Positions 1 through 32,709 of a DNA stretch of 32,709 nucleotides are shown one piece after another; within the stretch, counting starts at the first letter, position 1; each line of letters begins with the position of its first letter. Origin of the DNA: an uncultured Oscillospiraceae bacterium (lineage in GTDB: Bacteria; Bacillota; Clostridia; Oscillospirales; Oscillospiraceae). The stretch spans positions 1-32,709 of the forward strand of contig CANQBA010000046.1 in assembly GCA_947589545.1 (NCBI GenBank), in the 5' to 3' direction. The notes beneath the pieces were generated by a model. It made no database searches. It was not told the origin of the DNA and was given only the letters and a program-made list of their open reading frames with translations. Both the position numbers and the translations under genes were made by a program.

Positions 1-219
1 ATCAAGTCCGGCAACCGTTTCCTCCGCTACTACCTGCTGGAAGCCGCCAACTCCGTGAGAAGATGCGACTCCGAGTTCCGGCGCTACTACGACCTCAAAT
101 TCAAGGAGGTCAACCAGTTCCAGCATAAACGCGCACTCGCCTTAACTGCCAGAAAACTGGTTCGGCTTGTCTTTCGACTGCTGAAGGACAACCGCCTGTA
201 TATCCCGCCGGAGGGCTGA
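1..219 (+). CDS. IS110-family transposase, C-terminal part (cut by window edge)
   Basis: The reading frame is open from the first base to a TGA at 217-219 and encodes 72 residues. It begins with IKSGNRFLRYYLLEAANSVR, the pattern of the C-terminal transposase_20 domain of IS110-type transposases (G-N-R-x-L-R-x-x-L-x-x-A-A). These enzymes are DEDD recombinases that move an insertion sequence with a guide RNA encoded in its non-coding ends. The catalytic N-terminus lies outside the window. The gene runs toward the 3' end of the ABC ATPase gene and stops 127 bp short of it, where a partner ABC-2 permease would normally follow. The insertion may therefore have removed that permease; this is inference. 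Confidence 0.8.
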   Translation: MKSGNRFLRYYLLEAANSVRRCDSEFRRYYDLKFKEVNQFQHKRALALTARKLVRLVFRLLKDNRLYIPPEG

Positions 220-246
220 GCATTCACTCTCCCCTTTGACGCTGCC

Positions 247-280
247 AGCCCTGTTTCAAAAAATGCGCAGGGGCAGGGCT
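247..280. other. Inverted repeat downstream of the IS110 transposase
   Basis: AGCCCTG at 247-253 is complementary to CAGGGCT at 274-280 and an AT-rich loop lies between them. It sits between two convergent genes and could be a weak terminator or part of the insertion sequence's right end, where IS110 elements may encode their bridge RNA. There is no directly adjacent T tract. Confidence 0.3.
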
Positions 281-346
281 TTGGTTGGTGTTGCCTTTTT
301 TCCTGGTTACTACTCTTGTGGGGGTACTTCTTTCGCAAATTTTCTC

Positions 347-1091
347 TTATTGCATTCTTGACTTCACACCATTAGACTTTACGATGCGCACGAACGCCTG
401 GTCGAATTTGTCCGTACCCGCCTGTCGCTTGATCTCTGCCGGGGCGCCGGCGAGCAGGAGCCGTCCGCTTTTCATTATCGCCACCCGGTCGGAGAGCGCC
501 TCGGCCTCCTCCATGTAATGGGTGGTCAGGATCACAGTCATGCTCCCCTTGAGGGCGCGGATCATGTCCCATAGATCGCTTCTGGCCAGCACGTCCAGCC
601 CCAGGGTGGGCTCGTCAAGGAACAGGATCTGCGGGCCGCTGACGAGCGCCATGGCGATACTGAGCCGCCGCTGCCATCCGCCGGAGAGCTTTCCGGCCCT
701 TTTGTTAGAAATCTCCCCCAAACCGAAACGCGCGCCCAGTTCCGCAGTCTTGTCCCTGGCCTCGGATTTTGAGAGGCCGTGGATCCCTGCCATCAACTCC
801 AGGTTCTCCCGGACTGTCAGATGGGGGGCCACCGCCGTCTCCTGGGGCGATACGGCGATCATGGCTTTGACCGCCGCGCTGTCCGTCAAAATGCTTTTCC
901 CGTTGAGAAAGGCGTCGCCGGAGGTGGGTTTTGTCAAGCCGGTTAACATTTTAATGGTCGTGGTCTTGCCTGCGCCGTTGACGCCCAGCAGGGACAGCAG
1001 CTCGCCCTGCCGGACGGTGAGATTCAGAGCGTCCACGGCGGTAAGGTCCTTGTATTTTTTTTGTGAGTTCGACTGTTTTAATCGCGTCCAT
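347..1091 (-). pseudogene. ABC transporter ATP-binding protein, frameshifted near its start
   Basis: The protein is an ABC ATPase of the NatA/DrrA type that powers ABC-2 export permeases. Visible motifs are Walker A GVNGAGKTT, signature LSGGWQRRLS, Walker B ILFLDEP and the H-loop LTTHYMEEAE. The natural start is ATG at 1089-1091, with GGGGGA upstream and the tetR stop one base away, giving MDAIKTVELTKK. That frame runs into eight A residues in the mRNA (T8 at 1055-1062) and leaves the ABC frame. Seven A residues would give LTKKYKDLTAVDALNL and a protein of about 247 residues. The homopolymer is therefore one base too long. Options are a real mutation, a sequencing indel, or expression rescued by slippage. 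No permease gene follows; IS110 sequence lies there. Confidence 0.8.
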
Positions 1092-1092
1092 G

Positions 1093-1659
1093 CTATTCCC
1101 CCGCCTCTCCGCAGAAACGCGCCTTCAGACCCATGTAGGCGTCGGTCAGCACGCCGCTGACAGTCTCCATCTCCCAATCGAGATAGGAGGTGGCGATCAT
1201 GGAGGCGATACCGTGCACGAAGATCCACAGCTCCAGATGAAAGCGTTCCGCTTTTTCTCTGGAAAGTCCCGTGTTTTTCATGATAAGGGGGATGATGACG
1301 TCCATTTCCTTCCCCGCCTCCGGCGGCTCTCCCTTGCGGTCGCACATGAAAAGCAGCTTGAAAAGCTCCTTTTCCTCCCGCGCAAACCGGATATAGCCCA
1401 TGCCGCTGGCCTTGTAGGGGGGATATTTCCCCGCCGCCATATCCTCGGCAAGGAAGCTCAGGTACAGCTCCCGCGCGGCGGACAGCACCGCGCCCTGCAC
1501 CTCCTCCATGCTTTTGAAAAGCCCGAAAATCGGCTTGACCGAGCATCCCAGCGCCTCCGCCAGCGCCCGCGCGGTGAGTCCGTCCGGGCCGGCCTTGCGC
1601 GTCAGATCCAGCGCGGCGCTGGTGATCTCGTCCCGGGTGAATTTAAATTTTGGCGGCAT
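1093..1659 (-). CDS. TetR/AcrR-family transcriptional regulator
   Basis: This is a 188-residue protein with an N-terminal helix-turn-helix (about residues 8-50: FTRDEITSAALDL...GLTARALAEALGCSVKPIF) and a C-terminal all-helical ligand-binding part, the usual TetR length. The start at 1659 (MPPKFKFTRDE) has GGAGGA eight bases upstream. A longer open frame upstream would add 13 residues without a ribosome site. It ends one base before the ATPase start, so the two form an operon. The likely role is repression of the neighbouring exporter genes and of itself; the ligand is not predictable. Confidence 0.85.
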   Translation of the reverse strand: MPPKFKFTRDEITSAALDLTRKAGPDGLTARALAEALGCSVKPIFGLFKSMEEVQGAVLSAARELYLSFLAEDMAAGKYPPYKASGMGYIRFAREEKELFKLLFMCDRKGEPPEAGKEMDVIIPLIMKNTGLSREKAERFHLELWIFVHGIASMIATSYLDWEMETVSGVLTDAYMGLKARFCGEAGE

Positions 1660-1775
1660 GACTGTGTTCCTCCTATCATAAAGAATCTGCCGTTGCATAA
1701 CTGGCGTTACCTATTATACACGTTTTTCTGATAATGTCAAGAGGAAAGAGAGACGATGATTCCGCCAAACGAGAT

Positions 1776-2687
1776 TTACTTTGCGCGATATATTATTTTT
1801 GATCGTTGTTCCTCGACCTCGCTCTCGCTGGGAAATCCTTTGGCGCCTCCGGAATGTTGGATCTTCAAAGCGGCAAACAGCTGCGCGCGGTCGAGCGCGT
1901 CCGCGGGAGAAAGCCCCTTTGCGTAATAATGGATAAAGGAGCTGAACAGAGCGTCGCCCGCGCCGACCGTGTTTTGGACATCTCCAATGCTGTACGCGGG
2001 TAATTCAACAAACGAGCCGTTGCTTCCGTCAAACAGCAGAGCGCCCTTTTTGCCCATACCGAGGACGATGAGCTTATTATGATACCGGTCGTGTAACGAG
2101 CGCATAAACGCCCGATGATCGCCATTGATCCCCTCGTCGCTTAAAAACAGAATATCCGCGGCGGCCATAAAGTCGCGGTTATATTCGTCGTCGATGCTGT
2201 TCAAAACATGAACGTCTGTGGCGACCGGCTTGTTCATACCTTTCGCGAGCGTCAAAAGCGGACGGTTAAAGTTGATGTTGCAGGCCGCAACGATATCGAT
2301 ATCCTCAAGAAGTTTAGCGGAGAAGCCATAGTCGCGATCCTGAATATCCTTTAAGTCGCAGTATATCTGCCGTTTGCCGCTTTCGTCGTATAAAACGGCG
2401 GACGCCGGCGTTTCCGTCAGGATCGGCTTTATGTATTCGTCGGAAACGCCGCGGGCGGAAAGCTCTCCGCGTATGATCTCCGCCGCTGTGTCGCTGCCTG
2501 TCATAGACGCTATCCTGACCTCGTCGCCGAGCGCCGTATAAGCGCGGCAAAGGTTATAGCCCACTCCCGATACCGACGAATTGACGCCGAAGAACAGGTA
2601 ATCAATAGGATAGTAGTGGATGGGAAAGCCTCTGACCTTAACGGTCGTTTCTATGTTTACAAGTCCTGAAACCAATATTTTAGCCAT
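1776..2687 (-). CDS. PfkB-family carbohydrate kinase (ribokinase-like)
   Basis: The 303-residue protein has the ribokinase/PfkB fold signature. The N-terminus MAKILVSGLVNIE leads into a substrate region with SVSGVGYNLCRAYTALG, and the C-terminal signature NTVGAGDALFSSF carries the catalytic base Asp at about residue 245 and the anion hole (GAGD 242-245). It should phosphorylate a sugar or nucleoside with ATP in the cytoplasm; the substrate cannot be read from the sequence. The start at 2687 has AGAGGAAAG upstream. An in-frame ATG at 2759 would add 24 residues unlike the family's N-terminus. It is a stand-alone gene on the minus strand. Confidence 0.85.
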   Translation of the reverse strand: MAKILVSGLVNIETTVKVRGFPIHYYPIDYLFFGVNSSVSGVGYNLCRAYTALGDEVRIASMTGSDTAAEIIRGELSARGVSDEYIKPILTETPASAVLYDESGKRQIYCDLKDIQDRDYGFSAKLLEDIDIVAACNINFNRPLLTLAKGMNKPVATDVHVLNSIDDEYNRDFMAAADILFLSDEGINGDHRAFMRSLHDRYHNKLIVLGMGKKGALLFDGSNGSFVELPAYSIGDVQNTVGAGDALFSSFIHYYAKGLSPADALDRAQLFAALKIQHSGGAKGFPSESEVEEQRSKIIYRAK

Positions 2688-2827
2688 AATGATCTTTCCT
2701 CTCTTCAAAATCCCGTATTCGCCGGATCCGCTTCCCGCCAGGCGGGAATTGACAGCCATTGTATGACTTATACTACACGGTCAACGTTCATTTTGCAAGC
2801 CCTCACGCCCGAAGCGGATGCACACTT

Positions 2828-3731
2828 CTAAGGGCAGGGTGAAATAGGCCGTGGGGATGGGCCAGCCGTATCTTGCGGGATCTTCCTTGTAACTACCACA
2901 AATCTGCCGTCCGCTGTATGGTAGCTGCAGGTAGTGAGGGTGAGGATCTGATCGCCATACTGTGCTGTGATGCCGGTATCGTAGAGGGCCGCGCCGTAAA
3001 CGTGGGCCAGGTATTCGTCAAAGACCGCCTCGTCCGTCAGATCGGTATAGGTATAGAAGCGGAATACGTTTTTGTCGTCCACCCTGTAGGCCTTTGCGTA
3101 AAACGCCGCCAACACCTCATATGTGCCCGCCTCGTCCACCGTATCGAAATAAATAGTGGGGTGTTCCTTCCGGAATTCCTCCCTGGCGCAGCCTGTGATG
3201 GCGGCGAACATGGTTCCGTTTTTCATATGGTGGCCGTAGACGATATAATTGCCGCAGCCCGCATAGCAGTTCCCGTCCAGGAAGGGCACGCCGCCGGCGG
3301 ACTTCTTCCCGTCAAAAGCCCGGTGCAGATAATACTCCGGGTCATCCGGCGTGTGCATAACGGGGTAGTTGATTTTAGTTCCCTCAATACATATCCACCC
3401 AAAGAGATCGCTGTTTTGGGCGTAAAGGTCGTCATACCTGTGAAAGCCCGGGCCGGGGCGGCTCATCGGCGGGGGGAACGGTGACGGTCTCCGACGGCAA
3501 TGTCTGAGGCCGGGCCGCGGAGGTATCCCCGGAGGAATCCGCGCTGTCCTCCGGCTCCTCTGGCCTTATCTGGGCAATCAGCGCCGCGAAGGCGGCCTCG
3601 TCCTTTTTTCCCCGGACAAGCCGGGATATGACCATATACGCGGAGACGCAGAAGCCCACAAGGCACGCGGCAAACACCGCGGCCGCAAGCCTTCTGCCTC
3701 TCCGCTTTTTTCTTTGTTCCGATCTTCCCAT
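2828..3731 (-). pseudogene. Class B sortase, frameshifted between membrane anchor and catalytic domain
   Basis: Two overlapping frames together make one sortase. The first (start 3731) encodes a basic N-terminus, one membrane segment (about residues 14-36, LAAAVFAACLVGFCVSAYMV) and an acidic, Pro-rich stalk that ends at a TGA near 3434. The second carries the catalytic domain: YDDLYAQNSDLFGW, TKINYPVMHT, the histidine motif YGHHMKNGTMF, the cysteine motif LTLTTCSYHT and the arginine in VVVTRK. All three catalytic residues are present. Dropping one G from the short G run at about 3453-3456 would rejoin the frames as PPGPGFHRYDDL. Class B sortases attach proteins to the cell wall or assemble surface structures; no substrate gene with a sorting signal is seen nearby. 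Confidence 0.8.
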
Positions 3732-3893
3732 GTTTCGATCCCGCTTTTCTCCTGCCCTTTATAAAGAGCGGCGGACAGGGCAATGTCATTAAGTTAACCC
3801 AATCAAAAAGCCCATAGTCCCGCTAAAAAAGGCAAGCGGAAAAAATATTGTAACTTTTTCGAAAAAACACTTGACAAACTCCTTCGTTTGTGC

Positions 3894-3927
3894 GGCGTCT
3901 TTGCTGACCTGCGTCAGCAAAGACGCC
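3894..3927. other. Perfect 15-bp hairpin upstream of a small ORF
   Basis: GGCGTCTTTGCTGAC (3894-3908) and its exact complement (3913-3927) are separated by the loop CTGC. A TTGACA-like hexamer lies about 20 bases before it. No T tract follows, so it is not a standard terminator. It could be an attenuator or the end of a small mobile sequence. Confidence 0.6.
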
Positions 3928-3979
3928 CTTGTAGTTAGTGGTCGTGTCCCGCGAACACATACTACAAGGAGGCCGCGTC

Positions 3980-4102
3980 ATGAATCTCAAAACCGCCAAA
4001 GCCGCGTTGCTCGACTCCGTCCAAGCCCTTTCATCCTGCAAGTGGTTCTTTGCCAAGGACCATGGCTATACGCATATGCTTTTCGATTTGAAGTCAACCT
4101 GA
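3980..4102 (+). CDS. Small hypothetical protein (40 aa)
   Basis: ATG at 3980 is preceded by AAGGAGG at an ideal distance and opens a 40-codon frame (MNLKTAKAALLDSVQALSSC...HGYTHMLFDLKST). I do not recognise a family. It lies behind the 15-bp hairpin and ends 19 bases before the promoter of the XRE gene. It may be an intact small protein or the surviving N-terminus of a longer one. The good ribosome site is the main support. Confidence 0.45.
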   Translation: MNLKTAKAALLDSVQALSSCKWFFAKDHGYTHMLFDLKST

Positions 4103-4120
4103 TCCTCGCTCTTATTCCGG

Positions 4121-4153
4121 TTGACATTAGTCCGGTATACCGATATAATGTCA
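4121..4153 (+). promoter_or_regulatory. Consensus promoter overlapped by a 32-bp dyad operator
   Basis: TTGACA (4121-4126), a 17-base spacer and TATAAT (4144-4149) form a perfect sigma-70/A promoter in front of the XRE gene. A dyad centred at 4137.5 covers it: TGACATTA (4122-4129) pairs with TAATGTCA (4146-4153), and the centre CGGTATACCG (4133-4142) is itself a perfect palindrome. This is the expected site for autorepression by the downstream helix-turn-helix protein. Confidence 0.8.
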
Positions 4154-4176
4154 GCAGAGAGACTGGAGGCGATCGA

Positions 4177-4623
4177 ATGGATATGCAGGCACTTATCAAG
4201 CAAAAGGGATTGACACGGTACCGCCTGTCCAAATTAAGCGGTGTTCCCAAGACCACCGTGGCGGATATTTGCGCCGGGCGGAGCGACATTGCCAAATGCA
4301 GCGCCGGGACGGTACAGCGGCTGGCGTGGGCGCTCGATTGTTCAATGGAGGACATCATGGAGCTGGAGCCCTTCCCAGCGGCGACGGGGCTTCCGGAGGA
4401 CAGGGCGTATCTGGAATGCGGCCTGCCAAGTTTCCTCCAGGCGTCGCTGGATAAGATGAAGGAGGCGTGGCAAAAGACCGACAACGGCGAGGAGTATACC
4501 CTTTGGGACTGCGATTTCTGCGAGCTCCAGAGCGACATAAACAACGCCGAGGTCAACGGGATCATAAGCTCCGAGCAGGCGTGGTATTTGAGGGAGAAGT
4601 ATCTAAGGATCGAAAGGGTGTGA
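4177..4623 (+). CDS. XRE/Cro-type helix-turn-helix regulator
   Basis: The 148-residue protein starts MDMQALIKQKGLTRYRLSKL and carries an N-terminal Cro/C1 helix-turn-helix (about residues 3-60: KLSGVPKTTVADICAGRSDI). A C-terminal helical extension of about 80 residues follows. GGAGG lies seven bases before the ATG, and the consensus promoter with its dyad operator lies just upstream. It precedes a degraded HipA/CtkA-like kinase by four bases, the usual regulator-kinase order in these two-gene loci, so it is probably the antitoxin-like repressor of the pair. The gene itself looks intact although its partner is not. Confidence 0.8.
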   Translation: MDMQALIKQKGLTRYRLSKLSGVPKTTVADICAGRSDIAKCSAGTVQRLAWALDCSMEDIMELEPFPAATGLPEDRAYLECGLPSFLQASLDKMKEAWQKTDNGEEYTLWDCDFCELQSDINNAEVNGIISSEQAWYLREKYLRIERV

Positions 4624-4627
4624 GTAC

Positions 4628-5135
4628 ATGGAGCTAATAGATTTTACAGGACTTACACGGCGCGCGGGAAAGAAAAGATCGTCGTGGCCTGCGGGGACTT
4701 TACAAGGCCGGGAGTGGTACTCCAGGATTTCGTGTCTCTGAAGAACCAGATGATCGACTCGGAGAGAAGCGGCTACGGCACGGCGCTTTCGGACATCCTA
4801 TACACCGTCTCTGAGCAGACATCGGTGGATGAGGCGGTCCTGACGACGCGCTTTTGGGATATGTTCATCGAATTTTTGAGATGCCGGCCTCGACGATCAT
4901 GCTGAACGGGAAGCGCGTCAAATATTTTGACTTTATCTCCTCGCTGCAAAACGAGAACTGCAACGCCGCGCTCAAGCGGATTGTACCGAGGGTCGACATG
5001 GTAAAGATAAACGCGCTCGTTGATGAAACGCCGGCCCTGACGGATCTACAGCGGCAGTTCTACAAGACCATACTGGCGGAGAGAAAAAGGAAGCTCCTGG
5101 ATCTCCCCTTGGGCAAATTAGAAAACAGCAAATGA
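4628..5135 (+). pseudogene. HipA/CtkA-like Ser/Thr kinase remnant with two internal deletions
   Basis: Three pieces of one kinase are joined out of frame. Piece 1 starts at ATG 4628 (MELIDFTGLTRR). Piece 2 begins at about 4668 in another frame (GKEKIVVACGDFTRPGVVLQ through TTRFWDMFI). Piece 3 begins at about 4865 in a third frame (VHRIFEMPASTIMLNGKR to LGKLENSK, stop 5133-5135). From memory of the HipA/CtkA family, the first junction has lost roughly the glycine-rich and ATP-binding part. The second has lost the block with the catalytic Asp loop (the GNWDRHNGNWG-type motif). No active kinase can result. These proteins are usually paired with the upstream XRE protein as toxin-antitoxin-like modules. 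Confidence 0.7.
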
Positions 5136-5303
5136 ATATCCGGCGTCGGGACGTATGAAGGTGTCCTGGCGCTTTTTTATTAATTAATCTTGTATACATT
5201 CAGATTTGAGGCGCATTAAGCATGGCGGATGAGGAAAACATCTGTGGGCAGATCCACAACCCATAAAACAACTGGGGTCATTTTATTATCAGGAGGTATT
5301 TCT

Positions 5304-5408
5304 ATGAACAGCACAAACCACTACACGAAACCAGCAAATCAGGTTCGACGAAGGCCCAAGAACGCCCTAACCGCTGTCTCTCCAGTGAGGGACAGACAGG
5401 AGGTTTGA
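5304..5408 (+). CDS. 34-aa leader ORF coupled to the next gene
   Basis: ATG at 5304 follows an excellent AGGAGG (5291-5296) and encodes MNSTNHYTKPANQVRRRPKN plus 14 residues. Its last codons (CAG GAG GTT TGA) form the ribosome site of the next gene, whose ATG at 5410 begins one base after the stop. This geometry suggests translational coupling. No corresponding ORF precedes the second copy of the downstream gene at 28331. No family recognised. Confidence 0.5.
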   Translation: MNSTNHYTKPANQVRRRPKNALTAVSPVRDRQEV

Positions 5409-5409
5409 A

Positions 5410-5697
5410 ATGAGGATTACCATTGAAAAAAGTGCGTCAGGGGATGCGCGGCTCACTGCTGAAATGCTCAGTCAGGCCGGCCTCGCTTGGTCGGACGAGC
5501 TGGAGGCTCACGTCTCCGGGAACGCAATCATCGTCACGAAAAAGCAGATGTCTGCCAACGACCTGCGGGAAGCCATGAGCAGTCTCGTCACTCTTGCCGA
5601 TGAATTCAAGAAGCGCGCCAACGAGATCTGCGCCGGCTGCGACGGGGAGGACTGCCCGTACTTGGAGGACGAGTCGGACGAGGGGGACGGAGAGTGA
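5410..5697 (+). CDS. Small acidic cysteine-containing protein, mobilization cassette copy 1
   Basis: This 95-residue protein of unknown function reads MRITIEKSASGDARLTAEML, then a helical middle (QMSANDLREAMSSLVTLADE), then a compact motif CAGCDGEDCPYLEDE with three cysteines, and a very acidic tail. The three closely spaced Cys could bind metal. A homologue of 97 residues lies at 28331-28624, about 80% identical by eye, in the same position ahead of a mobC-like gene and a relaxase. It is therefore a conserved part of the mobilization cassette, not random sequence. AGGAGG precedes the start. I do not recognise a named family. Confidence 0.75.
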   Translation: MRITIEKSASGDARLTAEMLSQAGLAWSDELEAHVSGNAIIVTKKQMSANDLREAMSSLVTLADEFKKRANEICAGCDGEDCPYLEDESDEGDGE

Positions 5698-5991
5698 AAG
5701 AGATAGACTGAGGGTGCCCTGATGGCCTCACGAAAACTGTGTGGGCAGTGTGTCACTGACTCAGGGTTGAGAGGATGCCGCAATCATCCTCTGCTCCTGC
5801 ACTGACCGTCACTCGAGTGACAACGCCGGCGCATGGATTCAGTACTGAGCACGTGACCCGCTGTCGCGGCGCTGGTCGGCCCGTGTGCTGGTTTCCCCCT
5901 CTGCGTGGGGCGGATGCACCACACAAAATCGGAGCGGCGTGTGAGCCGCTGTCGGGCGAGGTCAAGAGGACGTTTTCAGGCTTTTGGCCCC

Positions 5992-6113
5992 GTTCGATTA
6001 TCGAACAAGATAAAGGGAGGTGGTCGCAAGCGCCCGCCTCCCAGCCACAAAGCCCCGCAGTGCGGTGCTTTTTTGAGCTTCGCCGGGGTAGTCGGTAAAA
6101 ACGGCTGCCCCGG
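5992..6113 (+). other. Candidate oriT / structured leader, copy 1
   Basis: Four consecutive structures occur: GTTCGA-TTA-TCGAAC (5992-6006); a GGGAGG...CCTCCC stem (6015-6042); a terminator-like stem (6049-6074); and CCGGGG...CCCCGG (6083-6113). The same series occurs at 29579-29699. In the second stem the two copies differ at several bases while keeping most pairs. Position directly before the relaxosome genes suggests oriT, a regulatory RNA, or both. No nic site can be assigned from sequence alone. Confidence 0.5.
6049..6074 (+). terminator. Rho-independent-like terminator before the mobC-like gene, copy 1
   Basis: AAAGCCCCGC (6049-6058) pairs with GCGGTGCTTT (6062-6071) with one mismatch around a 3-base loop, and the T run reaches 6074. 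It lies about 120 bases before the mobC-like start, so it may end a short leader RNA or attenuate the mob genes. Confidence 0.6.
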
Positions 6114-6191
6114 CTTTAGGTACACCTTGAAGCCCAAAATGCCGGTTTTGCAGGGCTTTTTGGTGAGTCATACAGCAGAAGGAGGACTACA

Positions 6192-6638
6192 TTGGAAAAC
6201 ACTGAAAACAACAAAGTGAGGACCGCGGTGTGGCTCCGGCCCACTGCCATCGAGGACATCGACCACTGGATGAAACGGGACAACTGTAAAACGCGCAGCG
6301 AGTTCATCGACAACGCCCTCGCGTTTTACGTGGGCTACCTGGAGTCCAACGACGCCTCCAACTTCCTGGGCCCTGTGCTGTCATCCATGATCCGGGGCAT
6401 CTTGGAGAACAACAATAACCGGCTCCGCGCACTGCTGTTCAAGTGGGCGGTGGAGCTGAACATGGCCTGTCACACCATTGCCGCCCACTTTCGGGTGGAC
6501 GACATCGACCGAAAAGCTCTGCGGGCGTTCGCAATAGACGAGGTGAAGAAGACCTGCGGTCGGGTCAGCTTCGACCACGCGCTGGATGTGCAGAGACGCA
6601 TACCCGTGAAGGATGATGATACCAAGTGGCCAAGCTGA
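6192..6638 (+). CDS. Ribbon-helix-helix relaxosome accessory protein (MobC-like), copy 1
   Basis: The 148-residue protein opens with a CopG-type pattern: a short strand VRTAVWLRP, then helices AIEDIDHWMKRDNCKTRSEF and IDNALAFYVGYL. A longer helical part and a basic C-terminus follow. Proteins of this kind bind oriT and help the relaxase. The start codon is TTG at 6192, with GGAGG (6181-6185) six bases upstream; the second copy also uses TTG, so the rare start is conserved. The end overlaps the relaxase start by 13 bases, implying translational coupling. Copy 2 (29777-30220) differs by about three substitutions and one missing Asp. Confidence 0.75.
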   Translation: MENTENNKVRTAVWLRPTAIEDIDHWMKRDNCKTRSEFIDNALAFYVGYLESNDASNFLGPVLSSMIRGILENNNNRLRALLFKWAVELNMACHTIAAHFRVDDIDRKALRAFAIDEVKKTCGRVSFDHALDVQRRIPVKDDDTKWPS

Positions 6639-8611
6639 TTTTCATCTCGCCCTACCTCAAGGGAGGGCAGGACAAGGCCAAGTTAGCGCATCGCACTAAG
6701 TACATCGCTACACGTGACGGCGTGGACCTGCTCAGGTCGGAACGGGGCTCGGAGGCTGCCACTGAGAAACAGCGCGAGTATATCCTGCGGCTCGTCAAGA
6801 CCTTCCCCTCCTCAAAAGATCTGGCGGAGTATGAGGACTACCTCTCCATGCACACCAAGGACGCCGCGTCGGAGTTCATCGACCAGGTGTGGGAGCAGTT
6901 CATCGACTCCATGGACAAGCGTGAGAATTTTCTGGACTACGTCTCCCACCGTCCCGGTGTCCGCAGCGACGGCGACCACGGACTGTGGGATAAGGACGGG
7001 AAGGTGTTGAATCTCAGTAAGGCCGTATCGGAGGTGGCGAATCACCCAGGCGTCGTGTGGACGCCGGTGGTGTCGCTGCGGCGTGAGGACGCGGAGGGGC
7101 TCGGCTACACCGACGTGGACAACTGGAGGGCGCTGGTCAACTCATGCGCCGCCGAGATTGCGAAGGGTTACAGGATACCGCTGGAGCATCTGCGGTGGTA
7201 TGCCGCGCTGCACGAAAAGGAGAAGCACGTCCACATCCACATGGTGGTGTTCTCCTCGAATCCAAAGGAGGGGTATCTCACGAAGGAGGGCATCCGAAAC
7301 ATCAAGTCCGCGTTCGCCACGCGCGTCTTTGAACAGAACCTCTTGCACACCTACGAACGAAAGACCGAGTACAGAAATGCGCTTGGAAAATCCGCGCAGA
7401 TGAGAATGACAGAACTGGTGACCTCTATGAACAGCGGCCCCGCTGTGAGCGAGAGACTGGAACAGCTCATCGGTGAGCTGGCCGAGAAGCTCAAAACTAC
7501 TAATGGTAAGAAAGTCTACGGCTACCTCCCGCCGAGGGTCAAAAGCGTCGTCGACGAGATCGTGGATGAGCTGGCGAAGGACGAGAGTGTCGCGGCGGCG
7601 TACTCGCTTTGGCAGGACATGCAGGACGAGGTGGTGCGCACATACACCGATGACCTGCCGGAGCGCATACCCCTCTCTCAGCAGAAGGAGTTCAAGCCCG
7701 TGCGGAACATGGTGATTCGGGAGGCACTGCGGCTGGCGGAACGCAGGGTCACATTTGAGGATGAGGACATGGACGACGAGCCGGAGAGTACGGAAACAGC
7801 ACCGCCTCCAATCTCCGGCATCCACAAGATCTATGAGCAGGCAGAGAGATACCGCAGAGCGAAGAAAACGCTCTACGATGTGGACGCAGACATGGACGAA
7901 AAGCAATTCGCCATTGATGAGCTACAGAAGCTGTGGGATGAGGGGTACACCATCGCCGCCCATCAGCTGGGTAAGGTGTACCGTGACGGATTGGGCATCA
8001 CCGCCGATTGGGTGAAGGCCGAAGGGTGGTTCAGAAAGTCTGCGGAACGCGGTACCGTCTGCTCGGCCTATGCTCTCGGTAAGCTCCTGCTCCCTATCGG
8101 ACTGTCCACCGAAGCCATCCGCTGGCTCAAATATGCCGCCGACAGCGGTGACCAATATGCCCGGTACACGTTGGGCAAGGTCTATCTCGCGGGGGAAAAC
8201 GCGGAGAAGGATGTGGACACAGCCGTCGAATACCTGAAAGCCTCCGCCGAGCAGGGCAACCAGTACGCCCAATACACTCTCGGCAAGCTCTACCTGCTGG
8301 GCCGGGAGGTGCCGCCTGACAGAGATGCGGCGTTGTACTATCTCACCCAATCGGCAGAGCAAGGGAACAGGTACGCACAATTCTTCCTGGATCACATGAG
8401 CGACATCCGCACCCCGTCCATCGGCTTGGCCGCCCTACGAATGTTCCACCACATGGCGAACATCTTCCGCGACTCCACCGCCCAGGACTCCACCCACATG
8501 GGCCTCCACATTGACCGCAAGCGCCGGCGCGAGCTTCAGGAGAAGCGCGTCGCCATGGGACATAAGCCTGACGACCATGAGGACGAGAAGATGAATCAGA
8601 GTATGAGGTGA
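6626..8611 (+). CDS. MobP-type (MobP3-like) relaxase with C-terminal Sel1-like repeats, copy 1
   Basis: The 661-residue protein starts at GTG 6626 inside the mobC-like gene. The N-terminus (LIFISPYLKGG, TKYIATRDGVDLL) and the metal-binding motif HVHIH at residues 201-205, in KEKHVHIHMVVFSSNP, mark a MOBP relaxase. Such enzymes nick oriT and stay attached to the transferred strand through a tyrosine; Tyr26 in TKYIATR is a candidate. From about residue 440, Sel1-like repeats follow (AAHQLGKVYRDGLG, YALGKLLLPIG, ARYTLGKVYLAGE, AQYTLGKLYLLGRE), a helical protein-binding solenoid. A short basic tail (DRKRRRELQEKR) ends the protein. No type IV secretion or coupling protein is present, so transfer would depend on a helper. 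Copy 2 at 30208-32193 is about 92% identical without gaps. Confidence 0.85.
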   Translation: MAKLIFISPYLKGGQDKAKLAHRTKYIATRDGVDLLRSERGSEAATEKQREYILRLVKTFPSSKDLAEYEDYLSMHTKDAASEFIDQVWEQFIDSMDKRENFLDYVSHRPGVRSDGDHGLWDKDGKVLNLSKAVSEVANHPGVVWTPVVSLRREDAEGLGYTDVDNWRALVNSCAAEIAKGYRIPLEHLRWYAALHEKEKHVHIHMVVFSSNPKEGYLTKEGIRNIKSAFATRVFEQNLLHTYERKTEYRNALGKSAQMRMTELVTSMNSGPAVSERLEQLIGELAEKLKTTNGKKVYGYLPPRVKSVVDEIVDELAKDESVAAAYSLWQDMQDEVVRTYTDDLPERIPLSQQKEFKPVRNMVIREALRLAERRVTFEDEDMDDEPESTETAPPPISGIHKIYEQAERYRRAKKTLYDVDADMDEKQFAIDELQKLWDEGYTIAAHQLGKVYRDGLGITADWVKAEGWFRKSAERGTVCSAYALGKLLLPIGLSTEAIRWLKYAADSGDQYARYTLGKVYLAGENAEKDVDTAVEYLKASAEQGNQYAQYTLGKLYLLGREVPPDRDAALYYLTQSAEQGNRYAQFFLDHMSDIRTPSIGLAALRMFHHMANIFRDSTAQDSTHMGLHIDRKRRRELQEKRVAMGHKPDDHEDEKMNQSMR

Positions 8612-8618
8612 TAAAAAT

Positions 8619-8637
8619 GGCGGGGAATGTCCCCGCC
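8619..8637 (+). terminator. Terminator after relaxase copy 1
   Basis: GGCGGGGA (8619-8626) and TCCCCGCC (8630-8637) form a perfect stem with a 3-base loop, eight bases after the stop codon. The T content downstream is modest. The same structure follows copy 2. Confidence 0.7.
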
Positions 8638-8998
8638 GCTTTCTATAATCCGTTAAAAATGTATCTATTGTCTCATTCACTGATTTTCCAAAAAACCATC
8701 CAGCCGTGACACAAAAAAGCATACAGCCTCCCGCCAAGGGGCAACTGTACGCTTTCGCTGAACCGGGGGGAGGTTCACAGTGCCCCCCCATGAAGGACCC
8801 AGTATAACAGAGAATATAGAACAGAGGAAGAAGTAGAGATCACTCACTTTCATATCTGCTTGCCGGTTGACCATATTGCTTTCTCTGCCCATCAAAAAAC
8901 ATCTGGATGGGAAAAGCGATTCTCCCTTTTGACAATCATATTTCTCTCGACTTTTCCGCCTCTCTGCGATATTGTGTGTTGCCAAAGGGGGACTGAAA
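8638..8998 (+). other. Intergenic region without a supported gene
   Basis: About 360 bases contain no convincing ORF. A short inverted repeat GAACC...GGTTC around a G6 run occurs near 8760. AAGGGGG just before 8999 is the ribosome site of the next gene. Confidence 0.6.
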
Positions 8999-9286
8999 AT
9001 GGACAGCGTAATAAACGAGCTTTACTACGGCAATATTAGCCCTGTCGAGCAGATGGGCAGGCTTACCCCGGAGGCAAAGGCCATCTTAAAACGGCTTCAT
9101 GAAAACGAGGATAAGCTTGAGGAAAGCCTGAACGAGCAGGAGAAAACGATTCTTCATTCAATTCAGGACGACCGACTGGAGCTTGCCACCATCGTTGGAG
9201 AAAGACGATTTCGGGAGGCATTCACGCTGGGCGCGAGGTTGGCGACAGAGGTGTTCACCGGGGAACTTAATTTTACATGGGAGTAA
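8999..9286 (+). CDS. DUF6809-like small protein
   Basis: The 95-residue protein begins MDSVINELYYGNISPVEQMG and ends RFREAFTLGARLATEVFTGE. The opening 'ELYYGNISP.EQ' and closing 'F..G..L.TEVF.G' patterns match the small Clostridia family I know as DUF6809, whose function is unknown. The middle is a charged, probably coiled helix. The start at 8999 follows AAGGGGG; an upstream in-frame start at 8972 would add nine residues and places the ribosome site inside the gene. It has no operon partner. Confidence 0.7.
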   Translation: MDSVINELYYGNISPVEQMGRLTPEAKAILKRLHENEDKLEESLNEQEKTILHSIQDDRLELATIVGERRFREAFTLGARLATEVFTGELNFTWE

Positions 9287-9363
9287 CCTATCGTATCGAC
9301 GGGCAACTTAAACGACAGGTCTACGCAGAGTCATCGATGAATCCCCCGTACTGTGGGGTAATC

Positions 9364-9546
9364 TCGGAGGCTTTGGTTACGCTGTCAAGTCCCTGACTGT
9401 ATAAGTTAGTCAGGCGTTGTACCCTGATCGGTATGCGCTTGGAGTCACGCCGTATTGCCTCCGAAAGCTGTCGGAGAAATGGCTCTGGGAGCAGAACTGA
9501 AGTCGCGCGCCGATCTCTCGGATGTCCTCCTTGGTCAAGCGTAGGA
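9364..9546. repeat. Direct repeat, copy 1 (matches 12059-12237)
   Basis: This segment repeats 12059-12237 in the same orientation with scattered substitutions and a 4-base insertion. It contains the last codons of a 27-aa peptide gene and the 3' end of an AraC-type gene. The two copies flank an SDR remnant and a two-component system. Confidence 0.85.
9410..9546 (-). pseudogene. AraC-type regulator, C-terminal fragment
   Basis: On the minus strand the frame is open for about 44 codons (TKEDIREIGARLQFCSQSHF, then SDSFRRQYGVTPSAYRSGYN) and ends at TGA 9410-9412. It is the second helix-turn-helix of an AraC DNA-binding domain and nearly matches the end of the full gene at 12101-13312. It has no start or N-terminus; it is a relic of duplication or deletion, abutting the SDR remnant. 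Confidence 0.8.
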
Positions 9547-9951
9547 ATACGGCGAGATCGCTATGCTCATCAATGCAGCGGGAGTATCGCCCAGCCAGAA
9601 AATATCCGGGACACGCTCCATGCTTATCAGATGGCGAAACGGTGCAACGAGAAGCGCGTCATGGCGGAATCCGTCAAATGGGGAGAACGCGGCGCAAGGC
9701 TCAATGACATCGCCCCCGGCATCATTGTGACGCCTCTTGCCATTGACGAGTTCAACGGCCCGCGTGGGGACTTTTATAAAAATATGTTTGCCAAATGTCC
9801 CGCCGGTCGTCCCGGTACGGCGGACGAGGTGGCAAATGTGGCGGAGCTTCTGATGGGGCCTGCAGGCGCATTCATCACTGGCTCTACGATCCTGATTGAC
9901 GGCGGCGCAACGGCCAGCTACTACTACGGGCCATTAAAGCCGAAACAATGA
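9547..9951 (+). pseudogene. Short-chain dehydrogenase/reductase remnant
   Basis: Two out-of-frame pieces remain. The first (about 9550-9600) holds EIAMLINAAGVSPSQ, the strand with the NAG motif. The second (about 9597-9951) reads NIRDTLHAYQMAKRCNEKRV, RLNDIAPGIIVTPLA, PGTADEVANVAELL and GAFITGSTILIDGGA, the C-terminal half of an SDR with the YxxxK motif (Y-Q-M-A-K) and the usual end. The N-terminal Rossmann glycine motif and the catalytic Ser region are gone. It cannot be an active NAD(P)-dependent dehydrogenase. The left edge abuts the AraC fragment. Confidence 0.8.
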
Positions 9952-10062
9952 AAGAAATGAATAGGTGTTGCGCTGAGAGAACGCTAAATTTAGATGAGTA
10001 CCGCATCTTGACTCTATCATGTCTTATTATTTGGTCTATAAACACTGCAATTTGTCCGGCTC

Positions 10063-10091
10063 TTGTCCCAATGCGAAATATGTGATACAAT
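10063..10091 (+). promoter_or_regulatory. Promoter of the two-component operon
   Basis: TTGTCC (10063-10068), a 17-base spacer and TACAAT (10086-10091) lie 39 bases before the response regulator start. Matches to consensus are 4/6 and 5/6. Confidence 0.6.
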
Positions 10092-10130
10092 ATCCGTAAA
10101 ATGCCGTTGCGATAGACAGGAGGCGATTTG

Positions 10131-10802
10131 ATGTTTCAAATATTGGTCGTAGAGGACGATGTCCAGTTCAACAGAAACATCTGCTCATGCCTTGAAAGGG
10201 GCGGATACCGGGCAGTGGGGTGTCATGACGGGATGGAGGCATTTGACAGGCTCGGTGAAAAGGTCTTTGATTTGATCATCTCCGACATTATGATGCCAAA
10301 TCTCGATGGCTTCGCCTTTGCAAAAGCGGTGCGGGAGCAGGACGAGCTTATCCCTATACTTTTTTTGACAGCACGCGGCGATATCTCCGCCAAGTCCGAG
10401 GGATTTCGCATAGGCGTAGACGACTACATGGTGAAGCCTGTGGATATGGAGGAGCTTCTCATGCGCGTGGGAGCCCTGCTGCGAAGGGCTAATATTGCAC
10501 GCTCAAAGAAGCTTACCATGGGGACGCTTACCCTGAACGCGGAGGAGATGTCCGCCGTGCTTGACGGCGAGGATGTGCCTTTGACGGTGCGGGAGTTCCA
10601 AATCCTTTATAAGCTCCTGTCCTACCCGAAAAAGATATTCACCCGCGCTCAGTTGATGGACGAGTTCTGGGGACTGGACAGTGAGGTAAGCTCCCGGAGC
10701 GTCGATGTTTTTATTACACACCTGCGCGCAAAATTTGAGGGGTGCGATGACTTTGAGATCGTCACCATTCGGGGACTTGGCTACAAGGCGGTGTTAAAAT
10801 GA
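10131..10802 (+). CDS. OmpR/PhoB-family response regulator
   Basis: The 223-residue protein has a receiver domain (acid pocket VVEDD, phospho-acceptor Asp52 in LIISDIMMPNLDG, Lys102 in MVKPVD) and a C-terminal winged helix (LTVREFQILYKLL, RSVDVFITHLRAKF, TIRGLGYKAVL). ATG at 10131 follows AGGAGG by seven bases. It ends in an ATGA overlap with the kinase gene, so the pair is translationally coupled. It should be phosphorylated by the partner kinase and bind tandem DNA half-sites. An 11-bp spaced TAACAT repeat lies downstream of the operon at 11909-11925. Confidence 0.93.
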   Translation: MFQILVVEDDVQFNRNICSCLERGGYRAVGCHDGMEAFDRLGEKVFDLIISDIMMPNLDGFAFAKAVREQDELIPILFLTARGDISAKSEGFRIGVDDYMVKPVDMEELLMRVGALLRRANIARSKKLTMGTLTLNAEEMSAVLDGEDVPLTVREFQILYKLLSYPKKIFTRAQLMDEFWGLDSEVSSRSVDVFITHLRAKFEGCDDFEIVTIRGLGYKAVLK

Positions 10803-11869
10803 AAACGGGACTTTTCCGGACGGTATTCGCCAGAGACAAGAGAGTCAAAACGGGATACTTCCAGCTTGCCACCTACTCTTATCTGTTGGGTGGAGTCGTG
10901 TTCACCACCATGACCAATTTTGCCGCCTACGTATTACTTACGCGAATGGAGGGCATGGCGGTTCCCCTGCGTATTTTCGCCATGATCGGTGAAGTTCTTT
11001 TTTCCGCTTTCCTATTGTATCTCGGCTTCGGCTTTGCCAACTACAACTTCTATGTAAAGCCCATGAGAGCCATCGCGGAGGCGGCGCGCCGCGTTGCAGA
11101 CGGTGACTTTACCGTCCGCCTTGACGAAGGGGCCCAACGTGATGAATACGCCGTTCTGGCTGAGGACTTCAACACGATGGTTCGGGAGCTTGCCGGGATG
11201 GAGACCATGCGCACGGATTTTATCTCCAACGTCTCCCATGAGTTAAAATCCCCGTTGGCGGTGATCCAGAGCAGCGCCATGGCACTTGCAGAGGAGACAC
11301 TAAGTGATGCGCAGAGAGAGGAACACCGAAAGGCCATCCTCACCGCCACAGGCAGGCTCAGCGGTCTTGTGACGGATATTTTGAAGCTGAACCGCCTTGA
11401 GAATCAGGAGATATTCCCCGAAAGTCAGACATTTTCGCTGGACGAACAGCTTCGCCGGTGCGTGGTTGCCTGCGCGGACCGGTGGGAGGAAAAGGAGCTT
11501 GAGCCGGATATCGACCTGGAGGAAGTGGAATTCACCGGCGATGAGGGACTTCTTGAGATCGTCTGGAACAATCTTCTCTCCAACGCCGTCAAGTTCTCAA
11601 ACTCAGGCGGAGTTCTGGGGGTCTCCTTGCGTCAGGATGGGGAGCTTGTCCGGGTGACTGTCCGGGACACCGGCTGTGGCATGGACCCTGAGACGCAAAA
11701 GCGCATCTTTGAAAAGTTCTACCAGGGAGATACCTCCCACGCTGCCCAAGGCAACGGCCTGGGGCTGGCTCTTGTGAAGCGCGTACTGGACATCGTGGGC
11801 GGGGAGATATCCGTCACAAGCACCCCCGGAGAGGGATCGGCCTTCACCGTAACGCTGACGGCCAAATAA
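10799..11869 (+). CDS. Membrane sensor histidine kinase
   Basis: This is a 356-residue kinase. Two membrane segments (about 25-48 and 57-80) are joined by a very short outside loop of about nine residues, so it probably senses within the membrane or through a partner. A HAMP-like linker follows (YVKPMRAIAEAARRVADGDF), then the HisKA domain with His147 in SNVSHELKSPL. The ATPase domain has N box WNNLLSNAVKFS, G1 DTGCGMD and G2 GNGLGLALVK. It overlaps the response regulator by four bases. The architecture resembles kinases that respond to envelope stress or antimicrobial peptides, which also lack a large outer domain; the signal itself is unknown. Confidence 0.92.
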   Translation: MKTGLFRTVFARDKRVKTGYFQLATYSYLLGGVVFTTMTNFAAYVLLTRMEGMAVPLRIFAMIGEVLFSAFLLYLGFGFANYNFYVKPMRAIAEAARRVADGDFTVRLDEGAQRDEYAVLAEDFNTMVRELAGMETMRTDFISNVSHELKSPLAVIQSSAMALAEETLSDAQREEHRKAILTATGRLSGLVTDILKLNRLENQEIFPESQTFSLDEQLRRCVVACADRWEEKELEPDIDLEEVEFTGDEGLLEIVWNNLLSNAVKFSNSGGVLGVSLRQDGELVRVTVRDTGCGMDPETQKRIFEKFYQGDTSHAAQGNGLGLALVKRVLDIVGGEISVTSTPGEGSAFTVTLTAK

Positions 11870-11873
11870 CAAG

Positions 11874-11902
11874 AATCCGCGCCTTATGGACGCGGATTTT
11901 TT
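11874..11902 (+). terminator. Terminator of the two-component operon
   Basis: AATCCGCG (11874-11881) pairs with CGCGGATT (11891-11898) and is followed by T to 11902, directly after the kinase stop. Confidence 0.85.
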
Positions 11903-11908
11903 ACATCT

Positions 11909-11925
11909 TAACATTCAGCTAACAT
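11909..11925 (+). promoter_or_regulatory. Direct-repeat operator, likely for the response regulator
   Basis: TAACAT occurs at 11909-11914 and 11920-11925, an 11-bp period typical of OmpR/PhoB-type binding. It lies between the kinase terminator and the 27-aa ORF, so it may drive that ORF. Confidence 0.5.
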
Positions 11926-12015
11926 AAGTTCAACCTTTCAATAACAAAGCCGGAGTATTATCTAATCAAACAAAGGGGCCGGGATAAAGGCTCCGGTATG
12001 AAAGGAAGCTTATTT

Positions 12016-12099
12016 ATGTTCTACATTGCTCTTATCTCCGCCATCTCCGCGATCCTCGTCGGAGGCTTTATTTACGCTGTCAAGTCCCTGACTGTATAA
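12016..12099 (+). CDS. 27-aa putative single-pass membrane peptide
   Basis: ATG at 12016 is preceded by AAAGGAAG. The frame encodes MFYIALISAISAILVGGFIY plus AVKSLTV, a hydrophobic helix long enough to span the membrane with a Lys near the C-terminus. It follows the two-component terminator and the TAACAT direct repeat, suggesting a peptide gene controlled by that system. Its 3' half is part of the repeat shared with 9364-9546, so it could also be the surviving N-terminus of a longer gene cut by that rearrangement. It ends two bases from the AraC stop on the other strand. Confidence 0.5.
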   Translation: MFYIALISAISAILVGGFIYAVKSLTV

Positions 12100-12237
12100 G
12101 TTAGGCGTTACACCCTGATCGGTATGCGCTTGGGGTCACGCCGTATTGCTTACGAAAGCTGTCCGAGAAATGGCTCTGGGAGCAGAACTGAAGGCGCGCG
12201 CCGATTTCTCGGATGTCCTCCTGGGTCGAGCGCAGGA
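12059..12237. repeat. Direct repeat, copy 2 (matches 9364-9546)
   Basis: This is the likely parental copy, since it lies inside the intact AraC gene and the end of the 27-aa ORF. It is spaced about 2.7 kb from copy 1 in the same orientation. Confidence 0.85.
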
Positions 12238-13312
12238 GGTGGGCCGCACGCTCCAGACGTTTTTTGCGGATGTAATCGCTGGGCGCAAGCCCCGTCTCCT
12301 TTTTGAACTTCCGGCTCAAATAGTATTCCGCATAGCCTGAACGCTGCGCCAGGGAAACAAGGTCAAGCGGCTCCTCCAGGTGGAGGTCAATATAGTCACA
12401 CAGGGCTTGAATGGGCTGCGAAAGGCCGCCTGTTCGGCACTGATGGACACGCCGTATGTAGTCCTCCTGCATGGGGAGCGCGATCTCCATCAGGTCCGGG
12501 ACGGATCGGCACGCCTCAATGCTCTGAAAGTATCTGTCAGAGAGGGTGTAACTGACCTCCGGGTCAAGTCCGCCCTCCATGGCGGCGCGGGAGAACAGGA
12601 CAAGACAGGTGATGACGGCGTTTTTCATCTGCCTCAGCGCGTCATCGCGGCTGAGCTTACCCATGCGGCCCGTAACGGATATTCTGTCCATGTGCGCGCG
12701 GAAGTTGGCGATGTCCCCTTCCCGGACAATGCGCAGCATCTCCCTCTCTGCCTCATAAGTACCGTGGGCGCTGACATTTTCCTCCGGCTCCGGAGTCGTT
12801 CTATTGAGCTTACTGTCATCGTATCTCAGGTCGTTAACACCCACTTGGCCGCCTGTGACGCAGTGATGGAGCATGATGGCGTATTCAAAGACCCTGTTCA
12901 GAGATATGACCGGCACCCCGTTAAAAAACTGCCGTGCTTGCTCCCGCAGAGCAGCCGTCATGCCCCGGTGGGAAAGCTGTGCTTCCAGACTCTTCGTGGA
13001 CACGGTGTCCAGAAAGACAGGCCCCAGAACATAGGACCGCACCATCTCCCCGCCCTCTAAACGCGGTTGGAGAATCCACAGCATACCGATCTCGTTGGAC
13101 ATGAGTATGGGCAAATCGTTCTCGTTGGGGAACTGCCGAATGGAATCGTCCCCTCGAAGCAGAGTGAAAAGGTTGTTCACCGCTGCCTCGTGGGGGCAGT
13201 TGCTTTTAATAAGATGCCAACCGCTGTCGTACTGCCAGAGGTAGAGGTCGTGACAGCAAAGGAGCATACTCGAAAAAAGTTCCACACGAGCATCCAGCTC
13301 TGACGTGTCCAA
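12101..13312 (-). CDS. AraC-family transcriptional regulator of the glycan operon
   Basis: The 403-residue protein has a long N-terminal sensing region (about 1-290, no membrane segment) and a C-terminal AraC domain with two helix-turn-helices (LDLVSLAQRSGYAEYYLSRK and DIREIGARLQFCSQSHFSDS, then FRKQYGVTPSAYR). The start is TTG at 13312, ten bases after AGGAGG. It lies 17 bases behind a 75-aa gene and is transcribed divergently from the glycan operon. It probably activates that operon when a sugar is bound or a partner is present. An 11-bp inverted repeat in the divergent promoter region is a candidate binding site. Confidence 0.85.
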   Translation of the reverse strand: MDTSELDARVELFSSMLLCCHDLYLWQYDSGWHLIKSNCPHEAAVNNLFTLLRGDDSIRQFPNENDLPILMSNEIGMLWILQPRLEGGEMVRSYVLGPVFLDTVSTKSLEAQLSHRGMTAALREQARQFFNGVPVISLNRVFEYAIMLHHCVTGGQVGVNDLRYDDSKLNRTTPEPEENVSAHGTYEAEREMLRIVREGDIANFRAHMDRISVTGRMGKLSRDDALRQMKNAVITCLVLFSRAAMEGGLDPEVSYTLSDRYFQSIEACRSVPDLMEIALPMQEDYIRRVHQCRTGGLSQPIQALCDYIDLHLEEPLDLVSLAQRSGYAEYYLSRKFKKETGLAPSDYIRKKRLERAAHLLRSTQEDIREIGARLQFCSQSHFSDSFRKQYGVTPSAYRSGCNA

Positions 13313-13329
13313 AGCTCACGCGCCTCCTG

Positions 13330-13557
13330 TCACAAAAGATACCCCTGAAGGGATGGAATGTCCTTCATATCCTCAAACTTGATTTCGCCGTGAAGCTGTT
13401 CGGACTCCCCGGCGATCACGGCGGCGAACACAAATTGAGCCAGCGCGGATTTGAGATCCAGATTATCCCCTTCTGGCGTTACATATGTCACCGAGCCACG
13501 GCACTTTTGCACCGCCTGGAGAAATTTCGGAATATTGGCGTTTGGTTGGAGTTTCAT
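13330..13557 (-). CDS. Small conserved protein (75 aa) cotranscribed with the AraC gene
   Basis: The protein MKLQPNANIPKFLQAVQKCR...SVTYVTPEGDNLDLKSAL ends in PSLQGYLL. It resembles a small Firmicutes family that, from memory, is sometimes labelled 'polyA polymerase' in databases without evidence; no enzyme domain would fit in 75 residues. The repeated 'LK..L.QFVF' pattern suggests a small alpha/beta fold. GGAGG precedes the ATG at 13557. It is the first gene of a two-gene operon with the AraC regulator. Confidence 0.65.
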   Translation of the reverse strand: MKLQPNANIPKFLQAVQKCRGSVTYVTPEGDNLDLKSALAQFVFAAVIAGESEQLHGEIKFEDMKDIPSLQGYLL

Positions 13558-13614
13558 ATGGACCTCCGAATCTAAATTGTTGCGTTCATTATAGAGCAGG
13601 CGTGGGTTTTATTC

Positions 13615-13699
13615 TATCACAAATTCGCTATACTTTCAATCTAAATGTCTATTTTTAAAGAATAGATATTTGAATTATATTTTTATCAAATTTGTGATA
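13615..13699. promoter_or_regulatory. Divergent regulatory region with an 11-bp inverted repeat
   Basis: TATCACAAATT (13615-13625) and its exact complement AATTTGTGATA (13689-13699) are centred 74 bp apart in the AT-rich gap between the AraC operon and the glycan operon. The right half-site lies about 28 bases before TATGAT (13727-13732), a -10 candidate with no good -35, as expected for an activated promoter. For the minus-strand operon, TATAAT is present as ATTATA at about 13589-13594. These are likely AraC operators acting at both promoters, possibly by looping. Confidence 0.6.
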
Positions 13700-13771
13700 A
13701 CGCTTTTTTCCTCCTTCTGTTATGCTTATGATACCAACGGCATTTTCAATATTATACGAGGAGGAAGAAAA

Positions 13772-15457
13772 ATGAAAGAATCGTTCCTTTCCCGCGTATT
13801 CTCATCACCTAGGCTCGATTCGCGCATACACTCGGCAAACACGCAGAAAAGCGAAATGTGGCTGGGCTATTTCGCCGGACCTTGCTTTGTGTACATGGTC
13901 TACTATTCGGTTGCCGGTACATACCTGACTCAGTTCTACACCGATGTTCTGGGCCTTGCAGGCATCTTCCTGACGCTGATGCCGGTGTTCTCCAAGGTTT
14001 TCGACGCCATCACAAACATCATCATGGGCCGCATTATTGACCGCACGCGCACAAAGCAGGGTAAGGCCCGTCCTTGGGTGGCCATCTCCGGTGTGCTGAT
14101 GGCGATCACGGGCATCCTCCTTTATACGATTCCCACGGCCAACTACACCGTGCAGATCGTGTGGATCGTTGTGAGCTACAACCTGTTCTTTGCTCTTGCG
14201 TTCACCATTTATAATATGTCTCACGCGTTAATGGTCCCGCTCTCCACCCGCAACACCAAGCAGCGCGACGGTCTTGCCATGATGACCAGTGCCGGTATGA
14301 ACATGATTCCCGGCCTTCTTGTCACCATTATTCTCCCCGTGATCATCCGTATGGTGGGCGTGGGTTCCGCCGCCCAGGGACGTTGGATCGGGTTCATGTC
14401 CGTCATATCCATCCTGGCCATCCCCGGCACACTGGTTGAGTATTACTTCACCAAGGAGCGTGTCACTGAGGACAGCCAAGCCTCCAAGGCCGAAGAAGAC
14501 GCGGTTGTATCCATGTCAAAACAACTCAAGGCGTGCTTCTCCAACAAGTACTGGCTTATCATCATGGGTTTTACCCTTATCTACAACATTCTGAATATCC
14601 TCCAGACAAACATCATGCCCTACTATGCCAACTGGGTCCTCTCCAACTCCGTGGCCGGCGGTACGAACCTCCAGGTGCTCATCAACGCCGTGGGGCAGGC
14701 GCCGCTGGGATTTGGAATCTTTCTCCTTTGGCCGCTGGTCCGCAAGTTTGGCAAGCGCCGGGTCATGATGACCGGGTTCCTCATTGCTGCCCTGGGATGC
14801 CTTGGCATCATGCTGAACTCCCGGCCTGAGAGCTTTGGCATTGTTATTGGGCTTCTGCTTGTCCGTTCCCTTGGCGCTATTCCCACCTATGCTATGGCTG
14901 CGCAGCTTGCAGAATCACTTGACCATATCGAGTATGTCAACGGTTTCAGGGCTGACGGTTTTTCCGCCTCAGTCTATGCAATCATCATTACTGTGACTGC
15001 CGGCATCGGACAGTCCATCATCCTTGGCGGAGTCAGCCTATTCGGGTATATTGCCCCTGAAGGCGGCGTGGACCAAGTCATTGAACAGCCTTCCGCTGTC
15101 AAGTGGTTTTTCATTGCGTGCTTCGTGGGTGTTCCGATGGTGGGCTACATCATCGGCTCCATTCTCCAGCTTTTCTTCAACGTGGAGGACAAAATGCCGG
15201 AGATCCAGGCGGAGATTGTGAACCGCCGCCGCGCCGCGTGTGAGGCGAGAGGCGAGGTCTACATCTCCCCGGAGGAAAAGGCCGCCATTGAGCAAGCCGA
15301 GCAGGAGAAAATCTCCGAGGCCAAGCGTATCGAGGAGCTAAAGGCATTCTGCGCCAAGAAGGGCCTGGACTTTGAAACCGAGGAAGCAAAATATCAGGCG
15401 AAATTAGCTGCGCAAAGAGCAAAAGCCGAGGCAAAGGCGAGCAAAAAGAAGAAATAA
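13772..15457 (+). CDS. GPH-family sugar:cation symporter
   Basis: This 561-residue membrane protein has about 12 hydrophobic segments and the MFS_2/GPH layout. An N-terminal GYFAGPCFVYMVYYSVAGTY helix is followed by the signature MGRIIDRTRTKQGKARPW, with its conserved Asp and Arg, after helix 2. It takes up glycosides, pentosides, hexuronides or oligosaccharides with H+ or Na+. The C-terminal extension after about residue 480 is charged, coiled and Lys/Ala-rich (EAKYQAKLAAQRAKAEAKAS), longer than in typical members. ATG at 13772 follows GAGGAGGA. It is the first gene of the glycan operon and a hairpin lies right behind it. Confidence 0.9.
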   Translation: MKESFLSRVFSSPRLDSRIHSANTQKSEMWLGYFAGPCFVYMVYYSVAGTYLTQFYTDVLGLAGIFLTLMPVFSKVFDAITNIIMGRIIDRTRTKQGKARPWVAISGVLMAITGILLYTIPTANYTVQIVWIVVSYNLFFALAFTIYNMSHALMVPLSTRNTKQRDGLAMMTSAGMNMIPGLLVTIILPVIIRMVGVGSAAQGRWIGFMSVISILAIPGTLVEYYFTKERVTEDSQASKAEEDAVVSMSKQLKACFSNKYWLIIMGFTLIYNILNILQTNIMPYYANWVLSNSVAGGTNLQVLINAVGQAPLGFGIFLLWPLVRKFGKRRVMMTGFLIAALGCLGIMLNSRPESFGIVIGLLLVRSLGAIPTYAMAAQLAESLDHIEYVNGFRADGFSASVYAIIITVTAGIGQSIILGGVSLFGYIAPEGGVDQVIEQPSAVKWFFIACFVGVPMVGYIIGSILQLFFNVEDKMPEIQAEIVNRRRAACEARGEVYISPEEKAAIEQAEQEKISEAKRIEELKAFCAKKGLDFETEEAKYQAKLAAQRAKAEAKASKKKK

Positions 15458-15466
15458 GATCATTTG

Positions 15467-15496
15467 AGGGCGGCGGCATCACACCGTCGCCCTTTT
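15467..15496 (+). terminator. Intra-operon hairpin after the symporter gene
   Basis: AGGGCGGCGG (15467-15476) pairs with CCGTCGCCCT (15484-15493) with one wobble, and TTTT follows. In mid-operon it may reduce downstream expression or stabilise the symporter mRNA. Confidence 0.6.
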
Positions 15497-15516
15497 AAAC
15501 GGAAGTTTGATTATAA

Positions 15517-16833
<1,317 letters not shown>

Positions 16834-16856
16834 AGCGGAAAGGAATGAACATACGC

Positions 16857-18305
16857 ATGAAACATCAGGCATTCAATCCCTACCTCCCCAGCTATGAGTA
16901 TGTCCCTGATGGTGAACCACGGGTGTTTGGTGACCGCCTATATATCTACGGCAGCCACGACCAATTTGGCGGCACGGATTTCTGCCTGAACGACTACGTC
17001 TGTTGGTCGGCACCCCTGACGGATCTCTCGGATTGGCGCTATGAGGGCGTGATCTATCGAAAGGATCAGGATCCCCGCAACAAAGATGGGAAGATGCACA
17101 TGTGCGCGCCGGACTGCGTACGGGGGCCGGACGGGCGCTATTACCTCTACTATCAGCTTCATGTCCTGACCTGCACCTGTGTGGCCGTGGCGGACAGTCC
17201 AGTTGGGCCTTTTGAATATTACGGCTGTGTGCAGCACCCGGACGGCACGCCCTGGGGCGAGAAGAAAGGCGACAGCTTTGCCTTCGACCCTGGCGTACTG
17301 GTGGACGATGACGGCAGAATCTATCTCTATGTGGGCAATTCGCCCGCCCCCGGCTTTTTCAAGACAGTCCTGAAGTTGCGAGGAAACCGCGTGGAGGAGG
17401 CGGTGTGCCTGGAACTGGAATCGGATATGATAACCGTCAAGGGCGGTGAGCATCCCATTGTCCCAGGCCCGGCACTGGCAAAAGGAACGGCATATGACGG
17501 CCACGGTTTCTTTGAGGCCAGCTCCATCCGCAAAATTGACAGGCATTATTACTTTGTCTATTCCTCCATTCTTAGCCATGAACTGTGTTACGCAGTCAGT
17601 GACAAGCCTACCGGGGACTTTCACTTCGGAGGAACGCTGGTGAGCATAGCCGACATCGGATATAGAGGCAACCCGACACCACTGAATTACACGGGCAACA
17701 CCCACGGCGGCATGGCAGAAATAAACGGTCAGTGGTATATCTTCTACCACCGCCAGACCAACAAAATGAAGTGCTGCCGTCAGGCGTGTGCGGAGAAGCT
17801 CACCATTGCGCCTGATGGCTCGATTCCTCAGGTCGAGGTCACATCCTGCGGCCTGAACGACGGGCCGCTGGCGGGAAAGGGCAGCTATGATGCCCGTATT
17901 GCTTGCAATCTCAGCGGCAAGGATGGTACATTCAAGAGTGATGATGCCCGCAAAAAGGATAAAAAGAATATTCACCCATACTTTACACAGAGCGGCACAG
18001 ATCGGGAGAAAAATGGTGACCAGTATATCGCAAATATGACGGATGGATGCTGGTGCGGGTTCAAGTATTTCTCCTTTGACGGAACAGAAAACACGCTGAC
18101 CGTCACCGTGCGCACAGGTGCTGTGGGAACCTTGCGGGTGTACACCGACCGTAATCTGCCGCCTGTGGCTTCCATATCTGTCGATCCATGCGATGGCTGG
18201 ACTGAGTTCTCGGGTAAACTGTCATTGCCTGGCGGAAACGCACCGCTGTATTTCGTTTATAGCGGTGACGGAAAGCTGGACTTCTCTGCGTTTGAGATTC
18301 GATAA
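16857..18305 (+). CDS. Glycoside hydrolase family 43 with C-terminal sugar-binding-like domain
   Basis: The 482-residue protein starts MKHQAFNPYLPSYEYVPDGE. The blade sequences VFGDRLYIYGSHD (candidate base Asp), CAPDCVRGPDGRYYLYY, FDPGVLVDDDGRIYLYVG and GHGFFEASSIRKID (candidate acid Glu) are those of the five-bladed GH43 propeller. About 130 C-terminal residues form a beta-rich region resembling a carbohydrate-binding module. GH43 enzymes include arabinofuranosidases and xylosidases. An alternative start at 16845 adds four residues (MNIR), but its ribosome site AAAGGA would abut the ATG. It is cytoplasmic by lack of a signal peptide and follows the GH1 gene by 23 bases. Confidence 0.88.
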   Translation: MKHQAFNPYLPSYEYVPDGEPRVFGDRLYIYGSHDQFGGTDFCLNDYVCWSAPLTDLSDWRYEGVIYRKDQDPRNKDGKMHMCAPDCVRGPDGRYYLYYQLHVLTCTCVAVADSPVGPFEYYGCVQHPDGTPWGEKKGDSFAFDPGVLVDDDGRIYLYVGNSPAPGFFKTVLKLRGNRVEEAVCLELESDMITVKGGEHPIVPGPALAKGTAYDGHGFFEASSIRKIDRHYYFVYSSILSHELCYAVSDKPTGDFHFGGTLVSIADIGYRGNPTPLNYTGNTHGGMAEINGQWYIFYHRQTNKMKCCRQACAEKLTIAPDGSIPQVEVTSCGLNDGPLAGKGSYDARIACNLSGKDGTFKSDDARKKDKKNIHPYFTQSGTDREKNGDQYIANMTDGCWCGFKYFSFDGTENTLTVTVRTGAVGTLRVYTDRNLPPVASISVDPCDGWTEFSGKLSLPGGNAPLYFVYSGDGKLDFSAFEIR

Positions 18306-18320
18306 GGGGGATAACCATTT

Positions 18321-20630
18321 ATGCAAAGACTGGATTTTTGTCATGGTTGGACGTTTTGTAAACAGGGACGTTCCGGCGCCGCTCCCGTTACCCTGCCCCA
18401 TGACGCTATGATCCATGAGGCGCGGGACGCCAAGAATCCCAGCGGCAGCGCACAGGCGTTCTTTCCCGGCGGGGCGTATGTCTATGAAAAGACCTTTACA
18501 GCGCCGGAGGGGTTTGAGAACGGGCATTTTGTGCTTGAATTCGAGGGCGTCTACAAGAACGCCAGAGTGTCTGTCAACGGGAAACCGGCAGGCGGCGCGG
18601 CGTATGGGTACATACCGTTCTTCATAAATCTCGACGGGCTTCTCAAGACCGGCGAGAATGTCATCCGCGTGGAGTGCGAGAACCGGGACCAGCCGGACTC
18701 CCGTTGGTACTCCGGCGCGGGGATCTACCGCCCAGCGTGGCTCTGGCAGGGACCGGCGGAGAGCATTGAGCCGGAGAGCGTGAAGATCGGCACCGTCACC
18801 GTCAATCCCGCCGTTATCCGCATTCAGTCACCTCAGCCCGTGACGGTTGAGGTGGAGGGAGTCAGCGGCCAAGGGACGGATTTTACCCTCACGGTCCCCA
18901 ACACCAAGCTGTGGAGCGCCGAGACGCCAAATCTCTATACCGCCCACGTCACCAGCGGCGCGGACAGCCAGGACATCCCCTTCGGTATCCGGCAGATCAC
19001 CTGGGGCAACAAGGGCCTCTACGTCAACGGCATCCCCACCCTCCTGCGGGGCGGCTGCGTCCACCACGACAGCGGCATCCTGGGTGCGGCCACCTATGAC
19101 GAGGCGGAGTACAGAAGGGTAAAGATGCTCAAGGAGGCGGGCTTCAACGCCATTCGCTCCTCCCACAACCCCTGCTCCCGCGCCCTGCTGGACGCCTGTG
19201 ACAAGCTGGGCGTGTACGTCATGGACGAGGCGTGGGATATGTGGTACAATCACAAGAACAAGTACGACTACGCCTCCCAGTGGCGGGAGAACTTCAAGTC
19301 CGACCTGCGGGCCATGGTGAGCCGGGACTACAACCATCCCAGCGTCATCCTCTATTCCATCGGCAACGAGGTCAGTGAACCCGCCAGAGACGAGGGCGTG
19401 GAGGCCGCACGGGAGATGGTGGCACTGCTCCATGAGGCCGACCCCACTCGGCCCGTCACCGGGGGCTTTAACCTGATGATCATCGCCTCAGCGAAGAAAG
19501 GCAAAGGTGTCTACGACGAGGAGGGCGGCGGCCGGGACGAGTCCGGCGACAAGGCCATGGCGGGGATGAACTCGACCCTTTTCAACATGGTCACCAACAT
19601 GGTGGGCACCGGCATGAACAAGTCCGCCAACTCCAAAAAGGCTGATGAGGCGGTGAGCCCAGTCATGGACGCGCTGGACATCTGCGGCTACAACTACGCC
19701 TCCGGGCGCTACCCCCTGGACGGCAAGCTCCACCCGGACCGGCTCATCTTCGGCAGCGAGACCTTCCCCCAGGACATTGCGAAGAACTGGGAGATGGTGA
19801 AGAAATACCCCTATCTCATCGGGGATTTCATGTGGACGGCCTGGGACTACCTGGGCGAAGCGGGCCTTGGAGCCTGGGGCTATACCCCGGACAGCAAGGG
19901 CTTCAACAAGCCCTATCCTTGGCTGCTGGCGGACACCGGGGCTATGGACATACTGGGCGACCCCAACGGGGAGCTGTTTCTGGCACAGGCCGCCTGGGGG
20001 CAGCTGGACGCGCCCAAGATTGCCGTTCAGCCCATCAACCACGACACCAAGCCCGCCAAAATGGTCTGGCGCGGCACCAACGCCATCCCCTCCTGGAGCT
20101 GGCAGGGGTGCGAGGGGAGGAAAGCTGTTATTGAGGTCTATACGAATCAGCCTACGGTAGAGCTGTTTCAGGACGGCAAGTGCCTTGGCAGGAAGAAAAC
20201 AAAGCTCTGCAAGGCGGTGTTCAACACGGCCTTTCACCCCGGCAGGCTGGACGCGGTCAGCTACGATGCCTCCGGGCGGGAGATGGGGCGAAGTGTTCTC
20301 ACCTCCGCTGACGGGGCCTTGCGGCTTACTGTCGCCCCAGAGGTTCCGGAGGCTGGAACCGGCGAGATCGTATACATCCCCGTGTCCGTCACCGACGCGG
20401 ACGGCGTGGTGGAGTCCAACGCGGACATTGCCGTTGCCGTCACCGTGGAGGGCGGCGAGCTTCTGGCTTTCGGCTCCGCCAACCCCCGGACGGAGGAGCG
20501 GTTTGACGCGGGGAAATACACCACCTACTACGGAAAGGCCCTGGCCGTCGTCCGCATGGGCGCGGGCGATTTGACGGTCACCGCCTCCAACGAAAAAATG
20601 AGCGCAAGCGCCGTTATCAAGCACAAGTGA
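18321..20630 (+). CDS. Glycoside hydrolase family 2 (beta-galactosidase-like)
   Basis: The 769-residue enzyme has an N-terminal sugar-binding domain (YVYEKTFTAPEGFENGHFVL, GVYKNARVSVNG), an immunoglobulin-like domain (FGIRQITW), a TIM barrel and a C-terminal beta domain with an Ig-like DUF4982 pattern (VELFQDGKCLGRKK). Barrel motifs are RGGCVHHDSGILGAA, RSSHNPCSRALLDACDKLG, acid/base Glu350 in YSIGNEVSEP and nucleophile Glu480 in FGSETFP. It belongs to the short GH2 type of gut bacteria acting on beta-galactosides or related linkages. The gene starts 15 bases after the GH43 stop with GGGGGA upstream. No signal peptide. Confidence 0.9.
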   Translation: MQRLDFCHGWTFCKQGRSGAAPVTLPHDAMIHEARDAKNPSGSAQAFFPGGAYVYEKTFTAPEGFENGHFVLEFEGVYKNARVSVNGKPAGGAAYGYIPFFINLDGLLKTGENVIRVECENRDQPDSRWYSGAGIYRPAWLWQGPAESIEPESVKIGTVTVNPAVIRIQSPQPVTVEVEGVSGQGTDFTLTVPNTKLWSAETPNLYTAHVTSGADSQDIPFGIRQITWGNKGLYVNGIPTLLRGGCVHHDSGILGAATYDEAEYRRVKMLKEAGFNAIRSSHNPCSRALLDACDKLGVYVMDEAWDMWYNHKNKYDYASQWRENFKSDLRAMVSRDYNHPSVILYSIGNEVSEPARDEGVEAAREMVALLHEADPTRPVTGGFNLMIIASAKKGKGVYDEEGGGRDESGDKAMAGMNSTLFNMVTNMVGTGMNKSANSKKADEAVSPVMDALDICGYNYASGRYPLDGKLHPDRLIFGSETFPQDIAKNWEMVKKYPYLIGDFMWTAWDYLGEAGLGAWGYTPDSKGFNKPYPWLLADTGAMDILGDPNGELFLAQAAWGQLDAPKIAVQPINHDTKPAKMVWRGTNAIPSWSWQGCEGRKAVIEVYTNQPTVELFQDGKCLGRKKTKLCKAVFNTAFHPGRLDAVSYDASGREMGRSVLTSADGALRLTVAPEVPEAGTGEIVYIPVSVTDADGVVESNADIAVAVTVEGGELLAFGSANPRTEERFDAGKYTTYYGKALAVVRMGAGDLTVTASNEKMSASAVIKHK

Positions 20631-20638
20631 GGTGTCAT

Positions 20639-23152
20639 ATGAAAGCAAACCATTTGAGAACGGAATATCTTGAAAACCCCATCGGTTTGGGAAATTCCCG
20701 GCCCCGCTTTTCCTGGCACTGTGAGGGCGGCGTCACCCAGACGGCCTATCAGATCACGGCGGCGCGGGACGGCGAGGCGGTTTGGGACACCGGGAAGGTC
20801 GCTTCCTCCCGCATGACCCACATTCCGTATGAGGGCGAAGCCCTTCACAGCCGGGACCGGGTGGAGTGAACCGTCACCCTCTGGGATGAAAACGGTGTCC
20901 CCGGTGAGTCAATGAGCGCGTCCTTTGAGCTGGGACTTCTGGAATCCATCGACTGGAGTGCCCAATGGATTAGCGGCATCGTCGCGCCCAAAAAGGGCAG
21001 GAGATACCCGGTGGACTGCTTCAAAAAGGAGTTTTCCGCGAAAAAGAGCGTAAAACGGGCGCGGCTCTACGCCACGGCCAGGGGCGTTTACGACGTCACC
21101 CTCAACGGCACGCGGCTTGCGGATCACGTTTTAGCCCCTGGCATCACGGACTACCGCAAGCGGATACAGGTCCAGACCTACGATGTGACGGCGCTGATGG
21201 CGGAGAGCAACGCTCTTGAGCTCCGGCTGGCTGACGGCTGGTTCCGAGGCAGCTCGGCGGCCTACGGGGTGGTGGATGTCTACGGACGGCAGACCAGCGT
21301 GATCGCGCAGTTGGAGATCACCTATGAGGATGGAACCACCGAAACTGTGATTACCGACGAGACATGGAGTTGGTCTAACGACGGACCCATCCGGTTCGCC
21401 GACCTGAAGGACGGCGAGGTGTACGACACCCGGATGACACCCACTTATCTGGGGAGCGCCAAGGTAGTCGAGGGGCCGAAGGGCGTGGAGCTTTGCGCCT
21501 CCGATAACGTCCCCGTCCGGGAGCACGAGCGGTTTGTCCCCACCAGAGATGATCAAATTTTGGACTTCGGGCAGAATATTGCGGGGTATCTTGAATTCAC
21601 CGTGAAGGGGCGGCCCGGACAGATGTTCACCCTCCGCATGGGCGAGGTGGTGCGCGACGGCCATGTGGACCTCTCCGGCATCCAGGAGCGCAAGCCCGTG
21701 GGCGGCTGGACCCAGACGGCCTTGCTGAAAAAGCTCCTGACGGGCAAGACCCCCGGCGAGACGGTGGGGACGCCTTTGCAGGAAATACGCTTCACCTGCT
21801 CCGGCAGTGTGGACCGGTATAAAACCAGCTTTGCCGTGTTCGGCTTTCGGTACGCGGAGATCATCGGCGAGGCGGACTTTGAGAATATTTCCGCAATCGC
21901 TGTGTACTCGGACATGGAGCGGACAGGCAACTTCCAATGCTCCGATGAGCGTGTTAACCGCCTCCTGGAGAACACTCTCTGGAGCATGAAGGGCAACTTC
22001 CTGGATATCCCCACCGACTGCCCCACAAGGGAGCGGCTGGGCTGGACCGGGGACGCGCAAATCTTCTTTGACACCGGCGCCTATCTCATGGACACCGCCG
22101 CCTTCTTCCGCAAGTGGCTCCGAGACATGAGAGACTCCCAGTACAAAAACGGCCTTCTGCCGGCTGTGCTGCCATACGAGGGCGTGGAGATGATGTATAA
22201 GTCCACCGGCTCCTCCGCTGGCTGGGCGGATGCGGTGTATCTCATTCCCTGGCGGTACTATCTGCGGTACGGCGACAGGGAACTGCTGGAAAGCTGCTGG
22301 CCCATGATCCGCAAATTCGCGGAATATCTTTTAAAGAGCGTGGATAAGGACGGCCACTATGAGAAGGGCATCCATCTTGGCGAGTGGCTGGAGCCGGAGG
22401 AGTTCCGGGACCAGGTCTACGGGGCCCAGGCCAAGCACCCGGAGGAGTGTACGGCGTATCTTTATCTTGCCATGACCACCATGGCCGAGATCGCTGAGCT
22501 TTTGGAGCCGGAATATGCGGTCAAGCTCCGTCAGGCGGCGGAGAGGGCAAAATCTGTCTACCCGAAATACGCCGAGTTGGACACCGACCGGCAGGCCAAG
22601 TTGGTCCGGCCCCTGGCTCTGGGCCTCCTGGACGGGGAGACGAAGAAGAACGCCCAGACACGGCTCAAAAAGGCGGTGGAGAATTACAACTACCGGGTGG
22701 GCACCGGCTTTCTCTCCACGCCGTTCCTGCTCCCGGTGCTGACGGAGGCGGGGGAGGCCGAGACGGCCTACAGGATGCTCCTGAACACCGAAAAACCAGG
22801 CTGGCTGGCGGAGGTGCTGGACGGGGCCACCACCATCTGGGAGAACTGGGAGGGCGATTTGAGCCAGAACCACTATTCCCCAGGCGCTGTGTGCCAGTGG
22901 CTTTTCGACACCTGCGCGGGCATCCGGGTGACCGGGAAGCGTAGCTTCCGTATTGCCCCCACCCCCGGTCCGGGCCTTGATCACGCATCGGCGGAATACC
23001 TGAGTCCCTATGGCCCGGTCAGCTCCGGCTGGGAGCGGACAGAGAGCGGCATACATTACAAAATCACCGTCCCCGCCAACTGCACGGCAACGATTTGCGT
23101 CGGCGGCAGGACGGAGACGGTGACAGCGGGGGTGTACGAGTATGACGTATAA
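20639..23152 (+). pseudogene. GH78 alpha-L-rhamnosidase interrupted by one in-frame TGA
   Basis: Reading from ATG 20639 gives an N-terminal domain typical of GH78 (HLRTEYLENPIGLGNSRPRF, SWHCEGGVTQTAYQITAARD). A TGA at 20867-20869 interrupts it at codon 77. The same frame continues as TVTLWDENGVPGES with no other stop to 23150. Family members have Trp or a similar residue here (RVEW-TVTLWDENG), so a TGG-to-TGA change is the simplest reading. All catalytic features are intact: PTDCPTRERLGWTGDAQIF, TIWENWEGDL. The full length would be 837 residues. Re-initiation at ATG 20912 could give a 746-residue protein lacking the first 91 residues. It releases terminal rhamnose. It overlaps the next gene by 11 bases. 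Confidence 0.85.
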
Positions 23153-24206
23153 CAGAATATATCCCGGCAAGCCCTGGCTGGATACCGCAGGCATACCCAT
23201 CCAGGCCCACGGCTTCTCCGTCTTCTGGAATGAGGAGAAAAAGCTGTGGTACTGGTACGGCGAGAACAAGGAAAAGACCATGGGCGGCAAAAAGAACACC
23301 GTCTGGCACTGGGGCGTGCGGCTCTACACATCCCCGGACCTGATGAACTGGACGGACCGGGGGCTCATCATCCCGCCGGAGCCCCAGGACCTGACAAGTC
23401 CGCTCCACCCCACCTACTGCATGGACCGGCCTCACATCCTCTACTGCAAGAAGACCGGGAAATATGTGGCGTGGCTGAAGATCATGGGCAGTGAGGTCAG
23501 CCAGTTCATGTCCGTGCTGACGGCGGACAAATTCGAGGGGCCCTACACCTTCGCCCGCAGAATCTACAAGCCCCTGGACATGGACACCGGCGACTTCTGC
23601 CTCCACGCCGACCCCGACGGCAAAGCCTACATATGGTTCGAGCGGCCACATTTCCAGCTCATCTGCGCCGACCTCACCGACGATTACACCGGCGTGACGG
23701 GCAAGTACAGCGTCCACTACGACGGCCTCCTGCCCCCGCTGACACGGGAGGCGCCCACCTATTTTGAGCGTGACGGCAAGCGGTATCTCTTTACCAGCGG
23801 TACCAGCGGGTACTACCCTAACCCCTCCAAGGTCTGCGTCTTCACGGACCCCCACGGGGAATACCGGGACCTGGGTGACCCGTTCATTGGGGATAAGAGC
23901 AACACCAGCTTTTCCTCCCAGATCACATCGGTCATTCAAATCCCCGGTACAGATCGTTATATCGCCTGCGCCGACAGGTGGATGCCCCAGTGGTATGTGA
24001 AACCCATGGCGAAGCAGATCATAGCCGGTATGGAGCGCCACTTCAAGGACTACAAGCCGGACACAACTCCCCGCCCGGTGACGCCCCTTCCCGGCACGCT
24101 CCAAACCCACCCGGAAAACACCGCCGCGTCCCGCTACGTCTGGCTGCCCATAGAGTGGCAGGGCGAGAAGCCCGTCATTCGATGGGTGGATGAGTGGAAA
24201 CCGTAA
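23142..24206 (+). CDS. GH43-like enzyme, resembling exo-beta-1,3-galactanase subfamily
   Basis: The 354-residue five-bladed propeller protein has blade motifs AHGFSVFWNEEKKLWYWYGE, YTSPDLMNWTDRG, MDRPHILYCKKTGKYVAW, LHADPDGKAYIWF and REAPTYFERDGKRYLFTSG. The last of these (E-A-P-T-Y-F, then a T-S-G turn) resembles the GH43_24 type of exo-beta-1,3-galactanases, in which the Glu is the acid. The assignment is from motif memory and is not certain; other GH43 or GH117-like subgroups are possible. It is the last gene of the operon, overlaps the rhamnosidase by 11 bases, and is followed by a strong terminator. No signal peptide. Confidence 0.75.
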   Translation: MTYNRIYPGKPWLDTAGIPIQAHGFSVFWNEEKKLWYWYGENKEKTMGGKKNTVWHWGVRLYTSPDLMNWTDRGLIIPPEPQDLTSPLHPTYCMDRPHILYCKKTGKYVAWLKIMGSEVSQFMSVLTADKFEGPYTFARRIYKPLDMDTGDFCLHADPDGKAYIWFERPHFQLICADLTDDYTGVTGKYSVHYDGLLPPLTREAPTYFERDGKRYLFTSGTSGYYPNPSKVCVFTDPHGEYRDLGDPFIGDKSNTSFSSQITSVIQIPGTDRYIACADRWMPQWYVKPMAKQIIAGMERHFKDYKPDTTPRPVTPLPGTLQTHPENTAASRYVWLPIEWQGEKPVIRWVDEWKP

Positions 24207-24220
24207 CACTGAGAAACAAA

Positions 24221-24267
24221 TTTACGCCACATTTCCGCAGGAAGTGTGGCGTAAACCTCTTTTTTTG
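24221..24267 (+). terminator. Terminator of the glycan operon
   Basis: TTTACGCCACA (24221-24231) pairs with TGTGGCGTAAA (24245-24255) and the stem extends inward through TTCC/GGAA. Seven T at 24261-24267 end it. Confidence 0.92.
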
Positions 24268-24345
24268 AAGAAAGTTGCCCTGTGGGTGCAGAATCGAAAA
24301 TCCATCCTTCGGATGCGGAGAGGCGTTTGTCCGGGAACCGGCTGA

Positions 24346-24588
24346 GGACCCGGAAAAGCCGCAGAAAGCTTTGCGCGGAGAGAAAATGGCCACGAGCATT
24401 CTTTTCACAGACCCGGCAGACACGGCTTTAACGCGGACCCCAATACGATCGCCGACTTGCTTCAGAGATGCGGTCATATTCTCCATCACGGAGAAACCGA
24501 CCCGGAGACTGTCGGCGCTGGGCTGACTGATGATGAAAAGGAGCAGCTAAAGGCATTATTGCATAAAGTTTTGAATGGTCTTGAGTAA
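24346..24588 (+). pseudogene. C-terminal remnant of an unidentified protein with a His-rich tail
   Basis: A frame without a start begins after a stop at 24343-24345 and runs to TAA 24586-24588. It contains ENGHEHSFHRPGRHGFNADP, NTIADLLQRCGHILHHGE and LTDDEKEQLKALLHKVLNGL. The last part looks like the final helix of a MarR/PadR-type regulator, but this is weak. The 5' part is gone, probably replaced when the glycan operon arrived; the operon terminator lies 79 bases upstream. Confidence 0.45.
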
Positions 24589-24620
24589 GCCGCGCGAGAA
24601 AAGGCTCAAGACAATATAAG

Positions 24621-24668
24621 AAGAACCGATGACAAGTGAGAAATCACAAGTCATCGGTTCTTCTTTTT
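24621..24668 (+). terminator. Strong terminator
   Basis: AAGAACCGATGAC (24621-24633) pairs with GTCATCGGTTCTT (24650-24662), with an inner TGA/TCA pairing and five T after it. It follows the remnant gene. Confidence 0.85.
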
Positions 24669-24779
24669 CCCCCAGGAATGTCCGTACTGCAAAAAAATAA
24701 GTCAGCCTGCAACGCGGCTCAATCAGAGATAAGCGAATATGCCATTTCTACGCTGGCAATCAATCTTTTGTATTAAAAA

Positions 24780-26050
24780 ATTTTTTGACCATAGGGGGTT
24801 ATAATTTTCAAAAAAATTCGGCAATAGGGGAATGTGAGAGTAATTGAAAAGTCTTGACAGGGCAACAGAGGGTGCGCCACGCCCCTATCCGCTTTAAGCT
24901 GGATGAGCACCCGTATCTTTCTTTCAAAAATTTTTTCGGAGAAGGGTTAACTCTGGCGTTTCTTTTGTCCGTTGTAAAGCGAGAGGGAGTGATAGCCCTC
25001 ATGCGCCATACCGGAGAGATATGGTCGAGGAAAACAAAAAATATCTTTATTTTAAAAAATAAGTTCGGTTTTTGCCCCCGTGAGTTGTGGTAATAGAAGT
25101 AGAGAGGTAAACAGCTACTCACTGCTCCTTGGCGATTCACGCTCTCTTGTTTCATCCGAAAAATACTTTCATGGCAACAGTTCAATTCGGGATACGCAAG
25201 CCATTTCAAAAAATTCGGAAATAGGGGGTTGTGGTTTGCGAACAGTTTGTCCGTTGTAAAGTGAAGGGGTGTGATGGCCATTATGCCCGTCCATTTTGCC
25301 GCCGCGCCAACAGGCTCATCAAATTATTTTAATTTTTTTGAAAAATGAGGGCATAGATTTTGAGATTTTTTCACAATAGGTAAGTGTGAGGGCACTTAAG
25401 CGGCATCAATCTTCCTGTTCTGCCCTCTCAAAGTCAAAACACTTCATCGAAAGCCTTCACCGACTGCTCCGCTTCTTTCTTTTTCAAAAAAATTTTTGAA
25501 AGGGGGGTGTGATTTGCGGAAAATTTGTCCGTTGTAAAGTGAAAGGGAGTGATGGTCCTCATACTGTTCCATACGGGAGAGACAAGATTCAAGAAAAATT
25601 TAAAAAAATAATTCCACTTTGAGGCCCTGCGAGTTGTGGTAATAGAAGTAGAGAGGTAAATAGCCACTCACTGCTCTTTGGCGGTTCACCCTTTCCGACT
25701 CCACATTTTACGCGAATTTCCTTTCCGGCAACTCGTTCATCAAAAAATGCAAAATATTTTGAAACAACCCCCTCTTTTGCCTTTGTAAGTATCCGATGGT
25801 AAGTGAGGGGAGTATGCAAGCCTTCACCTGCCCCGTCTCTTTCGTCTTCGAAAAAATTTCGGAGAGGGGGGTGTGATTTACGGATTTTTGTCCGTTGTTG
25901 GGTGAAGGGGCGAAATAATTCCCATGTCGTCCAATACCGAAAAGCAGCGACCAAGATGAATCGAGAAAAAATTTCAAAAATCTCTTGGTCATTTGCGGAT
26001 TTTTCGGGATGGATAATAGAGGGGTAAATTTACCCTCAGGTGTTCTTTGA
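24780..26050. repeat. Array of degenerate non-coding repeats
   Basis: About 1.3 kb of AT-rich sequence with G runs holds four similar cores (starting near 24921, 25203, 25481 and 25846). Each has a TTTCAAAAAATTT-like stretch, a GGGGGTGTGATTT-like stretch, then TTTGTCCGTTGTAAAG (24964-24979, 25246-25261, 25524-25539; shortened to TTTGTCCGTTGT at 25887-25898). A second module, GAGTTGTGGTAATAGAAGTA followed by GAGAGGTAAA, occurs at 25082-25140 and 25631-25689. A degenerate form at about 26012-26050 leads into the structured segment. An eroded fifth core is visible near 24805. I see no supportable gene on either strand. Confidence 0.75.
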
Positions 26051-26077
26051 CAATTTCATATCCGGCAACTGGATAAC
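26047..26077 (+). promoter_or_regulatory. Possible promoter before the structured segment
   Basis: TTGACA (26047-26052) and GATAAC (26072-26077) are 19 bases apart, a suboptimal spacing. A start at about 26082 would coincide with the closing stem of the structured RNA. Confidence 0.4.
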
Positions 26078-26440
26078 TTTAGCGGACGGTCCCCGAAAGG
26101 GACAGCGGCGGGCGGATGCGCCAAGACCTTCCTGTGCAGACTTCTGCATCAAAAGACGGCCTTTAAGGAAGCGAGCGTACAAACCATTCGAACCGCACCG
26201 GCTTTGGCAAGCCGCGCCACGACCCCGTCCGCCTACAATGATACCCCTGCCCAGCCACAGACTCAACCAATGGGGGCAGCTCGGAGAGATCCTCGGAGGG
26301 GTGAGATTCCCGGAGTGTGACGCCAGTCGCAGTTCAGTTGTACGCCCTTGGCTTCGGGAAGTAGTGTCGAATGGAGGCTGTAAGAAGTAAGTATCAAAAA
26401 AACAAACCAAGGGACCACTCTGTGTTCCGGAGTGGTCCCT
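26078..26440 (+). ncRNA. Candidate structured RNA between the repeat array and xis/int
   Basis: GCGGACGG (26082-26089) is exactly complementary to CCGTCCGC (26225-26232), closing a domain that contains four further elements. These are GTCCC/GGGAC (26089-26093 with 26099-26103); GGCG/CGCC (26107-26110 with 26119-26122); a three-way junction; and CGGCTT-TGGC-AAGCCG (26199-26214). The junction is CTTCCT/AGGAAG (26128-26133 with 26166-26171) enclosing TGCAGA-CT-TCTGCA (26135-26148) and AAAG/CTTT. A second domain follows with CTGCCC/GGGCAG (26247-26252 with 26274-26279), ending in the hairpin at 26410-26440. No ORF with a ribosome site is present. I do not recognise a known RNA class. Group II intron domain V is not seen. 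Confidence 0.55.
26410..26440. terminator. Hairpin before xis (attenuator or minus-strand terminator)
   Basis: AGGGACCACTC (26410-26420) and GAGTGGTCCCT (26430-26440) form a perfect 11-bp stem. On the plus strand no T tract follows. On the minus strand a T-rich stretch (GGTTTGTTTTTTT) follows, so it could end leftward transcription or punctuate the structured RNA. Confidence 0.6.
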
Positions 26441-26480
26441 ATGTAAAATAAACACATTCTACTTTATAGAAGGGATGATA

Positions 26481-26690
26481 ATGAAAAAACAAATTTACCA
26501 CAGCATCGACGACCTGCCCGATTTCTGCACAGTCTCGGATTTCTCTGTCCTCTTCGGCGTCTCACGGGCCACGGCGTACCGCATGGCGGCCCAAGGCAAC
26601 ATCCCGTGTATCCACATCGGCAGACGCGTGGTGATGTCCAGAGAGCATATCCGGCGTTGGGCGGATCAGGCGGCGGGGATGGGGGCATGA
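26481..26690 (+). CDS. Excisionase-type helix-turn-helix protein
   Basis: The 69-residue protein MKKQIYHSIDDLPDFCTVSD carries a MerR/excisionase-like winged helix-turn-helix (VSDFSVLFGVSRATAYRMAA, then IPCIHIGRRVVMSREHIRRW). Such proteins bend DNA at attachment sites and steer the recombinase to excision. AAGGG lies six bases before ATG 26481; an in-frame ATG at 26475 would be too close. It overlaps the integrase start by four bases (ATGA). Confidence 0.85.
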   Translation: MKKQIYHSIDDLPDFCTVSDFSVLFGVSRATAYRMAAQGNIPCIHIGRRVVMSREHIRRWADQAAGMGA

Positions 26691-27940
26691 TGATGTCGAG
26701 AAACGAAAAGGGAACCGGCAGTCTCTATCAGGCCAAGAACAAGACTTGGGTCTATCAATACAACGAGGATGGCAAACGCAGGACCCGGCGCTTCAAGAAA
26801 AAGGCCGAAGCCCGTCTCTTCATTGAGTCCCTCAACAAAGCCAACGCCACTCTGATCTCAAGGGCCTCTATCGCCCCTTCCCCCGCAAGGACAGCCGGCG
26901 TCATTACCGTGGGCGACTGGTTCGACCGCTGGCTTGAGACATACGCAAAACCCTCGGTCAAACTCTCAACCTATTGCAGTTACGAGCTTTACATCCGCGC
27001 CCACATCAAACCCGTGATCGGCGAGAAGTACATGAACACCATCACCGCTGATGAGCTGCAAGAGTTCTTCAACGACCGCGGCGCCAACGGCAACCTCCAG
27101 CGTCAGGGCGGCCTGTCCCCCAAGACGCTGACCAACATCCGCAACATGATGCACATTGCCTTCGACCAAGCACTGAAGAACGGCATGATCACCGTCAACT
27201 TCGTGGAGAGTGTCCGTCTCCCCAAAGCGGAGAAGAAAGAGATGCGCGTCCTGGACCGGGAGGAACAGTCCCGTCTCATCGCCGCGGCCCGTCTCGCTCC
27301 GGAGCCCGCCGCCTTCGGAATCATCTTCGACCTGTTCACGGGCCTGCGGATCGGTGAGCTGTGCGGGCTGAGGTGGAAGAACGTCAACATGGACGACCAC
27401 TCAATAAGAGTCTGCGAGACACGCAACCGTCTACCGAACTTCGACGACACCATAGAGACAGCCACCAGCGTGAGAACCGTGGAGAGCACCAAGACCTCCA
27501 GCTCCCGCCGGACGGTCTACATGACCGACAGCCTCTATAAAGACTTCCAGCAGTACATGAACATCCAGCTCTCCCTCAAAAAGCAGTACCCGTCCTACAA
27601 TCCGGACGGGTACGTGTTCTGCCAGGAGAACGGCGACCCCTACGAGCCGAGGACCTACGAGGACTTGTTCAAGCGCTGCGTACGGCAGGCGGGCATCCGT
27701 GACGCCAACTTCCACGCCCTCCGTCATACCTTCGCTACCCGGAGTCTAGAGCAGGGCATGGACGTGGTGACTCTCTCCAAGCTCTTAGGCCACGCCAACC
27801 CCTCTGTCACCATGGACAAGTACGGCCACGCCATCGACGACCACAAGCGCCAAAGCGTCCAACTCCCGGATGACCTCTACGCCGCCCCGCCCCAGCCGCC
27901 GGACCTGCAACCGTCCCCAAGGATGACCATGGAGTGGTGA
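26687..27940 (+). CDS. Tyrosine recombinase (integrase)
   Basis: The 417-residue integrase has an N-terminal AP2-like arm-binding domain (KGTGSLYQAKNKTWVYQYNE), a SAM-like core-binding domain (about 75-180) and the catalytic domain. All expected catalytic residues are visible: Arg in FTGLRIGELCGLRW, HALRHTFATR (His, Arg), LGHANPSVTMDKYGHA (His, nucleophile Tyr). It is therefore probably active. Three consecutive ATG codons (26687, 26690, 26693) are possible starts. The gene reads toward a tRNA-Met 3' fragment 144 bases beyond its stop, the usual position of an integrase next to its att site. Confidence 0.93.
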   Translation: MMMSRNEKGTGSLYQAKNKTWVYQYNEDGKRRTRRFKKKAEARLFIESLNKANATLISRASIAPSPARTAGVITVGDWFDRWLETYAKPSVKLSTYCSYELYIRAHIKPVIGEKYMNTITADELQEFFNDRGANGNLQRQGGLSPKTLTNIRNMMHIAFDQALKNGMITVNFVESVRLPKAEKKEMRVLDREEQSRLIAAARLAPEPAAFGIIFDLFTGLRIGELCGLRWKNVNMDDHSIRVCETRNRLPNFDDTIETATSVRTVESTKTSSSRRTVYMTDSLYKDFQQYMNIQLSLKKQYPSYNPDGYVFCQENGDPYEPRTYEDLFKRCVRQAGIRDANFHALRHTFATRSLEQGMDVVTLSKLLGHANPSVTMDKYGHAIDDHKRQSVQLPDDLYAAPPQPPDLQPSPRMTMEW

Positions 27941-27980
27941 AGGCAACTGCATCACGGTTCCAAATAAAAATCGGAAAAAC

Positions 27981-27998
27981 TGCATCAGATAAGCATCA
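27981..27998 (+). repeat. Left arm-type direct repeat of the att region
   Basis: TGCATCAGATAAGCATCA is identical to 28242-28259 on the other side of the tRNA fragment. It contains GCATCA twice, five bases apart, as integrase or excisionase arm sites often do. Confidence 0.7.
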
Positions 27999-28048
27999 AA
28001 AACCGATTTGGAACATCATGTAAAATAAATCGCTCGAAAAAGTTATAA

Positions 28049-28082
28049 GAAACACCGGATTTCTTGCGAAATCCGGTGTTTC
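28049..28082 (-). terminator. tRNA-type terminator hairpin next to the att core
   Basis: GAAACACCGGATTTC (28049-28063), loop TTGC, and the exact complement (28068-28082). Read on the minus strand it lies two bases after the tRNA CCA end and is followed by TTATAACTTTTT, so it looks like the tRNA-Met terminator carried with the att core. Confidence 0.75.
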
Positions 28083-28083
28083 A

Positions 28084-28128
28084 TGGTTGCGGGGGAAGGA
28101 CTTGAACCTACGACCTCCGGGTTATGAG
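28084..28128 (-). other. tRNA-Met 3' fragment, probable attachment-site core
   Basis: On the minus strand these 45 bases read from the anticodon loop (CTCATAA, anticodon CAT) through the T arm (GGTTCAAGTCC) to the encoded CCA, about tRNA positions 32-76. The 5' half of a tRNA is absent on the higher-coordinate side. Tyrosine recombinases commonly use this part of a tRNA gene as the crossover region. The fragment lies beside the integrase and between two identical arm repeats. Confidence 0.88.
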
Positions 28129-28159
28129 GCAGGGGAAAAGCGTTTCTCCAGTATGATCC

Positions 28160-28216
28160 CGTCTCACAAGTTGCAGTATTCTCACTTTTTTGAGACTTCG
28201 GATAACTTATGAGACG
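28160..28216. repeat. Inverted repeat right of the att core
   Basis: CGTCTCACAAGTT (28160-28172) and AACTTATGAGACG (28204-28216) are complementary at 12 of 13 positions. TCTCAC also recurs between and after them. These may be recombinase or excisionase sites. Confidence 0.55.
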
Positions 28217-28241
28217 AAATTCTCACAAATCTCAGTGCGAT

Positions 28242-28259
28242 TGCATCAGATAAGCATCA
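28242..28259 (+). repeat. Right arm-type direct repeat of the att region
   Basis: Identical to the 18 bases at 27981-27998, in the same orientation, 114 bases right of the att core. Confidence 0.7.
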
Positions 28260-28330
28260 GGCAGTTGAAAATTTTCTGAGATTTTCTTCGGGTTTTGAAA
28301 TGACACATTACAATGACAAGGAGGTGTGAA

Positions 28331-28624
28331 ATGAAAACTACTATTGAAAAAAGTGCTTCAGGGGATGCACGGCTCACTGCTGAAATGCTCAGGCAAGCCG
28401 GCCTCGCTTGGGCGGGCGAGCTGGAGGTCCATGTCTCCGAGAGCGCGATCACCGTCACAAAAAAACAGATGTCCGCCAACGACCTGCGAGAAGCCATAGG
28501 CAGCCTCACTGCTCTTGCCGCTGAGTTCAAGGAGAGGGCCAACAAGATCTGCGCCGGCTGCGACGGAGAGGACTGTCCGTACCTGGAGGACGAGTTGGAC
28601 GAGGGAGAGGAGGACGGCATATGA
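28331..28624 (+). CDS. Small acidic cysteine-containing protein, mobilization cassette copy 2
   Basis: The 97-residue homologue of 5410-5697 begins MKTTIEKSASGDARLTAEML and keeps QMSANDLREAI and CAGCDGEDCPYLEDE unchanged. Substitutions fall mainly in the middle and in the acidic tail, which suggests the N-terminus and the Cys motif carry the function. AAGGAGG lies before ATG 28331. It is the first gene right of the att region and has no 34-aa leader ORF in front, unlike copy 1. Family unknown; a role in transfer or its control is inferred only from position. Confidence 0.75.
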   Translation: MKTTIEKSASGDARLTAEMLRQAGLAWAGELEVHVSESAITVTKKQMSANDLREAIGSLTALAAEFKERANKICAGCDGEDCPYLEDELDEGEEDGI

Positions 28625-29578
28625 AAGAGACGAGCTGAGCGCCAAAAATCCGAGACCGGATTGGTGTGCTGACGGGAGGACAGGCCGAGGAGAGAATCTG
28701 AGAAACGGCCTCTTGAGATTGCGGATTGGGGAGCAGTCCTGCCTCGTCATGTTCTCCAATAGATGTACGGTGGTTCGGAAGAAGGTTGCGCGGAGACGCT
28801 GGAGACAGTCCCGTGGCATGGCAGTCAAAATATCACTCCTCTGCCGTGTCGGTGACAGAGACGTCCCGTGTTTCTCACAAGGCTACGAGGTTACCGTCAG
28901 TCAACACCATGCTGGAAGTACATCAGCGCGCTGAGGGTACCGAGATGGACCTGACGGAAGTTGTGAGGACGGCGCGTCACTGACTCAGGGACGTGAGGAC
29001 GCGGTGCTCATCCCTCTGCGCTACTTTTCTGAGTCAATGTCGCTGACGCACTCCACTACACCGTGACGGTGAGCAAGGACGGAGAGGATAACTGGCTCCT
29101 CCGCGCTGACATGGTTCAGTCTGCCCCCTGCTATGTCAGCGGGTCGGGTTGTCTCTGTGAAATGTAGACTCGCATACAACGGATGCTCCGTGCTCCCTGT
29201 GAGAACAAAAGGCTACCACCAGCAGGCGTCCCCCTGTCTTGGTGGGTCACCACTCATCCTCTGCGTCTGCACTGCCTACATCTCGAATGACAATGGTGTG
29301 GATGTGCAGGTGGTGTGGATCAGTCGTCGCTCCGAGGAGAGCAGCGCAATCAGACGGAGGAGCCACAAAAGAAATTCTGCGCGAGCGTGTGTAAAAACCG
29401 AGGGGCGTGACGGCGGCGTATGGATTCAGTACAGAACGCACAACCCGCTGTCACGGCGCTGTTCGCCCCGTGTGCCGTTTTCCCCATCCGCGTGGGGCAG
29501 GCGCACCACTCAAAACAGGAGCGGCGTGTGGGCCGCTGTCGGGCGAGGTCAAGAGGACGTTTTTGGGCTTTTTGCCCC

Positions 29579-29699
29579 GTTCGATTATCGAACAAGATAA
29601 AGGGAGGTGGTCGCAAGCGACCCCTCCCGGCCACAAAGCCCCGCAGTGCGGGGCTTTTTTGAGTTTCACCGGGGTGGTCGGTAAAAACGGCTGCCCCGG
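29579..29699 (+). other. Candidate oriT / structured leader, copy 2
   Basis: Elements in order: GTTCGA-TTA-TCGAAC (29579-29593); GGGAGG-T-GGTCGC paired with GCGACC-CCTCCC (29602-29628) with one bulged T; a perfect terminator-like stem (29635-29660); and CCGGGG/CCCCGG (29669-29699). Order, spacing and position before the mobC-like gene are the same as at 5992-6113. Confidence 0.5.
29635..29660 (+). terminator. Rho-independent terminator before the mobC-like gene, copy 2
   Basis: AAAGCCCCGC (29635-29644), loop AGT, GCGGGGCTTT (29648-29657) and continued T to 29660: a textbook terminator that would end a leader RNA about 115 bases before the mobC-like start. Confidence 0.85.
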
Positions 29700-29776
29700 T
29701 TTCAGGTGCACCTTGGGGCTGAAAACGCCCGTGGCACAAGGACTTTGGCTGTGTCACGGGCAGAAGGAGGACAATA

Positions 29777-30220
29777 TTGGAAAATACTGAAAACAACAAA
29801 GTGAGGACCGCAGTGTGGCTCCGACCCACTGCCATCGAGGACATCGACCACTGGATGAAGCGGGACAACTGTAAAACGCGCAGCGAGTTCATCGACAACG
29901 CTCTCGCGTTCTATGTGGGCTACCTGGAGTCCAACGACGCCTCGGACTTCCTGGGCCCGGTGCTGTCGTCCATGATCCGTGGAATACTGGAGAACAACAA
30001 TAACAGACTCCGCTCCCTCCTGTTCAAATGGGCGGTGGAACTCAACATGGCCTGCCACACCATCGCCGCCCACTTCCGGGTGGACGACATCGACCGCAAG
30101 GCCCTCCGGGCGTTCGCCATAGACGAGGTGAAGAAGACCTGCGGTCAGGTGAGCTTTGACCACGCGCTGGATGTGCAGAGACGTATCCCAGTGAAGGATG
30201 ACACGAAGTGGCCAAGCTGA
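29777..30220 (+). CDS. Ribbon-helix-helix relaxosome accessory protein (MobC-like), copy 2
   Basis: This 147-residue protein is almost identical to the copy at 6192-6638 (three substitutions and one missing Asp near the C-terminus). It has the same TTG start, with AAGGAGG upstream, and the same 13-base overlap with the relaxase. The near identity contrasts with the more diverged relaxases and small proteins of the two cassettes. This may reflect stronger constraint or local gene conversion. Confidence 0.75.
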   Translation: MENTENNKVRTAVWLRPTAIEDIDHWMKRDNCKTRSEFIDNALAFYVGYLESNDASDFLGPVLSSMIRGILENNNNRLRSLLFKWAVELNMACHTIAAHFRVDDIDRKALRAFAIDEVKKTCGQVSFDHALDVQRRIPVKDDTKWPS

Positions 30221-32193
30221 TTTTTATCTCGCCCTATCTCAAGGGAGGGCAGGACAAGTCCAAGTTGGCGCATCGCACCAAGTACATCGCCACACGTGAC
30301 GGAGTGGACCTGCTCAGGTCGGAGAGGGGCTCGGAGTCCGCCACAGAGAAACAGCGGGAGTATATCCTGCGGCTCGTCAAAACGTTTCCTCAGTCGAAGG
30401 AGCTTGCGGAGTACGAGGACTACCTCTCCATGCACACCAAGGACGCCGCGTCGGATTTCATTGACCAGGTATGGGAGCAGTTCATCGACTCCATGGATAA
30501 GCGCGAAAACTATCTGGACTACGTCTCTCACCGCCCCGGTGTTCAAAGTGACGGCGACCACGGACTGTGGGATAAGGACGGGAAGGTGCAAAATCTCAGT
30601 AAGGCCGTATCGGAGGTGGCGAATCACCCCGGCGTTGTGTGGACGCCGGTGGTATCGCTGCGGCGTGAGGACGCGGAGCGGCTCGGCTACACCGACGTGG
30701 ACAACTGGAGGGCGCTGGTCAACTCCTGCGTCCAGGAGATAGCAAAGGGTTACAGGATACCGCTGGAGCATCTGCGCTGGTACGCCGCGCTGCACGAAAA
30801 AGAGAAGCACGTCCACATCCACATGGTGGTGTTCTCCTCCAATCCGAAGGAGGGCTATCTCACCAAGCAAGGTATCCGGGACATCAAGTCCGCGTTCGCC
30901 ACGCGCGTCTTCGAGCAGGACCTGCTGCACACCTACGAGCGGAAGACCGAGTACCGGAACGCGCTTGGAAAGTCCGCACAGGAGAGAATGGCGGAGTTGG
31001 TGACATCCATGAACAGCGGCTCTGCTGTGAGCGAGAGGCTGGAACAGCTCATTGGCGAGCTGGCCGAGAAGCTCAAAACCACCAAGGGCAAGAAGGTCTA
31101 CGGTTATCTGCCGCCCAGGGTCAAGAGTGTCGTCGACGAGATCGTGGACGAGCTGGCGAAGGACGAGAGAGTAGCGGCGGCGTACTCGCTCTGGCAGGAT
31201 ATGCAGGACGAGGTGGTGCGCACCTACACAGACGACCTGCCTGAGCGTGTGCCGCTCTCCCAGCAGAAGGAGTTCAAGCCTGTGCGGAACATGGTGATTC
31301 GCGAGGTGCTGAGGCTCTCCGAGCGCAGGGTCACATTTGAGGACGGGGACATGGACGACGAGCCGGAGAGCGCGGAGACAGTACCGCCTCCAATCTCCGG
31401 CATTCACAGGATCTATGAGCAAGCCGAGAGATACCGCAAGGCGAAGAAAACGCTCTACGATGAGGACGCCGACATGGACGAAAAGCGGTCCGCCATTGAA
31501 ATGCTGGAGCGTCTGTGGGATGAGGGGTACACGATTGCCGCCCATCAGCTGGGTAAGGTCTACCGTGACGGGTTAGGAGTACCCGCTGATTGGGTGAAGG
31601 CCGAGGGATGGTTTCGGAAATCCGCGGAGCAGGGAACAGTCTGCTCTGCCTATGCTCTCGGTAAGCTCCTGCTCCCTGTCGGCCTGTCCACCGAGGCCAT
31701 CCGCTGGCTCAAGTACGCCGCTGACAGCGGCGACCAGTACGCCCGTTACACGTTGGGTAAGGTCTATCTCGCTGGGGAAAACGCGGAGAAGGATGTTGAT
31801 GTAGCCATCGATTACCTGAAAGCATCTGCCGAGCAGGGCAACCAGTACGCCCAATATACCCTCGGCAAGCTCTACCTGCTGGGCCGGGAGGTGCCACCTG
31901 ACAGAGAAGCGGCGTTGTATTATCTCACACGGTCGGCGGAACAAGGAAACCGCTATGCCCAATTCTTCCTGAACCACCTGAACGACATTCGCACCCCGTC
32001 AGTCGGTCTGGCGGTGCTTCGGATGTTCCACCACATGGCAAATATCTTCCGCGACACCACCGCCCAGGACTCCACCCATATGGGCCTGCACATCGACCGC
32101 AAGCGCCGGCGCGAGCTTCAGGAGAAGCGCGTCGCCATGGGACATAAGGCGGACGACCGTGAGGATGAGAAGATGAATCAGACGATGGGGTAA
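30208..32193 (+). CDS. MobP-type (MobP3-like) relaxase with C-terminal Sel1-like repeats, copy 2
   Basis: This 661-residue protein has a GTG start inside the mobC-like gene and is collinear with copy 1; I count about 53 substitutions and no gap. The motif KEKHVHIHMVVFSSNP and the N-terminal TKYIATRDGVDLL are unchanged. Differences cluster before and inside the first Sel1-like repeat (EKRSAIEMLERLWDE versus EKQFAIDELQKLWDE) and at the end of the solenoid. Both copies look functional, so two relaxases of slightly different partner preference may coexist. A terminator hairpin follows. Confidence 0.85.
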   Translation: MAKLIFISPYLKGGQDKSKLAHRTKYIATRDGVDLLRSERGSESATEKQREYILRLVKTFPQSKELAEYEDYLSMHTKDAASDFIDQVWEQFIDSMDKRENYLDYVSHRPGVQSDGDHGLWDKDGKVQNLSKAVSEVANHPGVVWTPVVSLRREDAERLGYTDVDNWRALVNSCVQEIAKGYRIPLEHLRWYAALHEKEKHVHIHMVVFSSNPKEGYLTKQGIRDIKSAFATRVFEQDLLHTYERKTEYRNALGKSAQERMAELVTSMNSGSAVSERLEQLIGELAEKLKTTKGKKVYGYLPPRVKSVVDEIVDELAKDERVAAAYSLWQDMQDEVVRTYTDDLPERVPLSQQKEFKPVRNMVIREVLRLSERRVTFEDGDMDDEPESAETVPPPISGIHRIYEQAERYRKAKKTLYDEDADMDEKRSAIEMLERLWDEGYTIAAHQLGKVYRDGLGVPADWVKAEGWFRKSAEQGTVCSAYALGKLLLPVGLSTEAIRWLKYAADSGDQYARYTLGKVYLAGENAEKDVDVAIDYLKASAEQGNQYAQYTLGKLYLLGREVPPDREAALYYLTRSAEQGNRYAQFFLNHLNDIRTPSVGLAVLRMFHHMANIFRDTTAQDSTHMGLHIDRKRRRELQEKRVAMGHKADDREDEKMNQTMG

Positions 32194-32206
32194 ACGGGCA
32201 AAAAAT

Positions 32207-32225
32207 GGCGGGGAATTTCCCCGCC
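32207..32225 (+). terminator. Terminator after relaxase copy 2
   Basis: GGCGGGGA (32207-32214), loop ATT, TCCCCGCC (32218-32225), then GTTTTC: the counterpart of 8619-8637. Confidence 0.75.
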
Positions 32226-32255
32226 GTTTTCAATAATCCGGTAAAAATATATCTC

Positions 32256-32537
32256 TCAGGCGATGGGCCTGAACTCGATGTTCACCCGCATCCCCATCCC
32301 GGCGGCCAGCCGTTGGAGGGTCCTGACGGACGGGTTGCCGTCGCCGTTTTCAAACTTGCTGATGTCCGACTGCGCGATACCGGTGCGCTCGGAGAGCTCC
32401 TTTTGTGTAAGCCCGGATTTTTTTCGCGCGTCGATGAGCGCCTGGATAAGCGCAAATTCCGGCTCCAGCGCGTCGTACTCCCGGCGAAACTCCGGGTCGC
32501 GGAGCTGTTCGGCGAGGAAAGCTTTAAAGTCACTCAT
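32256..32537 (-). CDS. HigA-type antitoxin (XRE family)
   Basis: The 93-residue protein has an N-terminal helical segment (MSDFKAFLAEQLRDPEFRRE) and a C-terminal Cro/C1 helix-turn-helix (SGLTQKELSERTGIAQSDIS, then KFENGDGNPSVRTLQRLA). This order is typical of HigA-like antitoxins encoded behind their toxin. It overlaps the upstream toxin gene by eight bases; AGAAAGGAG precedes its ATG at 32537. It should neutralise the toxin and repress the operon. Confidence 0.85.
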   Translation of the reverse strand: MSDFKAFLAEQLRDPEFRREYDALEPEFALIQALIDARKKSGLTQKELSERTGIAQSDISKFENGDGNPSVRTLQRLAAGMGMRVNIEFRPIA

Positions 32538-32709
32538 GGCTGTGCTCCTTTCTGCTCAAATACTCGTCCCTGTATTTCCTGGCAAGGTCAATCTCGGCCC
32601 TGGGCGTCCTGTCTGTCTTCTTCACAAAGCCGTTGGTGAGAATGATTTTTCGCCCAACGACAAAGAAATATAATACACGGGTGATGTCCGTCCCTATCTT
32701 GGTGCGAAG
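32530..32709 (-). CDS. HigB/RelE-type toxin, C-terminal part (cut by window edge)
   Basis: The minus-strand frame is open from the window end to TGA at 32530-32532 and encodes 59 residues. It contains ITRVLYFFVVGRKIILTNGF followed by VKKTDRTPRAEIDLARKYRD, the end of a Gp49/HigB-type RNA-cleaving toxin (R-V-L-Y-F, then H/NGF-x-KK). The N-terminus is outside the window. It forms a toxin-antitoxin operon with the following XRE gene and probably stabilises the adjoining mobile element. Confidence 0.8.
   Translation of the reverse strand, partial: LRTKIGTDITRVLYFFVVGRKIILTNGFVKKTDRTPRAEIDLARKYRDEYLSRKEHSHE

Follow-up and report, generated by a model that had tools for sequence, protein, structure and literature searches.

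A conserved RNA in front of xis and int

In a 32,709-nucleotide stretch of DNA from an uncultured Oscillospiraceae bacterium (contig CANQBA010000046.1 of assembly GCA_947589545.1; below, the window), the segment preceding an excisionase and an integrase gene holds the sequence of a folded RNA, conserved over about 330 nt, with the known, unexplained pemK RNA family at its centre. In most relatives the RNA is directly preceded by a close match to boxA, the signal by which rRNA transcription is sustained, which suggests that mobile elements borrow it to control integrase and maintenance genes.

The core of the RNA (26235..26314; all features are on the plus strand unless stated) was found by cmscan, the check proposed in an earlier sequence-only reading. 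It matched Rfam family RF02913 (pemK RNA, type Cis-reg) with 55 bits (E 1.9e-7), above the gathering cut-off of 34.8 bits, and it lies 5' of the protein-coding xis-int pair on the same strand. Between positions 24600 and 26500, searched at E values up to 10, the other Rfam families gave only matches far below cut-off, and no match to catalytic RNA families was obtained at E up to 10. The sequence-only reading had regarded the whole segment as unrecognised; because the core belongs to a known Rfam family, this now applies only to the approximately 250 nt around it. The Rfam model has 61 positions, and conservation around the core spans about 330 nt. Family membership was already known; the new parts are a 5' multi-helix domain with a kink-turn pattern, a strongly covarying 3' stem and a boxA-like lead. 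On its letters, the core loop GGG-UGAGAUU-CCC resembles a T-loop. Weinberg et al. 2017 is said to be the original description of pemK RNA. Among the papers listed in literature searches the phrase 'pemK RNA' was found as the name of a benchmark set, with nothing else on the RNA, and none of the titles and abstract openings listed linked boxA to it; the supplement of the original description may hold parts of what is reported here.

The RNA is followed by a gene for a small xis-like HTH protein (26481..26690; Pfam HTH_17, 5.5e-11) and a tyrosine integrase gene (26687..27940; Pfam Phage_integrase, 3.3e-30). Beside int there is a partial tRNA-Met gene on the minus strand (28085..28128, tRNA identity assigned by eye), which is a likely attachment site. 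ARAGORN found no tRNA in the whole window; the second genomic copy of the RNA (L005) has a longer tRNA-like sequence. On the upstream side lie sugar-utilisation genes (GH43, GH2, MFS transporter) and an array of degenerate, leader-like direct repeats (24780..26010), whose copy number varies among the copies in the genus. The array consists of GTCCGTTGT units, missing from L011, L015 and L026, and of units in which a hairpin is joined to TGCTCYTTGGC. The window also carries two mobilisation modules (5398-8666 and 28319-32254), 86-88% identical and encoding a MobL relaxase with Sel1 repeats; the second lies shortly after the attachment site on the int side, an arrangement like that of tandem elements. 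The plasmid records searched contained no match, the phage records two unannotated faecal matches (68-73%), and the viral contigs searched one.

A coding function of the region was rejected: in two of 13 genus loci (the window's copy among them), L002 and L014, no frame stays open across it, in agreement with the earlier statement that no gene explains the segment. The lengths of the genus loci differ by amounts that are not multiples of three, and minus-strand frames are open across the region in many of the 13.

Covariation in the 5' domain

The RNA between 26060 and 26450 folds with a predicted energy of -139.6 kcal/mol (z -1.89). Since 3 of 100 dinucleotide shuffles were equally stable, the single-sequence fold is weak evidence, and the case therefore rests on relatives. 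The flanks inspected in these have a common architecture on both sides of the core. Flank, motif and swap analyses used 62 loci (the window, L005 from its own genome and L061-L120, hand-picked), of which L089, with its short upstream sequence, was dropped from the boxA and kink-turn counts to leave 61 family loci. The locus sets were not dereplicated and contain near-identical pairs such as L109/L151, L164/L165 and L156/L157. For alignment, 24 (5' part, leaving out L061 and L070) and 25 (3' part, leaving out L159) of 26 hand-picked window-like loci were used. In the swap test, which is free of alignment, the strands of a locus paired better with each other than with strands swapped between loci.

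The domain is closed by stem P1 (26082..26089 with 26225..26232), the perfect 8-bp long-range helix that had been read from the window. Across 24 sequences both partners have changed in 7 of its 8 pairs, and it exceeded 95% of swaps in 21 of 47 loci. Between boxA and P1 lies the conserved segment CATATCC (26057..26063), whose ATATCC is invariant in the 24 aligned sequences. Within P1, the 5' strand GGATG of P2 (26114-26118) pairs with 26185..26189, and all five pairs changed on both sides. Counted together over the 24 sequences, one of which is the window's, P1, P2 and the CGC/GCG stem inside P2 gave 98.2% standard pairs. Both partners had changed in 12 of the 16 pairs, and the covariation score was 0.583 as compared with 0.243 after shuffling; none of 500 shuffles reached the observed score. 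The number of further pair types in this set was not outstanding (161 of 500 shuffles reached the observed value), and the CGC/GCG stem, invariant in the 24 sequences, shows no covariation. When partner strands were slid, pairing fell to 26-44%, a comparison that favours the drawn structures, here and in the 3' part, as they were drawn from the same sequences that were scored.

Kink-turns are built from a C stem, a 3-nt bulge, tandem G.A/A.G pairs and an NC stem. The sequence of P2 contains this series (CGC-CAA-GA / GA-GCG): the CGC ends the segment 26114..26121, the CAA bulge, GA and the start of the NC stem follow at 26122..26132, and the 3' strand (26167..26177) reads GGAAG, C, GA, GCG. A match to CGCnnnGA..GAGCG is present in 42/61 family and 21/30 phylum loci, where shuffling gave means of 2.9 and 0.7, and in 0/58, 5/60, 0/28 and 4/29 control windows. 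Judged from its letters, P2 may adopt kink-turn geometry, and an L7Ae-like protein such as YlxQ, which is encoded near nusA, might bind it.

In the MAFFT alignment P3, the NC stem and the apical hairpin of P2 are partly misaligned; they were therefore left out of the counted 5' structure, as was the small hairpin P1b. For the NC stem the swap test was used instead, and it surpassed 95% of swaps in 10 of 36 loci. In P1b (TCCCcgaaaGGGA, 26090..26102), which has four pairs, standard pairing holds in 17-19 of the 24 rows for three of them and in 9 for the fourth. The apical hairpin TGCAG..CTGCA (26135..26148) is replaced by a different hairpin, still paired, in the second genomic copy, and the stem of P3 (CGGCTTTGGCAAGCCG, 26199..26214) differs in relatives. 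From the window alone a three-way junction had been proposed at 26128-26171. Its outer stem and the TGCAG/CTGCA hairpin were retained; the third helix, AAAG/CTTT, was rejected, being lost in relatives with GACGGCCAAATAAGG.

The 3' domain and the terminal hairpin

In a hairpin downstream of the core (26316..26331) both partners have changed in all 6 pairs and 75.5% of cells are paired; it surpassed 95% of swaps in 21 of 59 loci. The next element, the 3' stem (26351-26355/26374-26378, spanning 26351..26378), did so in 33 of 49; its inner four pairs are formed in 100% of the cells and changed on both sides, with C-G/G-C and C-G/U-A exchanges, and the outer pair is formed in 84%. For core, hairpin and 3' part together, 94.1% of cells were paired in 25 sequences, 23 of 30 pairs had changed on both sides, and the covariation score was 0.447 versus 0.199 in shuffles (reached in 0 of 500); for further pair types 16 of 500 shuffles reached the observed value. 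Slid partners were paired in 38-53%. Compensatory changes, the check proposed in the earlier note, were found in P1 and P2, in the core and in the hairpin and stem 3' of it, and the claim of a structured RNA is confirmed by comparison with relatives.

CCC at 26345-26347 can pair with GGG at 26356-26358 (26345..26358), crossing the 3' stem. This pairing is kept in 96% of the cells with no double change, which is why the H-type pseudoknot that it would form is put forward only as an inference from sequence. The 3'-loop match is absent in 12 of 62 family loci, and two more (L076, L117) look false. L071, L080, L117 and L163 form a subtype that has no 3' domain and continues into an xis-like gene; their upstream regulators presumably resemble those of Tn916-type elements.

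Immediately before xis the window contains a strong hairpin (26410..26440) without a T-tract. Its existence had been noted earlier with a length of 11 bp; the actual length is 13 bp (26410-26422/26428-26440). Across the family, a hairpin with a T-rich tail occurs 60-330 nt past the core in 59 of 91 loci, compared with 11-19 in six rounds of shuffling. By eye, the terminator-like hairpin of L109, L083, L107, L153 and L158 seemingly has an outer helix of the type TTAATG...CATTAA around its U-rich side, unusual in a plain terminator.

A boxA-like element precedes the RNA

The sequence TGTTCTTTGACAA at 26041..26053 is a boxA-like element conserved in place; the consensus across loci is TGYTCYTTGAMAA. 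The pattern YTTGAMAA was found before P1 in 51/61 family and 27/30 phylum loci, as against shuffle means of 3.9 (max 9) and 2.3 (max 6), and in 2/58, 3/60, 3/28 and 6/29 control windows 600-870 nt away. A strict match is missing in 10 of the 61 family loci. Two letters outside the search pattern are also conserved, a G at -4 (73/78) and a C at -1 (71/78). A pattern search of named genomes yielded 15 loci (Oscillospiraceae, Flavonifractor, Hydrogenoanaerobacterium and others), and 12 of the 14 with enough upstream DNA have the motif; at least one of the named loci, L139, agrees in length and place with a contig of the family set. L138, from the cultured relative Flavonifractor sp. An306, carries both boxA and the kink-turn pattern.

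A similar motif precedes 23S rRNA in relatives, which were used because no rRNA match was found in the window's own genome. In the 8 of 12 rRNA loci examined, from five genomes, CTTGAAAACTGAACA was present 170-200 nt before 23S rRNA in all eight and CACCTTGAAAACTGAACA in five, the stretch being defined by its distance to 23S rRNA only. The boxA of L101 and L113 matches the 23S-side motif nearly letter for letter; that of the window agrees with ..CTTGAAAACTGAACA at the level of the consensus, the letters not being identical.

Directly 5' of boxA, at the boxB position of rrn leaders, the sequence can form a hairpin with G-rich and C-rich arms (26019..26037). The G-rich 5' arm was detected in 39 of 78 loci, as compared with 6.8 after shuffling, and the hairpin showed weak covariation, 13 of 75 loci beating 95% of swaps.

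The same place had been read as a possible promoter ending in front of the closing stem; judged by its sequence, it is better read as boxA. TTGACA as a -35 box was rejected: a -10 hexamer lies 15-19 nt from TTGAMA in 2 of 81 loci, where 9 are expected. The search for a promoter upstream of boxA found none: -10-like hexamers occurred 20-110 nt away in 24 of 78 loci, no enrichment over the 21 in shuffled sequences.

Distribution and neighbouring genes

According to the tallies of the tool, 104 of the 300 genomes sampled in the window's family carry RF02913 (102 above cut-off), as do 26 of the 398 sampled in its phylum, with one to seven matches per positive genome. The window's own genome has three, and two further contigs of it break within the 5' part of the RNA. 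At L006 and L007 (contigs C54 and C109, both with a sigma-like gene upstream) the contig breaks inside the RNA, which indicates that the genome probably has more copies than were assembled. Two pemK RNAs stand in tandem on the same strand in L179 (G030:C11) and L180 (G130:C1:775455-775947).

Upstream neighbours were defined as the longest same-strand ORF ending at most about 600 nt before the core, which 82 of 92 loci possess. Among these ORFs 38 had Sigma70_r4_2, 33 Sigma70_r4 (overlapping assignments), 9 HTH_3 and 4 HTH_16 domains. In the genus a sigma-like gene was present in only 5 of the 18 sequences searched (L006, L007, L011, L013, L015); none was found upstream in the window with a hand-picked query set, and the leader-like repeat array takes its place.

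Downstream, 109 same-strand ORFs included 22 with Resolvase, 18 with PemK, 15 with HTH_17 and 8 with Phage_integrase domains, none of which was found in 68 opposite-strand ORFs; both sets were trimmed by hand from lists of 182 and 195 (163 in a further list) and are unequal per locus. By similarity to exemplars, an ORF like a recombinase, PemK, Xis, integrase, ParA or ParB follows in 54 of 73 loci and none in 19, the classification covering 73 of 91 loci. Outside xis-int loci the next genes are those for serine recombinase, PemK, ParA or ParB-like proteins. Whether the RNA is always upstream of xis/int had been posed as a check, and it is not: xis follows in 14 of 19 aligned genus loci (in two with an altered start codon), is not next in L011, L013, L015 and L024, and one further locus is cut by a contig end.

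Proposed function and alternatives

The order of parts, regulator gene, hairpin, boxA, folded RNA, terminator-like hairpin and recombinase gene, fits an antitermination leader. We give about an even chance to the reading that the RNA is the leader of the element's xis-int operon, in which boxA antitermination and the folded RNA control read-through. Transcription would start upstream of the short G-rich hairpin and then cross boxA, and a folded RNA of roughly 330 nt would be made, with the P1 domain and its kink-turn, the pemK core and the 3' pseudoknot. Host NusB-S10 would bind boxA and RNA polymerase would become a terminator-resistant complex of the rRNA type; the folded RNA, made while the complex is tethered, may help or gate read-through of the hairpin or terminator before xis, so that xis and int would be made only once the leader is properly assembled. 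PMC12691694, PMC10250234, PMC7862264 and PMC10931766 describe, from Gram-negative data, that NusB-S10 bound to boxA renders polymerase resistant to termination on rRNA operons and that boxA serves CRISPR arrays; the first three treat this antitermination, of both rRNA and CRISPR arrays, in Gammaproteobacteria. Against the model count the lack of a promoter signal, the missing T-tract of the window's terminal hairpin, a review's statement that the uS4 part of rrn antitermination is Rho-specific, and the report of PMC10250234 that rrn boxA was dispensable for E. coli growth in the test used there.

A wider version is offered more tentatively, and we rather doubt that it holds in full: processive antitermination RNAs would include a new class built around pemK RNA, combining a boxA of the host rRNA type with a kink-turn/pseudoknot scaffold of about 330 nt and a promoter served by the element's sigma-like factor, and switching recombinase, toxin or partition genes, perhaps also genes past the attachment site after circularisation.

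It is unlikely, on our assessment, that boxA only protects a long untranslated leader and helps it to fold, while pemK RNA itself, as an attenuator or a sensor resembling a riboswitch, determines whether transcription ends at the next hairpin. The frequent hairpin with a T-rich tail (59/91 loci) and the 3' stem adjoining the terminal hairpin speak for such a device, and a kink-turn pattern with a multi-helix core would suit a leader that binds a ligand or protein, but the downstream genes are mixed (recombinases, PemK, ParA), hence one metabolite is not suggested. A small RNA that stands alone, ends at a terminator of its own and acts in trans, such as to control copy number or exclude sister elements, would account for the terminator-like hairpin in many loci, the tandem RNAs and the up to seven matches per genome. 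We hold this to be improbable: in L071, L080 and L117, which have no 3' domain, the xis-like gene starts 81-192 nt past the core, so the RNA would be the mRNA leader of that gene, and recombinase, PemK and Xis domains are on the RNA's strand and absent from the other.

The chance seems slim that TTGACA at 26048 is a -35 box, as the sequence-only reading had it, with the RNA starting at the closing stem and no boxA involved. In the window the spacing to P1 does suit a start near 26082; in addition to the shortage of -10 hexamers described above, this reading is opposed by hairpins between TTGAAAA and CATATCC in several relatives and by the conservation of TG..C in front of the TTGA motif. A self-acting ribozyme or mobile RNA appears more improbable still. 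Large folded RNAs in mobile elements, with tandem copies, could be taken that way, but catalytic families gave no match at E up to 10, and in 54 of the 73 classified loci the RNA precedes a gene for a recombinase or for maintenance. Of the three functions first suggested for the segment, the regulatory leader is best supported and the protein-less mobile RNA is unsupported; the general picture of a structured non-coding leader 5' of xis/int stood, and its lack of recognition and its promoter did not.

These results extend the structure of a common orphan RNA family, set its boundaries and give it a mechanism that can be tested. Should boxA prove functional, mobile elements in this phylum would be using the rRNA transcription machinery to control integration, excision and maintenance. 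Element mobility would then be tied to growth, and the system could serve as a model of how antitermination complexes work in Gram-positive bacteria, described in the abstract of PMC12691694 as previously not investigated.

Comparison with known systems

The core of the window shares the three stems of RF02913 and passes its gathering score; the Rfam model ends at 61 positions, whereas boxA, the P1 domain with its kink-turn pattern, the hairpin and the 3' stem/pseudoknot are conserved around it here. EAR, put and conAn are RNAs in operon leaders that act on polymerase, and the same location, with a proposed action on polymerase, applies here; none of them matched the window in the Rfam searches, the contrast being drawn from those searches and not from direct comparison. 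In the lambda nut sites, too, the operon leader of a mobile element contains boxA plus a hairpin, but there the hairpin is downstream of boxA, whereas in the pemK leader the putative hairpin is 5' of boxA and a large extra RNA follows; we know of no N-like protein for this leader. Before CRISPR arrays (Stringer et al. 2020, as cited in later papers) boxA also favours transcription of a long non-coding RNA, in that case one with no fixed structure. The leaders of rrn operons, with their order boxB-boxA-boxC, have a hairpin and then boxA before a long untranslated folded RNA, an order that the pemK leader resembles with its putative hairpin and boxA-like motif, and the boxA consensus is shared with the motif before 23S rRNA in relatives; in the window, the boxA letters differ from that motif, and the leader runs into a recombinase or maintenance gene instead of rRNA.
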